64,000 nucleotides of DNA from Metallibacterium scheffleri (GTDB taxonomy: Bacteria > Pseudomonadota > Gammaproteobacteria > Xanthomonadales > Rhodanobacteraceae): positions 384,219 through 448,218 of the forward strand of contig NZ_LDOS01000001.1 of the NCBI RefSeq assembly GCF_002077135.1, given 5' to 3'. Positions 1 to 64,000 of this stretch are shown piece by piece. The notes under the pieces are model-generated. The model worked only from the letters and a program-made list of their open reading frames with translations. It was not told the DNA's origin and ran no database searches. Position 1 is the stretch's first letter; every line of letters starts with the position of its first letter. The translations under genes were made by a program, and so were the position numbers.

Positions 1-2
1 GC

Positions 3-518
3 GCCAAGTTCGGGCGCTACGTCGAGGAAATGCTGGTCAGCCCGATGCCGCCGCGGGTGATCCTCGCCGGCTACATTGGCGGCGCCATGCTGCGCGGACT
101 GATGGTGGGCGCCATCGTGCTCGGCATCTCGCTGTTTTTCACCAGCCTGCACATCGTCAGCATCTGGGTGACGCTCAGCAGCGTCGTGCTGACCACGGCG
201 ATCTTCTCGCTGGCCGGTTTCATCAACGCCATGTTCGCGCGCAAGTTCGACGACATCGCGCTGGTGCCGACCTTCGTGCTCACCCCGCTCACCTACCTCG
301 GCGGCGTGTTTTATTCGGTCGACCAGTTGCCGCAGCCGTGGCGCGACATTTCGCACGCCAACCCGATCCTGTACATGGTCAGCGCCTTCCGCGACGGCAT
401 GCTCGGCGTCGGCGACATCGCGCTGCTGCCGGCCTACGCGGTGATGCTGGTGCTGTTCGTGGGGCTGGGCATCATCGCCGAGCGCCTGCTGCACCACGGA
501 CGCGGGCTGCGCAGTTGA
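3..518 (+). CDS. ABC-2 type transporter permease, C-terminal part
   Basis: Open from the window edge; the upstream part is missing. The reading frame is already open before the first Met at 30 (codons from position 3 read AKFGRYVEE), so this is the C-terminal ~171 residues of a longer protein. Four or five hydrophobic segments and the stretch ILAGYIGGAMLRG followed by PLTYLGGVFYSVDQLP match the C-terminal half of ABC-2 membrane subunits of the YadH/NodJ kind, which export polysaccharides or drugs together with an ATPase probably encoded upstream. It ends 25 bp before the 3' end of an oppositely oriented group II intron. Family assignment is confident; substrate is unknown. Confidence 0.85.
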   Translation, partial: AKFGRYVEEMLVSPMPPRVILAGYIGGAMLRGLMVGAIVLGISLFFTSLHIVSIWVTLSSVVLTTAIFSLAGFINAMFARKFDDIALVPTFVLTPLTYLGGVFYSVDQLPQPWRDISHANPILYMVSAFRDGMLGVGDIALLPAYAVMLVLFVGLGIIAERLLHHGRGLRS

Positions 519-579
519 GTCCGCGACCCTCGACTTGGCCCGATAGGGGTCGGGAAGGCTCATCACCTCCCCGCCCTCC

Positions 580-612
580 GAACCGTGCGTGCGGTTCTCC
601 CGCACACGGCTC
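580..612 (-). ncRNA. Group II intron domain V hairpin (intron 1)
   Basis: 33-nt hairpin, beginning GAGCCG and ending CGGTTC on the minus strand, with a GAGA loop region, directly 3' of the maturase stop codon. Domain V is the most conserved catalytic part of group II ribozymes; its intact appearance suggests the intron could still splice. Confidence 0.8.
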
Positions 613-629
613 TCCAGTGGGTGGTTGCT

Positions 630-1961
630 TCATCGAGATCGGCACGCCAAGGCATGGGCTTGGGTTAACGTGAAAAGCCCCTGCTGAGCGAAGTAGCTAT
701 TGGGCCAGCGCTGATGGTCCTCGCGGGTGTGACCGTGCCCACGCCGACCTTCGTATGCACGAAGGATAGAGCGCAGACGCCGGCGGATAAACCCGTCGAG
801 CTTGCTGAAAGTGATCCGGTGGGCATGCTTGAAGTACTGGTACCAGCCCCGCAGCATCGGGTTGATCTGGCTGATGATGCTCGCCAGCGAACGCCCCTTG
901 GTACGCGGCGTGTGCTGTCGAATTTTGTCCAGCATCGCGTTCCAGCTCTTCGTGCGTACCCGGCGTTGACCGGCCTCGAACCGATAGCCCAGAAACTCGA
1001 ACCCGCGGCCTACCTGTCGGCAGTCGCCGACGTGAGTCTTGTCCGGGTGCAAGGTCAGCTCGTGGGCGTCCACCCACGTGCCAATCTCGGCCAGCGCACG
1101 TTGCGCCTCATCCGCGGTCTGACACAGCACCACGAAGTCATCGGCATAACGCACCATCCGATAGCCACCTGCGGCCATCGTCTCGTCGAGCCCATGCAGG
1201 TAGATATTGGACAACAGCGGACTGATCACCGCACCCTGCGGCGTACCGCCCGTGGGGATCCAGCGTTCCAGTCCCGCCATCACTTCCTGCTTGAGCCACG
1301 ATTCCAGCAAGCGCAGTACGCGGCCATCCGCGATCTGCTCGCGCACCCGCGCCATCAGACCGGCGTGCGGAATGCTGTCAAAGTAGCCGGCAAGGTCGGC
1401 ATCCACCACATGGCAATACCCCGCCCGCAGCAGTGCATCCACCTCCCGCAGCGCACGCTTGGCACCGCGGCCGGGCCGAAACCCGTAGCTGTGTGCGCAA
1501 AAGATCGACTCGAAGATCGGCTCAATCACCAGCCGTACCGCCGTTTGCACCACGCGATCCTTCACCGTCGGTATCCCCAGTGGACGGGTTTGGCCCCGCC
1601 CTTTGGGAATCTCGACCCGCCTGATCGCTTGGGGCCGGTACGTGTCACTGCGCAGCGCCCTCGCCAGCTCGTCGAGGTAGCGCTCGGCATGGGCCGCGAA
1701 CGCGTCCACACTTTGACGATCCACCCCGGCCGCTCCGCAATTGCGCACCACCCGTCCCCACGCCGCTTGCAGCGTCGCCGGACGCATCACCTTGTCCATC
1801 AGGCTGAACCATTTTCCTCCCTTCACGCCGTTGTCCAGCGCTGCCAACATTCGGTCCGTCCATACCGAGGCTTCCACCCAACTCCAATCGCGAGTCTGGG
1901 TATCTTCATCGTGCTTAGCCGTTACCGGCACTTGCGATGAGTTTGCGTGCATCGTTCTCAA
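630..1961 (-). CDS. ltrA: Group II intron reverse transcriptase/maturase
   Basis: 443-residue intron-encoded protein located in intron domain IV. The N-terminal half is a reverse transcriptase domain with GVDRQSV, IPKGRGQTRPLGIPTVKDRVVQ and the catalytic YADD motif at residues 272-275. The C-terminal maturase (X) domain contains INPMLRGWYQYFKH. The C-terminal tail (DHQRWPNSYFAQQGLFTL) replaces an HNH endonuclease, as in many bacterial intron proteins that lack one. The start at 1961 is the first Met; one at 1952 is also possible. The full-length RT and intact ribozyme ends argue for a recently active element. It is not closely similar to the other maturase in the window. Confidence 0.95.
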   Translation of the reverse strand: MRTMHANSSQVPVTAKHDEDTQTRDWSWVEASVWTDRMLAALDNGVKGGKWFSLMDKVMRPATLQAAWGRVVRNCGAAGVDRQSVDAFAAHAERYLDELARALRSDTYRPQAIRRVEIPKGRGQTRPLGIPTVKDRVVQTAVRLVIEPIFESIFCAHSYGFRPGRGAKRALREVDALLRAGYCHVVDADLAGYFDSIPHAGLMARVREQIADGRVLRLLESWLKQEVMAGLERWIPTGGTPQGAVISPLLSNIYLHGLDETMAAGGYRMVRYADDFVVLCQTADEAQRALAEIGTWVDAHELTLHPDKTHVGDCRQVGRGFEFLGYRFEAGQRRVRTKSWNAMLDKIRQHTPRTKGRSLASIISQINPMLRGWYQYFKHAHRITFSKLDGFIRRRLRSILRAYEGRRGHGHTREDHQRWPNSYFAQQGLFTLTQAHALACRSR

Positions 1962-2388
1962 CCTCCCGAATCCACCTTCCTGCCCCCCTTCCCTCCACGC
2001 GGTTTTGCTAGCCGCGCTTCGCGGATCTCAACTCAAGATCCTGCGGTACTACGAAGGCTCTGACTCCCTCACCCGTTCACATCGGGCGCGGGTCTCCCCG
2101 CTTACTGCATCGCACCTTCCCAATGTTCCGTCCCCAACCACACGGTGTGCCCGATCATCGCTTTGACAGCCACCTCAGCGTGATCGGTGAGTTCCAGGCT
2201 TCGCCATGAATGAGCAGGCTCGCCGCAACACCCCGCCGAAACGGGTTCGCTTTACTACGGACCATCAGTTCGTTTCCGGTTGCTCTCCACCCCGCCTCTC
2301 AGCGACGCAGTTACCTTCAACTACAGGGCCTGTGGCTTGCCCCGACGCGGACTTGCACCGCGCTGATACGATGCCCTCACGGGCGCAC

Positions 2389-2472
2389 TCATCCCCGCGC
2401 AGGCGGGGATCCAGCGCTTTTGGATTTCGATCGAGTCACTCACTGGGTCCCCGCCTGCGCGGGGACGACGGG
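2389..2472. repeat. Pair of inverted hairpin repeats (REP-like)
   Basis: Two copies of a palindromic repeat with core TCCCCGCC-loop-GCGGGGA in opposite orientation, 2389-2417 and 2442-2472. Further copies or relatives are at 10968-11018 and 11451-11481. The left copy forms the 5' exon of group II intron 1. This layout resembles the paired palindromes (BIMEs) formed by REP elements; no RAYT transposase is in the window. Confidence 0.75.
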
Positions 2473-2531
2473 TAAAGCACTGGATGACACGCGTTGCGGC
2501 GCCACGCCAAAATCAAGCGCAAGTGCGGATC

Positions 2532-3725
2532 TCACAGCCGCGCGCGGCGATCGGCCAGCAACAACTCGGCGGGCAGCGCCGCGGCGGCCAGACCGCGCGC
2601 GAACAGCATGGCCTGGAAGCGCTCACCCATGGCCTCGGGCAGCATCAGGCGCTTGATCTCCTGCGCCAACGCGTATAGCCCGGCGGCATCCAGTCCGACG
2701 GCGGCCTCGGCGTGTATCTGTTCCAGCCCTGCCGCCAGCAGGAATTGCCCTTGCGGCACGTAGGCCGCCAGCTCCAGGCCCGCGCCCTGTCCGGCCTCGG
2801 CCAGCGCGCTGAAATCGACGCTGGCGGTGAGGTCCTGCAGGCCGGGATGCAGGAACACGTCCGCGTGCACGCGCTGCCGGTAAAACGCGCGCAAGGTGCC
2901 GTTGGCGCGTTGCGGCAGGTAATACTCGGCGCGCGGGTAACCGTAATCGACGAACAGTGCCAGCCCGGCCTCGAGCGTGCCGGCCACCGCCTGCAGCCAG
3001 TACGGCAATTGCGGCAGCAGCTCCGAGCGGTAACCATCGGCGAACGCCCGGCCCAGCGTGCGCTCGAGATGACGCACGGCGGCGGACGTCAGCGCATCGG
3101 CCGGGCGATCCCGGCGCACGAAGGCGCCGGCACCGTCCAGCGCCACGTGCTCCTCGAACACCTCGCCGCCACGCAGCGTGAAACGCGTGGCCGGCAGCGC
3201 GTCGATCACCTCGTTGGCGAACAGCACGCCGCGCCAGGGCGTCTCGGGCGGGCGCTCGAGCCACTGCACGCGCGCGTACAAGTCTTTCGGCAGGCGCTCG
3301 CGCAGTCGCGCCTGCTGGCGCACGCGCAGCTCGGCGCTGGGTTCCAGCATCAGATACCTTGCCGGCAACGCCTCGCGCAGCGCCAGCGCCGCCAGCGCAT
3401 GTTCGGCGAAGGCGCCGCTGCCGCCGCCCAGTTCCAGCCAGTCGGCATCCGCGCCCAATAGCTGCAGCGATGGCGCCAGCGCCGCCGCCACGCAACGCGC
3501 GAACACGGGCCCCAGCTCGGTGCTGGTGACGAAATCGCCCAATGCGCCGAACTTGCGCGAGCCAGCGCTGTAGTAACCCAGCCCCGGCGCGTACAGGCAG
3601 CGCTCCATGAAAGCGTGGAACGGCAGTGGCCCGTGCGCGGCGATGGTTTCGCGCAGCAGCGCGCTCAGGCGTGCCGAATGCGCGAGCGCATCGGCATCGG
3701 GTGCGGGCAGATCGGTGGGCTGCAT
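2532..3725 (-). CDS. MidA-family SAM-dependent methyltransferase
   Basis: 397-residue protein of the COG1565/DUF185 family (MidA/NDUFAF7), class I SAM-dependent methyltransferases; the mitochondrial member methylates an arginine of a complex I subunit, while the bacterial role is unproven. Visible features are the family N-terminal signature FMERCLYAPGLGYYS, then GDFVTSTELGPVFARC, and the SAM site ELGGGSGAFAEH. The start chosen is MQPTDLP at 3725 rather than the upstream in-frame Met at 3854, because the truncated copy at 4600-4841 begins with the same residues at its ATG and the upstream DNA differs. The 5' ~240 bp is nearly identical to that truncated copy (see the pseudogene entry). Confidence 0.9.
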   Translation of the reverse strand: MQPTDLPAPDADALAHSARLSALLRETIAAHGPLPFHAFMERCLYAPGLGYYSAGSRKFGALGDFVTSTELGPVFARCVAAALAPSLQLLGADADWLELGGGSGAFAEHALAALALREALPARYLMLEPSAELRVRQQARLRERLPKDLYARVQWLERPPETPWRGVLFANEVIDALPATRFTLRGGEVFEEHVALDGAGAFVRRDRPADALTSAAVRHLERTLGRAFADGYRSELLPQLPYWLQAVAGTLEAGLALFVDYGYPRAEYYLPQRANGTLRAFYRQRVHADVFLHPGLQDLTASVDFSALAEAGQGAGLELAAYVPQGQFLLAAGLEQIHAEAAVGLDAAGLYALAQEIKRLMLPEAMGERFQAMLFARGLAAAALPAELLLADRRARL

Positions 3726-3877
3726 GGCTGGTCCTTGGGCGACAGCCGGCAAGCCTACATGCGCCGGCGCGTGCGCATGGCGCGTGCGGCGTGGCGCACC
3801 AGCCGCGCCACTGGCGGTCGCGATTCTGACTGTGGAGCGGCCGAACGCGGCCATGGTGCTTGCCGCCCCATGTCGAC

Positions 3878-3896
3878 TATGGCTAAATGCGCCATA
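3878..3896. promoter_or_regulatory. Inverted repeat, possible TA operator
   Basis: TATGGC-7 nt-GCCATA, with six-base perfect arms ending 1 bp before the ATG of the TumE-like gene. Toxin-antitoxin modules are commonly autorepressed through palindromes overlapping their promoter, so this is a plausible operator for the downstream HTH antitoxin. The sequence alone does not prove binding. Confidence 0.4.
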
Positions 3897-3897
3897 A

Positions 3898-4188
3898 ATG
3901 AAAGCCGCGCTGGTCTACCACGACAAGCTGATCGATGTGGATGGATCCATCATCGAGATGAAGATTTGGCGCGTGCCGTTGCCGGTCGACGGCAGTCATC
4001 ATTTGCTCAAGTACAGCCTGTACTACGGGCGTGGCGGCGGGCGCATCGTGGGCTACGACAACGAGTCTGGTAAAGGCGATCATCGCCATCTGCACGACGT
4101 GGAGATGCCCTACACCTTCACCACCGTCGAGCAGCTGCTGGTCGACTTTATCGCCGATGTGCAACGCGAACGAGGGCAACAACGATGA
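3898..4188 (+). CDS. TumE-like (DUF6516) toxin of a type II toxin-antitoxin module
   Basis: 96-residue protein matching the TumE/DUF6516 small-protein family, in which toxins are paired with an HTH antitoxin. Recognisable features are the N-terminal strand-rich segment, the KYSLYYGR...GYDNESGKGDHRH stretch with a conserved HxxH-like cluster, and a C-terminal helix (TVEQLLVDFIADV). It overlaps the downstream antitoxin gene by 4 bp (ATGA), so translation is probably coupled. The pair lies between the intact methyltransferase gene and a truncated copy of its 5' end. The toxic mechanism cannot be read from sequence; the family call is by recognition, not search. Confidence 0.75.
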   Translation: MKAALVYHDKLIDVDGSIIEMKIWRVPLPVDGSHHLLKYSLYYGRGGGRIVGYDNESGKGDHRHLHDVEMPYTFTTVEQLLVDFIADVQRERGQQR

Positions 4189-4535
4189 AGAAGACCATCA
4201 CCATCCATGTCAATGATTCGCTGCAAGCCATGGGCGAGCGCTTCGCGGACGCGTGGCATCGCGCCGAGTCTGGCCGGGAGATGGCCGAAACGCACATTGG
4301 CTTCGTCGAGCTGGAAGCCATGCTGTCGGCCTTGACCCCCAAACGCATGGAATTGCTGCGCGCTCTGCATGCTCATCCGGCCAAGGATGTGATGGCCTTG
4401 TCCAAGGCGCTGGGCCGCGACTACAAGCGCGTGCACCAGGACGTTCGCGAGTTGAGCGCCACGGGCTTGGTGGTGAAAGGTCCGCGCGGCGTGTGCGTCC
4501 CTTACGACGTGGTTCATGCCGAGATGAAGCTGTAG
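4185..4535 (+). CDS. TumA-like HTH antitoxin
   Basis: 116-residue DNA-binding protein. Residues ~40-105 form a winged-helix domain (LTPKRMELLRALHAHPAKDV, then LGRDYKRVHQDVRELSATGL, then a beta wing), like the HVO_A0114-type HTH antitoxins that partner TumE/DUF6516 proteins. Its start overlaps the toxin stop by ATGA. It probably neutralises the toxin and represses the operon, perhaps through the inverted repeat at 3878-3896. The toxin-first order is that of the known tumE-tumA pairs. Confidence 0.75.
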   Translation: MKKTITIHVNDSLQAMGERFADAWHRAESGREMAETHIGFVELEAMLSALTPKRMELLRALHAHPAKDVMALSKALGRDYKRVHQDVRELSATGLVVKGPRGVCVPYDVVHAEMKL

Positions 4536-4599
4536 ACGCGCAACCGCGCGCCGTCAGTGCCAACTGCACGGGTTCGGCGCAGGCGCCGCTGCCGCCCGG

Positions 4600-4841
4600 T
4601 TTCTGCCAACGCGCGAACACCGGCCCCCCAGCTCGGTGCTGGTGACAAAATCGCCCAATGCGCCGAACTTGCGCGAGCCAGCGCTGTAGTAACCCAGCCC
4701 CGGCGCGTACAGGCAGCGCTCCATGAAAGCGTGGAACGGCAGTGGCCCGTGCGCGGCGATGGTTTCGCGCAGCAGCGCGCTCAGGCGTGCCGAATGCGCG
4801 AGCGCATCGGCATCGGGTGCGGGCAGATCGGTGGCTTGCAT
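4600..4841 (-). pseudogene. Truncated duplicate of the MidA-like methyltransferase 5' end
   Basis: From the ATG at 4841 the minus strand encodes MQATDLPAPDADALAHS and continues through GDFVTSTELG essentially identically to the intact gene at 2532-3725; only about three base substitutions were seen over the first ~220 bp. Near 4620 extra C residues shift the frame and similarity ends about 4600. Upstream DNA of the two copies is clearly diverged, though a CGGCAAG.CTA stretch is shared. The TA module lies between the two copies. A recent duplication coupled to acquisition of the module, or a recombination event, is the simplest explanation. Confidence 0.85.
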
Positions 4842-4895
4842 GAGATCGACTGGCGCAAATCGGCAAGTCTATCCGCGCGGCGCAGGCGCCGCGGC

Positions 4896-6784
4896 ATCGG
4901 GTAGGGAGCCGGAATCCTCCGGTCCCCTCCCACACCACCGTACGTGCGGTTCCGCATACGGCGGTTCATGAGTGACGCTGAAGATACCGGCTGGTTTCGA
5001 TCATTGAGACCAACTTCAGCCGGTCGAAGAAGGCTTTCGGAAACGCCTGATTCATGTGACTGGCACCACTGTTCCACCATGGGCCGTGCCCGTTGTGTCC
5101 CGAGTGCCAAGCCCGCGCCTCCGGCAGCCCTCGTTTGCGCAGCAGCGCGGTACGCCGCGGACGCGTCTTGGCTTGCCGCCATAGCAGGCAGCGCAGCCGA
5201 CGCCGCAGCCATCCGTCGAGGTCCTTCCACACCGTCTTGCTCTCGCTGAGCTGGAAATAGCCGATCCATCCACGAAGCACCGGGTTCAGTGTCTCGATGG
5301 TGTGGGTCAGGCTACGTCCGCGCCCCTGACGCAGCAGTTCACGCACGCGGTCGGTCAGGCGGGCCACGCTGTGCGGCGCGACCTTGAGCCTGATATGACC
5401 ACCGGCGTTCGTCAGGGTGTAGCCCAGAAACTTGCGTTTCCATGGCGTGGCGCATGCGCTCTTGGCTTCATTGACCTGCAACTTCAGGCGTTCGTCCAGG
5501 AACACCTTCATGGCGGCCATCACGCGCTGCCCTGCCGCTTCGCTTCGGACATAGATGTTGCAATCATCCGCATAACGACAGAACGCGTGTCCGCGCTTTT
5601 CCAGTTCGCAATCCCAATCCGTGAGCAGGATGTTGGACAGCAACGGCGACAACGGCCCGCCTTGCGGCGTGCCTTGGTCACGTGCTGTTTCCACCCCGTC
5701 ACGCATCAAGCCCGCTTCCAGATAACGGCGGATCAGCTTGAGCACCCGCTCGTCGTCGACGTGCCGGGCGACCCGCGACATCAGGATGTCGTGGTTCACC
5801 CGGTCGAAGAACTTCTCCAAGTCCATATCCACCACCCACGCACGGCCCTCCTGCACATAGTGCTTGGCCGCACGCAGAGCTTGATGGGCACTGCGCCCCG
5901 GCCTGAAACCGTAGCTCGATGCGGAGAACGTCGGCTCGACGATCGGTTGAAGGACTTGCAGCAGCGCCTGCTGGATCAGCCGATCCAGCACCGTCGGGAT
6001 GCCCAGTGTCCGCACCCCGCCCGAGGGCTTGGGAATGTCCACCGCGCGCACCTCCGACGGCAGGTAACTGCCGTCCAGCAAGGCTGCTCTCACGCAGGGC
6101 CAGTGTCTCTTCAGCCAGTCCTTGAACGATCCCACCGTCAGGCCATCGACCCCCGGTGCGCCACCGTTACGAACCACCTTCTGATACGCCGACCACACGT
6201 TGCTGCGTTCGATCACGGCCTCCATCAGCCGTGACACCTCCGCTTTCGTTTGCCCGGCTGCCGCCGTGATCGACTCGGCACCACACGGCCTACCCACGGG
6301 ATACTGTCCCGCCTCTTGGCCCTTGGCCCCGGCTTCCCGGGCTTCTGCTTCGTCGTCGATCATCGAGGTTCAGTCGTCCTAATCGCGGTCTCTCATGTTC
6401 GGCCCTTCGGTCATAACGCACCTACTACGCCCCGCAGGAAGTCCCCTTGGGGGATGGCCTCTGCTGACTTCTCGCTCCGCCTTCCAGCGTCGCCCTTTCA
6501 GGCATGAGGCGAGATCTCCCCGGGTATGACGCACCTGCCTTCCCGCTTATGCCTGTCGGATATACGCCACGTCGTCTGTGCAAGTACCGGGCTTTGACCC
6601 CTTTTGCTGCCTCACCCCAACGTGTCGCCTCGTATCCGCTTCCTGTTCGTCAGGCCAGCGCTTTGCCTCGGGCTTCCTTCAGACGACCAGTCACCCGATT
6701 CGCCCTTGCCTCTGGCTAACTCTTCCCCTTGCCGGGTGAGTAGAGGACTTTCACCTCCAAGCAGGTGCGCCCTGCCGGGCGCAC
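4896..6784 (-). mobile_element. Group IIC intron 2 (complete, 1889 bp)
   Basis: On the minus strand it begins GTGCGCCCGGCAGGGCGCAC at 6784 and ends CCCTACCCGAT at 4896. Positions 6784-6364 hold the 5' ribozyme domains, with no other gene. The 5' end abuts the U-rich tail (CTTTCTTTTT) of the intrinsic terminator of the TonB receptor gene, which is the textbook target of group IIC introns: the stretch directly 3' of a terminator stem. A domain V-like hairpin (about 4966-4933) follows the maturase. The 3' exon is the upstream region of the truncated methyltransferase copy. Confidence 0.88.
4966..6363 (-). CDS. ltrA: Group IIC intron reverse transcriptase/maturase
   Basis: 465-residue intron-encoded protein. 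The RT domain shows GGAPGVDGLTVGSF, VRTLGIPTVLDRLIQQA, SYGFRPGRSAHQAL and the catalytic YADD at residues 264-267. The maturase X domain has LNPVLRGWIGYFQL. The C-terminal region, with WRQAKTRPRRTALLRKRGL and later HMNQAF, is typical of class C maturases; no HNH endonuclease is present. The stop codon lies at the edge of the domain V hairpin, the usual compact arrangement. The first ~45 residues look low-complexity and could be dispensable if translation starts at the Met at 6225. Confidence 0.95.
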   Translation of the reverse strand: MIDDEAEAREAGAKGQEAGQYPVGRPCGAESITAAAGQTKAEVSRLMEAVIERSNVWSAYQKVVRNGGAPGVDGLTVGSFKDWLKRHWPCVRAALLDGSYLPSEVRAVDIPKPSGGVRTLGIPTVLDRLIQQALLQVLQPIVEPTFSASSYGFRPGRSAHQALRAAKHYVQEGRAWVVDMDLEKFFDRVNHDILMSRVARHVDDERVLKLIRRYLEAGLMRDGVETARDQGTPQGGPLSPLLSNILLTDWDCELEKRGHAFCRYADDCNIYVRSEAAGQRVMAAMKVFLDERLKLQVNEAKSACATPWKRKFLGYTLTNAGGHIRLKVAPHSVARLTDRVRELLRQGRGRSLTHTIETLNPVLRGWIGYFQLSESKTVWKDLDGWLRRRLRCLLWRQAKTRPRRTALLRKRGLPEARAWHSGHNGHGPWWNSGASHMNQAFPKAFFDRLKLVSMIETSRYLQRHS

Positions 6785-6815
6785 AAAAAGAAAGGGCCGG
6801 CATCGCTGCCGGCCC
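6785..6815 (-). terminator. Intrinsic terminator of the TonB receptor gene
   Basis: On the minus strand GGGCCGGCA-GCGA-TGCCGGCCC is followed by TTTCTTTTT: a 9-bp perfect GC-rich stem and U tract, 27 bp after the receptor stop codon. Group IIC intron 2 begins at the very next base. Confidence 0.9.
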
Positions 6816-6842
6816 AAGTCTCACACGGAGATGGAAGGATGC

Positions 6843-9746
6843 TTAGAAGCGGTAGTTGAAATCGACATAATACGAACGGCCGTAGATGTTGTAAGCGCCT
6901 TCGTTGTAGTAGGGCCAAGAAGTATCGCTCTTGTCGACTGGCGGCATGGTATCGAACAAGTTGTTGACCGTGAGGCCAATGCTGGCATCCGAACCAATGT
7001 CGTACTTGAACGTGGCGTTGTAGAGAATCCACGGTGGCAGAGTACCCGCACCGTAAGTCTGGTAGACAGTCGGATTATCTGCTGCCGCGCTGTTCGCGAG
7101 CTTGCCGTAGCGGATTGCCGTCAACGCTGTATCCCAGTTACCGACTGCCCAATTCAACGTGCCGCTGAGGATCGTCTTGTACTCAGGACCCAACGCCGAG
7201 CCACCCTGAGAATAAAGCGTGTCGTAGTAAGGGTTGTGCAGCAGATCGACGGTGGGCTCGCCAGGAGCTGCTTGAAATTGGTGTCTCAATGTAACGTTGT
7301 AATTACCATTCAGACTAAGCTCACCCCACTGGCCCAAGTCGTAGCGATAAGCAAGCGATGCAACGATGCCACTTACACGTTCAGACGCAATATTGACAGG
7401 CTGATAGCTAACGCTTAACAACTGTCCTGTGCTTGAGCGGCTAACCGCATTCAAAGCTGCAATGCAGACTGGCGAAGATGCCGGAATCTGACCAAGCAGG
7501 CACTGTGCTTCCTGAATTAGCAGGCTGTTGACGCTCTGGTACTGCACCTCGTTGCGAATGCGAATGTCGTAGTAATCGGCTTTGGCCGTAAAATTCGAGG
7601 TGGGCGACCAGACTACACCGCCGCCCCAACTTTTCGCCGTGATCGGGCTGAGAAATCGATTGGGATTTTGCTGCCCGGTAATTTGTACGTTATTTGCACT
7701 TGATTGCGAACAGGCAGAAAACGGAGTGCCTGGAGCATTTTTCTCGCACTTGTAGTAATCGGTAACAAACTGGAAATTACCACTGGGTCCGACAAAAACA
7801 TAACCCATATCCGGCATGCGGAACGCCGTCGAATAATTGGCCCTCAGCAGCAAAGTACTCAATGGTCTGAAAGCAAGTGCCACTTTGTAAGTGGGACGAC
7901 TCGAAGAGCTGCCACCATCGTTGTGGAAGCGGTCATATCGAGCCGAAACATCTGCGCTCAACATACTAAAAATCGGGATGTGAAACTCGACTGCGGCAGC
8001 ATACTGATTCCGGCGTCCACCGCCCGATGATGCGGTTTGCCCCCAAAATGCATGGCTGGTCAGCAGGGGGTTGGCAGGTAGCGACCAATTTTCATCCCCC
8101 GCTTGCAGCACAGCCGCAACTCCAACATTTCCGGCGGGCAACGCAAACAAATCAGTGTTGGTCACTTGCAAATTGACGTTCTGGGTATAGTCTTCGCTGC
8201 TACTATGGATGATGCCTGAGAACGCTTGATATTCAGCAGGCGTCACATTTTGATAGAAATTTTTGTAGTTGGGAGCGTAAACCGGATAACCGTAATTGGT
8301 GCCAAGTTTCGGCCCCAGAAATTGATTCTGGAAAAATGCATCGACTTTGGCGGTCAACGGATGCAGTTCATTGGTTGAAGTGTTGAGCTGCGAACGCGCA
8401 AAGAAAGCATCATAATTCCAGTTACTGCTACCCACGCTGCCTTTGATACCGCCATAGAAATTGTAGGAACGGTCCACTTCGTGAGTGGAATTGGTCAACA
8501 AACCGCCCACCTCTTCAGGCGAGAACAGCTCGAACGGGTTTTGAAAAGTGCCGGTATTTGCGTTGAAAATATAGCCGGGCGCCTGGCCATTATAAAATCC
8601 ATTGATGTTGGGCTCCCAAAAACTGTAAAACGGACCGACGCCATAATTCTGACTGTAAATGTCGAGCAACAAATTGCCATATAGCTCAGTGTGGTCATTA
8701 AGGCGAAATGTTCCTGACAAGTATGCGCTACCTTCTCGCGTCTTGTTCATCACCGTGTTATAGCCAGGTGCATATGGACTTCCGCATGCGTACCCATTAC
8801 CTACGTACTGACCTGGTGGTTGGCCCACACCTGTCACTGTCTCGCCGCGTACGGTAGTGCCGGCATACTGATTGGCAATATTTGCGCACGCATTGGGCGT
8901 GATACTGTTCGGATCTATGTAGTTGTTACCTGCGAACAGCGGGCCAACATCAAGAATGCCATAGGTAATGGAGGGCAAACCCGCCAGCTCGGGATTGGGG
9001 TTTGCAAATGTACTTGAGGCATAGCTACGTTGAAACTGATAAATCGGCTGTTGCTCCTGATATTGCAGACCATAAACCAAGCTGAGCGGGCCGTGGTCGT
9101 AGCCACCCACCAGCGAAAGTCGCTGTGACGAACCGCCGCCTTGCGAGAATCCACCTGCTTGGTAGTTGAAGTCCAAGCCGTGGGCATGTTTTTTGAGAAT
9201 GATATTGACCACGCCCGCGATTGCAGCCGAGCCGTAGATCGACGATTGGTTGCCGGGGACGATGTCAATGCGGCTGACCATCGCCAGCGGGATATTGGAA
9301 ATATCCGAGATATTGGCCTCGCCGTTGTACAACAGCGGATAACTGGCCAAGGGGTGGCCGTTGATCAGAAACAGTGTGAAATCAGGGGGCAGTCCTAGCA
9401 ACGAAATCGACTGTGCGCCTTGCGTGAAACTGGCGGATGTTGCCGCGCCTTGAACCTCGCCGGTGGCCAGCGGCTGCGCTCGCAGCGCCTGATAGATACT
9501 GGTGAACCCTTGGCGCTTGATGTTTTCCGCAGTGATGGTAATAGTCGGCGTGGCAGTGTTGATCTCGGCTGTGGGAATCAGCGAACCGGTGACCACCACC
9601 GCTTTCATCTCTTGCACTTTTTTCTTGTCTTGCTTCTGCGTGGTACCGGTCTGCGAATCCTGCGCGCGCACGGGCAGGGCATAGGCCGAGGCGGAGAGCG
9701 CGGCGACGATGGCCGCCGCCAACAACGAGCGTTGCATGGGCTTCAT
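6843..9746 (-). CDS. TonB-dependent outer-membrane receptor
   Basis: 967 residues from MKPMQRSLL; this start leaves a normal signal peptide (hydrophobic AAAIVAALSASAYAL, cleavage near VRAQD), so the in-frame Met at 9836 is unlikely. A TonB box-like stretch (AVVVTGS) at ~45 is followed by the plug domain, with RAQPLATGEVQG and VSRIDIVPGNQSSIYGS-AIAGVVNIILKK, then a long 22-strand-type barrel ending in aromatic YVDFNYRF. Such receptors import siderophores, vitamin B12, sugars or metals; the ligand is unknown. Base composition from ~6.9 to 9.4 kb is visibly AT-richer than its neighbours, suggesting horizontal acquisition. It has its own terminator. Confidence 0.93.
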   Translation of the reverse strand: MKPMQRSLLAAAIVAALSASAYALPVRAQDSQTGTTQKQDKKKVQEMKAVVVTGSLIPTAEINTATPTITITAENIKRQGFTSIYQALRAQPLATGEVQGAATSASFTQGAQSISLLGLPPDFTLFLINGHPLASYPLLYNGEANISDISNIPLAMVSRIDIVPGNQSSIYGSAAIAGVVNIILKKHAHGLDFNYQAGGFSQGGGSSQRLSLVGGYDHGPLSLVYGLQYQEQQPIYQFQRSYASSTFANPNPELAGLPSITYGILDVGPLFAGNNYIDPNSITPNACANIANQYAGTTVRGETVTGVGQPPGQYVGNGYACGSPYAPGYNTVMNKTREGSAYLSGTFRLNDHTELYGNLLLDIYSQNYGVGPFYSFWEPNINGFYNGQAPGYIFNANTGTFQNPFELFSPEEVGGLLTNSTHEVDRSYNFYGGIKGSVGSSNWNYDAFFARSQLNTSTNELHPLTAKVDAFFQNQFLGPKLGTNYGYPVYAPNYKNFYQNVTPAEYQAFSGIIHSSSEDYTQNVNLQVTNTDLFALPAGNVGVAAVLQAGDENWSLPANPLLTSHAFWGQTASSGGGRRNQYAAAVEFHIPIFSMLSADVSARYDRFHNDGGSSSSRPTYKVALAFRPLSTLLLRANYSTAFRMPDMGYVFVGPSGNFQFVTDYYKCEKNAPGTPFSACSQSSANNVQITGQQNPNRFLSPITAKSWGGGVVWSPTSNFTAKADYYDIRIRNEVQYQSVNSLLIQEAQCLLGQIPASSPVCIAALNAVSRSSTGQLLSVSYQPVNIASERVSGIVASLAYRYDLGQWGELSLNGNYNVTLRHQFQAAPGEPTVDLLHNPYYDTLYSQGGSALGPEYKTILSGTLNWAVGNWDTALTAIRYGKLANSAAADNPTVYQTYGAGTLPPWILYNATFKYDIGSDASIGLTVNNLFDTMPPVDKSDTSWPYYNEGAYNIYGRSYYVDFNYRF

Positions 9747-9809
9747 GGGTTCAAGACTCCGTGTGCGTGTGGGGCGAAGCATGCTGGCCGGCGTTGCCCG
9801 GCCGTAGCC

Positions 9810-9842
9810 AAAAGCCGTGATGCCGGCAACCGGCACGGCTTT
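9810..9842 (-). promoter_or_regulatory. 5'-UTR hairpin upstream of TonB receptor (possible attenuator)
   Basis: On the minus strand AAAGCCGTG and CACGGCTTTT enclose an inner CCGG-TTG-CCGG stem, about 65 bp before the receptor ATG; a second hairpin (GGCCGG-CCGGCC at 9786-9803) lies between it and the gene. The first looks like a weak intrinsic terminator with only four U residues. It may be an attenuator or the end of a short upstream transcript. Confidence 0.35.
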
Positions 9843-9979
9843 AACCCGAAGCTAACGCCAAACGCACAGGCCGTTCTACGGATTTGGCCGTGATGTAATC
9901 GATCTGTATGCGCGCCGACTGTGGTTTTGTAAGATTCGTGTCGCTGCGCCGCAGCAACATCGCGATTCCAGGCTGCGTT

Positions 9980-10891
9980 TCAATGCAGCCAATGCACGCC
10001 CAGCGGCAGGAGCAGCAGCATCAGCACGATGCCGTAGCTCACCATCGCCGCGGCGAGGCGCGGCGCCAGCCCGGCCATCGCGGCCAGCGCTGCGGCGGTG
10101 ATCATCGGCGGCATCGCCGATTCCAGCACGCCGGTCTGCGCGGCCGCGCCGTGCAGGCCGAGCAGCGGTGCCAGCAGCAGCGCCAGCGCCGGCAGTGCCA
10201 GCATCTTCAGCAGCAGGCCGCAACCCAGCGCGCCCAGATGTTCGCGGTCCGGCAGCAGCTTGAGCTGCAGGCCGATGGCCAGCGCCACCAGTGGCAGCAA
10301 GGCCGCAGCCAGCGGCTGCAGCATCCCCGTCAGCCAGTGCGGCAATGATGCCGGCGCGATGGCCAGAGCCAGCAACAGCGCCAGAAACGCCGGAAAGGTG
10401 AGCACCCGGCGCAGGATGTGCAGCGGCCGTGGGCGCACGCCATGGCCGTAAGCCGCCAACACCACCACGCCGTACGTGGAGAGGATCAGGAACGAGCCGA
10501 ACTGGTCGTAGGCCACCGCGTAGGGCAGCGCCGCATCACCCAGCACCGCGCGCGTCAGCGGATAGCCGAGGTACGAGGTATTGCCCAGCGGCACGGTCAG
10601 CAGCAGCGCGCCGGTGACCGCGCGCGGCCAGCGCAGCACACGCGCCAGCAGCCACACTGCCAGCGCCGCGACCAGCAGCAGCAACCACGGCAGCAGCGCC
10701 ACCGCCACCAGTTCGCGGCCGAGCTGCAGGCGCGAGGCATACAGCAGCACCATCGCCGGCAGGTTGACGTACAGCACCACCAGGTTGAGCGTGTCGGCGG
10801 CGCGCTCGGGCAGCACGCGCCGCCACGCCAGCACGCGGCCGATGACGATCAGCAACAGCAGAAACGCGAAAGTGGCGACCGGCAACTGCAT
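9980..10891 (-). CDS. AEC-family (auxin efflux carrier-like) permease
   Basis: 303-residue integral membrane protein with about ten hydrophobic segments in two five-helix repeats. TLNLVVLYVNLPAMVLLYAS in the first repeat and GNTSYLGYPL in the middle are characteristic of AEC transporters, which move organic acids such as malate or malonate in bacteria. It stands alone, with hairpin repeats on its upstream side (10968-11018). The substrate cannot be predicted. Confidence 0.88.
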   Translation of the reverse strand: MQLPVATFAFLLLLIVIGRVLAWRRVLPERAADTLNLVVLYVNLPAMVLLYASRLQLGRELVAVALLPWLLLLVAALAVWLLARVLRWPRAVTGALLLTVPLGNTSYLGYPLTRAVLGDAALPYAVAYDQFGSFLILSTYGVVVLAAYGHGVRPRPLHILRRVLTFPAFLALLLALAIAPASLPHWLTGMLQPLAAALLPLVALAIGLQLKLLPDREHLGALGCGLLLKMLALPALALLLAPLLGLHGAAAQTGVLESAMPPMITAAALAAMAGLAPRLAAAMVSYGIVLMLLLLPLGVHWLH

Positions 10892-10967
10892 GCGATGGCC
10901 TCGTCCGGAATGACGCTCAAGGAGCGGGAATCATCAGGCCAATCCAAGTCCCGTGCTCTGCACGCGC

Positions 10968-11018
10968 TGGATCCCCGCCCCCGCCTTCGCGGGGGCAGAC
11001 TCTGCGCGCGAATGACGA
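10968..11018. repeat. Hairpin repeat, diverged copy
   Basis: Starts CTGGATCCCCGCC and ends GAATGACG, with the stem CCCCCGCC-TTC-GCGGGGG. It is a longer, imperfect relative of the repeats at 2389-2472 and 11451-11481. Confidence 0.6.
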
Positions 11019-11064
11019 GCGCGGTGGCGCGGCTCCCTGTCTGGCCTGCTGATACACTGCGAGC

Positions 11065-11307
11065 ATGACGGCAAACACGGAAAATCTGATCCTTGAACTT
11101 CTGCGTGTCATGCGCGCGGACATCACCTCGATCAAGGACGGCATGCGTGAGGTGAAAGGGCGCCTGACCAGTCTCGAAGCCGCCATTGCAGCGCTGCGCC
11201 GCGATCATCTGGGCGCGCAGGAAGATGTGTATCGCCAGCAGGCTGCCATCGATCGATTGGCGGAGCGCATGGATCGCGTGGAAAAGCGGCTCGAGCTGCA
11301 GGACTAG
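11065..11307 (+). CDS. Small coiled-coil protein of unknown function
   Basis: 80 residues, almost entirely predicted helix with heptad spacing: LRVMRADITSIKDGMREVKG, then LTSLEAAIAALRRDH and IDRLAERMDRVEKRLEL. No signal peptide or membrane segment. It is bracketed by hairpin repeats and has no partner gene on its strand. Similar short coiled-coil proteins occur widely without known function; it could be an oligomerising accessory factor. It is treated as real because the frame is open over a coherent amphipathic protein. Confidence 0.65.
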   Translation: MTANTENLILELLRVMRADITSIKDGMREVKGRLTSLEAAIAALRRDHLGAQEDVYRQQAAIDRLAERMDRVEKRLELQD

Positions 11308-11450
11308 CCTGGCGCGCGCAAGGCAACCCATTCAAGAGCGGCAGGCGCGGGCAGGAAGCCCCGTTTTTCGTCATCTCCGCGCAGAGCCTGCCCGACGAAG
11401 ATACAGGGCGGGACATGCCCCTGCCTTTCGGCATCCCCGCGTTCCTGTTG

Positions 11451-11481
11451 CCTGGATCCCCGCCTACGCGGGGATGACGGG
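11451..11481. repeat. Hairpin repeat copy
   Basis: CCTGGATCCCCGCC-TAC-GCGGGGATGACGGG, a clean copy of the repeat family also seen at 2389-2472. It lies at the 3' side of speE (35 bp past its stop) and could form a terminator-like stem there. The rest of 11308-11515 shows no gene. Confidence 0.75.
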
Positions 11482-11515
11482 CCGGGTCGCGATGACCAGC
11501 CAGGAAACTCGGGTA

Positions 11516-12370
11516 TCAGCCGTCGCGCAGCGCCGCGCGCAAAAACTCGGGCGCACTCAAGGCCGCGCGGTGCACGCCGGCGTTGTAGTAGCGCGTGGCG
11601 AACGGCCTGGCTTCGGCATCGGCCTCGCGGAAGGCACCGATCGCCGCCGCGCCCTTGCGCGCCAGCGTGCAGCTCCACCAGCCGGTGGGATAGCACGGCT
11701 GCGGAAACGGCAGCGTCGCCATGGCGCCGAAACCGGCCTGGCGCATGGCCGCGCGCATGCTCTGGATCAAGGCCAGATGCGCCAGCGGCGATTCGGATTG
11801 CTGCACCAGCACGCCGCCCTCGCCCAGCGCGCGCTGGCAACTGCGGTAGAAGGCCGCGTTGAACAGGCCCTCGGCGGGACCCACCGGATCGGTTGAGTCG
11901 ACGATGACCACATCCACCGAGCCCGGCGCGCACTCGGCCATATACTGGATGCCATCGGCGAAGCGCAGCTCGGCGCGCGGGTCGCCGTTGGCCTCGCACA
12001 GCTCGGGAAAGTGCTGCTCGGCCAGGCGCGTCACGCGCTCGTCGATCTCCACCTGCACCGCATGCTCCACCTCGGCGTGGCGCAGCACCTCGCGCAGCGT
12101 GCCGCAATCGCCGCCGCCGATGATCACCACGCGCTTCGGCGCCGCATGCGTGTACAGCGCCGGGTGCACGATCATCTCGTGGTACAGGAAATTGTCGCGC
12201 GTGGTGACCATCATGCAGCCATCGATCACCATCAGCTTGCCCCAGTCGGTGCTGTCGTAGATGGCGATGGTCTGGTAGGGCGTGGTTTCCTCGTGCAGTT
12301 TGGCGCGCAGGCGAAAGCCGATGGACGACCCGCTGGGGGCGTGATGCTCGGTGAACCAGGTCTCGCTCAT
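11516..12370 (-). CDS. speE: Polyamine aminopropyltransferase (spermidine synthase)
   Basis: 284 residues, the usual length for bacterial SpeE, which transfers an aminopropyl group from decarboxylated S-adenosylmethionine to putrescine in the cytoplasm. Family motifs include YQTIAIYDSTDWGKLMVIDG, the nucleotide loop IIGGGDCGTLREVL around residue 85, and IVDSTDPVGPA with the catalytic aspartate. It starts at 12370 with the expected MSETWFTE. It is divergent from speA 194 bp away, so one intergenic region probably serves both polyamine genes. Confidence 0.96.
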   Translation of the reverse strand: MSETWFTEHHAPSGSSIGFRLRAKLHEETTPYQTIAIYDSTDWGKLMVIDGCMMVTTRDNFLYHEMIVHPALYTHAAPKRVVIIGGGDCGTLREVLRHAEVEHAVQVEIDERVTRLAEQHFPELCEANGDPRAELRFADGIQYMAECAPGSVDVVIVDSTDPVGPAEGLFNAAFYRSCQRALGEGGVLVQQSESPLAHLALIQSMRAAMRQAGFGAMATLPFPQPCYPTGWWSCTLARKGAAAIGAFREADAEARPFATRYYNAGVHRAALSAPEFLRAALRDG

Positions 12371-12564
12371 GGCGCGCGCTCACAGGGTTGAAGAGGCGCG
12401 ATTGTAGCGGGCGGCGGCGCGCGCTCCGCGATGCGCGCGCCGCCGCCGGCTACACTACGCACGCCATCGACCCCGCGGCGTGCAAGGCTTCCGGTCGAGG
12501 TTGCCCGCGCGTCCAGGCCCGCCGCTGCGATGCCATCCACTCGATGACCACGGGAGAGCCCGCC

Positions 12565-14463
12565 ATGCCGGAACACTGGGATCGCGACGCCGCGCGCCAC
12601 ACCTATGCCATGCCCTACTGGAGCGATGGCTATTTCGATATCGACGAACAGGGCCGCGTCAGCGCGCGTCCGCGGGGCGACGCCGGCCCCGCGCTGGCGC
12701 TGGCCGATGCCGTGGCCGCGGCGCGCGCGAGCGGCTTGCGTCTGCCGCTGCTGCTGCGCTTTCCCGACATCCTGCACCATCGCCGCGCGCGCCTGCAGCA
12801 GGCTTTCGCCGCCGCGATGACGACGCACGGCTATCGCGGCGGCTACACCGCGGTGTATCCGATCAAGGTCAACCAGCAGCGCGGTGTGGCCGGCGAACTG
12901 GCCGCCGGCGGCGATCCCGCCGACTTCGGCCTGGAGGCCGGCTCCAAGCCCGAGCTGCTGGCCGTGCTGGGCATCGCCAAGCCGGGCAGTCTGGTGGTGT
13001 GCAACGGCTACAAGGACGCCGAGTACATCCGCCTGGCGCTGATCGGCCGGCGCATGGGGCTGGACGTGGTGATCGTCATCGAGAAGCCCTCCGAGCTGGA
13101 GCACGTGCTGCGCGAATCCGCCGCGCTGCACGTGGCGCCGCTGCTCGGCGTGCGCATGCGCCTGGCCACGCTGGGCGCCGGCAAATGGCAGAACACCGGC
13201 GGCGACAAGGCCAAGTTCGGCCTCACCCCGCGGCAATTGCTGGACCTGCTGGCGCGGCTGCGCGCGGCGGGCCTGGGCGACGCGCTGCAACTGCTGCATT
13301 TCCACATGGGCTCGCAATTGTCCAACCTGCGCGACATCGCCTCGGGCATGCGCGAGGCCGGGCAGTATCTGGTGCAGCTCGCGCGGCAGGACGTGAACTT
13401 GCGCTGGGTCGATGTCGGCGGCGGTCTCGGCGTCGATTACGAAGGCACGCGCTCGCGCTCGTCCTGCTCGGTCAATTACGCCATCGAGCAGTATGCGCAG
13501 GCCATCGTGCAGCCGCTGGCCGAACTGTGCGCCGCGGCCGCGCTGACGCCGCCGCGCATCGTCACCGAAGCCGGGCGCGCGATGACCGCGCATCACGCCG
13601 TGCTGATCGCCAACGTCAGCGAGGTGGAACCCGCGCCGCATGGCGCGCGCGCCGCGCTGGCCGCCGACGCGCCAGCGGCGCTGCGCCATCTGCACGCGCT
13701 GCACGCCGAACTGGCCGCGCGCCCAGCCACCGAGATTTATCTCGAGGCCCAGCAGCACCACGCCGAGGGTCTGGCCCTGTTCGCGCTGGGCCAGCTCGAC
13801 CTGGCGCAGCGCGCCGCGCTGGACGATGTGTTCCACGCCCTCGCCCACGCCGTGCGCGCGCGCCTGGACCCGCACGAGCGCGCGCAGCGCGCGCTGCTGG
13901 ACGAACTCGACGAGAAACTCGTGGACAAATACTTCGTCAATTTCTCGGTGTTCGAATCGATCCCCGATGTCTGGGCCATCGACCAGATCTTCCCCATCGT
14001 GCCCATTGCCGGGCTCGACCGGAAACCCGCGCGGCGTGGCGTGATCGCCGATCTCACCTGCGATTCGGACGGGCGCATCGACCACTACGTGGATGCCGGC
14101 GGCGTCGACGTGAGCCTGCCGCTGCACGCGCTGCCCGACGATCCCGGGTCGCCGTATTGCCTGGGCATCTTCATGGTCGGCGCGTACCAGGAAACCCTGG
14201 GCGACATCCACAACCTGTTCGGCGACACCGACGCGGTGAACGTGCGCGTCGGCGCCGATGGCCGGCCCGTGCTCAGCCACCACCGCCGCGGTGACAGCGC
14301 CGCGCTGATGCTGGAGTACGTCGGCTACGACCTGGCCGCGTTGCGCGAAACCTGGCGCCAGCGTCTGCACGACGCCGGACTCGACACCGCGCAGGCCGCG
14401 CCGCTGCTGGCCGCGTTGCAGGCCGGCGTGGACGGCTATACCTATCTGGCCACGCCGGCGTGA
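12565..14463 (+). CDS. speA: Biosynthetic arginine decarboxylase
   Basis: 632 residues; a PLP-dependent fold-III decarboxylase converting arginine to agmatine for putrescine synthesis. The start at 12565 (MPEHWDRD) follows GGGAG at a good spacing and gives the normal family length, so the upstream Mets at 12388 and 12544 were rejected. The PLP lysine is K101 in YPIKVNQQ; other family features are GFGLEAGSKPEL-like sequence, LHFHMGSQ and the active-site DVGGGLGVDYEG. Its TGA overlaps the GTG start of the next gene (GTGA). With divergent speE it forms a polyamine locus. Confidence 0.96.
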   Translation: MPEHWDRDAARHTYAMPYWSDGYFDIDEQGRVSARPRGDAGPALALADAVAAARASGLRLPLLLRFPDILHHRRARLQQAFAAAMTTHGYRGGYTAVYPIKVNQQRGVAGELAAGGDPADFGLEAGSKPELLAVLGIAKPGSLVVCNGYKDAEYIRLALIGRRMGLDVVIVIEKPSELEHVLRESAALHVAPLLGVRMRLATLGAGKWQNTGGDKAKFGLTPRQLLDLLARLRAAGLGDALQLLHFHMGSQLSNLRDIASGMREAGQYLVQLARQDVNLRWVDVGGGLGVDYEGTRSRSSCSVNYAIEQYAQAIVQPLAELCAAAALTPPRIVTEAGRAMTAHHAVLIANVSEVEPAPHGARAALAADAPAALRHLHALHAELAARPATEIYLEAQQHHAEGLALFALGQLDLAQRAALDDVFHALAHAVRARLDPHERAQRALLDELDEKLVDKYFVNFSVFESIPDVWAIDQIFPIVPIAGLDRKPARRGVIADLTCDSDGRIDHYVDAGGVDVSLPLHALPDDPGSPYCLGIFMVGAYQETLGDIHNLFGDTDAVNVRVGADGRPVLSHHRRGDSAALMLEYVGYDLAALRETWRQRLHDAGLDTAQAAPLLAALQAGVDGYTYLATPA

Positions 14464-15419
14464 ACACGCCGTCCGCGTGCAGCGTGCCGCGGGCCGTGGC
14501 CGCGCTGCGCCGCGGCGAGGTGATCGGCCTGCCCACCGAAACCGTGTACGGCCTCGCCGCCGACGCCGGCAACGCGCAGGCGGTGGCGCGCGTGTTCGCG
14601 CTCAAGCAGCGCCCGGCCGACCACCCGCTGATCGTGCATCTGGGCAGCGTCGCGCAACTGGACGCCTGGGCGCGCGCGGTGCCCGAGGCCGCGCGCGTGC
14701 TGGTCGCGCGCTACTGGCCGGGGCCGCTGACCCTGGTGCTGCCGCGCGCCGCGCGGGTGCTCGACGCGGTCACCGGCGGCCAAGACACGGTGGCGCTGCG
14801 CATGCCCGCGCATCCGCTGGCGCGCGCCGTGCTGGATGCCTTCGGCGGCGCGCTGGCAGCGCCCTCGGCCAACCGCTTCGGGCGCATCAGCCCGACGCGA
14901 CCCGAGCACGTGCGCGCGGAGTTCGGCGCGGCCGTACCCTGCGTGCTCGACGGCGGGGCGTGTGCGGTGGGCATCGAATCGACCATCCTCGATCTCAGCC
15001 GTGCCACGCCGCGCATCCTGCGCCCCGGCGCGATCACCCGCGCCATGCTCGAAGCCGCGCTGGGCGTGACCGTGGCCGCAGGCGCCGATGCCGCCGCGCC
15101 GCGCGTGTCCGGTAGCCTGCCCGCGCACTACGCGCCGCGCACGCCGCTGCGACTGCTGCCGCGCGCCGAACTACTCGCGCAAGTCGGCGCGCCCGGCGTG
15201 CTGGTGCTCGGTCACGGCTTCGCGCTGCCGCCGCAAGCCGGGCTGCGTCTGCCAACCACTGCCGCCGGCTACGCGCAGGCGTTGTACGCGGCGCTGCGCG
15301 AACTGGATGCGCGCGGCGCGCGCGTGATCCTGGTCGAGCAGGTACCCGATGCGCCCGAATGGGCCGGGGTGCGCGATCGCCTCGCCCGCGCCGCGGCGGG
15401 CGCGGGCGCCGCGGATTGA
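14460..15419 (+). CDS. tsaC: Threonylcarbamoyl-AMP synthase (Sua5-type)
   Basis: 319 residues, so the long Sua5 form rather than short TsaC. The N-terminal YrdC domain has GEVIGLPTETVYGLAADA, KQRPADHPLIVH, RYWPGPLTLVL and SANRFGRISPT; the C-terminal ~100 residues form the Sua5 domain after a linker containing SGSLPAHYAPRTPL. It makes L-threonylcarbamoyl-AMP from threonine, bicarbonate and ATP for the t6A37 tRNA modification. It starts with GTG at 14460, overlapping the speA stop, implying translational coupling. The mutual function is not obvious. Confidence 0.93.
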   Translation: MNTPSACSVPRAVAALRRGEVIGLPTETVYGLAADAGNAQAVARVFALKQRPADHPLIVHLGSVAQLDAWARAVPEAARVLVARYWPGPLTLVLPRAARVLDAVTGGQDTVALRMPAHPLARAVLDAFGGALAAPSANRFGRISPTRPEHVRAEFGAAVPCVLDGGACAVGIESTILDLSRATPRILRPGAITRAMLEAALGVTVAAGADAAAPRVSGSLPAHYAPRTPLRLLPRAELLAQVGAPGVLVLGHGFALPPQAGLRLPTTAAGYAQALYAALRELDARGARVILVEQVPDAPEWAGVRDRLARAAAGAGAAD

Positions 15420-15425
15420 ACGCGG

Positions 15426-15959
15426 TCAGCTCGCATCCGCGTCCACGCCCAGTCCCTGCGCGATGCGGTTGACGAAATTGAAGTACGCGGTGATCAGGTT
15501 CACGCGCAGGATGTCGGCATCATCCAGGCCCTGTGCGCGCAGTGCGGCGATGTCCCCGGCGCGCAGCGCATGCGGCTGCAGGGTGAGCTTGCGCGCGTAC
15601 AACGCGATGGCGCGCTGACGCGCGTCGGCGATGGTCTCGGGCGCGGCGCGCACGGCCTGCAGCGCGTCATCTTCCTCGATGTAGTACTGCAGGCGCCCCA
15701 GATGTTCGCGCACGCAATAGCCGCAGCCGTTGGCCGCCGACACCACCACGGCGATGATCTCGCGCTCGTCGCGCGGCACGCCGCCTGGCGCGAACATCAG
15801 GTGCGAATACAGCGCCAGGTGTTGCTGCAACGCTTCGACATCCAGGCCTTGCGCCTCGATGATCGGCGTGGACTGGCCGCGGCGTGCGCGCAGGTCGGCA
15901 TAAAACGCGGCCAGGGCGCCGTCGGCGTGGGCTTCGTCGATGCTGTTGATCCACGCCAT
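15426..15959 (-). CDS. AhpD-like peroxidase-related enzyme (carboxymuconolactone decarboxylase family)
   Basis: 177 residues starting MAWINSIDEA at 15959. The active-site signature C79-x2-C82-x3-H86 (NGCGYCVREHLG) is that of AhpD-like alkylhydroperoxidases, in which the thiols reduce peroxides or support peroxiredoxins. Length and the N-terminal DEA..G.L..FY pattern fit the uncharacterised peroxidase-related enzyme subfamily. It is convergent with the tsaC gene, with only 6 bp between the stops. The physiological reductant and substrate are unknown. Confidence 0.88.
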   Translation of the reverse strand: MAWINSIDEAHADGALAAFYADLRARRGQSTPIIEAQGLDVEALQQHLALYSHLMFAPGGVPRDEREIIAVVVSAANGCGYCVREHLGRLQYYIEEDDALQAVRAAPETIADARQRAIALYARKLTLQPHALRAGDIAALRAQGLDDADILRVNLITAYFNFVNRIAQGLGVDADAS

Positions 15960-16132
15960 GCGGCGGCTCTCCGGGCGCCGCGCCGGATGCGCGGCCGTGG
16001 CGGGCATCTTCCCATGCGTCGTTGTGCGCTTGGCAAGTACGCATCCGCATCGCGCACAATCACGCATCGGGCGCCACGAACGGTTCGCCCGGCCCCCGGC
16101 ACTACCGCCATCCAGATCAGGAATCGCAACGC

Positions 16133-17011
16133 ATGAGCACTTTGCAAGTCGGATTCGTCGGACTCGGGGCAATGGGCGTGCCCATGGCCCGCCACCTGCA
16201 CGCACGCGGCCTGCTGACCGCCGTCGCCAACCGCACGCCGGCCAAGGCGCAGGCGCTCGCGCTCGAACTCGGCGTGGCCGCGCCGGACACGCTGGCGCAG
16301 CTCGCCGCGGCGTGCGATGTGATCGCCCTGTGCGTCACGGCTGATGCCGACGTGCTCGGCTGCGTGCAGGCGCTGCGTCCGGGTTTGCGCCAGGACGCGA
16401 TCGTGATCGACCACAGCACGGTGGCGCCGGCAACCGCGCAGCGCGCGGCGGCGCTGCTGCGCGAGGCCGGTGCGCGGTTTCTGGATGCGCCGGTATCCGG
16501 CGGCGTGGAGGGCGCGCGCAATGGCAAACTCTCGGTGATGGTCGGCGGCGACGAGGCCACGCTGGAGCACGCGCGCGTCGTGCTGGAAAGTTACGCCGCG
16601 CGCGTCACCTGGATGGGCGCCACGGGCAGCGGCCAGGCCACCAAGGCGGTGAACCAGGTGCTGGTGGCCGGCATCGCCGCGGCGGTGTGCGAGGGCTTGG
16701 CGCTGGGCGCGGCGCTGGGACTGCAAGCGGAACGCCTGCTGCCGACACTGGCGGCGGGCGCCGCCGGCAACTGGTTCCTGGACAAGCGCGGCGCGACGAT
16801 GCTGCGCGGCGAGTTCGGCGTCGGCTTCAAGCTCGGCCTGCTGCACAAGGACCTGGGCATCGTGCAGGGCATCGCACGCGCCGCCGGCACCGAGCACAGC
16901 GTCGTCGACAAGGCGCTGGCCGACTACGCCGCGCTGATGGCCGCCGGCCACGCCGACGAGGACATCTCGGCGCTGATCCGGCTGAAGCACGCGCCAGTGC
17001 GCGGAGCCTGA
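16133..17011 (+). CDS. NAD(P)-dependent beta-hydroxyacid dehydrogenase
   Basis: 292 residues of the 3-hydroxyisobutyrate dehydrogenase / tartronate-semialdehyde reductase family. The Rossmann loop GFVGLGAMGVPMARHL is at the N-terminus, the substrate-binding DAPVSGGVEGA mid-way, and catalytic K171 in GSGQATKAVNQ. The in-frame extension back to 16022 is not used, because MSTLQVGFVG places the nucleotide fold at the normal position. It stops one base before the stop of the convergent hydrolase gene, without any terminator between them. The exact hydroxyacid substrate cannot be assigned. Confidence 0.92.
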   Translation: MSTLQVGFVGLGAMGVPMARHLHARGLLTAVANRTPAKAQALALELGVAAPDTLAQLAAACDVIALCVTADADVLGCVQALRPGLRQDAIVIDHSTVAPATAQRAAALLREAGARFLDAPVSGGVEGARNGKLSVMVGGDEATLEHARVVLESYAARVTWMGATGSGQATKAVNQVLVAGIAAAVCEGLALGAALGLQAERLLPTLAAGAAGNWFLDKRGATMLRGEFGVGFKLGLLHKDLGIVQGIARAAGTEHSVVDKALADYAALMAAGHADEDISALIRLKHAPVRGA

Positions 17012-18196
17012 TCAACCACCCGGCAGCTTGCCCGGCTGCGGGCGCTGGCCGTGGTCGATCCAGCGCGTGAGCTCGTCGAAGGCGCGCCCGACTTCGGCGC
17101 CGGTGAACACGCAATGGCCCTCGGCGGGCACGTATTGCTGCACGAACATGCCGGCATGCCCGGCGCGCTGCACGCGTTCGGCGTAGGCATCGACGCTGTC
17201 GGCGGGCACCAGCGGGTCGGCCAGGTCGTGCAGCTCCAGCATGGGACGCAGCAGGCGCCCGCTGGGGGTGTAGTAGCGCAACAGGTAGGCCACGGCCGCG
17301 GGATCGGCGCGGTAGCGCGTCACGCCGGCGTTGAGCGCCGCGTCGTCGCGCGTGCCGAGGTACACGTAACCGGCGTTGCCGAAGGGGTTGCCGCCAGCCT
17401 GCTGCTGCGCGCGCTGCACCAGCGCGGTGGCGAAGGCGATCACGCCGGGCAGATCCTGGGGCGTACCCACGTGCCAGATCGCGCGCAGGTCGGCGAAACG
17501 CCCGGGGTGCGCGGCGAAGGTGGCGGCGATGCGCTTTTCGATTTCGGGCGTGGGCGCGTAATCGACCGGCACCGGGCCCAGCGTCGGCAGGATGCCGGGG
17601 AAGTAGTACGCGAACGCCGCGAGCATGCGGAACTGGCGCTGCCCGAGCTCCCAGCTGGGCGCCAGCGCGCCGCACAACGCCAGAGCGCCCTGGTAGTTGC
17701 CGGGGTCGCTCTCGATGGTCAGCGCGGTGAGCGCGCCGCCCATCGAGTCGCCCGCCACCAGGGTCTGCCGCGGCGCACCGTGCCGCGCGCTGAAGTACGC
17801 GCGCAGTTGCGCGGTGTCGGCCATGGCGCTCTGCAGCGCCCAGCCGGTCTGCGCGTAGGCCGACTGGATCACCGCGTAGCCGCGCGCCAGCATCGGCGCC
17901 AGCCAGGCTTGCGGCGCGTCGAGGTCGTAGTGCACCGGGTCGAGCGAATAGCCGTGGTAGAACACCACCAGACGCTGGTTCCAGTCCTGCGGCACGTCGA
18001 TGCGGTAGGCCACGCCGCCGAGGCGGCCGGTCTCGATGGCGATGCCGGCGCGGGTCGTGCGTTGCACGTCGTGCACATGCAACCCGGCATAGGCGGCCGG
18101 CGCGTTGCGCGCCTGCGCGACGCTCAGGGTCGAGGCCAGCAGCAGGCCCACCAGCACGGGCAGGAGTCGCGATAGGCATCGACGCGGCGGGTGCAT
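17012..18196 (-). CDS. Secreted alpha/beta hydrolase
   Basis: 394 residues beginning MHPPRRCLS with a signal peptide (LLPVLVGLLLASTLSVAQA). The start has a strong GAGGAG Shine-Dalgarno; the long upstream in-frame extension is antisense to the tricorn-like gene and is ignored. Alpha/beta-hydrolase features are the oxyanion region VVFYHGYSLDP, the nucleophile elbow AGDSMGG with S151, a late acid in LHDLADPLVPADS and the histidine in EGHCVF. Probably a periplasmic or exported esterase or peptidase; the substrate is unknown. Confidence 0.87.
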   Translation of the reverse strand: MHPPRRCLSRLLPVLVGLLLASTLSVAQARNAPAAYAGLHVHDVQRTTRAGIAIETGRLGGVAYRIDVPQDWNQRLVVFYHGYSLDPVHYDLDAPQAWLAPMLARGYAVIQSAYAQTGWALQSAMADTAQLRAYFSARHGAPRQTLVAGDSMGGALTALTIESDPGNYQGALALCGALAPSWELGQRQFRMLAAFAYYFPGILPTLGPVPVDYAPTPEIEKRIAATFAAHPGRFADLRAIWHVGTPQDLPGVIAFATALVQRAQQQAGGNPFGNAGYVYLGTRDDAALNAGVTRYRADPAAVAYLLRYYTPSGRLLRPMLELHDLADPLVPADSVDAYAERVQRAGHAGMFVQQYVPAEGHCVFTGAEVGRAFDELTRWIDHGQRPQPGKLPGG

Positions 18197-18402
18197 GGCG
18201 AACTCCTCGAGGACAGCGGCGCAGTCTAGCCGCCGGCACCGGCTGCGCGCCTCAGGCGGACGTCCGCGGACAGCGGCAACAGGCATCGCCCGCGCGCAAA
18301 TGATTGATCGCAAAGGATCAGGGCCACGCCATGGGCTGGCACGGGGCTTGCGATGACCTCCCTGCCGCGGCGCATGCCGCGCACCCCACCACGGAGTCCG
18401 CG

Positions 18403-18570
18403 ATGAACAACGAATTGAAACTGCTGGGCGCGATGTTCGCGCTGAATGCGCTGATGCTGGCCGTGCTGCTGACGGTGATGCTGGGCCTGGCGCCCACGCC
18501 GCAGTCGGTGTTCGCCGGCGCCAGCAGCGCCCGCCAGCCTGGCTCCGCAGCGCTGTCAACGCCGGCCTGA
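18403..18570 (+). CDS. Small single-pass membrane protein
   Basis: 55 residues from MNNELKL, preceded by CGGAG. One hydrophobic helix (LLGAMFALNALMLAVLLTVM, residues ~7-27) and a short polar, Ala/Ser-rich tail. No family recognised. It lies between the divergent hydrolase gene and the tricorn-like gene; a small inverted repeat TGATC-6 nt-GATCA at 18305-18320 lies upstream. Likely a real small membrane protein but function unknown. Confidence 0.55.
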   Translation: MNNELKLLGAMFALNALMLAVLLTVMLGLAPTPQSVFAGASSARQPGSAALSTPA

Positions 18571-18766
18571 TGGGCGTCGCCACGGGCCACGACCACGACA
18601 CAATCGCCGGCTCGCATCGCGCGTCCGCGCCTGCAGCGCGGCGGAACTTCGCGGCAGGCAAGCGGTCCACTTGAACGCGGCGTGAATGATGTTCGCGCCC
18701 GTCATGGTCCGCTGCACCGCGCACGAGGTCGGCGGGCCGGTTCCTGTCTGCGGGGGAGAGTCGCCC

Positions 18767-22081
<3,315 letters not shown>

Positions 22082-22095
22082 CCGCGCGTCGCGCC

Positions 22096-22560
22096 ATGCT
22101 GCACATCGTCCTGGTGCATCCTGAAATCGCGCCCAACACCGGCAACGTGATGCGTCTGGCCGCCAACACCGGCTGCGCGCTGCATCTGGTGCGACCGCTG
22201 GGCTTCGCCCTGGATGACGCCAAGCTGCGCCGCGCCGGGCTGGACTACCGCGAACACGCGCGCGTGGCTGTGCACGACACGCTGGCCGCCTGCCTGACCG
22301 CGCTGCACGCGCCGCGCGTGTTCGCGCTGACCAGCAAGGGCCATGTGCACCTTGACGAGGCGCGCTTCGCCGCCGGCGACGCGCTGCTGTTCGGCAGCGA
22401 GAGCCAGGGCCTGCCCGCCGACGTGCTGGCCGCCGTGCCCAAGGCGCAGCGCCTGCGCCTGCCCATGGTGCCCGGCAGCCGCAGCCTGAATCTGTCCAAC
22501 GCCGTCGCGGTGACGGTGTATGCAGCGTGGCGCCAGCTCGGCTACGCCGGCGCGGTGTGA
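22096..22560 (+). CDS. trmL: tRNA (cytidine/uridine-34-2'-O)-methyltransferase
   Basis: 154 residues, the normal size of TrmL, a SPOUT (trefoil-knot) enzyme methylating the wobble ribose of tRNA-Leu isoacceptors with SAM. Motifs are [20 protein letters not shown] at the N-terminus, FGSESQGLP, and the knot segment [16 protein letters not shown]. The start at 22096 gives the canonical MLHIVLVHP. Its position just after the tricorn-like gene suggests co-transcription without functional connection. Confidence 0.96.
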
Positions 22561-22617
22561 GCCAGCGTCGATCCCGCGCATGGCCTGCACGCGAGGAGCG
22601 CGGGCTACAATCCGCGC

Positions 22618-23262
22618 ATGTCCGAATCCACGCTCGATGCGCTGCTGCCGGCGCCACTGAAACGCCTGCTGGGGCGCACCCTGGAGGAAGCCCTGAACCG
22701 CGCGCTGGCGCTGGATGCCGACAGCCGCGACGCGCTGGCCGCGCTGGACGGGCGCAGCGTCTGCGTGCGCGTGCAGCAGCCGCCGCTGGCGCTGCGCCTG
22801 CACGTGCAGGACGGTCGCCTGTGCGTGGGTCCGGCCGCCGCGGCCGAACTCGAAGTGAAGCTGCGCCCGGCCAGCCTCGCCGCGGCGGCGCTGAAGGGCG
22901 ACGGCGCACTGCCGCCGGGCGCGGTGAACCTGTCCGGCGATGCCGACCTGGCGCGGCGCATGGAGAAATTGGCGCGCGACTATCAACCCGACCTCGAAGC
23001 GGCCTTCGCCGCGCGCTTCGGCGAGGTGCTGGGCGTACCGCTGGCGCGCGCGCTGCTGGGCGCGCTGGCGCAGGCGCGCACGTTCGCGACGCAAGGCCTC
23101 GAGGATGGCGCGGCCTGGTTGCGCGACGAGGCGCGGCTGACCCCGGCACGCGAGGAGATCGCGGATTTCCTCGACGAGGTGGACCACGTGCGCGAACGCA
23201 GCGAACGCCTCGCCGCGCGGCTCGAAGCCCTGCGCGCGCGCCTGCATGGCGCGCGGCGATGA
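22618..23262 (+). CDS. ubiJ: Ubiquinone biosynthesis accessory factor UbiJ
   Basis: 214 residues with an N-terminal SCP2-like lipid-binding domain ([20 protein letters not shown]) and a C-terminal helical part ([21 protein letters not shown]), as in UbiJ. UbiJ binds ubiquinone intermediates and organises the soluble Ubi complex in aerobic ubiquinone synthesis. It overlaps ubiB by ATGA at 23259-23262, the usual ubiE-ubiJ-ubiB order except that ubiE is not adjacent here. Sequence conservation in this family is low; the call rests on domain, length and neighbour. Confidence 0.9.
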
Positions 23263-24920
23263 GCACGCTGTCCTCGACCCCGCGCCTGCTGCACGTGCTG
23301 GTGATCGCGCTGCGCTGGCGCCTGCACGAATTCGCGCAGGGCACGCGCCTGTACCGGCCACTGGCGCTGCTGGCCGCGCTGCTGCCGCGCGCGCGCGGTG
23401 CGCGCGGACTGGCACGTGGCGAACGCCTGCGCCTGGCGCTGACCGAACTGGGGCCGATCTTCGTCAAATTCGGCCAGGTGTTGTCCACGCGCCGCGACCT
23501 GCTGCCGGCTGATCTGGCCGATGCGCTGGCCAAGCTGCGCGACCAGGTCGAGCCGTTCCCCGGTGCGCAGGCGCGCGTGACGATCGAAGAGCAATTGGGC
23601 AAACCCATCGCGCAGCTGTATGCCGAATTCGACGAAACGCCGCTGGCCTCGGCCTCGATCGCGCAGGTGCACGCCGCGCGCCTGCCCGATGGCCGCGCGG
23701 TGGTGGTCAAGGTGCTGCGCCCCGGCATCGCCGCGCGCATCGCGCGCGACACGCGCCTGCTGCGCGCGCTGGGCAATCTGGCGCAGCGCTGGCACCCGCG
23801 CGCCGACAAGATCCGGCCGCTGGAGGTGGTCGAGGAGATCGAGAAAACCCTCGAGCACGAACTGAACCTGCAGCGCGAAGGCGCCAACGCCAGCCTGCTG
23901 CGGCGCAATTTCGCGCACGCGCCGCATGACCTCTACGTGCCCGAGGTGTTCTGGGACTGGAGCGCCGAGCGCGTGCTGACCCTGCAGCGCGTGCACGGCA
24001 TCCCCGCCGACGACATCGCCGCGCTGGATGCGCTGGGCGTGGACCGCAAGGCGCTGGCGCGCAAGGGCGTGCGACTGTTCTACGAACAGGTGTTCCGCGA
24101 CAATTTTTTCCATGCCGACGCGCACCCCGGCAATATCTGGGTGGACCCGGGCGAACCCGCCGACGCCAGTTTCATCGCGCTGGATTTCGGCATCATGGGA
24201 TCCTTGCCCGAGGCCGACCAGTACCTGCTGGCGGAAAACTTCATGGCGCTGTTCCAGCGCGATTACCGACGTATCGCCGAGCTGCACGTGGCCGCCGGCT
24301 GGATGCCGGCCAGCGTGCGCATCGACGAGCTGGAAGCCGCCACGCGTGCGGTGTGCGAGCCGTACTTCACGCGCCCGATGAGCGAGATCTCCATCGCCGA
24401 GGTCACGGTGAAGCTGTTCCAGACCGCGCGCGAATACGAGCTGACCCTGCAGCCGCAATTGATCCTGCTGCAGAAAACCCTGCTCAATATCGAAGGGCTC
24501 GGCCGCCAGCTCGATCCGGAGATCGACATCTGGGCAGTGGCCGAACCGATCCTGCGCAACGTCCTGCGCCAGCGCTACGGGCCACGCGCCTGGCTGCGCG
24601 AGATCAAACGCCGTGCACCGGAATGGATGCGCCAGGCGCCGCGCCTGCCCGAATTGCTGATCCAGACGCTGGAACAAGCCGCCAGCGGGCGCGGCGAACT
24701 GACCATCCGCGCGCGCGAACTTGAAGCGCTGGCCGCGAACACGCGCGTCACCCAGCGCCTGCTCGCCGGCGGATTGTTCGGCAGCACGCTGCTGATCATC
24801 GCGGTCGTGCTGTGGGCGCTTAAGCCACAGCTGGGCATCACCGCGCCGGTCGTGCTGGCCGTGCTGGGCGTGCTCGCTTGGTGGCGCGCGTGGCCGCGGC
24901 GCGACGCAGCACCCCGTTGA
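23259..24920 (+). CDS. ubiB: Ubiquinone biosynthesis regulatory kinase-like protein UbiB
   Basis: 553 residues from [14 protein letters not shown]1/ADCK atypical kinase-like ATPase: the family [14 protein letters not shown] motif replaces a P-loop, [24 protein letters not shown] carries the ATP-binding lysine, and [13 protein letters not shown] plus LDFGIMG are the catalytic and metal loops. Two C-terminal transmembrane helices anchor it to the inner membrane. It is thought to extract lipophilic quinone precursors for the Ubi complex. Coupled to ubiJ. An uninterrupted frame extends upstream to 22527 but is the shadow of ubiJ. Confidence 0.97.
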
Positions 24921-25021
24921 GGCAGGCGTCCTCGGCACCACGACACGCGGCCCGGCACGCTCCGCACGCATGACGCGGCGCTGAACCATGCAGCCGAAAT
25001 ACATTACGCATGCATCACGGC

Positions 25022-25035
25022 TTGATTTGGATCAA
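25022..25035. promoter_or_regulatory. FNR/ANR-type binding site
   Basis: TTGATTTGGATCAA is a perfect TTGAT-N4-ATCAA palindrome, the consensus for the oxygen-sensing regulators FNR/ANR (and DNR). It is centred at about 25028.5, 77 bp before the ATG of the small exported protein at 25106. A class II promoter would put the transcription start near 25070, with a TAAGGT hexamer at ~25058 as possible -10. Confidence 0.7.
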
Positions 25036-25105
25036 ACGGTGAGCCGGCGCGTGTGCCTAAGGTGACATGGCCGCAACTCGCGGCTCCTACACAGGAGTAT
25101 TCATC

Positions 25106-25522
25106 ATGCGTAAAACCCCCCTGATCCTGGCCGCGGCCCTGACCGTCACCGGCTTTGCCGCACAGGCGCAAACACCCACCGAGACCCCGCAACAACTGCA
25201 CGCGCAAACGCGTGAGCACATGCAGACCACGGACGCGCAGCAAATCTATGGCAGCCAGTTGATGACCCCAGCCGAACGCGCGGCCTATAGTCAGCGTTTG
25301 CGCGAAGCCAGGACCGTGCAGGCGCGCGATCGGATCCGCGCCGAGCATCATGTGCAGATGCAGGAGCGCGCCAAGGCGCAAGGCGTGACCCTGCCGCCGG
25401 CGCCACCGCTTGAGCGTGGCAAAGTGCACCAGAGCAGCCGCCCCGGCATCGGCCAGGGCGCGGGCCAAGGCATCAAGCAGCGCCAGGGCGGTGGCGGTGG
25501 TGGCCGCCGCGGCGGCGGTTGA
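25106..25522 (+). CDS. Small exported protein with conserved LMTPAER region and Gly-rich tail
   Basis: 138 residues from MRKTPLI, after an AGGAG Shine-Dalgarno; residues 1-23 are a signal peptide (cleavage near AQA-QTP). The mature protein has a conserved-looking charged helical region, IYGSQLMTPAERAAYSQRL to HHVQMQERAKAQGVTLP, a sequence type seen in many proteobacterial exported proteins of unknown function, then a Gln/Gly/Arg-rich tail ending GGGGGRRGGG. It lies alone between ubiB and the two-component genes, behind a perfect FNR/ANR box and before a strong terminator, so it is a monocistronic, probably oxygen-regulated gene. Confidence 0.8.
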   Translation: MRKTPLILAAALTVTGFAAQAQTPTETPQQLHAQTREHMQTTDAQQIYGSQLMTPAERAAYSQRLREARTVQARDRIRAEHHVQMQERAKAQGVTLPPAPPLERGKVHQSSRPGIGQGAGQGIKQRQGGGGGGRRGGG

Positions 25523-25562
25523 TCGCGCGCGCCACGCCTGCACACGCACCGCGCTTTACCTC

Positions 25563-25594
25563 ACGGCCGCAGCCTTGACTGCGGCCGTCTTTTT
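25563..25594 (+). terminator. Intrinsic terminator
   Basis: ACGGCCGCAG-CCTTGA-CTGCGGCCGT followed by CTTTTT: a perfect 10-bp stem and U tract 40 bp after the stop of the exported protein gene. It separates that gene from the two-component operon. Confidence 0.92.
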
Positions 25595-25642
25595 GCACGC
25601 GTGCGTCTTGCCCCGCGCGCAGGCTGCCTGCATGCTGGCCGC

Positions 25643-26305
25643 ATGCGCCTGCTGGTCGTCGAAGATTCCCCGCTGCTCGGCCCCAGCCTCGAACGGGGCC
25701 TGCGCGCCGAAGGCCACGCCGTGGACCTGGCCGGCGATGGAGTGACGGCATGCGAATTCCTGCGGCGCTATCCCTACGACGCCATGCTGCTGGACCTGGG
25801 CCTGCCGCAGCGCGATGGTGGCGAGGTGCTCAAACGCCTGCGCGCCGCCGGGCGCGACACGCGCGTGCTGGTGCTGTCGGCGCGCGATCAGGTCGAGGAC
25901 CGCGTCGGTGCGCTGAACCTCGGCGCCGACGATTATCTGGTCAAGCCTTTCGCCTGGGACGAGCTGCTGGCGCGACTGAACGCGCTGCTGCGGCGCAAGA
26001 GCGAAGGCGTTCCGCTGCTGCGCCACGGCGCGCTCAGCCTGGACCCGGCCACGCGTCTGGTGCGCGTCGATGCGCAACTGCTGGCGCTGTCGCCACGCGA
26101 GTACGCGCTGCTCGAGCTGCTGCTGCGCGCGCGCGGCCAGGTATTCTCGCGCGCGCAATTGTTCGAGCACCTGTACGACGCCGCCAGCGCCACCTCGGAC
26201 AAGGTCATCGAGGTCCTGCTGAGCACGCTGCGCGCCAAGCTGGCGCAAGCGGGGTTGCCCGAGCTGATCCAGACGCGACGCGGGTTTGGCTATGTGGTGG
26301 AGTGA
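25643..26305 (+). CDS. OmpR-family response regulator
   Basis: 220 residues from MRLLVVEDSP. Receiver domain with acidic D8/D9-region, phospho-acceptor D51 in MLLDLGLP, S80 and K102 in VKPF; C-terminal winged-helix DNA-binding domain (LSPREYALLELLL, SDKVIEVLLSTLRAKL, RRGFGYVV). It overlaps the sensor kinase gene by 14 bp. Position directly ahead of an RND metal efflux operon suggests it controls that operon, as CzcR/CusR-type regulators do; this is inference from context. Confidence 0.94.
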   Translation: MRLLVVEDSPLLGPSLERGLRAEGHAVDLAGDGVTACEFLRRYPYDAMLLDLGLPQRDGGEVLKRLRAAGRDTRVLVLSARDQVEDRVGALNLGADDYLVKPFAWDELLARLNALLRRKSEGVPLLRHGALSLDPATRLVRVDAQLLALSPREYALLELLLRARGQVFSRAQLFEHLYDAASATSDKVIEVLLSTLRAKLAQAGLPELIQTRRGFGYVVE

Positions 26306-27632
26306 TCGCGGCCGGCACTCGCTGTTGCAGCATCTGCTGCTGGTGCAGATGAGCGGCTTGCTGCTGCTGTTCACGGCGCTGTTTTTCGTGCTCGACGGCA
26401 CCATCGATCGCGAGCTGTACCAGCGCCTGGACAGCGAACTGCTGGATCGCGCGCGCAGCTACGCGGTACTGGTGGCGGTGGGTCACGAAGCCGACCTGCC
26501 GCGTGATGATGCGCCCGGCGCCAGTTTCGATCTGCGCGTGCTGACGCCAACGGCGTGGGCCGCGCGGCATCCGGGCGCGGCGCCGCGCATCGGCCAGCCG
26601 CGCTATTTCGATACCGTGCTGGCGGACGGCGCGCCGGCGCGCGCGCTGGCCCTGGCGCTGACCGCCGCCGGCCAGCCGCGCGTCCTGTTGTTGGCCGAAT
26701 CGCGCGAGCGCACCGACCGTCTCGAGCGCCAGCTGCACTACACGCTGCTCGGCGGCATCGTGCTGGCTCTGGCACTGGCCGCGGCACTGGCCACGCTCAG
26801 CCTGCGCCGCGAGCTGCGGCCGCTGGCGGAGTTCAGCGCCGTGCTGCGGCGCATCGACCCGGAACACCTGCCCGCATCGCTGCCGCAGCAGGCGTTGCCG
26901 CAGGAATTGCAGCCACTGCGCGCTGCGCTGGATGCGACCCTGCAGCGCCACGCCGCCGCGCTGGCGCGCGAGCGCCTGCTGTTGCGCGAAGTCGCGCACG
27001 AGTTGCGCACGCCGCTGGCCGAGATGCGCAGCGAGGTGGAGCTGGCGCTGCGCGCGCAGGGTGACCATGCCGCGCTGCACGCGAGCCTGGCCGGCATCGC
27101 GCGCCTGCAGCGCATCACCGACAGCCTGCTGTTGCTGGCGCGTTACGAATCCGGCCAAGCGCAACCGCTGCTGGAGCCACTGGATCTGGCGGCGCTGTTG
27201 CGCGCGGCCTGCGCGCGCGCGGCGGCGCAAGGCGCCGCGCGCGCGATCACGGTGCAGGTGCAAGCCGAGGACGAGTGCTGGATCAGCAGCGATCCGGTAC
27301 TGCTCGAACGCATTCTCGACAACCTGCTGCACAACGCAGTCAGCCACGCGCCCGCAGCGAGCCGCGTGCAGGCACATTGTGCGTGCGCGGATGCGGTACG
27401 GCTGGTGATCAGCAATGCCGCGCCTGCGCTGGATCCCGCGGACCTGGCGCAATTGGGCCGGCGCTTCTGGCGCAAACGCGCGACGCAGGCCGGCGATGGC
27501 CACGCCGGTCTCGGTCTGGCGCTGGCGCAAACCCTGGCCGCGGTACTGCACACACAATTGCGCTTCACGCTGCACGACGGAATCCTGTACGCGCACCTCG
27601 GCCCGCTCGCGGCGCTGCACGACACGGCGTGA
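26292..27632 (+). CDS. Sensor histidine kinase
   Basis: 446 residues. Two transmembrane helices (residues ~14-34 and ~150-175) flank a ~110-residue periplasmic sensor; then a HAMP-like linker, the H-box with phospho-accepting H236 (REVAHELRTPLAEMRSEVEL), the N-box DNLLHNAVSHAP and a short G2-box GHAGLGLAL. It is the partner of the overlapping response regulator. The ATP-binding domain lacks a clear G1 DxGxG box: the corresponding SNAAPALDPADL is degenerate, as in some QseC-like kinases. No obvious metal-binding motif in the sensor domain. The start at the ATG 26292 is chosen over the upstream TTG 26286. Confidence 0.92.
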   Translation: MWWSDRGRHSLLQHLLLVQMSGLLLLFTALFFVLDGTIDRELYQRLDSELLDRARSYAVLVAVGHEADLPRDDAPGASFDLRVLTPTAWAARHPGAAPRIGQPRYFDTVLADGAPARALALALTAAGQPRVLLLAESRERTDRLERQLHYTLLGGIVLALALAAALATLSLRRELRPLAEFSAVLRRIDPEHLPASLPQQALPQELQPLRAALDATLQRHAAALARERLLLREVAHELRTPLAEMRSEVELALRAQGDHAALHASLAGIARLQRITDSLLLLARYESGQAQPLLEPLDLAALLRAACARAAAQGAARAITVQVQAEDECWISSDPVLLERILDNLLHNAVSHAPAASRVQAHCACADAVRLVISNAAPALDPADLAQLGRRFWRKRATQAGDGHAGLGLALAQTLAAVLHTQLRFTLHDGILYAHLGPLAALHDTA

Positions 27633-27726
27633 TCAGCGCCGCGGCAGGATGTCGCGCCGCAGGGCTCTTAAGCAGGGTCAAAGCTTCACCGCGCAGGCTG
27701 TGCGCATTCCCGCCACGGAGTCGCGC

Positions 27727-28776
27727 ATGTCCCGCCCCGCAATCCTCGCTTTGGCCTGTGCCCTCGCGCTGGCCAGCCTCGGCGCGCACGCCGCGACGCC
27801 GATCCAGCTCGACGCCGCGCAGCAACAGGCGCTGGCGATCCGCAGTGGCGCGCCCGAGGCTGCACGCGAAATCCTGCTGACGCAGTTGCCAGCGCTGGTG
27901 ACGCCGGCCGCGGGCAACGCCGAGGCGGTCACCGCGCCTTACGCCGGCGTGGTCACCTGGATCGGCGCCTATGAAGGCGACAGCGTGCGCCAGGGCCAGG
28001 TGCTGGCGCGCGTGCAGAGCCGCGAGGCGATGCTGCTGGCCAGCGAGCTGACCACGGCGCAGAGTGCGGCGGCGGCAGCAAACGCCCAAGCGGCGCGCGA
28101 TGCCAGCCTGCACCAGGAAGGCATCATCGCCGCCGCGCGCGTCGAGCAAAGCCGTGCCGCGGCCAGTGCCGCCAATGCGCGGCTGCGCGAACTGCGCGCC
28201 GCGCAGGCCCTGGCGCCGAAATCCGTGCTGCGCCCGGGTGAATACGAACTGCGCGCACCCTTTGCCGGACGCGTGCTGACGCGCGAGGTGGAGTTGGGTC
28301 AGGCGATCGACTCGCTCGGCATGGCCTTCAGCATCGGTCGCGCCGGCCCGGTGGGGCTGGAAATCCAGATTCCGGAAAGCTATCGCGCCCTGCTGCGCCC
28401 GGGGCTGGTGGTGCAGTTGCCCGATGGCACGCGCGGCCAGGTGCTGTCCGTCGGCGCGGCCATCGATGCGCGCACGCAAAGCCTCAAATTGCGCGCCACC
28501 GCTGCCGGCCCGAAGCTGATGCCCGGCCAGCGCCTGGGAGTGGATCTGGCGCTGCCCGCGCCCGCGCAGACCTGGAAAGTGCCGGCGACGGCGGTCACGC
28601 GCAGCCAGAGTGGCGCCACGCTGTATCGGCTCACCGCGCAGGGCTTCGTGCCCGTGCCGGTGACCGTGCTGGACCAGACCGAGAGCGCGCTGTACGTGCA
28701 GGCCAGGCTGCCCGCGCAGGCGCGCATCGCGCTCAGCGGCGCACTGGTGCTGGCCGGCCTGGCCGGCGGCGAGTGA
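27727..28776 (+). CDS. RND efflux periplasmic adaptor (HlyD/CusB type)
   Basis: 349 residues with a signal peptide (ILALACALALASLGAHA). Barrel-sandwich/lipoyl half-motifs (TAPYAGVVTWIGAYEGDSVRQGQVLARV and LRAPFAGRVLTREVELGQAI) flank a helical hairpin of alanine-rich coiled coil; a beta-barrel and membrane-proximal domain follow. As a membrane-fusion protein it links the inner-membrane RND pump encoded next with the TolC-like channel. There are 94 bp between the kinase gene and this one, and 10 bp to the pump gene. Confidence 0.93.
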   Translation: MSRPAILALACALALASLGAHAATPIQLDAAQQQALAIRSGAPEAAREILLTQLPALVTPAAGNAEAVTAPYAGVVTWIGAYEGDSVRQGQVLARVQSREAMLLASELTTAQSAAAAANAQAARDASLHQEGIIAAARVEQSRAAASAANARLRELRAAQALAPKSVLRPGEYELRAPFAGRVLTREVELGQAIDSLGMAFSIGRAGPVGLEIQIPESYRALLRPGLVVQLPDGTRGQVLSVGAAIDARTQSLKLRATAAGPKLMPGQRLGVDLALPAPAQTWKVPATAVTRSQSGATLYRLTAQGFVPVPVTVLDQTESALYVQARLPAQARIALSGALVLAGLAGGE

Positions 28777-28786
28777 GGGCGCGATC

Positions 28787-31700
28787 ATGCTCGATCGACT
28801 GATTGCCTTCGCGCTGTCGCAGCGTCTGCTCGCCGTTCTGGCGGCACTGGCGCTGGTGTTGGCTGGCGTGGCCGCCTACCGCGCGCTGCCCATCGACGCA
28901 TTCCCCGACATCACCCCGACCCAGGTCAAGCTGATCCTGAAAGCGCCGGGGATGACCCCCGAGGAGGTCGAGGCGCGCGTGGTGGTGCCGCTGGAACAGG
29001 AACTGCTCGGCATTCCGCACACGCTGATCCTGCGCTCGATCACCAAGTACGCGATCGCCGACATCACCCTCGATTTCGTGGAAGGCACCGATCTGTACTG
29101 GGCGCGGCAGCAGGTGGCCGAGCGCTTCGCCGCCGCGCGCGACGTGCTGCCGATGGACGTCAGCGGCGGACTCGCGCCGATCACCACGCCGCTGTCGGAC
29201 ATGATCATGTTCACCATCGAAGGCGGCGGACTGAGCCTGGCCGAACGCCGCACCCTGCTGGACTGGACGCTGCGGCCGGCGCTGCGCACCGTGCCTGGCG
29301 TGGCCGAGGTGAACGCGCTCGGCGGCAAGGCCGAGACCTTCGAGGTCATCCCCGAACGCGCCAAGCTCAGCGCCGCCGGCGTCAGCTTCAGCGATGTGAT
29401 GCGCGCGATCGAGGCCAACAACCGCAACGACGGCGCCGGGCGCCTGAGCGAAGGCGACAGCGCACTGATCGTGCGCAGCGAGGGCGCCATCAAGTCCTTG
29501 CATGATCTTCGCCAGATCGTGCTGCGCGCGCCGCCGGGGCAACCTGCGCTGCGCGTGGGTGATGTCGCCGAGGTGCGCATGGGTAGCCTCACGCGCTATG
29601 GCGCGGTGACCAAGGACGGCGTGGGCGAGGCGGTCGAAGGCATCGTCGTCGGTCTGCGCGGTGCCGATGCCGCGCGCGTGGTGCGCGGGGTCGAGGCGCG
29701 TCTGGCCGAGCTCAAGCCATCACTGCCGCAGGGTGTGCGCATCGAGGTGTTCTACAACCGCAGCACGCTGATCACGCGCGCCGTGGGCACGGTGGAGCGC
29801 GCGCTGCTCGAAGCCACGCTGCTGGTGGTGGTGCTGCTGCTGCTGTTTCTCGGTGATCTGCGCGCGGCGCTGGTGGTCAGCCTGACGCTGCCGCTGGCGG
29901 CACTGATCACGTTTCTGCTGATGCGCGGTTTTGGCATGAGCGCCAACTTGATGAGCCTGGGCGGCCTCGCCATCGCCATCGGCATGCTGGTCGATGCCGC
30001 GGTGGTGGTGATCGAGAACACGGTCAGTGCGCTGGGCCATGCCGACAAGGCGCTGCCACGCCTGCACCGGATCTGGCGCGCCACCGCGGCGGTGGCCAAG
30101 CCGGTCACGGCAGGCATCCTGATCATCGTGCTGGTGTTCCTGCCGCTGCTCAGCCTGCAAGGTCTGGAGGGCAAGCTGTTCGCGCCGGTGGCGCTGACCA
30201 TCGTGTTCGCGCTGGCCGCATCCTTGCTGCTGTCGCTGACCGTGATCCCGGTGCTGGCTTCGTTCCTGTTGAAGGAAGGCGCGCACCGCGAGCCATGGCT
30301 GATGCGCATGCTCGAGCGCGGCTACACGCCGCTGCTGGACTGGGCGCTGACGCATCCGAAAACCCTCGGCATCGCGGCCGCGGTGAGCCTGTTGCTGGGT
30401 GGCGCCGCCTACGTGAACACCGGCAAGACCTTCATGCCGACCATGGACGAGGGTGATCTGCTGATGCAGCTGATGAAGCCGCCGGCGATCAGCCTGGAAC
30501 GCTCGGCGGCGATCGATTTGGCCGTGGAACAGCGCATCCGCGCGCGCATCCCCGAGGTCGAGCACGTGATCGCGCGGCTGGGCTCGGACGAGCTGGGCCT
30601 GGACCCGATGGGACTCAACGAGACCGACATGTTCCTGCAGCTCAAGCCACAGGATCAGTGGCGGCGCAAGGACAAGGCCTTCATCGCCGAGGAGCTGCGC
30701 GCGATCATGCGCGACTTCCCCGGCATCGAGTACGGCTTCACCCAGCCGATCGAGATGCGCGTGGCGGAAATGCTCACCGGTAGCCGCGGCGATGTGGCGG
30801 TGAAGATCTTCGGCCCGGACCTGCACGTGCTCGACCAGCTTACGCAGCGTATCGCCGCGGTGCTGGAAGCCACGCCCGGCGCCAGCGACGTGCTGGCGCA
30901 AGCCAACGAGGGCGTGCAGTACCTGAGCGTGCGCATCGGCCGCGATCTGGCTGGACGCTACGGGCTGGATGCCGTCGCGGTGCAGGATGAGCTGCGCGCA
31001 CAGGTCGAGGGCCGCCGTGCCGGCATCGTGCAGCAGGGCGAACGTCGCGTGCCGCTGCTGGTGCGCGGCGATGCCGAGCTGGCGCGCAACCCGAGCCGCT
31101 TCGCGCGCCTGGATTTGACGCGCCCCGATGGCACGCTGCCGCTGCAGGCGCTGGCCACCATCGAGCGCAGCGCCGGTCCGGTGGCGGTGCGCCGTGAGAA
31201 CGCACAGCGCTATGCGCTGATCCAGGCCAATGTCAGCGGCCGTGACCTGGTGGGCTTCGTCGCCGATGCGCAAGCGCGCACGGCCAAGGACGTGCCGCTG
31301 CCGCCGGGCTACAGCCTCGCCTGGGGTGGGCAATTCGAGAACCAGCAGCGCGCCGCGGCGCGCCTGGGGCTGGTGGTGCCGGTGGCGCTGGCATTGATCT
31401 TTCTGGTGCTGTTCACCACCTTCGGATCCCTGCGCCAGGCGGCGCTGATCCTGGCCAACGTGCCGTTCGCCATGGTCGGCGGCCTCGTCGCGCTGTGGTT
31501 GACGCGCGAGTACCTGTCGGTACCGGCTTCGGTGGGCTTCATCGCCCTGCTGGGCATCGCCATGCTCAACGGGCTGGTGCTGGTGGGTTACTTCAACCAG
31601 TTGCGCGCCGAAGGCATGGACATGGCACAGGCCGTGCGCCAGGGCGCGATCCGGCGTCTACGCCCAGTCATGATGACCGCCAGCATCACCGCGCTGGGCC

Positions 31701-31849
31701 TGGTGCCACTGTTGTTCGCCAGCGGCCCCGGCTCCGAGGTACAGCGCCCGCTGGCGATCGTGGTGATCGGCGGCTTGATCAGCTCGACCGCGCTCACGCT
31801 GTTGCTGCTGCCTGTCTTGTTCCGCCGCTTTGGTGAGGACCGCCGATGA
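28787..31849 (+). CDS. Heavy-metal efflux RND pump (CzcA/CusA family)
   Basis: 1020 residues, the normal size for the HME-RND family of proton-driven pumps that expel divalent or monovalent metal ions. Family sequence is clear: YRALPIDAFPDITPTQVK near the N-terminus, GFTQPIEMRVAEMLTGSRGD and VAVKIFGPDL in the porter domain, and the TM4 motif GGLAIAIGMLVDAAVVVIEN with D403 and E410. The CzcA residue equivalent to D402 is alanine (A397), so the TM4 motif is closer to CusA-like or other HME subgroups than to the Zn/Co pump CzcA. Metal specificity is therefore open. Ends ATGA-coupled to the DUF3240 gene. Confidence 0.94.
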   Translation: MLDRLIAFALSQRLLAVLAALALVLAGVAAYRALPIDAFPDITPTQVKLILKAPGMTPEEVEARVVVPLEQELLGIPHTLILRSITKYAIADITLDFVEGTDLYWARQQVAERFAAARDVLPMDVSGGLAPITTPLSDMIMFTIEGGGLSLAERRTLLDWTLRPALRTVPGVAEVNALGGKAETFEVIPERAKLSAAGVSFSDVMRAIEANNRNDGAGRLSEGDSALIVRSEGAIKSLHDLRQIVLRAPPGQPALRVGDVAEVRMGSLTRYGAVTKDGVGEAVEGIVVGLRGADAARVVRGVEARLAELKPSLPQGVRIEVFYNRSTLITRAVGTVERALLEATLLVVVLLLLFLGDLRAALVVSLTLPLAALITFLLMRGFGMSANLMSLGGLAIAIGMLVDAAVVVIENTVSALGHADKALPRLHRIWRATAAVAKPVTAGILIIVLVFLPLLSLQGLEGKLFAPVALTIVFALAASLLLSLTVIPVLASFLLKEGAHREPWLMRMLERGYTPLLDWALTHPKTLGIAAAVSLLLGGAAYVNTGKTFMPTMDEGDLLMQLMKPPAISLERSAAIDLAVEQRIRARIPEVEHVIARLGSDELGLDPMGLNETDMFLQLKPQDQWRRKDKAFIAEELRAIMRDFPGIEYGFTQPIEMRVAEMLTGSRGDVAVKIFGPDLHVLDQLTQRIAAVLEATPGASDVLAQANEGVQYLSVRIGRDLAGRYGLDAVAVQDELRAQVEGRRAGIVQQGERRVPLLVRGDAELARNPSRFARLDLTRPDGTLPLQALATIERSAGPVAVRRENAQRYALIQANVSGRDLVGFVADAQARTAKDVPLPPGYSLAWGGQFENQQRAAARLGLVVPVALALIFLVLFTTFGSLRQAALILANVPFAMVGGLVALWLTREYLSVPASVGFIALLGIAMLNGLVLVGYFNQLRAEGMDMAQAVRQGAIRRLRPVMMTASITALGLVPLLFASGPGSEVQRPLAIVVIGGLISSTALTLLLLPVLFRRFGEDRR

Positions 31850-32163
31850 ATCACGATACCGACACGCTGCAACTGGTGCTGATCGCGCCACGCGCGGTCG
31901 AAGATGCATTGCTGGATGCGCTGCTCACGGCGCAACCCGCGCTGGGTGGCTTCAGCACCCTGCGCATCGACGGCCACGCCGAGGACTTCCGCCGCGCCAG
32001 CGTGCGCGAATTGGTGCGCGGGCGCATCGAGCGCACCCAGTTCACGCTGGTGCTGCCGACTGCGCGCGTAGCGCAACTGCTCGACGCGCTGGGCACGCAG
32101 TTCAAGGGCGCCGGCCTGCATTGGTGGACGACGCCGGTCAATGATCACGGGAGATTGGCATGA
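31846..32163 (+). CDS. DUF3240-family PII-like protein of metal efflux operon
   Basis: 105 residues matching the DUF3240 family, small ferredoxin-like or PII-like proteins found in heavy-metal RND operons. The pattern LQLVLIAPRAVEDALLDALL...GGFSTLRIDGHAEDF, followed by ERTQFTLVLP and a C-terminal GLHWWTTPV, is typical. It overlaps both the pump gene (ATGA at 31846) and the channel gene (ATGA at 32160), so all are translated together. Cytoplasmic; a sensing or modulating role is assumed but unproven. Confidence 0.82.
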   Translation: MNHDTDTLQLVLIAPRAVEDALLDALLTAQPALGGFSTLRIDGHAEDFRRASVRELVRGRIERTQFTLVLPTARVAQLLDALGTQFKGAGLHWWTTPVNDHGRLA

Positions 32164-33554
32164 TCCACGCACGACTCACCGCCGCCGCGCTGTGCGGCAT
32201 CGCGCTGCTGCTGGCGCTGCCGGCACGCGCGCAGGCCGTGCCTGCATCCGCCAGCGCGCAAGCGCCCGCTGCTGCGGTGCCCGCGCCGCGCGCCACGGAT
32301 GCAGCATTGCCCGATCAGGCACTGGCCATGCGTGCCATCCAGGCGCTGCCCGAGGTGCGGCGCAAGGCGGCGGAGTTCGATGCTGCGCGCGCACGGGCTG
32401 ACATGCGCAGCATCGGCAATCAGGAGGCGCAAGTCACCTGGATTCCGCAGGATCGGCGCGTGCAGGACGGCACGCATTACCGCGAATGGGAGCTGGACAT
32501 CAACAAGTCGGTGCGCTGGCCCAACAAATACCTGCTCGACACGCGCATCGGCCAGCTCGGCGTGGAGGCCGCGCGGCTGGGTTTCGAAGATTCGCACCAC
32601 GCCGGTGCGCGCCTGCTGCTGATGCAGTGGAGCGCATGGCTGCGCGCTGGCAGCGATGCCGCGGTGAGCGCGCGCATCGCGACGCTGATCGAACAGGAAC
32701 GTGCGATGGTGGCTAGGCGCGTCCATGCCGGTGACGCCGCGCAGAAGGATCTGCTCGCCGCCGATGCGGCGCTGGCCGAGGCACGCGCCAGCGCGATCGA
32801 GGCCGGACTTGCCGAACAGAGCGCGCGGCGCACGCTGGCGGCCACGTTTCCGACACTGCCGTTGCCGCAACGCGTACCGCGCGTGGAAAACCCGCCCGCG
32901 CTGGCCGGCGCAGCGGCGCAGTGGCAAGCACGCATCGTCGATGTCAGTCATGAAATCGGCATGGCGCGCAGCACCGCCGAGCAGCGCGAGGTGGAAGCGC
33001 GCCGCGCGCGCGCCGATCGCGTGCCCGATCCGGTGGTCGGCGTGCGCGTGCTCAGCGATCTGGGCGGGCGCGAGAAGGTGTATGGCGTGATCCTGGGCTT
33101 GCCGCTGGGCTTTCGCTATCGCGGCGCGCAGGCCGCCGAGGCCGGCGCGCAGGCGCAGGCCGCGGCGCAAGATCTCAGCCTGGTCACGCGCGAGGTGCAT
33201 TTGTCGGCCGCGCAGGTCGTGACCCAAGCCGAAGCGTTGCATGCGCTGTGGCGGCAACGCGCGCTGGCGCAAACCGCGGCGACAGCGAGTCTGGAGAAAA
33301 CGCGTCGCGCCTATGCATTGGGCGAAGCCGGCATCAGCGAGGTGCTGCTGGCCGCGCAGGGCGCCTCCAAGGCTGATCAGGCCGCTGGTCGCGCCGCGGT
33401 GGATGCGCTGTACGCGGTCGAGCGCGTCGCGGTGGATGCGCACGCGCGCTGGCACCGCCATGCCGAGGCGGCGCACGACGGCGCCGACCACGATGCCGAT
33501 GCCTCGCCTGCAGGCAATGCCGGCGCGGTGAAATTGCCGACACTGGGCGAGTGA
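32160..33554 (+). CDS. TolC-family outer-membrane channel of the metal efflux system
   Basis: 464 residues with a signal peptide (TAAALCGIALLLALPARAQA). Long alpha-helical coiled-coil stretches around two beta-strand segments, as in CzcC/CusC: AEFDAARARADMRSIGNQEA, and later ALGEAGISEVLLAAQGASKA near the C-terminus. It ends with a His/Asp-rich stretch (ARWHRHAEAAHDGADHDADA) that might bind metal. Last gene of the adaptor-pump-DUF3240-channel operon. This channel-last order differs from the czcCBA order of classical systems. Confidence 0.9.
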   Translation: MIHARLTAAALCGIALLLALPARAQAVPASASAQAPAAAVPAPRATDAALPDQALAMRAIQALPEVRRKAAEFDAARARADMRSIGNQEAQVTWIPQDRRVQDGTHYREWELDINKSVRWPNKYLLDTRIGQLGVEAARLGFEDSHHAGARLLLMQWSAWLRAGSDAAVSARIATLIEQERAMVARRVHAGDAAQKDLLAADAALAEARASAIEAGLAEQSARRTLAATFPTLPLPQRVPRVENPPALAGAAAQWQARIVDVSHEIGMARSTAEQREVEARRARADRVPDPVVGVRVLSDLGGREKVYGVILGLPLGFRYRGAQAAEAGAQAQAAAQDLSLVTREVHLSAAQVVTQAEALHALWRQRALAQTAATASLEKTRRAYALGEAGISEVLLAAQGASKADQAAGRAAVDALYAVERVAVDAHARWHRHAEAAHDGADHDADASPAGNAGAVKLPTLGE

Positions 33555-33622
33555 CTTCGTCACGACGCGTGCGTATCGCATGCACGATCCAGTCGCGCGA
33601 AAGCGCCTGATATGCTCGCGCC

Positions 33623-34045
33623 ATGCTCATCATCAGTCCCGGCCTGCGCCTGCCCGAGCACGAGTTGGTCGAGCGTTTCCTGCGTGCCGACGGCCCCGGC
33701 GGACAGCATGTCAACCGCACCGAAAGCGCGGTGGAATTGCGCTTCGACGTGCTGCATTCGACGGCGCTGTCCGCGGATCTGCGCGCGCGCCTGCTGGCGC
33801 GCCACGATCGGCGCCTGAATCAGGCCGGCGTGCTGGTGCTGCAGGCGCGGCGCTTTCGCGATCAGGCGCGCAACCGCAGCGACGCGCGCGCGCGTCTGAC
33901 GGCATGGATCCGCGCCGCGCTGGTCGCACCGAAGCCACGCAAGGCCACGCGCCCGCCGCGCGCTGCGGTCGAGCGTCGTCTGACCAGCAAACGCATCGGC
34001 GCGCGGCGCAAGCGCGCGCGCGGCCGCCCGGACGCCGACGCGTGA
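33623..34045 (+). CDS. arfB: Alternative ribosome-rescue factor ArfB (peptidyl-tRNA hydrolase)
   Basis: 140 residues, standard length. The catalytic GGQ loop is at residues 26-28 within ADGPGGQHVNRTESAVEL, as in class I release factors, and a basic C-terminal tail (TSKRIGARRKRARGR) enters the empty mRNA channel. ArfB frees ribosomes stalled on non-stop mRNA by hydrolysing peptidyl-tRNA. Its stop overlaps the GTG start of the following acyltransferase (GTGA). Confidence 0.96.
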   Translation: MLIISPGLRLPEHELVERFLRADGPGGQHVNRTESAVELRFDVLHSTALSADLRARLLARHDRRLNQAGVLVLQARRFRDQARNRSDARARLTAWIRAALVAPKPRKATRPPRAAVERRLTSKRIGARRKRARGRPDADA

Positions 34046-34632
34046 ACGGCTATCTGCCGCCCGCCGCGCCGCCGCGCGCGCCGCAGCACACGCCGGGTAT
34101 CGGCGCGCGGGTGTGCCGCTGGATCGTGTTGCGCGCCGGCTGGCGTCTCGAAGGCACGCTGCCGGACGTGGCCAAGGTGATCCTGGTCGGCGCGCCGCAT
34201 TCCTCGTTCTGGGATGGCGTCTGGGGCATGCTGATGAAGACCGCGCTGGGCCTGCGCATCGGCATCATGATCAAGGCCGAGCTGTTTCGCGGTCCGCTGG
34301 GCTGGCTGCTGCGCAAACTGGACGCCATCCCGGTGCAGCGCAAGCGCGCTTTCGGTGTGGTCGAGCAGATGGTGCGGCATTTCGCCGACAGCGATGCGCT
34401 GTGGCTGGGCATTACGCCGGAAGGCACGCGGCGCGCGGTCGTGCGCTGGCGCTCCGGTTTCTGGCAGATCGCGCGCGGCGCGCAGGTGCCGGTCCAGCTG
34501 GTCTATCTGGACTACCCGAGCAAGACCATCGGCCTCGGCCCCCTGTGGCACATGGGCCCCGACCTCGACGCCGAGATGGCGCGCATCCGTGCGTTTTACG
34601 CACCGTATCGCGGCAAGCATCGCGGCGTGTGA
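34042..34632 (+). CDS. PlsC-like 1-acylglycerol-3-phosphate acyltransferase family protein
   Basis: 196 residues beginning with GTG at 34042, overlapping the arfB stop. The acyltransferase motif I, HSSFWD (H53, D58), and motif III, PEGTR, are intact. Members transfer acyl groups to lysophospholipids or similar acceptors at the inner membrane; this short single-domain form is common in proteobacteria and its acceptor is not defined. The frame extends upstream to 33580 but there it is only the shadow of arfB. Confidence 0.87.
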   Translation: MNGYLPPAAPPRAPQHTPGIGARVCRWIVLRAGWRLEGTLPDVAKVILVGAPHSSFWDGVWGMLMKTALGLRIGIMIKAELFRGPLGWLLRKLDAIPVQRKRAFGVVEQMVRHFADSDALWLGITPEGTRRAVVRWRSGFWQIARGAQVPVQLVYLDYPSKTIGLGPLWHMGPDLDAEMARIRAFYAPYRGKHRGV

Positions 34633-34657
34633 AGCGTGCGAATCAGCTACGAAGCGC

Positions 34658-34682
34658 AGGCCACGTTGGACGTGGCCTGCCA
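34658..34682 (+). terminator. Hairpin after acyltransferase gene
   Basis: GCAGGCCACG-TTGGA-CGTGGCCTGC, a perfect 10-bp stem 25 bp after the stop but without a U tract. It could stabilise the 3' end or terminate weakly, or be a repeat relic like the hairpins elsewhere in the window. Confidence 0.4.
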
Positions 34683-34769
34683 AGGTCGTCCCTGACCGCG
34701 GCGCTCCCGCTTGCGCGCGGATGACGCCCTAGGATTTGTTGCACCGGCAATGCGCGCGGCGGGTGCCGC

Positions 34770-34961
34770 TCAGGCCGGCAGCTGCGCCAGCGTATCGTTG
34801 AGGCGCTGCATGCGTGCCTGGATCTGCGGAATCAGTCTGGCGCGCTCGTCCTCGGCCTTGCGCTGCTGGATGGCGTCGAGGGCAAGCTCCAGGGTGCCGA
34901 CCTGGACCATCAGATCGTGGCGCTGGCGGATCAGGTTCAAATCGAGGCTCATGGCGGTCAT
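34770..34961 (-). CDS. Short helical protein of unknown function
   Basis: 63 residues from MTAMSLDLNLI, preceded by a GGGAG Shine-Dalgarno. It is a continuous amphipathic helix (IRQRHDLMVQVGTLELALDA, then RLIPQIQARMQRLNDTLAQL), probably an oligomerising coiled coil. The in-frame extension to 35102 is Cys/Arg-rich, lacks a ribosome site and is rejected. No family recognised; it is monocistronic between two plus-strand genes. Confidence 0.55.
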   Translation of the reverse strand: MTAMSLDLNLIRQRHDLMVQVGTLELALDAIQQRKAEDERARLIPQIQARMQRLNDTLAQLPA

Positions 34962-35301
34962 GATGTGGACTCCCGGTGATGGACGGGAGGTGTGATGCAT
35001 GTCGCATGCCAAGCTGGAGAATGAACGTCGACTGCACCAGAAACGCGACAACGCGCGGTTCGCCTTGACACTGCAGGGCAGCCGATGACAACTTGCGGCC
35101 ATTCCTGCGTGTTACGCGGTGTTACAGCACACAGGACGCCGCTTTTCAGGCTTCTGGCGCCCGGCTCAAACGGTCATCCTGGATTCCCCCTGTTCCTGTG
35201 ACCGCCGGGCGCCAGATCTTCTCTTTGCACTCGCTGCGCACCAGTCCTGCTCGTCGCGTCCGCGTGCATGCATCCGGCACGACTGCGGCCGGTGGCGCAG
35301 C
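34962..35301. other. Intergenic DNA, no gene seen
   Basis: Contains the ribosome site of the minus-strand 63-residue gene at its left edge. Open frames here (for example minus 35146-35538) cross the strong minus-strand terminator at 35302-35332 and look random. Nothing else is supported. Confidence 0.5.
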
Positions 35302-35332
35302 AAAAAAACGGCCCGGGCAAGCCCAGGCCGTT
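35302..35332 (-). terminator. Intrinsic terminator, minus strand
   Basis: On the minus strand AACGGCCTGGGC and GCCCGGGCCGTT pair (12 bp with one mismatch) and are followed by seven U residues. No convincing protein-coding gene lies upstream of it on the minus strand, so it presumably ends a non-coding transcript. Confidence 0.85.
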
Positions 35333-35406
35333 GCTTCCTCCCATCCTCGCGCGACCGGCCCCTGAATTCCGGTCTTGGCGTGCTCGCGAACGCGTTGCGG
35401 GATGGA
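35302..35406 (-). ncRNA. Candidate small structured RNA (~105 nt)
   Basis: Upstream of the orphan terminator the minus strand can fold: CTTCCATCCC at 35408-35399 pairs with the GGATGGGAGGAAG segment at 35346-35334, enclosing a hairpin GACCGG...CCGGTC (35374-35353) and a CGCG-rich hairpin. A TATTCT hexamer at 35418-35413 would be a -10 placing the start near 35406, but the -35 region is poor. It does not match the 6S, 4.5S, tmRNA or RNase P patterns I know. A prediction from pattern only. Confidence 0.4.
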
Positions 35407-35543
35407 AGTGCGAGAATAGGGCAGCAGGTTCCATGCCATGCCGACTGCGCCTGTGGTGACAGGGACTTGCATGATTTTCGCGGCAACGCCGGGTGACGCG
35501 GCGCGGCGCAGAGCGGCGCACCGCGGCGGCGGACCCACCTCAA

Positions 35544-35730
35544 CGGATCAGGCAGTGATGGAAACCTTCGATGTCATCGTCGGCGGCGGTGGGCGCAAGG
35601 CATGCCTTGCGCGCGTGCGGCAGGACTGCCGCACGCCGGGTGACTTGGCGCGCGCAGGAGGCGCGGGCCTAGTCACCGTCGTGAGCGCCGCCGGCGCGGC
35701 GTCAAAACAACCCCAGCGGATCAGGCAGTG

Positions 35731-35753
<23 letters not shown>
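35544..35753 (+). repeat. 37-bp direct repeats: duplicated mnmG start region
   Basis: The same 37 bp, starting CGGATCAGGCAGTGATGG and including the ATG and first eight or so codons of mnmG, occurs at 35544-35580 and 35717-35753. Diverged similarity continues upstream of each copy (ACGCCGGGTGAC at about 35486 and 35632). The 136 bp between the repeats contain a perfect 20-bp palindrome (35593-35612), an 8-bp-stem hairpin (35615-35634) and a larger stem GGTGACT...AGTCACC (35639-35677). Confidence 0.85.
35558..35731 (+). CDS. Possible leader ORF: mnmG N-terminus duplicate
   Basis: 57 codons from an ATG in the same context as mnmG, encoding [12 protein letters not shown] and then a basic unrelated sequence; the frame is open until a TGA that overlaps the ATG of mnmG (TGATG). 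It may be a leader peptide giving translational coupling, or just the remnant of a tandem duplication of the mnmG start that happens to lack stops. No family beyond the first residues. Low confidence as a functional gene. Confidence 0.35.
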
Positions 35754-37599
<1,846 letters not shown>

Positions 37600-37659
37600 G
37601 GCGATTGCGCATCCAGGCGCGACTTGCATTGCTTTGCGGGCTGCGCGAAGGACCCACCT

Positions 37660-40044
37660 TCAGAACTTCACGTCCAGCGTGCCGTAGATGACCCGCGGCG
37701 TGCCCGGCAGTGCCAGCACGTAGCCCGCCGTAGGTGTGTTGTACAGCCCGCCGGAAGAAATCTCCTCGAAGCTGTTGTAGCGCTTGCCCAGCGCGTTGAG
37801 CATTTCGAGGCTGAGCTCGACCGAATGCGCGAGGCCACCGGCCAGATCGCGCGGCAGTTCCGCGCCCACCGACAGATTCAAGGTGCCGTAGGCCGGCATG
37901 GTCTGCTGGCTGGGTGCGCCGAGGTTGTTGTCGAAGACGTGCTGGCTGCCGGTGTACTGGTACCAGACGCGCGGCGTCAGCACGATGCCGCCACCCATCG
38001 GGGCGCGATAGTAGGCGCCGGCATTGAACGTGGTATCCGGCACGTAGGACACCGGCAGGCCGTCGTAGTTGGTGCCTTGGAACGCGTAGTGGTTGAAGTG
38101 CGCCTGCTCGAAGTTGGCGTTGCCGAACAGATGCGCCTTGCCCAGCGCGCCCTCGGCGCTGAGGTTGACGCCGTGGTAATTCGAATCGCCCGTGCCCAGG
38201 CCGAGGAACTGACCGTTGCCGCTGGACACGCCGATGAACTCGTTGCTGAAGTGCAGGTGGTAGTAGTTGCCGCTGAGCAGCACATCGCGGAACGCGCCCA
38301 CGTGGTACCAATGCATCTTCATGCCGGCCTGCCATTCGAGGCCACGCTCGAGGATGTTGCCGCCCACCGGCTGGCTCTGATAAAGCCCGCCGCCGCCGCC
38401 CACCGAAGGCAGGCGATAAGCCACGCCCCAGTTGCCGAACAGTGCCAACCAGCGCAGTGGCTGCCAACGCGCGCTGATGGAGGGCTCGATGCGGTCGTAG
38501 TTGGTGCTCGCCGCGGGCAGCTTGCCTTGGTCGTTTTGCGGATACAGCGCATAGGCCTGGGCGAAATCGACATTGCCGCGCGGGTAATAATCGGTGTGGA
38601 AACTCACCGCACGCAGTCCCGGGGTGATGCTGACGCCGCGCACCGGGGTGATCGTGTCTTGCACGAAAGCGGCCAGATCGGTCACGTACCAGTAATCGCT
38701 GCGAAACTTGGCGTTGGGCACCAGATACGAGCCGAAGTACGGTGCCAGCGGGCTGTAGAAAGCGTTGCGCGAGTTGTACTCGCTGTTGAGGAAATAGCCG
38801 CCCACGGCGAGGTCGTTGTAGGGCAGAGCGATTTCTGCCGACAGCTTGTCGCCATAGGTTTTCGAGTACGGATTGTTGTATTCGTACAGGTTGCTGGCGC
38901 CATCGACGTAGTTGTTGAAGTGTTTGTGCAGGCGGTTGCCTTTGCGATACCAGCTCAGGTTGTGCAACGTGGTGATGGCGTCCAGGCGCAGGTTCTGCCG
39001 CGCGTACAGCAGCCAGGTGCGGTTGTAGTCGTCCTTGGCCCAGACGTTCTGGTTGAGCGCGCTGTAGTAGCCGGTGGTCTGCTGGCTGAGCAGCGGTCCC
39101 GGGTTGGGGTTGCCGTTGGCGTCCTGGCCGTTGACGCTGATGCCCGGCACCGGCGTCAGCGGGATCGGCGTGGGCCGCCAGCCGTGACCGTCGCCGATAT
39201 AGCCGCCGAAGCTGACATCGCCGTTGCCGAAGGTCTTGCGCGTCTTGAAGTAGCCCGCGAAGTTCTTGCTGGGCCAGGCATAGCCATCGGGCGAGCGGCG
39301 GAAGTTGTCGGCGCTGCCGGTGCCGCCGGCGAGCACGGTTTCCCAGCCGCCGATGGCGCCGGTCTGCAGGCTGAAGAACACGTTGCGACTGTTGTAGCTG
39401 CCATCACTCAGCGCGATCTGCCCGCCGGGCTTGGCGCTGGGCTGCAGCGGCACGAAGGCCAGCGCGCCGCCGATGTTGTTGTACCAGCGATCGACCGGAT
39501 CGCCGGGGCCATAGGTGACGCGGATGCCCTCGAGCAGGGCGTTCTGCGGCAACTGCGATGACTGCCACAGACTCGTCGCCGGGCTGGCCATCGGCACGCC
39601 ATCGAAACTGACCGCGATGCTGCCATCGTCGATCTGCCCGCCGGAGAATCCGCCCCAGCCCTGCTTGATGCCATTGATGCTGATCATGTACTTCGTGCTG
39701 CCGGTGGCACCGTAACTGCTCACCGCCACGCCAGGCGCGTACGCCAGCGCCTGCGCCGCGCCGGCCAGCGGCCCGGCGGCGGCGATCTGCTGTTTGTCCA
39801 GCACTTTGTCGCCCAGCGCCGATTTGAAAATGGCGCGCTGGCTGAGGCCGCGCACGTCGATGCCTGCGCTGTGCAGCACGTTGGCTTTCACCACCACGCG
39901 CTGCATGGTTTGCGCATGCTTGTCAGCCAGCGGTTCGACCTGCTGCGCGTGGACCGTGGCGGGGGTGACCAAGGCCAGCGCGATGGCGACGGTCAGCGTG
40001 CGGGATGCGGTTGGATACAGGCTGCGTGCGCTGCTGCGGATCAT
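37660..40044 (-). CDS. TonB-dependent receptor
   Basis: 794 residues from MIRSSARSLY, with TGAGGT upstream; the in-frame Met at 40119 is less likely because this start gives a typical signal peptide (TVAIALALVTPATVHAQ). A TonB-box-like QRVVVKANV is followed by a plug domain (LAYAPGVAVSSYGATGS, GIRVTYGPGDPVDRWYNNIG) and a barrel ending LDVKF. Unlike the receptor at 6843-9746 its composition is like its surroundings. The ligand is unknown; no transport partner genes are adjacent. Confidence 0.92.
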   Translation of the reverse strand: MIRSSARSLYPTASRTLTVAIALALVTPATVHAQQVEPLADKHAQTMQRVVVKANVLHSAGIDVRGLSQRAIFKSALGDKVLDKQQIAAAGPLAGAAQALAYAPGVAVSSYGATGSTKYMISINGIKQGWGGFSGGQIDDGSIAVSFDGVPMASPATSLWQSSQLPQNALLEGIRVTYGPGDPVDRWYNNIGGALAFVPLQPSAKPGGQIALSDGSYNSRNVFFSLQTGAIGGWETVLAGGTGSADNFRRSPDGYAWPSKNFAGYFKTRKTFGNGDVSFGGYIGDGHGWRPTPIPLTPVPGISVNGQDANGNPNPGPLLSQQTTGYYSALNQNVWAKDDYNRTWLLYARQNLRLDAITTLHNLSWYRKGNRLHKHFNNYVDGASNLYEYNNPYSKTYGDKLSAEIALPYNDLAVGGYFLNSEYNSRNAFYSPLAPYFGSYLVPNAKFRSDYWYVTDLAAFVQDTITPVRGVSITPGLRAVSFHTDYYPRGNVDFAQAYALYPQNDQGKLPAASTNYDRIEPSISARWQPLRWLALFGNWGVAYRLPSVGGGGGLYQSQPVGGNILERGLEWQAGMKMHWYHVGAFRDVLLSGNYYHLHFSNEFIGVSSGNGQFLGLGTGDSNYHGVNLSAEGALGKAHLFGNANFEQAHFNHYAFQGTNYDGLPVSYVPDTTFNAGAYYRAPMGGGIVLTPRVWYQYTGSQHVFDNNLGAPSQQTMPAYGTLNLSVGAELPRDLAGGLAHSVELSLEMLNALGKRYNSFEEISSGGLYNTPTAGYVLALPGTPRVIYGTLDVKF

Positions 40045-40347
40045 GGCGGACCTCAGGAGTTCGGGACAGTGATCGCATGCTCGACGCCACGCATTGCCGC
40101 GTTGTGGCACTGCACTCAAGAAAATATGGCGGCGTGTTCACGGTTCCGTGAGTTCTCCACTGTGCCGCGCCCGATGGCCCGGCCTGTGCACGCGCAGCGC
40201 GCGCTCGCATACCCGGCTTACGTCGTTTTCAGGAACGTGTAATCCGCAGCCGCTTGTTCGCGAATGGCGGTGGCGGTCTGCTTCCAACTTGGCCGGAATC
40301 AACCGGCCATGCCGGTTTGCGCCGGCCCGCTTTTCCCGGAAACTCCA
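40045..40347. other. Divergent intergenic region
   Basis: Carries the promoter regions of the minus-strand TonB receptor and the plus-strand glycosyltransferase. GGCCGG/CCGGCC palindromes cluster around 40300-40335 just before the glycosyltransferase start. No gene or recognisable operator was found. Confidence 0.4.
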
Positions 40348-41583
40348 ATGTTCAAGCGCGTGCTGCGCCAGCGTGCAAATGATGCCTGCCGCGACCGCGC
40401 CGCAAGGTGCCGCGGATCGCTGCGCGGCGTGCTCAAGGCACTACGGATGCAGGTGAAAGTGCCGACCATGCGCTGGATATCGGCGCTGGCCGCGGGGCCG
40501 CTCGACCGGCGTCCGCGTGTGGTTGGGGACCTGGACGCGCAACCGCCGCAGCGGATCCTCGTGATCCGCTGCGATCGCATCGGCGATCTGCTGTGCAGCA
40601 CACCCCTGATCGCGGCGCTGCATCGCAAGTGGCCAGAAGCCGGGATCACGCTGGTGGGCAGCCCGAAGAATCGGGCGGTCGCGCCGCTGCTGCCCTACCT
40701 GATGCCAGGTCCGGAGTTCCGCCGTGATCCGCTGGCATGGGTACGCCTGATTATGTGGTTGCGGCGCCAGCGTTTCGATCTCGCGGTCAGCCTGCGCACC
40801 GAGGTGCTGTCGGGCGTGCTGATCTCGGCGCTGAGCCGGGCACCCGTGCGCATGGTGGCCAATGCGTCACCGCGCACGGCACCCGCGTTCAATCTCGTGC
40901 TCGGTTGCGAGGATGCGCACCATCTGCGGCGCTACTGGCGGGCGGCGCAGCGACTGGGCGTCGTGTTCTCCGCGCCGCGTCCGGTAATCGAAGTGCCGGA
41001 AGCGGCTGATCGCCACGCCGCCGAAATGCTGCGCGCGCTGGCGATTGCGGACGCTAAGCCATTGGTCGGGGTTGCCATCCCCAATCGCGCAAACCGCCGA
41101 CATCGCGTACGGGCGTGGTCAAGCGACGCGTTGGTGCATTTCGTGAAGGCACTGGTGGCCCATGGCGCATGCGTCATCTTGTTGGCGGCAGGCGTGGAGC
41201 AAGTGGAAGCCTTCGCCGTCCACGCCGCTGTACCGCAAACGCGGGTGCTGCCGAATCTGACACTGGCGGAGATGGCTGGCGTGCAGCATCGGCTCGATCT
41301 CTGGGTGTCCACGCCCACCGGGCCATTGCATCTCGCCGATGCGGCCGGCACGCCGACCGTGATGGTGTGCACGGATCCGTTCGTACTGGGCTGGGCTCCG
41401 CAGGGTGTACGGCATCGCCAGGTGTGTGCAACAGACGCGCGCGACATCGCACCCGAGGCGGTTTTGGCTGCTGCGCTGGAACTGTTGGCGCTGCAGCCGG
41501 CCGCTGCGCAGCGGCGCTCCAGGGACGTGCCGGGCTCGATGCCAGCCGCATCATCCAGGCGCAGGACACCCGTCTCGATGTGA
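40348..41583 (+). CDS. Glycosyltransferase family 9 (heptosyltransferase-like) protein
   Basis: 411 residues from MFKRVLRQRA. N-terminal GT-B half with ILVIRCDRIGDLLCSTPLIAALHRKWP, the ADP-heptose transferase signature; C-terminal half with VGVAIPNRA, NLTLAEMAGVQHRLDLWVSTPTGPLHLADAAGTPTV. Such enzymes add heptose to the inner core of lipopolysaccharide at the cytoplasmic face of the inner membrane. It is isolated from other LPS genes. The first ~55 residues before the fold are unusual and the start could be further downstream (Met at 40450). Confidence 0.88.
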   Translation: MFKRVLRQRANDACRDRAARCRGSLRGVLKALRMQVKVPTMRWISALAAGPLDRRPRVVGDLDAQPPQRILVIRCDRIGDLLCSTPLIAALHRKWPEAGITLVGSPKNRAVAPLLPYLMPGPEFRRDPLAWVRLIMWLRRQRFDLAVSLRTEVLSGVLISALSRAPVRMVANASPRTAPAFNLVLGCEDAHHLRRYWRAAQRLGVVFSAPRPVIEVPEAADRHAAEMLRALAIADAKPLVGVAIPNRANRRHRVRAWSSDALVHFVKALVAHGACVILLAAGVEQVEAFAVHAAVPQTRVLPNLTLAEMAGVQHRLDLWVSTPTGPLHLADAAGTPTVMVCTDPFVLGWAPQGVRHRQVCATDARDIAPEAVLAAALELLALQPAAAQRRSRDVPGSMPAASSRRRTPVSM

Positions 41584-41682
41584 AGTGACTCGCCCGAAAC
41601 AGGTTCGTCAGACTGCATCTGCCTCGCAGTCCATCCCATGTTGACGCCGCAGAAATCCCATTCCCACCCGAGAAGGACGCAA

Positions 41683-41908
41683 ATGATGAGAAAGTTCATG
41701 ATGGTGATGCTTTTGACGGCAGTAGCGGCTGCGCCCGCAGCGTATGCCAGCCCTGGCTTTGATTTCGGAGCCAATATTGCAAGGACGACAACATCCGGAT
41801 ATGGAAATTCGTCTGATTTCGGGTTGACAGCAGGTTATGATTTCAACCGATCGATGGGCGTGGAGGGTGGCTATGAGTCATTGATGGGCTATGAAATGAC
41901 CCTGCTGA
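41683..41908 (+). pseudogene. Outer-membrane beta-barrel protein, N-terminal fragment (split by IS)
   Basis: Begins MMRKFMMVMLL with a signal peptide ending ...AYA-SPG, then barrel-like strands (FDFGANIARTTTSGYGNSSD, GLTAGYDFNRSMGVEGGYES). The coding sequence runs into the insertion sequence and would stop at 41932-41934 after a few foreign residues. Joining 41908 to 43794 (one TGCTGA removed) restores the frame and gives a 159-residue protein. An OmpA/OmpX-like small porin or opacity protein. Confidence 0.85.
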
Positions 41909-43787
41909 CCCAAGTTCCGCAGTTCGCGGCCTGATTTTCGTGTTTTGGCGAGCTGGGATCGTTGTGGCTCAAGGGGTTGCGTGGGCGAAACGCGGCAATG
42001 CTGTTGTGTCACGCATTGTATGTAATGTGTAATTGGAATGGTGTTTTGCACGTGATACCGTTGTCCCATGTACACGCGCATCAGCCGCTCCGGCGGACGC
42101 AGCTACTTGCAGCTCGTGGAGGGCTATCGCACCGACACCGGTACGGTGCGCCAGCGCATCGTCGCCACCCTGGGGCGGCTTGATCAGCTGGAGCCCAAAC
42201 ACCTCGATCCGTTGATCCAGGGACTCCACCGCGCGCTGGGACGCGCCGAGCCCACGGCGGCCCCGGTGACGTATGAGAGCGCGCGGACGTATGGCGATGT
42301 CTACGCCCTGCACGCCTTGTGGACCGAGCTGGGCTTTGCCGATGCTGTGCGCGCGGCCTTGCGCTCATCCCGGCGCAGCTTCGATGCCGAGGCGCTGGTG
42401 CGGGCGATGGTGTTCAACCGCCTGTGCGCGCCGGACTCCAAGCTGGGTTGTCTGGACTGGCTGCAGACGGTGGCGATCCCGGGCATGCCGGAGGAGGTGA
42501 CCCACGACCAACTGCTGCGCACCATGGACGCCCTGATGGATCGCGCCGAGGCGGTGGAGGCGCGCATCGCGCGCCAGCTGCACCCGCTGTTGGACCAGCA
42601 GCTGTCGGTGGTGTTCTACGACCTGACCACGGTGCGCATCCACGGCGCCGCCGAGCTGCCCGGGGATGTGCGCGCGTTCGGGCTGAACAAGGAGACCGGC
42701 GGGATCGCCCGCCAGTTCGTCCTGGGGGTGGTGCAGTCGGCGGAGGGCTTGCCGCTGATGCACACGGTGCATGCGGGCAACGTCGCCGAGACCAAGACGC
42801 TCAAGGCGATGCTGGAAGCGGTGCTGCAGCGGTTTGCGGTGGAGCGGGTGATCGTCGTCGCCGATCGCGGGCTGCTGAGCCTGGACAACGTGGCCGAGCT
42901 AACGCAGGTGGCAGAAAGCACGCAGCGGCAGCTGCAGTTCATCCTGGCGGTGCCGGCGCGCCGCTATGGCGAGCTGGGCGGCACGCTGGCGGCACTGGAC
43001 TTTCAGGACGGCCTCGCCGAAGGCACCTTCGCCGGCCATCGATTGGTGGTGGCGCACGACCCGGTGCGCGCGGCCGAGCAGGCGGCCAAGCGGCGCGCCC
43101 GGATCCAGGAACTCGAGGCCTTCGCGCAGACCCTGGTGCGCAAGCTCGATGCCCAGGACGAAGGACAGAGCGCGCGCGGCCGCAAGGCCAGCGATCGCGG
43201 CGCCTACAGCCGCTTTGCGCGCGCCGTCGCCGAGGCCGAGCTGACGCGCTTTGTCCAGGCCGACTATCAGGCGGAGCGCTTCAGTTATCACCTCGATGAA
43301 GAGGCCATCGCCTGGGCCGAGCGCTTCGACGGCAAGCTGGTCCTGCTGAGCAACGTCAGCGACTTCAGCGCCGCCGAGATCCTCGCGCGCTACAAATCCC
43401 TGGCCGACATCGAGCGCGGCTTCCGGGTGCTCAAGAGCGATCTGGAGATCGCCCCGGTGTACCACCGCCTGCCGGAACGCATCCGCGCACATGCGCTGAT
43501 CTGCTTCCTGGCGCTGGTGCTGTATCGGGTGATGCGCATGCGACTGAAGGCCAGCGGCAGCACGACCAGCCCGAAGACCGCCCTGGAGATCCTGCGCCGC
43601 ATCCAGCAGCACCACGTCGCCATTGGTGATCACGCCTACCGCGGCGTCAGCAAGACCACCCCGGAGCAACTCGCCCTGTTCGATGCGTTGACCCTACCGA
43701 AACTCTGATCCCCCGTCTGTTGTGTCATTTTTGCCTGCTCGCCCACAGGCCAATCAATCACTTGTGCGTTTAGCTGCGGAACTTGGG
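41909..43787 (+). mobile_element. Insertion sequence, IS1634 family (1879 bp)
   Basis: Bounded by perfect 14-bp inverted terminal repeats: CCCAAGTTCCGCAG at 41909-41922 and its complement at 43774-43787. Flanked by a 6-bp target duplication TGCTGA at 41903-41908 and 43788-43793. Contains one intact transposase gene. The intact ends, intact transposase and perfect target duplication indicate a recent insertion. Confidence 0.95.
42068..43708 (+). CDS. IS1634-family DDE transposase
   Basis: 546 residues, full length. DDE triad: D185 in FYDLTTV, D266 in VADRGLLS, and E449 in DIERGFRVLKSDLEIAPVYH, with the large insertion between the second D and E typical of this IS4-related family. The C-terminal RIRAHALICFLALVLYRVM is a family hallmark. 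It cuts and pastes the element that splits the barrel gene. The upstream 160 bp of the element carry its promoter. Confidence 0.95.
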   Translation: MYTRISRSGGRSYLQLVEGYRTDTGTVRQRIVATLGRLDQLEPKHLDPLIQGLHRALGRAEPTAAPVTYESARTYGDVYALHALWTELGFADAVRAALRSSRRSFDAEALVRAMVFNRLCAPDSKLGCLDWLQTVAIPGMPEEVTHDQLLRTMDALMDRAEAVEARIARQLHPLLDQQLSVVFYDLTTVRIHGAAELPGDVRAFGLNKETGGIARQFVLGVVQSAEGLPLMHTVHAGNVAETKTLKAMLEAVLQRFAVERVIVVADRGLLSLDNVAELTQVAESTQRQLQFILAVPARRYGELGGTLAALDFQDGLAEGTFAGHRLVVAHDPVRAAEQAAKRRARIQELEAFAQTLVRKLDAQDEGQSARGRKASDRGAYSRFARAVAEAELTRFVQADYQAERFSYHLDEEAIAWAERFDGKLVLLSNVSDFSAAEILARYKSLADIERGFRVLKSDLEIAPVYHRLPERIRAHALICFLALVLYRVMRMRLKASGSTTSPKTALEILRRIQQHHVAIGDHAYRGVSKTTPEQLALFDALTLPKL

Positions 43788-43793
43788 TGCTGA

Positions 43794-44047
43794 GCGTGAG
43801 TGCGCTCGGTCGTTACCGGATTTCTGACCACATCCACCTGCTGGGTCTATTGGGCATGTCGTATTGGACCGAGAGTCCAACCGGAAAGTACAAAGCCAGC
43901 GGCATCGATCCACTGCTGGGTTTGGGGTTGTCTTACAGCTTGACCAAGGCCGTGAGTATTCGCGCCGAATACCAATTCGTTCCTCATTTCAATGGCCTCG
44001 GCACAAATTTGAATACATTCCTGCTCGGCGTCAATTTTCGTTTCTGA
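43794..44047 (+). pseudogene. Outer-membrane beta-barrel protein, C-terminal fragment
   Basis: Continues the N-terminal fragment in frame: (S)VSALGRYRISDHIHLLGLLG, GLSYSLTKAVSIRAEYQFVP and the terminal TFLLGVNFRF with the C-terminal aromatic recognised by the Bam machinery. On its own the fragment has an accidental GTG start at 43787 but no signal peptide, so it cannot be exported. Confidence 0.85.
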
Positions 44048-44243
44048 ACAAAATGAGGCGTCCGCATTTTCAACACGCAGCGCCTGGGCAAAACTGCGCC
44101 CGCCCGATGGCGCGCTCACCGGATTCTGGCTGCGCGCACCTTGGGAACCTGCATCAAGCACGTGCGTGCTCGATGCGCGACAAGCCATCCATGGCTTGGG
44201 CAAGGTCTGAATTTGTTCTGACCTTCCATGCAATGCGTGGCGC

Positions 44244-44981
44244 TCAGGCCATGCCGCCGTTGACGCCGATCACCTGGCCATTGATGTAGGCGGCACTGTC
44301 CGAACACAGAAACGCGACCAGCGCGGCCACTTCCCCGGGCGCACCGGCGCGCTGCGCCGGCACCAGCGTCTGGATCTGCCCAGGCGTGAACGCGGCATCG
44401 CTCATCGGCGAAGCGATGATGCCCGGCGCGACCACGTTGACGGTGACGCCGCGGCTGGCCATCTCGCGCGCCAGCGAACGCACCGCGCCTTCCAGCCCGG
44501 CCTTGGCCGCGGCGTAGTTGCTTTGCCCGCGATTGCCCAGCCGTGCCGCCACTGAACCCAGCGCCACGATGCGCCCATGGCGTGCGCGCGCCATCGGCAG
44601 CAGCAGCGGCTGCGCGGCATGAAAGAAACCGTGCAGACCCAGGTCGATCACGCCATGCCACTGCGCGGCGCGCATGCCGGCCATGGGTGCGTCGGCGTGC
44701 GTGCCGGCAGCGTGCACCAGCGCGTCGATCGGCGCCTGTGCCAGCTCGTATTCGATCGCCGTACGCGTGGCCTCGGCATCGGTGAGATCGCAATGCAGCG
44801 TCGCTACGCACGCACCGGCATCACGCAATCCTGTGGCCAGGGCTGCGGCTCGCTCGATGCCGCGATGCGCATGCAGCAGCACGGCCCAGCCTTGTGCCGC
44901 CAACAGCCGTGCGCAAGCCCCGCCCAAGGCACCGCTGGCGCCGGTGATCAGCACGCGTCGCGGTGTCACGGAAGCGCTCAT
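44244..44981 (-). CDS. 3-ketoacyl-ACP reductase (FabG-like, aryl-polyene set)
   Basis: 245 residues; a short-chain dehydrogenase with the NADPH loop TGASGALGGACARLLA, active-site serine in ALGSVAARLGN, and SNYAAAKAG carrying Tyr and Lys. It reduces the 3-keto group during polyene chain growth. It overlaps the dehydratase gene upstream by ATGA and is the last gene of the eight-gene minus-strand set; the ketosynthase that often follows is absent. Confidence 0.93.
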   Translation of the reverse strand: MSASVTPRRVLITGASGALGGACARLLAAQGWAVLLHAHRGIERAAALATGLRDAGACVATLHCDLTDAEATRTAIEYELAQAPIDALVHAAGTHADAPMAGMRAAQWHGVIDLGLHGFFHAAQPLLLPMARARHGRIVALGSVAARLGNRGQSNYAAAKAGLEGAVRSLAREMASRGVTVNVVAPGIIASPMSDAAFTPGQIQTLVPAQRAGAPGEVAALVAFLCSDSAAYINGQVIGVNGGMA

Positions 44982-45406
44982 GGTTTGGCTCCGAAAGCGA
45001 TCAGCAATTGACCTTGCGCCAGCGGCGCAGCGCACTGTGCGACCGCGAAACGATACTGCACCGCCTGCGTCGTGGCCGCCAGCCGCCACACCGCGATATG
45101 CAGTGGCGCCGCCGACCCGATCCACTCGTGCTGCAGCTGCACCGCGCGCAACGCCGCCAGCAGGCCGGGCGCAGTTGTGGCCTGCGCCGCGCGCGCCAGC
45201 AAGGCACCGTGCACCGCGGCGGCCTGCGCGGCGTACTCGCACGCATGCAGTGCATGCACGCGTCCGGCGCGCACCAGTGGATGGGCCGCATCCGGCGCGA
45301 GCGCTTCGGCTTCGAGACTGTCGGCATCCCAGTGCAGCACGCGATCGAGCAAATCCATGCGTCCGGCATGCGGGATCAGCCCGGCCCAGTCGGCGCGCGT
45401 CAGCAT
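44978..45406 (-). CDS. Hotdog-fold 3-hydroxyacyl dehydratase (ApeP/FabZ-like)
   Basis: 142 residues from MLTRADWAGLIPHAGRMDLLDRV, the start pattern of ApeP-like dehydratases in aryl-polyene clusters; the hotdog helix LHACEYAAQAAAVHGALLA follows. It removes water from 3-hydroxyacyl-ACP to create the conjugated double bonds. ATG overlaps the MMPL gene stop (ATGCTGA) and its own stop overlaps the reductase start. The position is as expected for the second dehydratase of such clusters. Confidence 0.85.
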   Translation of the reverse strand: MLTRADWAGLIPHAGRMDLLDRVLHWDADSLEAEALAPDAAHPLVRAGRVHALHACEYAAQAAAVHGALLARAAQATTAPGLLAALRAVQLQHEWIGSAAPLHIAVWRLAATTQAVQYRFAVAQCAAPLAQGQLLIAFGAKP

Positions 45407-47772
45407 GCGCGTGGCGCCTCGCGCGGCCAGGTCAACAACGCTGCGGCCAGCAGGTTGGCGGCAATACCTAGGCTCACGGTGAGACCCAGCGCGCGCAATA
45501 CCGGCAGCGGTGCCAATGCGTAGACGCCGAAGGCCAGAAGCGTCGAGACCGCGCACAGCAACGTGGCGTGCAGCGTGCGCAGGCGTTCTTCGGCATCCGC
45601 GCCGCGCGCGCGTTCGAAGAACAGCGCGTAGTGCAGGCCCAGCCCGCCCGCCAGCAGCAGCGCCACCAGATGAAACAGGCTCAGCGCACCGACCAGCAGG
45701 CGCAGCGCCGCCAGCGTCAACAGCAACGCCAGTGCCAGCGCGGCCAGCACGCGCAACACCGCGCGCCAGCGGCGCAGGCCCAGCGTGACCACCGCGATCA
45801 GCAACAGCGCGGCGCCGGCCAGCGCGGCAAGAATGCGCTGCCGATAGCTGGCCACCCAGGACTCGGTTTCGGTTTTCAGGTCGACCAGGCGCACCAGGCC
45901 GTGCGTGGCTTGCGCGGCGTTTGCCAACGCTGCTGGATCGCGCACGCCGCCGACCAGGCCCAGCCCGAACCAGCGCCCGTGGCGCTCAATCAGCAGCGCG
46001 CGCAGCAGCCCGCCCAGCGGCGTGCGCTCGAAGGCTTGTGGCGTCAGCAACGGCAACGTGCGCGCGATTTCGATATCGCGCACGAACGGCGCAAACAAAC
46101 CCGCGCGATACGGCAGGCCGTGCAAGGCTTGATCCAGCGCCGTCTGCAATTGCACGCGATCGGGCAATCGTGCCTGGCGGGCGCGCTGCACCGCCAGCGG
46201 CGGCAGATACGTGCTTGGCAGCATCAGGGTCTCCAGCGTACCCCGCGCCAGCAGCGGCGCGAACGCCGGCGCAGCGGCCGCGCTATGGCGCAGGACCTGC
46301 TCGGCGCTGTCGCCTTCGATGACCAGCAGATAGCGCACATCGGGCGCGCCGAGTGCCTTGCGCAGAACGCCTTCACGGTGCAGCAGCGGCAGCGGTACCG
46401 GGGTCAGCGCAGCGAGATTGTTCTGCCACCACGGTCCAGGCACGAGCAGCAACACGAACACGGCGGCCAGCGCCAGCAGCGCGGCAAAGGCGCGCGCGCG
46501 CGGCAACCACGTCAGGCCGCGCGCCAGCGCCGCCAGCCAGCGTTGCGCGCCGGCATCGCGGCGCGCCACCGGCAACAGCAACGGCAGCACGAAGCGCGTG
46601 CTCAATCCCGCGGCAAGGATGCCGCTGAGCGTGAACAAGGCCAGTTGCTGCAGACCGGCCACACCCGAGGCGAAGAACGCCAGATAGGCGATCGCCGTGG
46701 ACGCCATCGCCAGCAGCAACACCGGGCCCAGCGCGCGCGCGCTGACGCGCGGATCTTCGCCGCGGCGGCGATGGCTGAGCAGGCGCAACGGGTATTCCTG
46801 CGCCACGCCGAGCAGGGTGATGCCGAATGCCAGCGTCAAGCCATGCGCGCCACCGAACACCAGCGCCAGCACCGTGGTGCCGACCAGCGCCGCGCTCAAC
46901 AGCGGCAACGCCGCCAGCAGCACCGCGCGCACGCTGCGATACGCCAGCAGCAGCAGCAGCAGCAGACCCCCGCCGGCCGCCCAGCCCAGGTGCTCGGCGG
47001 TGCTGCGCGTGAGCGCCTGCACCACCACGCCGAAGTAACCCGGGCCGCTCAGTTCCAACCGTGCCTGCGCGTGCTGCGGCAGGCTGCTGTAGCTCTGCTC
47101 GATGACGCGCACCGCGCGCGCTTGCGCATCCGGGTCGAAGCCCGCCGCGTGCGTTTCCAGCAGCAGTAGCGCGGCGTGGTCGGCATACCACACGCCATGG
47201 CGCAATGGCGGCGCGTGACGCGGCGCCCAACGCTCGGCCAGCTTCAGCGTTTCCAGCGTCGGGTCCGCTGGCAACAACGGCTTGAGCAGGCTGGATCCGG
47301 GTGAGCCGAGGTCATCCAGGCGCTGCTCGAGCTGACTGCGCAGATACGTCGCATCGAAGCGGTGCGTGTCCAGCGTCGGCGCCAGCAGATAGCGATATGG
47401 CAACAACCCCGCTGCGATTTGTTGCAGGCCGCCGCTGCCGTTTTGCACGGTGTCGAACTGGCCACTGGCCAGCAGACGCGCGCGCAACGCGCTGCTCAAC
47501 GTCGCTGCGCGCGCGGCATCGGGCGTGCGGATCGCCAGCAGCAGTGTGCGCGCGCCGGCGCCCTGGCCCAACTCGCGCAGCAGCAGATGCTGCAGTGGCG
47601 TGCGCGGCGCCGGCAGAAACGCGCGCAGATCCGAGCTGATGCGCAACTGCCATGCGCTGTAGGCACCGAGCACACCCAGCGCCAGCAGCCACAGCAGCAG
47701 CACGATGACGCCGCGCGCTGCGCGCCGTGGCGGGTCGGCCGCGTGCATCCCGCTGTTCACATGCCTGCGCAC
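45400..47772 (-). CDS. MMPL-family exporter (aryl-polyene set)
   Basis: 790 residues, about 12 transmembrane helices in two halves separated by large periplasmic loops (residues ~45-250 and ~440-620). Helix motifs of the MMPL/RND superfamily are visible: GVAQEYPLRLLSHRR after TM5-6 and a similar LGLHYALFFERARG region near the end. In aryl-polyene clusters this protein exports the lipid-linked pigment with a LolA-like carrier. Start could be ATG 47772, GTG 47760 or ATG 47748; the first overlaps the LolA gene by 16 bp. Confidence 0.88.
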   Translation of the reverse strand: MRRHVNSGMHAADPPRRAARGVIVLLLWLLALGVLGAYSAWQLRISSDLRAFLPAPRTPLQHLLLRELGQGAGARTLLLAIRTPDAARAATLSSALRARLLASGQFDTVQNGSGGLQQIAAGLLPYRYLLAPTLDTHRFDATYLRSQLEQRLDDLGSPGSSLLKPLLPADPTLETLKLAERWAPRHAPPLRHGVWYADHAALLLLETHAAGFDPDAQARAVRVIEQSYSSLPQHAQARLELSGPGYFGVVVQALTRSTAEHLGWAAGGGLLLLLLLAYRSVRAVLLAALPLLSAALVGTTVLALVFGGAHGLTLAFGITLLGVAQEYPLRLLSHRRRGEDPRVSARALGPVLLLAMASTAIAYLAFFASGVAGLQQLALFTLSGILAAGLSTRFVLPLLLPVARRDAGAQRWLAALARGLTWLPRARAFAALLALAAVFVLLLVPGPWWQNNLAALTPVPLPLLHREGVLRKALGAPDVRYLLVIEGDSAEQVLRHSAAAAPAFAPLLARGTLETLMLPSTYLPPLAVQRARQARLPDRVQLQTALDQALHGLPYRAGLFAPFVRDIEIARTLPLLTPQAFERTPLGGLLRALLIERHGRWFGLGLVGGVRDPAALANAAQATHGLVRLVDLKTETESWVASYRQRILAALAGAALLLIAVVTLGLRRWRAVLRVLAALALALLLTLAALRLLVGALSLFHLVALLLAGGLGLHYALFFERARGADAEERLRTLHATLLCAVSTLLAFGVYALAPLPVLRALGLTVSLGIAANLLAAALLTWPREAPRAC

Positions 47773-48410
47773 AACGTGGCCAGCCCCGCGGGCGTCGGCG
47801 TGGCCGGCAACCGCGCATTGCCCAGCGGGCCGAGCAGGGTGAAGGTCGTGTCGCCATCGGTTTCATCCACGCGCATGCAACGCAGGGTCTTGCCGCTGCC
47901 ATCGACGCTGACATCGCGGATGCGCCGTGCCACGGCGGCATCGCGCGGGGTCAGGTCCAGGGTCCATGCCGTTTGATTGCCATACGCGTGCAGGGTGAAG
48001 TTGCGCGCCAGCGCCGTCGCGTCACCGGATAGCAGCGCGATGAAACTGCCCAGCAGATCCTTCAGCTCCGGCGCGCGTTCCAGCGAAAATTTCTGTGGCG
48101 CATGCTGGCCGCGCTGCAGGGTGGCGGTGTCGCCGTCGATGGTGGTGATCTCGGGGTAGGGCGTGACCACGCTGCGCCGCAGGCGGCTGCCGCCCAGCCA
48201 CGCCATTTCGCCGCGCAGTACCAGCGCGCGATCGAGCATGCCGACGAAGCGTACCTCGGTGTAGGCGGTGCGCGCCGGCGCCGGACGCGCCAACGCACGC
48301 ACCAGATCCATGGCGCGCGCAGCATCGGCGTGGTTCGACTCAGCTGCCAGCGCCGGCAGCATGGCCAGCAGAAGGTACAAGCCCAGACTCAGGTGTTTGC
48401 CAGAAATCAT
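47757..48410 (-). CDS. LolA-like outer-membrane lipoprotein carrier protein
   Basis: 217 residues with a signal peptide (SLGLYLLLAMLPALAAES) and a LolA-type beta-barrel half (RTAYTEVRFVGMLDRALVLR, PYPEITTIDGDTATL, LTPRDAAVARRIRDVSVDGS). Periplasmic carrier; in aryl-polyene clusters it is presumed to shuttle the product to the outer membrane after the MMPL exporter. Its start lies 71 bp inside the upstream acyltransferase gene; the signal peptide requires this start, so the overlap appears real. Confidence 0.87.
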   Translation of the reverse strand: MISGKHLSLGLYLLLAMLPALAAESNHADAARAMDLVRALARPAPARTAYTEVRFVGMLDRALVLRGEMAWLGGSRLRRSVVTPYPEITTIDGDTATLQRGQHAPQKFSLERAPELKDLLGSFIALLSGDATALARNFTLHAYGNQTAWTLDLTPRDAAVARRIRDVSVDGSGKTLRCMRVDETDGDTTFTLLGPLGNARLPATPTPAGLATLCAGM

Positions 48411-49290
48411 AGAAGTTGAACCAGTTGTAGGGGAACTCGCGCAACTGCGCCTCGATGCGCGTGGCATAGCGTGCGCTGCAGGCCTGCAGTACCGCAGTAC
48501 GCGCGTCCGCTGTGCGCGGCAGATCGATGCGCGTGGCGAAAGCCTCGAAGCGCAGATGGTAGCGGCTGCGGCCTGCATACAGGCCGAAGCCCAACAGTAC
48601 CGGGATTTGCAGTGCCGCGGCCACGCGCCAGGGTGCCGCCGGCAGCGCGGCGCTAGCGCCCAGCATGGGCACGCGGCAGATGGCCTCGCCGTGACGTGCA
48701 CGATCGCCCAGCAGCGCCAGCAGCGCGCCGTGCTGCGCGGCCTCACTCAATGCCAGCATCACGGTGACGCCGCCTTGCGCAGCATCGATCACCTGCGCGC
48801 GTAACGCGGGCGCCAGCGCCTCCAGCAGCATGTTCAGCGCCGGGGTCTGCTGTCGATCCAGTACCAGACGCAGATCCAGATCGGGACGCCGCGCGGCCAG
48901 CGCACGCAGCGCCTCGAAGCTGCCGACATGCGCGCCGACCAGCAACGCGCCACGGCCCCCGGCCATGGCCTGCTCGAGCGCATCCAGACCGCTGATTTCG
49001 ACATCGAAGCCCTGCACGCCGCGCGCCAGAAAAAACACGCGGTCCAGCGTAGTCGCGGCAAATGCGTGGAAGTGACGCAGCACTTCGCGCGTGCGTGCCG
49101 GGCGGCACAACACGCGTGTCAGATAGTCGCGCGAAGCACGGCGCTCGCTGCCGCGACGCAAGAAAAAATACAGCGTGATCGGAACCAGCAGCCATCGCGC
49201 TGGCGTGCGCCCCAGGCGCAAGCCGATGAAACGGATCAGCCACAGCGCGAACCAACCACCGCCCTCGCGCCGGCCCTGCCAGCCGCTCAT
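48340..49290 (-). CDS. LpxL/HtrB-like lysophospholipid acyltransferase (aryl-polyene set)
   Basis: 316 residues. Membrane-associated acyltransferase with the HX4E motif HVGSFEALRALAAR, LDRQQTPALNMLLEALAP and a C-terminal EAQLREFPYNWFNFYDFW, all typical of the LPLAT family found in pigment clusters. It probably links the aryl polyene to its lipid anchor. It starts within the stop of the ApeI-like gene (ATGA at 49287) and overlaps the LolA gene by 71 bp. Confidence 0.87.
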   Translation of the reverse strand: MSGWQGRREGGGWFALWLIRFIGLRLGRTPARWLLVPITLYFFLRRGSERRASRDYLTRVLCRPARTREVLRHFHAFAATTLDRVFFLARGVQGFDVEISGLDALEQAMAGGRGALLVGAHVGSFEALRALAARRPDLDLRLVLDRQQTPALNMLLEALAPALRAQVIDAAQGGVTVMLALSEAAQHGALLALLGDRARHGEAICRVPMLGASAALPAAPWRVAAALQIPVLLGFGLYAGRSRYHLRFEAFATRIDLPRTADARTAVLQACSARYATRIEAQLREFPYNWFNFYDFWQTPESGLVPSAGHAAGAGS

Positions 49291-49589
49291 GCCGGCGCCA
49301 CCCGCACGCGGCCGCACGCGATCAGCGTGTCGGCGCGAATGATGTGGAAACGCCACTGCGCCGCGTCGATGGCCACGATCTCCAACGCGGCATGCTCTCC
49401 TGGCAGCAGCGGCGCGAGGAACTTCGCCTCGGACAAACCAAGCATGCGCTGCCCACGGGTTTCCAGCAGCCCCGCCAGCGCGTCCAGCAGCAACACCGCC
49501 GGCACCAGCGGCCGCCCGGGGAAGTGCCCGGCCAGACACGCATGGGTCGGAGCGACGCACAGCGTACTGCGCAGAACCTGTGCGCTCAT
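49287..49589 (-). CDS. Hotdog dehydratase (ApeI-like)
   Basis: 100 residues. Single hotdog domain with HFPGRPLVPAVLLLDALAGL, the FabA/FabZ-type active-site region, and EAKFLAPLLPGE. Related to the small ApeI dehydratases, which partner the ApeP type during polyene synthesis. Overlaps the COG4648 gene stop and the acyltransferase start by 4 bp each (ATGA). Confidence 0.85.
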   Translation of the reverse strand: MSAQVLRSTLCVAPTHACLAGHFPGRPLVPAVLLLDALAGLLETRGQRMLGLSEAKFLAPLLPGEHAALEIVAIDAAQWRFHIIRADTLIACGRVRVAPA

Positions 49590-50266
49590 GGCGCGCGCAA
49601 CTCGCGCCAATGACCAAGCAGCGCACGCGCGAAACGCAGCGGATGTGGCGGCGGCGCCTCGGGCAGCAAGCGACGCCGCAGCGCCAGCTCCAGCACCAGC
49701 GCGGCTACCGGTACCGCGTAAGCCCAGCCGTTGACCCAGGCATTCCAGACACGCGCCGGCAGTGGCCACGGCGATAGCACACCGAGCAATGCCAGCCAAC
49801 CCTGCGGCACGCGCAGTGCGGCCAGCACCGCCGCAACCAGACTCAGCGCCAGCAGCAGCAGCGCCCACAGCGCGGTCAGCCGATGCGTGTAGCGGCGCAC
49901 GGCAGGTAGCGCGGCTTGCTCGCTGCCATCGCTCAAACGCACGAAGTGCGTGATCAGCGCCTCGTGCCCGGGACGCAACGTACGCGCGAACATCCACGCC
50001 AGCAGCAGCGGCAGCAGTACCGAGGGCAGACTCAACAACAGCGCCGTGGCCGCGCTGCGCACCAGCAGCGCCAGCAACAGCAGCCAAGCCAGCAACAGCA
50101 GCGCGGCGCGCAGCCGCGTGCGTGCGGCGCCTAGCGCAGGCAGCAGGATCAGCGCGCCCAGCGCGCCCAGCGCCAACGCCGCGATGCAAGCCGAACCGGT
50201 CTCTCCGGCATCGTGCGCAGCCAGCACCCAGACCACGAAAAGCAGCGCGCCGAATGCGCGGGACAT
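49586..50266 (-). CDS. COG4648-type membrane protein (aryl-polyene set)
   Basis: 226 residues, six or seven hydrophobic helices. The loop HFVRLSDGSEQAALPAVRRYTHRLTALW is typical of COG4648 proteins found only in aryl-polyene-like clusters; function unknown but required in related clusters. It starts 73 bp after the ACP gene and ends ATGA-coupled to the small dehydratase. Confidence 0.82.
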   Translation of the reverse strand: MSRAFGALLFVVWVLAAHDAGETGSACIAALALGALGALILLPALGAARTRLRAALLLLAWLLLLALLVRSAATALLLSLPSVLLPLLLAWMFARTLRPGHEALITHFVRLSDGSEQAALPAVRRYTHRLTALWALLLLALSLVAAVLAALRVPQGWLALLGVLSPWPLPARVWNAWVNGWAYAVPVAALVLELALRRRLLPEAPPPHPLRFARALLGHWRELRAP

Positions 50267-50338
50267 GTGTTCAGAACCCGCGCGCCAATCCGCTGCCGTG
50301 TATGCCAGGACACAGCCACGGCAGGCAAGAAGATCGGT

Positions 50339-50626
50339 TCACGGGTTCTCGACCACGCTGGCACGGCGCTCGCGCTCGATGTGCTGGGCCAGCGCGCGCA
50401 GGTTGGCGAAGATGTTCCTGTTGTCGGCGTGATCCGCGCGCAGGTGGATGCCGTAATGGCGCGACACCGCCAGCGCGATCTCCAGTGCATCAATCGAATC
50501 CAGTCCCAGGCTGCCGCCAAACAGGGGCGCCTCGGGGTCCAGATCCGCGGCGCGCAGATGCTCCAGATTGAGGCTGCTGACAATCAGCTCGGCCAGTTCC
50601 ATTTCGGCGGGGCATTGCTTGGGCAT
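50339..50626 (-). CDS. Acyl carrier protein (aryl-polyene set)
   Basis: 95 residues from MPKQCPAEME. A phosphopantetheine attachment serine S44 lies in GLDSIDALEIAL, with preceding LDPEAPLFGGSLG, the form of ACP used in aryl-polyene clusters. It carries the growing chain. First gene of the minus-strand set, divergent from the chorismatase gene with 94 bp between them. Aryl-polyene clusters often have two ACPs; only one is present here. Confidence 0.9.
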   Translation of the reverse strand: MPKQCPAEMELAELIVSSLNLEHLRAADLDPEAPLFGGSLGLDSIDALEIALAVSRHYGIHLRADHADNRNIFANLRALAQHIERERRASVVENP

Positions 50627-50720
50627 CGAACGTGGGCGCGACAGGCAAAGACCGCAGGCGCGGTGACCGCTCATTGTAACATTACGCGCTCGACCGCCCC
50701 CGGATTCGCTGTCCACGCCG

Positions 50721-51710
50721 ATGCGCCAGTTTTCGTCCCAGCCCGATCCCATCGCCCCCCTGGACATCGGTTTGAACGCCGCCGCCGCGCCACTGGCGCC
50801 CGGCACGCTGGCACGTCTGGATTTTGGCGGCGTCCCCAGCCACGGCGCTGCGGCGCATTCGAACACGGGCGCATTGCGCCTGCGGCTGCCCCTGGTGCCG
50901 CTGATGGATGCCGCGATGCACGAGATCTGGCATGTGCAGGCCGCGGTGTCGAACGGACAGTGCGATGCGATTCACTGGGCGCGCGGCGGCGGCTGGCTGG
51001 TGGCCGCGCTGGAGCTGGACGAAAGCGCACATGGCGGCATCGAAGCCGCCACCGCCCGTGCGTATGCCGCGCTGCGCGCCTTCCAGGCGCTGCAGCCGGA
51101 ACGTCATGTCCTGCGCGTCTGGAATTACCTGGCCGACATCAATGCCGGTGCCGGCGACGGCGAGCGCTACAAGCTTTTTTGCGCGGGCCGCAGCCGGGGT
51201 CTGGGCAATGGCTTCGTCGGCGCTTATCCGGCCGCCACCGCGATCGGCCACCGCGATCCGATGCGCGGCCTGATCGTGTACTGGCTGGCCTGTGCGCAGC
51301 CCGGCATGCGCGTGGAGAACCCGCGCCAGCTTTCCGCATGGCGCTATCCGCGCCAGTACGGCCCGGCCGCGCCCGGCTTCGCGCGCGGCATGCGCCTGCC
51401 CGCTGGCACATTGGCGATCTCGGGTACCGCCAGCATCGTCGGCCACGCCTCGCTGCACATCGGCGACTTCGACGCGCAATTGCAGGAAAGCCTGGCCAAC
51501 ATCGAGGCGCTGCTGGCCGCGGCCGACATGCCGGCAGGCTTCGATGCGCACGCGCCACTGAAGGTGTATTTGCGCCGCGCGCAGGATCTGCCCGCCCTGC
51601 GCGCCGCGCTGGCACGGCGGTTGCCGCCGACCACGCCACTGCAAATCATGCTGGGCGATGTGTGCCGCGCCGAATTGCTGGTGGAGATCGACGGCTGGCG
51701 CATGCCGTGA
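50721..51710 (+). CDS. xanB2: FkbO/Hyg5-type chorismatase (XanB2-like)
   Basis: 329 residues. RVWNYLADINAGAGDGERYK and FCAGRSRGL are signature stretches of the FkbO/Hyg5 chorismatases. In Xanthomonas XanB2 splits chorismate into pyruvate and 3- or 4-hydroxybenzoate, feeding xanthomonadin (3-HBA) and ubiquinone (4-HBA). Adjacent divergent aryl-polyene genes support the xanthomonadin role and ubiJ/ubiB elsewhere in the window support ubiquinone. It could instead make only one isomer; this is not decided by the sequence. Confidence 0.9.
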   Translation: MRQFSSQPDPIAPLDIGLNAAAAPLAPGTLARLDFGGVPSHGAAAHSNTGALRLRLPLVPLMDAAMHEIWHVQAAVSNGQCDAIHWARGGGWLVAALELDESAHGGIEAATARAYAALRAFQALQPERHVLRVWNYLADINAGAGDGERYKLFCAGRSRGLGNGFVGAYPAATAIGHRDPMRGLIVYWLACAQPGMRVENPRQLSAWRYPRQYGPAAPGFARGMRLPAGTLAISGTASIVGHASLHIGDFDAQLQESLANIEALLAAADMPAGFDAHAPLKVYLRRAQDLPALRAALARRLPPTTPLQIMLGDVCRAELLVEIDGWRMP

Positions 51711-51731
51711 GCGGGGCTTGAAGCGCGGCGA

Positions 51732-52205
51732 TCAGTCCAGCGCCTTGGCGTAGCGCAATGCGTCGGCGCCGTCTTCGTAATAGCCACGGTGCACACCGCC
51801 ACGCGCATAGCCGCGGGTTTCGTACAAACGCTGCGCGGCGCGATTGCTGCTGCGCACTTCCAGACGCATGCCACGACAGCGGCGCTGGCGCGCGGCCTGC
51901 TCGGCGGCACGCAGCAGCGCGGCACCGACGCCGCGCCCACGCGCTTCCGGCGCGCTGGCCAGTGAATACAGGCGCGCGTTGCGGCTGCCGCGACGAAAGA
52001 ACACCACTACCGATCCCAGCAGCGTACCGGTCTGCGTGGCCACCAGCACCAGCGCGCTATCACTGTCGATATGCCGGCGGTACTGCGCGCGGCTGATCAG
52101 ATCGGAACGGAACACGCGCGTCTCCAGCGCCAGCAGCGCGTCGAGATCAACGGCGTCGGCGCGGCGGACGTGGACTCGGCCGGGAGGTTCGGGATCGCGG
52201 GGCAT
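51732..52205 (-). CDS. GNAT acetyltransferase (RimI-like)
   Basis: 157 residues from MPRDPEPPGRVHV. GNAT domain with the acetyl-CoA motif LASAPEARGRGVGAALL and the C-terminal RSSNRAAQRLYETRGY. It transfers acetyl groups to an amine; RimI-type members act on protein N-termini. Divergent from the RLAN-RimK ATP-grasp gene 173 bp away; in other bacteria an acetyltransferase and such an ATP-grasp protein co-occur, suggesting a joint peptide- or metabolite-modification pathway. The substrate is unknown. Confidence 0.88.
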   Translation of the reverse strand: MPRDPEPPGRVHVRRADAVDLDALLALETRVFRSDLISRAQYRRHIDSDSALVLVATQTGTLLGSVVVFFRRGSRNARLYSLASAPEARGRGVGAALLRAAEQAARQRRCRGMRLEVRSSNRAAQRLYETRGYARGGVHRGYYEDGADALRYAKALD

Positions 52206-52378
52206 CTGCACGGCGCGCACGGTAGTGACATGGCGCCGCCGCTGCAAGCTTTTTTGCTGACCCGGTCGCAACCACGCCGCGCGCGGGTCTTGCGCGCGCG
52301 CAGCGCTGTGCCACACTCGCGCCGCCCGCGCGCTGGAAAACGCCCCCACGCGGTTATGCAGCACACGCGCGAGGAGTC

Positions 52379-53860
52379 ATGGCCCGGCTGGTCATCGTTG
52401 TCGAAAAAAACACGGATTGGGGCTCGTACTACCCTTCCGACAATGTCGTTTCCGCCACTGACTACCTGCGCGAGCCGGTGGGTGGCGACGAGCGTACCCA
52501 CGTCATCAATCTGTGCCGCAGCTACAAATACCTCGGCACCGGCTATTACGTGTCCCTGCTGGGCGAGGCGCGCGGCCACCGCGTGATCCCCTCGGTGCGC
52601 ACCATCAATGATCTGCGCCGGCGCTCGTTGTACGGATTGGATGTGGAGGACCTCAACCAGAAGCTGGCCAATTTCCTGCCTGCCGGAGGCCGCGACACCA
52701 CCGACTTCGGCATCCTCGTGTACTTCGGCGAGACGTCGTACCCGCAATTGCGCGACCTGGCACGCGGCGTGTTCGAGTCGTTCCCGGCACCGCTGCTGCG
52801 CATCGAGTTCGAGCGCGAACGCATGTGGCGCATCAGCGCGATCAAGCCGATCGGCCTGCACACGCTGGATGACGCCCAGGAGGATGCGTTCGCGCAAACG
52901 CTCGACAGCTTCGCGCGCAAGTTGTGGCGCAAGCCGCGCGCGCGGCGCCTGTATCGCTATGACATCGCCATGCTGGTCGATCCCAACGAAGTCATGCCGC
53001 CATCCAACAAGAAGGCGCTCAAAAGCTTCATCGCCGCCGGCAAGGAACTGGGCATCGAGGTCGATCCGATCGGCAAGGGTGATTACACGCGCCTCGCCGA
53101 GTACGACGGCCTGTTCATCCGCGAAACCACGGCGCTTGATCACCATACCTACCGTTTCGCGCACAAGGCCGAGCGCGAGGGCATGGTGGTGATCGACGAC
53201 CCCACCTCGATCCTGCGCTGCACCAACAAGATCTATCTGCACGATCTGCTGCGCTCGAAAAAGCTGGCCACGCCGCGCACCGAAATCCTCTATCGCGACG
53301 ATCCCAAACAGTTGCGCGACCTGTCCGAGCGCCTCGGCTTTCCGATGGTGCTGAAGATCCCCGATGGCTCGTTCTCGCGTGGCGTGGTCAAGGTCGAGGA
53401 AAGCTCGGCGCTGGACAAAGCCGCGGCGGAGCTGTTCCAGCACACCGCGCTGGTGATCGCACAGGAGTTTCTCTACACCGAGTTCGACTGGCGCATCGGC
53501 GTGCTCAACCACGAGACGCTGTACGCCTGCCAGTATTCGATGGCGCGCGGCCACTGGCAGATCTACAACCACGGCGCCAAGGGCACCGCCAAGAGCGGCG
53601 GCTTCAAGACCCTGCCGGTGCGCGAGGCGCCGCCGGAGGTGATCAAGCTGGCGTTGCGCGCCACGCAGCCGATCGGCGACGGCTTCTATGGCGTCGACAT
53701 CAAGCAGACGCCCGAGCGCACCGTGGTGATCGAAGTCAACGACAACCCCTCGGTCGATGCCGGCGTCGAGGACGCCTACCTCGGCGAGGATCTGTACCTG
53801 CGCGTGATGCAGGAATTCCTGCGCCGCCTGGAACGTAAACGGCTGGGCATCGTGGGATGA
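52379..53860 (+). CDS. RimK-like ATP-grasp ligase with N-terminal RLAN domain
   Basis: 493 residues. Residues ~1-150 form the RimK-like ATP-grasp N-terminal domain (RLAN: VVEKNTDWGSYYPSDNVVSA, CRSYKYLGTGYYVSLLGEAR); residues ~195-485 are the ATP-grasp fold (CTNKIYLHDLL, FPMVLKIPDGSFSRGV, EFDWRIGVLN, VIEVNDNPSVDAGVED with Mg-binding E and N). RimK-type enzymes join amino acids to carboxylates; RLAN-bearing ones are uncharacterised. Neighbour of a GNAT gene. Confidence 0.9.
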   Translation: MARLVIVVEKNTDWGSYYPSDNVVSATDYLREPVGGDERTHVINLCRSYKYLGTGYYVSLLGEARGHRVIPSVRTINDLRRRSLYGLDVEDLNQKLANFLPAGGRDTTDFGILVYFGETSYPQLRDLARGVFESFPAPLLRIEFERERMWRISAIKPIGLHTLDDAQEDAFAQTLDSFARKLWRKPRARRLYRYDIAMLVDPNEVMPPSNKKALKSFIAAGKELGIEVDPIGKGDYTRLAEYDGLFIRETTALDHHTYRFAHKAEREGMVVIDDPTSILRCTNKIYLHDLLRSKKLATPRTEILYRDDPKQLRDLSERLGFPMVLKIPDGSFSRGVVKVEESSALDKAAAELFQHTALVIAQEFLYTEFDWRIGVLNHETLYACQYSMARGHWQIYNHGAKGTAKSGGFKTLPVREAPPEVIKLALRATQPIGDGFYGVDIKQTPERTVVIEVNDNPSVDAGVEDAYLGEDLYLRVMQEFLRRLERKRLGIVG

Positions 53861-53891
53861 GCAGCCGCAACGCGTGTCCCGTGTCCAGGTT

Positions 53892-56561
53892 TCAGGCCAG
53901 GCTGCGCTGCACGATGTCGGCGAGATTGCGCGACAGGCCCGGTGTGGCAGCCAGCGCACGCAGATGCGACTCGGCCAGCGCGCGGCGCTTCGGCTCGAGC
54001 CGCGCCCAGCCGTTGAACGCCTGCGCCAGCGCGGCAGCGGTCTGCGGATTGAGCTGGTCCAGCGCCTGCAACTGCGCCACCAGCAGCGCGTAGCCGGCGC
54101 CGTCGGCGCGGTGGAACGCGGTACGGTTCTGGCGCGCGAACGTGCCCAGCACGGCACGCACGCGATTGGGGTTGCGCAAGGTGAACGCGGCGTCGGCCAG
54201 CAGCGCGCGTACGGTGTCCAATGCGTCCACGCCCGCGACCTCGGCCTGCACCGCGAACCAGGTGTCCATGACCAACGGCTGCTGGCCGTGGCGCGCGCGG
54301 AATGCGGTTAGCGTGCCGTGGCGCATGCCGGCATCGCCATGGCGCAGCAGCACACGCAGCGCGGCGAGGCGCTCGCTCATGCCCGCGGCCTGGGCGAACT
54401 GCGCTTCGGCGGCGGCCAGTGCGGCCGGCGCATCGACCAGCGCCCACAGCTCCAGCACGCGGCGCTTGAGACGGCGCCGCGCCTGTGCCGGAGCGTCATG
54501 CGCGCCTTGCTCGGCGGCGTGCAATGCGGTGTAGCGCGCGGCCAGCGCGGATGCGCCCAGTGCCTGCGCCAGCGCCTGCTCGAGCCGGCGTCGCGCGGCG
54601 TCGACGGCATCGGGATCGTGCGGCTCGACCAGCGCTTCCAGCTCGCTGATCGCGGGCGGCGCCAGCAGCTCGGCCAGCAGCGCCGCGTCGGAAAAATCAG
54701 TCTGCGCGAACAGGGCGCCCAGCGCGCCGGTCCACGCCGCCAGCGCCGCATATTGCGCAGCGCCGGCATGCGCGGCGCGAAACGCGTCGCTGGCCAGGTG
54801 CTGGCCCGCCTCCCAGCGGTTGAAACCATCGGCATCGTGCTGCAGCAGCAACGCCAGATCCCCGGGCGGCATGGCGCATTCCAGGATCACCGGCGCCGAG
54901 AAGCCGCGCAACAGGGATGGAATCGGTGCCTCGTCGATGTCCTCGAACACGAACTCGGCGGCGGCATCAGTCAGTTCCAGCACGCGTTCGACGCCCACGG
55001 CGTCGGCCTCGCCGGCCAGACGCAACGGCAGCATGCGGCCATCGCGCGCGAACAATGCCAGCTTCACCGGTATCGGCAACGTGTGCTTGACGGCCTGGCC
55101 GGGCGTCGGCGCGGTGTGCTGCGCCAGACGCAGCACGTAGCGGCGCGTGGCTGGTTCGTGGTGGCAACGCGCCGACAGGCGCGGCGTGCCGGCCTGCGCG
55201 TACCAGGCCAGATACGGCGTGAGGTCCACCGCGGCGGCCTCGCCCAATGCGGCGAGCAGATCCTCGACCGTGGCGGCACTGCCGTCATGTCGTGCGAAGT
55301 ACAGATCGGTACCGCGGCGGAACGCCTGTGGACCGACTCGCGCGGCCAGCATGCGGATGAGTTCAGCGCCTTTCTCGTACACCGTCGCGGTGTAGAAATT
55401 GTTGATCTCGGCGTATTCGGCCGGGCGCACCGGGTGCGCCAGCGGGCCGGCATCCTCGGGAAACTGCATACGTCGCAGCGTGGCCACGTCCTCGATGCGC
55501 TTCAGTGCCTGCGAGTGCATGTCGGCGCTGAAGCTCTGGTCGCGGAACACGGTGAAGCCTTCCTTCAGCGACAGCTGGAACCAGTCGCGGCAGGTGACGC
55601 GGTTGCCCGACCAGTTGTGGAAGTACTCGTGGCCGATCACGCCCTCGACCGCGCGGAAACCTTCGTCGGTGGTGGTGTCGGCATCGGCCAGCAGGTACTT
55701 GGCGTTGAAGATGTTGAGGCCCTTGTTCTCCATCGCGCCCATGTTGAAATCGTGCGTGGCGACGACATGGAACACGTCCAGATCGTAGTTGCGCCCGTAG
55801 CTGCGCTCGTCCCAGCGCATCGCACGCTGCAGCGCGCCCAGCGCGTAGTGGCATTGGCCGATGGCGTCGGCCTCGGCCCACAGATTCAGGGTCACCGCGC
55901 GGCCATCCGCCGTGATGTACGGCTGGCTCAGGCATTCGAGGCGGCCGGCCACCAGCGCGAACAGGTAGCTGGGCTTGGGGTGCGGATCCTCGAAGCGCGC
56001 CCAATGGCGGCCCTCGGCCAGCATGCCGCTGCCGACCGCATTGCCGCCGGCCAGCAGCACAGGAAAGCGCGCAGCGTCGGCGCGCAGCTCCACGCTGTAG
56101 CGCGTGAGCACGTCGGGGCGATCGAGAAACCAGGTGATATGGCGGAAACCCTGCGCCTCGCACTGGGTCAGCAGAAAGCCGCGTTCGGCACTGCCGGACA
56201 GGTACAGGCCTTCGAGGGCGGTGTTGGCCTGCGGACGGATGCGCACGCGGCTTTCCAATGCGCAGCTCGCGGGCAGATCGGACAACTCCAGTGCATGCGC
56301 TTCGACGCGATAGCCAAGCGGACCAAGCCGCTTGCCGTTGAGACGCAGCTCGATCAGCTCAAGACCTTCGCCATCGAGGCGCAGCGGCGTTGGCGTGGCA
56401 CTGGCGGATTCCAGTTCGAGGCGCGCATACACCTCGGTGCTGGCGATATCCAGATCGAACACCAATTCGACGCTGGCGATGCGCCAGGCGGACGGTTGGT
56501 AGTCGCTGAGGCGGATTTTCAGGTCGGGGGTCGGGGTGCCGTCGGCATCGCGCTGCAACAT
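53892..56561 (-). CDS. pepN: Aminopeptidase N
   Basis: 889 residues, the usual length of gammaproteobacterial PepN (M1 zinc aminopeptidase, cytoplasmic). The substrate-recognising GAMENKG is followed by the zinc site H311-E312-x2-H315 in GHEYFHNWSGNRVTCRDWF, with the third ligand glutamate in SLKEGFTVFRDQ. The C-terminal half is the long alpha-helical domain. Start at MLQRDADG (56561); an upstream Met at 56678 would overlap the divergent dehydratase's start. Removes N-terminal residues from peptides. Confidence 0.97.
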   Translation of the reverse strand: MLQRDADGTPTPDLKIRLSDYQPSAWRIASVELVFDLDIASTEVYARLELESASATPTPLRLDGEGLELIELRLNGKRLGPLGYRVEAHALELSDLPASCALESRVRIRPQANTALEGLYLSGSAERGFLLTQCEAQGFRHITWFLDRPDVLTRYSVELRADAARFPVLLAGGNAVGSGMLAEGRHWARFEDPHPKPSYLFALVAGRLECLSQPYITADGRAVTLNLWAEADAIGQCHYALGALQRAMRWDERSYGRNYDLDVFHVVATHDFNMGAMENKGLNIFNAKYLLADADTTTDEGFRAVEGVIGHEYFHNWSGNRVTCRDWFQLSLKEGFTVFRDQSFSADMHSQALKRIEDVATLRRMQFPEDAGPLAHPVRPAEYAEINNFYTATVYEKGAELIRMLAARVGPQAFRRGTDLYFARHDGSAATVEDLLAALGEAAAVDLTPYLAWYAQAGTPRLSARCHHEPATRRYVLRLAQHTAPTPGQAVKHTLPIPVKLALFARDGRMLPLRLAGEADAVGVERVLELTDAAAEFVFEDIDEAPIPSLLRGFSAPVILECAMPPGDLALLLQHDADGFNRWEAGQHLASDAFRAAHAGAAQYAALAAWTGALGALFAQTDFSDAALLAELLAPPAISELEALVEPHDPDAVDAARRRLEQALAQALGASALAARYTALHAAEQGAHDAPAQARRRLKRRVLELWALVDAPAALAAAEAQFAQAAGMSERLAALRVLLRHGDAGMRHGTLTAFRARHGQQPLVMDTWFAVQAEVAGVDALDTVRALLADAAFTLRNPNRVRAVLGTFARQNRTAFHRADGAGYALLVAQLQALDQLNPQTAAALAQAFNGWARLEPKRRALAESHLRALAATPGLSRNLADIVQRSLA

Positions 56562-56680
56562 GGGGCTGCTCGAATTCAGGGGATCGCCTAGCGTAGCGAG
56601 ACTCGCGCGAGCCGCGGTGAAATGTGCGTTGCAGACACGCCCTGCGGCATGATTTTGCAACTTTGGTACTGTATGCATTC

Positions 56681-57667
56681 ATGTCACACCCCCCATCTGC
56701 CGCCGCATTGCCTGAATTCGCCGCGGTACTCGACGCCGCTGCGCGCATCGCGCCGCACGCGCGCCTGACGCCGATCCTGCGCGATGAAGCCCTCGATGCA
56801 CTCAGCGGCGCCACGTTATATTTCAAGGCCGAACACCTGCAGCGCGGTGGCGCGTTCAAATTTCGCGGCGCCTGCAACGCGGCCTGGGCGCTGCCGGATG
56901 AACTCGCCGCGCGCGGCGTACTCACGCACTCCTCGGGCAACCACGGCGCCGCGTTGGCGCTGGCGGCGGCCAGCCGCGGCATCGCCGCGCACGTGGTGGT
57001 GCCGGACGGCGCGGTGCGCACCAAGCTGGCGCTGATCGAAGCCGCCGGCGCGCACGTGCATCGCTGCGCGCCGACGCTGGCCGCGCGCGAGACGGCATGC
57101 GTCGAACTCATGCAGACGCTGGGCACCACGCTGATCCACCCCTACGAAAATCCGCAGGTGATCGCCGGCCAGGGCACCGTCGCACTGGAACTGCTGCACG
57201 CCCTGCCCGATCTGGACGCGCTGGTGGTACCGATCGGCGGCGGCGGGCTGGCCGCCGGCAGCGCATTGAGCCTGCAGGCGCTGGCGCCGCGTTGCGAACT
57301 GGTGCTGGCCGAGCCCGCGGGCGCCAGCGACGCGGCGCAATCCTTGCGCAGCGGCGCGCGCGTCACCGCGTTCACCCCGCACACGATCTGCGACGGCCTG
57401 CGTGCCGGTATCGGCGCGCCCAACTTCGCGCTGCTGCGCGCGGCCGGCGCCGGCGTCATCACCGTCGACGACGCGGAAACCCGCGCCGCGATGCGTCTGC
57501 TCTGGCAGCACCTGAAACAGACCGTGGAGCCGTCCAGCGCCACCGTGCTGGCCGCGGTACTGCAACAACGCGCGCGCTTCGCCGGGCATCGCGTGGGTTT
57601 GATTCTCTCCGGCGGCAATGTCGATCTCGACGCCATTGCTTTCTGCGCACGCTGCGGCGCCGGCTGA
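56681..57667 (+). CDS. PLP-dependent threonine/serine dehydratase-like enzyme
   Basis: 328 residues from MSHPPSAAAL. Fold-II PLP enzyme with the Schiff-base lysine K60 in GGAFKFRGACNA, the phosphate/substrate loop SSGNHGAALALAA and the PLP-phosphate loop PIGGGGLAAGSAL. Without the ACT domain of IlvA it resembles catabolic threonine dehydratase or serine racemase/threo-hydroxyaspartate dehydratase. Exact substrate not determined. Divergent from pepN. Confidence 0.9.
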   Translation: MSHPPSAAALPEFAAVLDAAARIAPHARLTPILRDEALDALSGATLYFKAEHLQRGGAFKFRGACNAAWALPDELAARGVLTHSSGNHGAALALAAASRGIAAHVVVPDGAVRTKLALIEAAGAHVHRCAPTLAARETACVELMQTLGTTLIHPYENPQVIAGQGTVALELLHALPDLDALVVPIGGGGLAAGSALSLQALAPRCELVLAEPAGASDAAQSLRSGARVTAFTPHTICDGLRAGIGAPNFALLRAAGAGVITVDDAETRAAMRLLWQHLKQTVEPSSATVLAAVLQQRARFAGHRVGLILSGGNVDLDAIAFCARCGAG

Positions 57668-57724
57668 GTCGAGCCGTGGTTTGCGGCATGCTGGCAAGGG
57701 CTGGTTCGCATTCGGAGCAGGTCC

Positions 57725-58645
57725 ATGGCTGAAATCACCCGCCGCCGCACCGGCGAATTGCTGCGCGTGTTGTTCGAGTTGCTGCGCACAGCGCCCGACG
57801 GCTTGCAAGCCAGTGAAGCGCTGCGCCAACTCGCCGCGCGCGTGCAACTGACGCCCTACGAAGCCGGCGACTACGAATCCGGCGGACGACGCTTTGAAAA
57901 GATCGTGCGTTTCGCCACCGTCGACTGCGTCAAGGCCGGCTGGCTCAGCAAACACAAGGGCATTTGGACACTGAGCACGGAGGGTCTGCGCGCCTACGAG
58001 CGCTGGCCCGACCCCGAGGAGTTCTATCGTGAAGCCGTGCGCCGGTACGACGCCTGGAAAAGGGCGCAGCCGGATGCGCCGCTTGCGGACAGCACGGCGA
58101 ATGCGGCGCCGGATGCCGGTTTCACGGACACAAGCGTCGCTGAAATCGCCAGCCTTTCGCTCGACCAGGCCGAGGAGATGGCCTGGTCGGCGATCACGCG
58201 GTTTCTCAACGGCATGCCGCCGTATCAGTTTCAGCAGCTGGTCGGCGATCTGCTCGGCGCCATGGGTTACCACGTGGCCTGGGTTGCCCCGCCCGGCAAG
58301 GACGGTGGCACCGATCTGCTCGCCTACAACGATCCACTCGGCACGCGCCCGCCGCGCATCAAGGTGCAGGTCAAGCGCAACGCCGAATCGGCGCGCATCG
58401 ACGTGCAGGGTCTGCGCAGCTTCATGGCGGTGCTGGGCGATGAGGACATCGGCATCTTCGTAGCCCTGTCCGGTTTCACGCGCGACGCCGAACAGGAAGC
58501 ACGCAGCCAGAGCAGTCGTCGCGTCACCTTGCTGGACATGGGCCGCTTCGTCGATTTATGGACCGAGTATTACACCAGGCTCGACGACGCGGCGCGGCGA
58601 CGATTTCCGCTGCGCCCCGTGTGGTTTCTGGCCAGCGCCGACTGA
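57725..58645 (+). CDS. Mrr-like restriction endonuclease
   Basis: 306 residues. N-terminal winged-helix Mrr_N domain (~10-100, GLQASEALRQLAARVQLTPYE, WTLSTEGLRAYER), a linker, then a C-terminal Mrr_cat PD-(D/E)xK nuclease fold with D197 in KDGGTDLL and Q215-x-K217 in QVKRNAES. Mrr-type enzymes cut methylated foreign DNA (type IV restriction). No methylase or helicase partner is next to it. The catalytic residues appear intact. Confidence 0.88.
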   Translation: MAEITRRRTGELLRVLFELLRTAPDGLQASEALRQLAARVQLTPYEAGDYESGGRRFEKIVRFATVDCVKAGWLSKHKGIWTLSTEGLRAYERWPDPEEFYREAVRRYDAWKRAQPDAPLADSTANAAPDAGFTDTSVAEIASLSLDQAEEMAWSAITRFLNGMPPYQFQQLVGDLLGAMGYHVAWVAPPGKDGGTDLLAYNDPLGTRPPRIKVQVKRNAESARIDVQGLRSFMAVLGDEDIGIFVALSGFTRDAEQEARSQSSRRVTLLDMGRFVDLWTEYYTRLDDAARRRFPLRPVWFLASAD

Positions 58646-58744
58646 AAGCACACATCCTGCGCCGCGCCGTCGCAGGCACGTGCAGGCACGCCGGCAGCGG
58701 CTATGCTGGCCTGCCCCGTGGGGTACGGGGCGGGCACGCGCACC

Positions 58745-59581
58745 ATGCTGGACTGGCTGATCCCATATGAATTCTCGCCCACGCTGCTGGCGACCTGGTT
58801 GCTGGCCGCGCTGCTGTATGCGCTGGGCACGCGCCGACGTCGCGTGCCGCGCGTGCGCCAGGCGCTGTTCTGGTGCGGCATGGCGCTGACGTATTTCGCG
58901 CTGCTGACGCGTTTCGATTACTACGCGCTGCACCAGTTCTTTTTCGATCGCATCCAGCAGGTGCTGATGCATCATCTGGCACCACTGCTGATCATGCTGG
59001 CCTACCCGCTGGCCGTATGGCGCGCGGCGTTGCCACTACGCTGGCGTGCGCGCCTGCTGCGTCCGTTCGCGCGCGCATGGCCGTGGCGCGCCGTGGCGGC
59101 GCTACTGTTCAACCCGCTGCTGGCCACGCTGCTGTTCGTGGCGCTGGTGCTGGTGTGGCTGATCCCGCGCATGATGACCTTGGCCATGCTCGACTGGCGC
59201 CTGTACCTGCTGATGAACTGGAGCATGCTGCTCAGCGGACTGATCTACTGGGGCCTGGTGCTGGATCACCGCCGGCGTCCGCCGGCGCGTATGGCGCCAG
59301 GCCTGCGCGTGCTGTCACCGGCGCTGAGCATGACGCCGCAGATCCTGATCGGCGCCATCATCACCTTCAGCAAGACCGATCTGTATCCGATTTTCTCGAT
59401 CTGCGGCCGTGCCCTCGACATCGACGTGCTGACCGATCAGCAATACGGCGGCCTGATCACCTGGGTGCCCGCGGCCATCATCGAGGCCCTCGCCGCATTG
59501 CTGGCGCTGCGCGTATGGATGCGCCTGTCGCAGCGCCCGCGCCGCGCCACGCCACGCGGCGCACTGCCCGCTACGTCCTGA
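58745..59581 (+). CDS. Cytochrome c oxidase assembly factor CtaG-like (caa3_CtaG)
   Basis: 278 residues from MLDWLIPYEF; seven or eight hydrophobic segments. Conserved histidine stretches of the caa3_CtaG family are visible: FDYYALHQFFFDRIQQVLMHH near residue 60-80, then MTPQILIGAIITFSK and DQQYGGLITW. In Bacillus CtaG is needed for caa3 oxidase; in this lineage the partner may be a copper-dependent oxidase, none of which is in the window. The in-frame Met at 58703 lies upstream of a weak ribosome site and is not used. Confidence 0.87.
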   Translation: MLDWLIPYEFSPTLLATWLLAALLYALGTRRRRVPRVRQALFWCGMALTYFALLTRFDYYALHQFFFDRIQQVLMHHLAPLLIMLAYPLAVWRAALPLRWRARLLRPFARAWPWRAVAALLFNPLLATLLFVALVLVWLIPRMMTLAMLDWRLYLLMNWSMLLSGLIYWGLVLDHRRRPPARMAPGLRVLSPALSMTPQILIGAIITFSKTDLYPIFSICGRALDIDVLTDQQYGGLITWVPAAIIEALAALLALRVWMRLSQRPRRATPRGALPATS

Positions 59582-59657
59582 ACCGCGCGCTGCGCGCCGC
59601 TCGCAATCCGGCGCTGATCGCGCGACGATGCGGGCTCATTTCGAGGGTCGCGCGCGC

Positions 59658-59858
59658 ATGTTCACCTTCCTGCTGTGGCTGATCCTGCTGGTCTTGTGCT
59701 GGCCGCTGGCATTGCTGGCGCTGCTGCTGTATCCGCTTGTCTGGCTGCTGTTGCTGCCGTTCCGCATCGCCGGTATCGCGGTGGGCGGCGTGCTGGCCCT
59801 GCTCGCAGCGGTGTTCATGCTGCCGGCGCGCGTGCTGCGCGGACCGGCGCTGCGCTGA
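59658..59858 (+). CDS. Small hydrophobic membrane protein
   Basis: 66 residues from MFTFLLWLIL; almost wholly two transmembrane helices (LLWLILLVLCWPLALLALLL and AGIAVGGVLALLAAVFMLPA) with a basic C-terminus (RVLRGPALR). No family recognised. It lies between ctaG-like and DUF3014 genes on the same strand and may be co-transcribed with them. Confidence 0.6.
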   Translation: MFTFLLWLILLVLCWPLALLALLLYPLVWLLLLPFRIAGIAVGGVLALLAAVFMLPARVLRGPALR

Positions 59859-59924
59859 ACGGGGCGCGGAACCTCGCGCGCGCGCGACACTCCAAAGTTC
59901 ACCTGGCTTGGCGGGAGCGCAACC

Positions 59925-60737
59925 ATGAGCGAAGGCAAAATCTGGATCGTGGCGATCGTGGTTGCGGCGCTGGCGCTGGGCGGTCTGCTGTATTACTCGT
60001 ACCACCGCGAGCAATACCTCACCAGCCCGCAGCTCACCGTGCCCGGCGCCAATGTCAGCGGCGCCATTGCCAACCCGCGCCAGCATTACCCGATCGAACA
60101 CGTGCGCGGCGCACCCGCCGCCGCCGCGTCCGCACCGCTGCCGGCGCTGAACGACGATGCTGCCATCATCCATGCGCTGACCGCACTGCCCGGTGGCGCC
60201 GGCTTGCGCGCGTTGTTGCGCCCGCAGGCGTTGATCCAGCACGCCGTCGCCACCATCAATGCGCTGCCCGATCGTTCACTGGGCAGCGATGTACTCCCTG
60301 TGCATCACGCCAAGGGCGATTTCCAGGTCAGCACGAGCGCCGGCGTGACCACGCCCAGCCTGGCCAATGACACGCGCTACGCCCCGTACATGCGCGTGAT
60401 CGAAGCCATTCCCACACCGGCGCTGGTGGCCTGGTACGTGCACTTCTATCCCCTGTTCCAGCAGGCCTACCAGCAACTCGGTTATCCGCACGGCTACTTC
60501 AACGACCGCCTGATCGTGGTGATCGACAACCTGCTGGCGACGCCGGATCGCGCCACGCTGCCCGCGCTGGTGCAGGGCAAGAACGGCATGTGGGATTACG
60601 CCGATCCGGCGCTGCAATCGCTGTCGATCGGCCAGCGCACGCTGCTGCGCATGGGCGCCGCCGATTCCGCCACGATCAAGGCCAAGTTGCGCGCGATACG
60701 CGCCGATTTGTCCGGCAAGAGCCTGCCCGGGTCCTGA
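59925..60737 (+). CDS. DUF3014-family protein
   Basis: 270 residues. One N-terminal transmembrane helix (IWIVAIVVAALALGGLLYYS) and a periplasmic DUF3014 domain with the characteristic SLGSDVLPVHHAKGDFQV and later RYAPYMRVIEAI, YVHFYPLFQQAYQQLGYP. Family function is unknown. Good GGGAG ribosome site before 59925. It is convergent with the SpmA-SpmB gene. Confidence 0.88.
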   Translation: MSEGKIWIVAIVVAALALGGLLYYSYHREQYLTSPQLTVPGANVSGAIANPRQHYPIEHVRGAPAAAASAPLPALNDDAAIIHALTALPGGAGLRALLRPQALIQHAVATINALPDRSLGSDVLPVHHAKGDFQVSTSAGVTTPSLANDTRYAPYMRVIEAIPTPALVAWYVHFYPLFQQAYQQLGYPHGYFNDRLIVVIDNLLATPDRATLPALVQGKNGMWDYADPALQSLSIGQRTLLRMGAADSATIKAKLRAIRADLSGKSLPGS

Positions 60738-60760
60738 CGCCGAGGCGTGACGCGGTACGC

Positions 60761-62002
60761 TCACCCCGGCGCCGCGCCGCTGAAGAACCACGCGCACACC
60801 GCGATCGACGCAATGATGCCCGCCAGATCCGCCGCGAGCGCACAGCCCACGGTGTGGCGCACGCGCCTGATGCCCACCGCGCCGAAATACACCGCCACCA
60901 CATAAAACGTCGTCTCGGTGCTGCCCTGCATGGTCGCCGCCAGCAGCGCCGGGTAACTGTCCACGCCGTAATGCTGCATGGTCTCGATCAGCATGGCACG
61001 CGCGGCACTACCGGAAAACGGCTTGACCAGCGCCGTCGGCAGAGCGGCGACGAAATCGGTATTCATGCCCAGCCCGTGCACCACCCAGCGGATGCCCTCC
61101 AGCGCATAGCCCAGCGCGCCCGAGGCGCGCAACACGCCTACCGCGCACAGCATGGCCACCAGATAGGGCAACAGGTCGCGCGCCACGCCGAAGCCGTCCT
61201 TCGCGCCTTCGATGAAGGCTTCATACACCGGCACCCGTTTGATCGCGCCAGCCAACAAGAAGGCGAGGATGACGCCGAACAACACCAGGTTGCCGACCAG
61301 CGCCGAGACGCTGGCCAGCGCCGCCGCGCTGAGTGTGGCTAATCCTGCCAGCAATGCGCCCAGCAGCAGCGCGCCGCCGCCCAGATAGGCCAGCGCCACC
61401 GGGTCCCAGAGTTTGAGTCGCTGCATCCACGCCACGCTGAGCAGCCCGGCCAGCGTGGACGCGCTGGTGGCGATGAGAATGGGCAGGAACACCAGCGTCG
61501 GGTCGGGCGCGCCCTGCTGCGCGCGGTACATGAAGATGCTCACCGGCAGCAGCGTCAACGACGAGGCATTGAGCACCAGGAACAGGATTTGCGCATTGCT
61601 GGCGGTGTCGCCGCTGGGATTGAGCGTCTGCAACTCGCGCATGGCGCGCAGGCCGATGGGCGTGGCGGCGTTGTCCAGGCCCAGCACATTCGCGGCGAAG
61701 TTCAGGGTGATCAGGCCGATGGCGGGATGCCCCTCGGGCACCTCGGGCATCAGCCGCTTGAACAGCGGCCCGAGCGCCCGCGCCAGCAGTTCCACCAGCC
61801 CCGCGCGCTCGGCGATGCGCAGCAGCCCCAGCCATAGAGTGAGCGTGCCGAACAACAGCACCATGACCTCGACCGACAGCTTGGCCATGGCGAACAGACT
61901 GTCGACCATCGCGGCGAAGACCGCAGCGTCACCGAACGACCAGCGCGCCAGCGCGGCCAGCGCGGCCGCCAGAAAGAAACCCAGCCAGAGGCGGTTGAGC
62001 AT
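60761..62002 (-). CDS. Nucleoside-recognition/SpmA-SpmB fusion membrane protein
   Basis: 413 residues, ten or more hydrophobic helices. The N-terminal half resembles spore maturation protein SpmA (TLTLWLGLLRIAERAGL, LNFAANVLGLDNAATPIGLR), and the C-terminal half SpmB (LLPYLVAMLCAVGVLRASGAL, MQGSTETTFYVVAVYFGAVG). In Bacillus two genes are needed for spore dehydration; in non-sporulating proteobacteria such proteins are fused and their transport substrate is unknown. Confidence 0.88.
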   Translation of the reverse strand: MLNRLWLGFFLAAALAALARWSFGDAAVFAAMVDSLFAMAKLSVEVMVLLFGTLTLWLGLLRIAERAGLVELLARALGPLFKRLMPEVPEGHPAIGLITLNFAANVLGLDNAATPIGLRAMRELQTLNPSGDTASNAQILFLVLNASSLTLLPVSIFMYRAQQGAPDPTLVFLPILIATSASTLAGLLSVAWMQRLKLWDPVALAYLGGGALLLGALLAGLATLSAAALASVSALVGNLVLFGVILAFLLAGAIKRVPVYEAFIEGAKDGFGVARDLLPYLVAMLCAVGVLRASGALGYALEGIRWVVHGLGMNTDFVAALPTALVKPFSGSAARAMLIETMQHYGVDSYPALLAATMQGSTETTFYVVAVYFGAVGIRRVRHTVGCALAADLAGIIASIAVCAWFFSGAAPG

Positions 62003-62062
62003 CGGACTCCCACTGCGCCCTGCGCGACGCGACGGCGCGCGCCGATGCTAACAGGCAGGCTG

Positions 62063-62938
62063 CTAGCGCATCGACGTGCGCCGCAAGCTCAGCAGCGCCA
62101 TGGCGATCAGCGCCATGCCGGCGACCTCCCAGATACCGGGCTGCTCGTGCAGGATCAGCCAGGCCAGCAGCACGCCCATCAGCGGAATCGCCAGGCTGGT
62201 CAGGCTGGCCACCTGCGCCGGCAAACGCTGCACCACCAGCAGCCACAGCGCCCAACCAAGACCCGAGGCCAGCAGCACGTTGTAGGCCACCGCAGCGATG
62301 AACGGCGGCGTCCACTGCACCACGGGCTGCGGAATCAGCAAGGCCAGCAGGACCAGCAACAGCGTGCCGTACAGCATCTGCCAGGCGCTGACGCTGAGTA
62401 GCGCGACATCGGGATGGCGCACGAACAGGCGCTTGGCCAGTACCGTGCCCACAGCCCAACTCAATCCGCCGGCCAGCGCCAGCAGCACGCTGCGGGTGCT
62501 GCCCACGCCCTGCCATGGCGCGATCACCAGCAACAACCCGCAGGCGGCCACTGCGATGCTCCACCATTGGCGTCCGCCCGGGCGCGAGCCGAGCAGCGGC
62601 CATGCCAGCGCGATCGCCCAGAACGGCATGGTATAGGCCAGCAGTGCGGTCTTGCCGGCGCCGCCGCTGACCAGCGCCCACTGCACCAGTGCCTGGAAGC
62701 CCGCGGTCTGTGCCATGCCGATGCCCAGCGTCGGCCAAAATGGCGGCGGTGCCAGCGATTCGCGCCGCGCGAGCAGCAACACAAACAGCACCGCCGTGCC
62801 ACCGACATAGCGCAGGGCCGAAAACGTGAACGGCCCCGAATACGCCAGGGCTTGCTTCATCACGATCCAGTTGTAGCTCCAGATCAGCGTCAGCGCGGCC
62901 AGCGCCAGCAGCGCACCACGTGCGCCGCGCGTGCTCAC
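62063..62938 (-). CDS. EamA/DMT-family transporter
   Basis: 291 residues starting GTG at 62938 (VSTRGARGAL), overlapping the TauE gene stop by GTGA. Ten transmembrane helices in two EamA repeats (TLIWSYNWIVMKQALAYSGP in the first, GLSWAVGTVLAKRLF at the start of the second). Drug/metabolite transporters usually export small metabolites or amino acids; the substrate is unknown. The upstream in-frame extension is the shadow of the TauE gene. Confidence 0.9.
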   Translation of the reverse strand: MSTRGARGALLALAALTLIWSYNWIVMKQALAYSGPFTFSALRYVGGTAVLFVLLLARRESLAPPPFWPTLGIGMAQTAGFQALVQWALVSGGAGKTALLAYTMPFWAIALAWPLLGSRPGGRQWWSIAVAACGLLLVIAPWQGVGSTRSVLLALAGGLSWAVGTVLAKRLFVRHPDVALLSVSAWQMLYGTLLLVLLALLIPQPVVQWTPPFIAAVAYNVLLASGLGWALWLLVVQRLPAQVASLTSLAIPLMGVLLAWLILHEQPGIWEVAGMALIAMALLSLRRTSMR

Positions 62939-63741
62939 AGATGGAACGCGGCGAGGTTGCGGTACAGCATGTAGATCGCGGTCAAGGCCACGATCACCGC
63001 GAAGATCCAGTTCAGCGCTTTCTTGTTCTTGCCGAGGTGCGTGGCCAGACGCGCACCGATCCAGCCGCCGGCCACGCCGCCCAGGATATACAGCGCGGCG
63101 ACGCGCCAGTCGACCAGACCCGACCAGGCGTAACTCAGCGCCGTGGTCATGCCGAAACTGCCCACCGAGAACAGCGAAGTGCCGATGGCCGCGAGGATCG
63201 GCATGCCGGTGGCCAGCATCAGCCCCGGCACGATCAGGAATCCGCCACCGATGCCGAAGAAACCCGACAACAAGCCGGCGCCGGCGCCGACCACGATCAG
63301 CCACGCGGTTTCCACCGCGACCGGGCGCTTGATCACGTCGCCGGTGCGCTCGGCGCGCGGGCGGGTCATCAGGAAGGCCACCACCAGCATCAGGATGGCG
63401 AACAGGAACAGCAGCTTGTGCCCGCCGACCGCCTTGCCCAGGATCGAGCCACCCAGCGCGGCGATGACCCCGGCGATGGCAAACACGATCGCGGCACGCC
63501 AGCGCACGTTGCCGGCACGCGCATGCGGAATCAGATTGAGATACGCATTGATGCCCACCGCCAGCGCGGTGGTGCCGATCACCACGTGCGGATCGGGATA
63601 GCCGACGAAGTAAGCCAGCAGCGGCACCGCCAGGATCGAGCCGCCACCGCCGATCAGGCCCAGCGAAAAACCAACCAACAGGCCGGAGATCACCGCAAAA
63701 ATGTCTTGCAGCAAACTCAGATGAACCATCATGGGAACCAT
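62935..63741 (-). CDS. TauE/SafE-family permease (sulfite exporter family)
   Basis: 268 residues from MVPMMVHLSLL; preceded by GAGG. Seven or eight transmembrane helices in two halves with the repeats GFSLGLIGGGGSILAVPLL and GLLSGFFGIGGGFLIVPGL, diagnostic of the TauE/SafE family (sulfite, taurine or organic anion transport). It is translationally coupled to the downstream EamA gene. The upstream in-frame Met at 63858 is rejected because it would add a non-conserved extension. Confidence 0.92.
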   Translation of the reverse strand: MVPMMVHLSLLQDIFAVISGLLVGFSLGLIGGGGSILAVPLLAYFVGYPDPHVVIGTTALAVGINAYLNLIPHARAGNVRWRAAIVFAIAGVIAALGGSILGKAVGGHKLLFLFAILMLVVAFLMTRPRAERTGDVIKRPVAVETAWLIVVGAGAGLLSGFFGIGGGFLIVPGLMLATGMPILAAIGTSLFSVGSFGMTTALSYAWSGLVDWRVAALYILGGVAGGWIGARLATHLGKNKKALNWIFAVIVALTAIYMLYRNLAAFHL

Positions 63742-63902
63742 TGCGCACCGCCTCGGGATCAAAGGAAAAGGTGGCACGTGGACTGCCGCCATAAAATTAG
63801 CACCGCCTGATATGACAGTCCCCGCTCTTGACAGTTCCACCATGTTCAGATCCAGCACGGCGACGTAAGCAAACCGTAGGCTGCCGGCCGTCCTGCCGCT
63901 TG

Positions 63903-64000
63903 CTACATCACCCGCGCGAACACCGCCTTCAGATAGCGCCCTTCCGGAGCCGCGACGCGCCAGGGATGATCCGCGCCGGCGCCGCCGACGTGCAGGATCT
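63903..64000 (-). CDS. RlmI-like 23S rRNA methyltransferase, C-terminal end
   Basis: The minus strand from the window edge reads ILHVGGAGADHPWRVA then PEGRYLKAVFARVM and a stop, the typical C-terminus of RlmI/COG1092-type SAM-dependent rRNA methyltransferases (ADHP....PEG.YLKA). Only ~31 residues are present, so the assignment is tentative; the 5' part lies beyond the window. Confidence 0.6.
   Translation of the reverse strand, partial: ILHVGGAGADHPWRVAAPEGRYLKAVFARVM

Follow-up and report, generated by a model that had tools for sequence, protein, structure and literature searches.

Toxin-antitoxin (TA) pairs are scattered over chromosomes without any visible mobility enzyme, and to our knowledge the way in which they move is largely unexplained. 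The midA locus of Metallibacterium scheffleri raises this question in a concrete form. Here a TA pair lies between an intact gene and a truncated copy of the 5' end of the same gene, so it can be asked how the pair arrived, which of the two gene ends is the native one and whether such an arrangement is found around other TA pairs. The locus was analysed in the window, i.e., the whole stretch of 64,000 nucleotides to which all coordinates refer unless a locus is named.

The midA locus and its toxin-antitoxin pair

The intact midA-like methyltransferase gene (Methyltransf_28, Pfam E-value 1.8e-54) is situated on the minus strand at 2532-3725 and is 82-85% identical at the nucleotide level to orthologues that occupy the same syntenic position as single copies. 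Its 5' end (copy A, 3493-3725, minus strand) is repeated as a displaced, truncated midA 5' end (copy B, 4607-4841, minus strand). The two copies share 236 aligned bp with 97.5% identity, which agrees with the roughly 240 bp and few substitutions noticed in an earlier, sequence-only reading of this locus. Between 3510-3725 and copy B there are three substitutions, and copy B carries one 2-bp insertion. The first codons of copy B, ATGCAAGCC (ATG CAA GCC), are those of a congener (locus L009), while the first codons of copy A, ATGCAGCCC (ATG CAG CCC), differ from them.

The pair between the two copies was confirmed as complete by Pfam matches of both genes. The TumE toxin of 96 aa is encoded on the plus strand at 3898-4188 (PF20126, 7.7e-15, 55.1 bits against a cut-off of 23.4), followed on the same strand at 4185-4535 by a TumA-like winged-HTH antitoxin of 116 aa (PF25212, HVO_A0114; 1.3e-20, 73.4 bits against a cut-off of 27.6). 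Both ORFs are co-oriented and adjacent with a 4-nt overlap, the antitoxin start lying over the tumE stop. The aligned invariant residues are present in TumE, and tumE is single-copy in the genome. A TumA-like HTH partner was found beside TumE in nearly all homologous loci. The candidate operator at the TumE start, the palindrome TATGGC-N7-GCCATA at 3878-3896, is supported by the homologues, since a similar palindrome is present near the TumE start codon in 31 of 77 of them and in 0.5% of shuffled controls. The TA region has a lower G+C content (58-59%) than midA (about 70%). Between the repeats, family matches were obtained for the TA pair alone and no integrase gene was found, and a search of plasmid DNA with the TA region gave a single 84-bp match of 79%. 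In another member of the TumE-TumA superfamily the toxin inhibits translation and the antitoxin neutralises it (PMC10584680). The present pair resembles that superfamily in the TumE domain toxin, the HTH antitoxin partner and the operon order of the sampled homologues; it is nothing unusual in itself, and its toxin role is predicted.

The arrangement without the insert was observed in three congeners. The genomes G005 (L009), G009 (L008) and G006 (L010) carry midA only once, without the TA pair, and in L009 the gene order is ABC gene, midA, TonB gene. One midA copy between these neighbours is thus the ancestral arrangement, and relatives devoid of the TA pair but carrying both midA copies were not encountered among these loci. 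Two different group II introns (540-2400 and 4890-6770) bracket the block formed by midA, the TA pair and the truncated midA, and the relatives lack them; neither is present in L009. Their ORFs, encoding reverse transcriptase plus maturase, lie at 630-1961 and 4966-6363, and Rfam domain V-VI matches were obtained on the minus strand at 543-614 and 4896-4966.

Native and displaced ends of midA

The upstream regions of the two copies have diverged, as had been claimed, aside from a -10-like element. The upstream or promoter region of the intact gene (3726-3776, minus strand) and that of the truncated copy (4842-4890, minus strand) are modestly similar when aligned, 10 of 2000 shuffles being as good. 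The element shared within the family (form TATCCTTGC) is present in both, as TAGGCTTGCCG beside copy A and TAGACTTGCCG beside copy B. The L009 sequence aligns unbroken through copy B into the sequence upstream of it (4607-4896), and the match to L009 is better for the upstream region of copy B (score 23) than for that of copy A (score 11). The native midA promoter is therefore the one now joined to the truncated copy, and the intact midA reads from a different, new upstream region. This region (3726-3776) was probably imported together with the TA pair. Promoter and terminator scans found nothing.

At its inner end the displaced copy continues in a decayed or imported midA fragment (4545-4596, minus strand) equivalent to 3374-3425 of the intact gene. 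Its alignment score with midA was not reached by any of 1000 shuffles, and about 57 bp are deleted between it and the start of copy B at 4607. The fragment is 79% identical to the midA of its own genome and 85% identical to that of L008 and L010. Of its 11 differences from the intact gene, 9 affect the first or second codon position. Polarisation with the congeners placed some of the changes on the side of copy B and some on the side of copy A, which indicates that the two copies have long been separate. The TA module is thus directly flanked by long direct target repeats, composed of 236 bp at 97.5% identity and a diverged extension of 52 bp.

Along the repeat the identity runs from 79% through 97-100% to about 70%, the inner flanks being at 65-79%. 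A tract that is nearly identical while its homologous flanks have diverged points to recombination or gene conversion acting on a duplication that is older, or was imported, and the 97% tract looks homogenised or recombined. The truncated copy had been taken as recent. The remnant at 79%, the diverged upstream regions and the inner repeat flanks of 65-79% speak against this; only the homogenised or duplicated native tract is recent, and that age is not secure for the duplication as a whole.

Duplicated gene ends at other toxin-antitoxin loci

TumE loci were sampled from the genome collection, the family, the class and the phylum, plus larger stretches, and the tight flanking repeats met at several of them were inspected individually. 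As a control, the same sampling was applied to HigB pairs, which belong to an unrelated TA family but likewise have the toxin gene first. Within 700 bp on both sides, the loci were searched for direct repeats with a minimum of 60 bp and 85% identity. They were found at 6 of 104 TumE loci, 4 of 87 HigB loci and none of 1500 random positions (Fisher 6e-8 and 8e-6), where the P values are indicative only because the 60-bp and 85% threshold was picked after looser runs, the random positions are unmatched to acquired intergenic genes and many of the records are metagenome bins. With a looser test (at least 35 bp), repeats were present at 8 of 89 TumE loci against 8 of 492 random positions, five of the latter coming from one repetitive locus.

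The repeats are mostly gene ends, of putA, ychF, lipA, DUF502, DUF427 and icmF; for putA, ychF and lipA, Pfam and NCBIfam confirmed the identity. Around TumE pairs they comprise the 3' end of putA (69 bp, G108) and of ychF (95 bp, G664), each with two copies in the genome, and the 3' end of lipA (90 bp, G295, L179), where the TA pair follows lipA. On the intergenic side the similarity in these three cases ends close to the stop codon, a few bases away at most, and inside the gene it breaks off at no particular point. A TumE-like pair in L169 is flanked by a 99-bp repeat of a tRNA-like 3' end (oriented positions 1800-1898 and 2873-2971), as at island attachment sites, and in L182 two copies of a small gene, 93% identical, stand on either side of a weak TumE match (oriented positions 1535-1779 and 3009-3253). 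The latter gene, which ends in ...KERITIRLSRDVVDRF..., is possibly a BrnA-like antitoxin. The HigB cases show the 3' ends of DUF502, DUF427 and an icmF-like mutase. The last of these, a HigB-type pair with an icmF-like repeat of 198-216 bp at 88% (L242, C2:1694685-1697954), is found in the same genome as the midA locus; this repeat contains a dispersed element, GTCATCCTGAGCGCAGCGAAGGATC.

Duplicated gene ends thus do occur around other TumE-TumA pairs, repeats being present at 6 of the 104 loci, and around TA modules elsewhere. An integration pattern specific to TumE is not supported. The rate at HigB loci, one of them in the same genome, is similar, so the footprint is common to TA pairs. Other kinds of repeat were also met in the survey. 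REP-like dispersed repeats explain L062, L091, L125, L269 and others, which were left out of the gene-end count. Repeats resembling integron attC sites surround the TumE pair in L081 (1086-1157 and 1998-2068; several copies) and perhaps in L172, and on the strength of these repeats some TumE pairs may travel as integron cassettes. An integron was also considered for the midA locus and rejected, as attC-like repeats were not seen there.

The direction of displacement could be read in one further case. When the two lipA ends of L179 were compared with the lipA end of a congener (G422, L294), the truncated copy scored 67 and the intact gene 55. The truncated copy is closer to the end of the congener, so the intact lipA end appears imported and the displaced copy native. 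This is the same direction as in midA, with the native end displaced. Polarisation was uninformative for putA and mixed for ychF, the relatives being too distant or mosaic. Among the 30 codons that differ in seven gene-end cases, 16 changed synonymously, where about 27% would be expected to do so (p=0.002; the counts are small). This suggests that the copies accumulated their differences in separate functional genes.

Routes of entry and comparison with known systems

The sequence-only reading had proposed the insertion of a TA cassette with duplication of the gene start, and alternatively homologous recombination in which the incoming DNA held both the TA pair and the gene. From the first proposal the intact state of the gene and the single midA of relatives hold, while its recent date and a restriction to TumE are not supported. 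The alternative fits better, and import is favoured because the upstream region and first codons of copy A look non-native, those of copy B look native and the displaced lipA copy is native. At the midA locus we put at about even the chances that the cassette entered through recombination at the midA 5' end, bringing a replacement end and displacing the native one. The TumE-TumA pair would then be an ordinary foreign TA cassette without its own recombinase, and the incoming DNA would have carried it with midA-like sequence on either side, i.e., promoter and first codons at one end and a piece of midA at the other. By homologous pairing within midA, the native body of the gene would have acquired the imported promoter end and so stayed whole, and the native 5' end with its promoter would have been left beyond the TA pair as the truncated copy. 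The 236 bp between the junctions would be native sequence, either duplicated or later homogenised by gene conversion. In the finished unit, recombination between the two arms could lead to excision or to transfer into genomes with a similar gene end. The donor, the route (ends-in or homology-facilitated illegitimate) and the order of events we infer. Import has to assume a very short homology arm on the promoter side, consisting of the first codons, or later conversion. A search for a donor genome with a TA pair beside midA found none, and no midA lies near the TumE loci of the family.

A similar structure would also result if the TA pair had inserted itself in place and copied a long target of about 400 bp, covering the midA 5' end and promoter, after which the middle was renewed by gene conversion while the outer parts drifted apart. 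The anatomy is the same as in the target duplications of about 100 bp known from restriction-modification systems, the 97% tract is consistent with both copies descending from one native target, and the changes in the fragment at 4545-4596, mostly at codon positions 1 and 2 and in conserved residues, resemble those of a decaying copy. However, copies made in this way should begin identical, yet the promoter and first codons of copy A are unlike the native ones, and some of the differences in the fragment are changes on the side of copy A. The intact lipA end is likewise the foreign-looking one, and the synonymous excess in the gene-end cases also speaks against it. We consider insertion in place, the main rival, less likely, at somewhat over half the weight given to import.

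An order of events in which the 5' end of midA was first duplicated in tandem and the TA pair landed later between the copies by chance would suit the old duplication indicated by the midA fragment. No relative carries the duplication but lacks the TA pair, and gene-end duplications occur at 10 of 191 TA loci against none of 1500 random positions, which makes coincidence unlikely; this order is accordingly held to be improbable. Even less credit is due to the flanking group II introns as the cause of the rearrangement, by ectopic recombination or retromobility. One stands on each side of the block and both are absent in relatives, but their reverse transcriptase proteins are different, both introns lie outside both midA copies, and none was noted in passing at the junctions of the other gene-end TA loci.

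Entry by homology-assisted recombination at gene ends is, we infer, the best reading for TA cassettes in general. A wider proposition is advanced tentatively and with more doubt than belief: chromosomal TA pairs of unrelated families may spread free of recombinases by carrying a homology arm taken from the end of a conserved host gene, where the arm replaces the native end, the gene continues to work, the old end is displaced and the TA pair is not cleanly removed except by recombination between the arms. If a duplicated gene end is retained as a footprint by about 5% of TA pairs, and if the native copy is the one displaced, a testable route of transfer would be at hand. TA transfer would then proceed by recombination at conserved gene ends, a link would exist between TA pairs and the long target duplications seen with restriction-modification systems, which are another addiction module, and the duplicated gene end would serve as a footprint searchable in any genome. 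In the freely readable literature no description of duplicated gene ends around TA pairs was found, only of larger islands. Direct repeats flanking small variable segments are generally short, mostly under 30 bp.

A similar displacement has been proposed for the T6SS effector-immunity modules of Vibrio cholerae (PMC5361080). There too a toxin-immunity module enters via a conserved anchor and the old gene is shifted downstream; their anchor lies within the effector locus, whereas here it is the end of an unrelated housekeeping gene. The uptake of foreign DNA by homology-facilitated illegitimate recombination is well established (de Vries and Wackernagel 2002; Meier and Wackernagel 2003; Prudhomme et al. 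2002, as cited in PMC2884548) and is also described in E. coli conjugation (PMC3240628). As far as the cited accounts go, one homologous anchor and one illegitimate junction add foreign DNA and can leave partial duplications, as would be the case here. Those are laboratory events, whereas the present one is deduced from anatomy, with the homologous side placed at the midA start and a second junction that is also midA-like (the fragment at 4545-4596).

The nearest parallel in structure is the insertion of restriction-modification systems with long target duplication (Nobusato et al. 2000, as cited in PMC3031569, PMC1643837 and PMC3874152). By these accounts, both cases involve a small addiction module without recombinase, long direct target repeats of variable length, of the order of 100 bp, and an unoccupied site in relatives that carry the target once, here L009, L008 and L010. 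Such insertion is described for restriction-modification genes and, in the literature searched, for neither TumE-TumA nor HigBA. Unlike in those systems as they are cited, the duplicated targets here are mostly gene ends, and in lipA and probably in midA one copy looks imported instead of having been duplicated in place.

Follow-up and report, generated by a model that had tools for sequence, protein, structure and literature searches.

What does a strong terminator on the minus strand end, when no coding gene precedes it? The question arises in a short intergenic region of the window, by which we mean the whole 64,000-nucleotide stretch of Metallibacterium scheffleri DNA that was analysed. 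An earlier note had remarked that nothing coding lies directly ahead of this terminator, which is the case: the nearest upstream gene, mnmG (gidA), is divergent and starts at 35731 on the plus strand. It had also outlined a small regulatory RNA, some 105 nt long, and comparison with relatives upholds that outline. Element A, as we call it, is on comparative grounds a structured, intrinsically terminated and conserved small RNA gene, with covarying stems, a conserved promoter and terminator, and a transcript predicted to end near 35303. The start at about 35412 (minus strand) is predicted from the −24/−12 spacing of the promoter described below. The gene and its divergent neighbour have the following features.

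35731 to 37599, plus strand: mnmG (gidA), the divergent neighbour that marks the locus (PF01134, E = 4.5e-165; synteny).
35303 to 35412, minus strand: element A, small RNA assigned to the asX1 family, predicted transcript of about 110 nt (RF02235 match, own-family model, covariation).
35302 to 35332, minus strand: predicted intrinsic terminator of element A (terminator search; minus-strand terminators lie between element A and the neighbouring element B in 66 of 100 loci).
35338 to 35408, minus strand: outer stem enclosing both hairpins (arms 35408 to 35398 and about 35348 to 35338; 8 of 11 pairs changed on both sides).
35353 to 35374, minus strand: hairpin GACCGG-AAUUCAGGGG-CCGGUC, exposing a CAGGGG loop at 35364 to 35359 (alignments of two families, pair counts).

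The terminator proper (35332 to 35307, minus strand) has 11 pairs, eight of them G-C, a loop of four and then a U-run; its presence had been noted correctly, and the 12 bp and seven U given earlier include two U that can pair with the AA on the 5' side of the stem. In the window, element A is found some 320 nt ahead of the start of mnmG, a spacing that differs even between close relatives. As a separate observation, the 5' end and start region of mnmG are duplicated (35522–35592 and 35695–35765, 71 nt, 85% identical, spacing 173), and the upstream copy is broken.

The stretch has a folding energy of −55.5 kcal/mol, whereas dinucleotide shuffles average −42.9 ± 3.3 (z = −3.8), and none of 200 shuffles was equally stable. 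The outer stem and 6-bp hairpin (GACCGG/CCGGUC) proposed earlier proved to be real; a second inner hairpin, GCGU...ACGC, had been overlooked. Relatives were drawn from the family of the window (f1) and its sister family (f2), which from the identity of their loci appear to be Rhodanobacteraceae and Xanthomonadaceae, respectively; a close relative of the genome of the window is a Rhodanobacter MAG. Since an alignment of both families by sequence alone did not recover a common fold of element A, the structure was tested on an own-family alignment. Among its 28 sequences the three helices (20 pairs) were paired in 97.3% of cells, and the compensatory changes that the earlier note wanted looked for were found at 10 of the 20 pairs, with 41 cells changed on both sides against 10.6 in shuffles, counts that come from related rather than independent sequences and so do not amount to probabilities. 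Most of this compensatory change sits in the outer stem. When the helices were slid by one to three columns, pairing dropped to 49% and both-side cells to 10 or fewer. In a 37-sequence alignment of the two families, CAGGG and the next C of the hairpin loop were invariant.

To which class does this RNA belong? The earlier note recognised none, and an Rfam search of the whole window at curated thresholds gave no match at the locus, so that element A looks nameless. A local thresholdless search, however, aligned it with asX1 (RF02235) over all 115 positions of the model (1–115), at E = 2.7e-6 and 49.3 bits. This falls short of the Rfam gathering score of 70 bits, which is a database cut-off and no biological feature. 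The other Rfam matches at the locus (ncS037, RcsR1, suhB and others) were weak, with E above 0.1; elsewhere the window has three matches to group II intron RNA (543–614, 4896–4966 and 6529–6700, all on the minus strand). asX1 reaches at least 70 bits in 46 of 250 genomes of the order, all of them from the sister family, and in none of the sampled genomes of the family of the window. A covariance model (R1) built only from the f1 copies of element A scores the RNA of the window at 89.3 bits (35328–35410), matches in 161 of 197 genomes and 24 of 26 genera of that family, and reciprocally recovers the asX1 genes that Rfam places in f2, at identical coordinates. In the fetched loci of both families the asX1-type RNA adjoins mnmG, divergent from it and just 5' of it; of the four fetched loci that lack mnmG, two lie on a contig too short to reach the gene and the others are weak Rfam matches elsewhere. 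From the RF02235 alignment, the reciprocity of R1 and the mnmG synteny we conclude with high confidence that element A is an asX1 orthologue, by now too divergent to reach the database threshold. We file it as such on reciprocity, synteny and predicted fold, and not as a member at the Rfam threshold.

Xylella cells (PMC12189769) and X. campestris pv. raphani (PMC4652430) have both been reported to express asX1. The literature searched yielded no paper on an asX1 promoter or function; the discovery paper, outside the scope of that search, may note a sigma-54 promoter. The present comparison extends asX1 beyond its Rfam range and tests its fold; it also adds a promoter that is probably of the sigma-54 type and, next to the gene, a candidate RNA family.

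Upstream of the RNA lies a further conserved feature.

35423 to 35438, minus strand: predicted sigma-54-type promoter, TGGCATG-GAAC-CTGCT (TGG-N10-GC in 50 of 50 homologous loci).

The pattern TGG-N10-GC starts 27–30 nt before the RNA in every one of these loci, which were anchored on model or Rfam matches, the promoter pattern playing no part in their choice. Sigma-54 holoenzyme recognises a −24/−12 consensus element. Across loci the sequence is mostly TGGCAYG-N4-YTGCW, and that of the window, TGGCATGGAACCTGCT, fits the sigma-54 pattern, its GG (−24) and GC (−12) being separated by 10 nt. The genome also has rpoN, and the element A promoter is very probably a sigma-54 promoter. This conserved pattern takes the place of the −10 box claimed earlier: the hexamer TATTCT does exist at 35418–35413, but relatives differ there (CATTCT, CATTTT, CTTCCC, CTCTCG and others). 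No binding sites for the enhancer-binding proteins GlrR, NtrC, FleQ or PspF were enriched upstream of asX1. In one genus of the sister family (L046, L048, L049) the DNA that separates mnmG from the asX1 promoter contains a perfect box of the CRP/Clp type, TGTGA-N6-TCACA. In a further family, f12 (L254, L255, L258, L267), a TGGC-type sigma-54-like element lies between mnmG and element B; these loci have a short leader and a minimal RNA with CAGGGGG, followed by a terminator, and GAAUC continues the CAGGGGG in three of the four.

Comparison of the genomes thus establishes the asX1 homology, the stems, the promoter pattern, the terminator and the synteny as predicted features of the gene, and the explanation that we favour, with somewhat better than even confidence, is an asX1-family small RNA driven by sigma-54 and acting through its loop. 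Sigma-54 RNA polymerase, with an enhancer-binding activator, would start element A at about 35412. In the folded RNA an outer stem would bear the two hairpins, and transcription would end at the RNA's own terminator near 35303. The hairpin loop with its CAGGGG would then base-pair with targets in trans, a mode of action that we infer and, taken by itself, consider rather likely. The conserved promoter would point to when asX1 should be made, that is, in rpoN-controlled programmes, and the invariant G-rich loop to the part by which it probably acts.

A concrete candidate for the partner of this loop lies next to the gene, about 80–160 nt past the 3' end of element A.

35144 to 35221, probably plus strand: element B, conserved hairpin RNA with the C-rich loop GGAUUCCCCCUGUUCC at 35181 to 35196 (model R2, covariation, wobble pairs).
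35065 to 35070, plus strand: TTGACA, possible (weak) −35 of element B (conserved in copies of the genus of the window).

No clear −10 was identified beside this TTGACA. The DNA of element B matches in 188 of 197 genomes of the family of the window, and a covariance model (R2) built from both families finds it as a single copy per genome in 126 of 250 genomes of the order, in eight families, in some of which it lies away from mnmG. Its stems covary strongly (77 cells against 25 in shuffles). It was absent from the loci searched around mnmG in Pseudomonas, Burkholderiales, Shewanella and others, and nothing in Rfam matched it significantly, whether in the copy of the window or in those of seven relatives. 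As a covarying element that occurs once per genome and has no Rfam entry, B is a candidate new RNA family of the order Lysobacterales. Beyond it, a small conserved ORF (34770–35102, minus strand) is found in many family members; no Pfam family scored above its cut-off there, the best being IraP with 17 bits against 23.2.

Because the word GGAACAGGGG is common to both elements, B was first taken for a paralogue of A on the same strand. That reading was given up on account of the non-Watson-Crick pairs in 65 distinct B stems, of which 67 are G-U when read as plus strand and 13 as minus, together with a conserved TTGC...CTA promoter-like region upstream of B on the plus strand in the sister family and plus-strand terminators after B in 48 of 100 loci. 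On these three grounds, which come mainly from families other than that of the window, element B is probably a plus-strand RNA convergent with A and exposing the loop GGAUUCCCCCUGUUCC. Whole-arm duplex energies gave 53 against 51 for the two strands, and whole-hairpin folding did not discriminate between them. One genus (g26) has a further copy of GGAACAGGGG, placed after the stop codon of the small ORF that lies beyond B and before the terminator of that gene (L024:2475 and L265:2544 on the plus strand; L026:2554, L030:2176 and L021:2173 on the reverse strand, in reverse-strand positions); no sigma-54 pattern accompanies these copies, with which the element B loop may also be able to pair.

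Is element B the partner of element A? In the sister family 25 of 28 loci have 10 nt of complementarity between the two loops, more than dinucleotide shuffles yield, with an A–B duplex energy of −22.9 against about −16; in f12 the complementarity reaches 11–14 nt in three of four loci. In the family of the window the longest complementary word shared by A and B did not exceed that of shuffles in any of 61 loci, and for the RNA of the window itself the duplex energy is marginal, 7% of shuffles being as good. In 11 loci of this family the sole minus-strand terminator lies beyond element B, so that transcripts of A would read through the antisense of B. That B is the partner of A is possible, though we hold it tentatively, and we offer the pair as a hypothesis for the order rather than as a result for the genome of the window. 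For some of the order at least, this hypothesis would make the convergent plus-strand RNA with its C-rich loop the partner of the A loop, and asX1 might be a sigma-54-controlled antagonist of B, either a sponge or a kissing antisense RNA. The full form of the proposal, a sigma-54-switched antagonist paired with an order-wide plus-strand small RNA beside mnmG in much of Lysobacterales, is rather doubtful.

A rival reading keeps the promoter and the trans action and makes B functionally unrelated: the CAGGGG of A would pair with C-rich sites in mRNAs or with the loops of the small RNA sX13. We regard this as quite possible, somewhat short of even. It accords with the family of the window, which keeps CAGGGG where the complementarity to B is gone, and with the presence in the genome of a copy of sX13 (RF02232; at a separate locus, L076), an RNA whose C-rich loops act on G-rich RNAs (PMC3771888). 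It leaves unexplained the specific complementarity of 10–14 nt to B in two families, and pairing between A and sX13 is no better than for shuffled sequence, which led us to reject asX1 as a sponge of sX13.

Alternatively, mnmG itself could be the target of element A, in cis, through antisense pairing with the mnmG 5' leader or transcription interference from the divergent promoter. The constant divergent position beside mnmG would suit such a role, as would the name, asX having been given to antisense RNAs in Xanthomonas. An antisense RNA has no need, however, of three covarying helices or of a loop that is invariant, and the distance from the mnmG start and its variability among relatives speak against it as well; we consider it unlikely. 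It is distinctly unlikely that both elements are G-rich RNAs of the minus strand, separate or within one transcript, whose common motif GGAACAGGGG binds one protein or RNA: the shared word and the 11 loci with their sole terminator beyond B would fit, but the stem wobbles, the plus-strand promoter and terminators of B and the terminators between A and B do not. Chance hairpins without a transcript are extremely improbable: terminator-like sites are common in this G+C-rich intergenic DNA (three against 2.4 expected in the 5-kb region), but chance would not account for the match to asX1, the covarying stems, the synteny and the conserved promoter.

Returning to the favoured reading, a loop-acting, sigma-54-driven asX1 RNA, element A can be set beside three known systems. 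With asX1 of the sister family it shares the full-length alignment, the three-helix fold and terminator, the invariant CAGGG loop core, the sigma-54-type promoter and the position divergent from mnmG. It differs in the hairpin loop, which is AAUUCAGGGG, without GGAA, in the family of the window and AAUUGGAACAGGGG in the sister family, and its terminator loop lacks the GUCGGGGGAC found in the sister copies.

sX13, like element A, is a structured, terminator-ended small RNA of the same order, and its loops do the work (PMC3771888). These C-rich loops resemble that of element B, whereas the loop of A is G-rich; in Rfam searches the sX13 model had no match at the locus, and neither A nor B matches it in sequence or structure.

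GlmY and GlmZ of Escherichia coli are homologous, both use the protein RapZ and are under sigma-54 control. PMC7073468 describes them as a pair of small RNAs, one acting as a decoy. Two homologous small RNAs, as in a decoy pair of this type, were not found here, the wobble test placing A and B on opposite strands. Whereas GlmY and GlmZ are homologues that share RapZ, A and B would be convergent and complementary.
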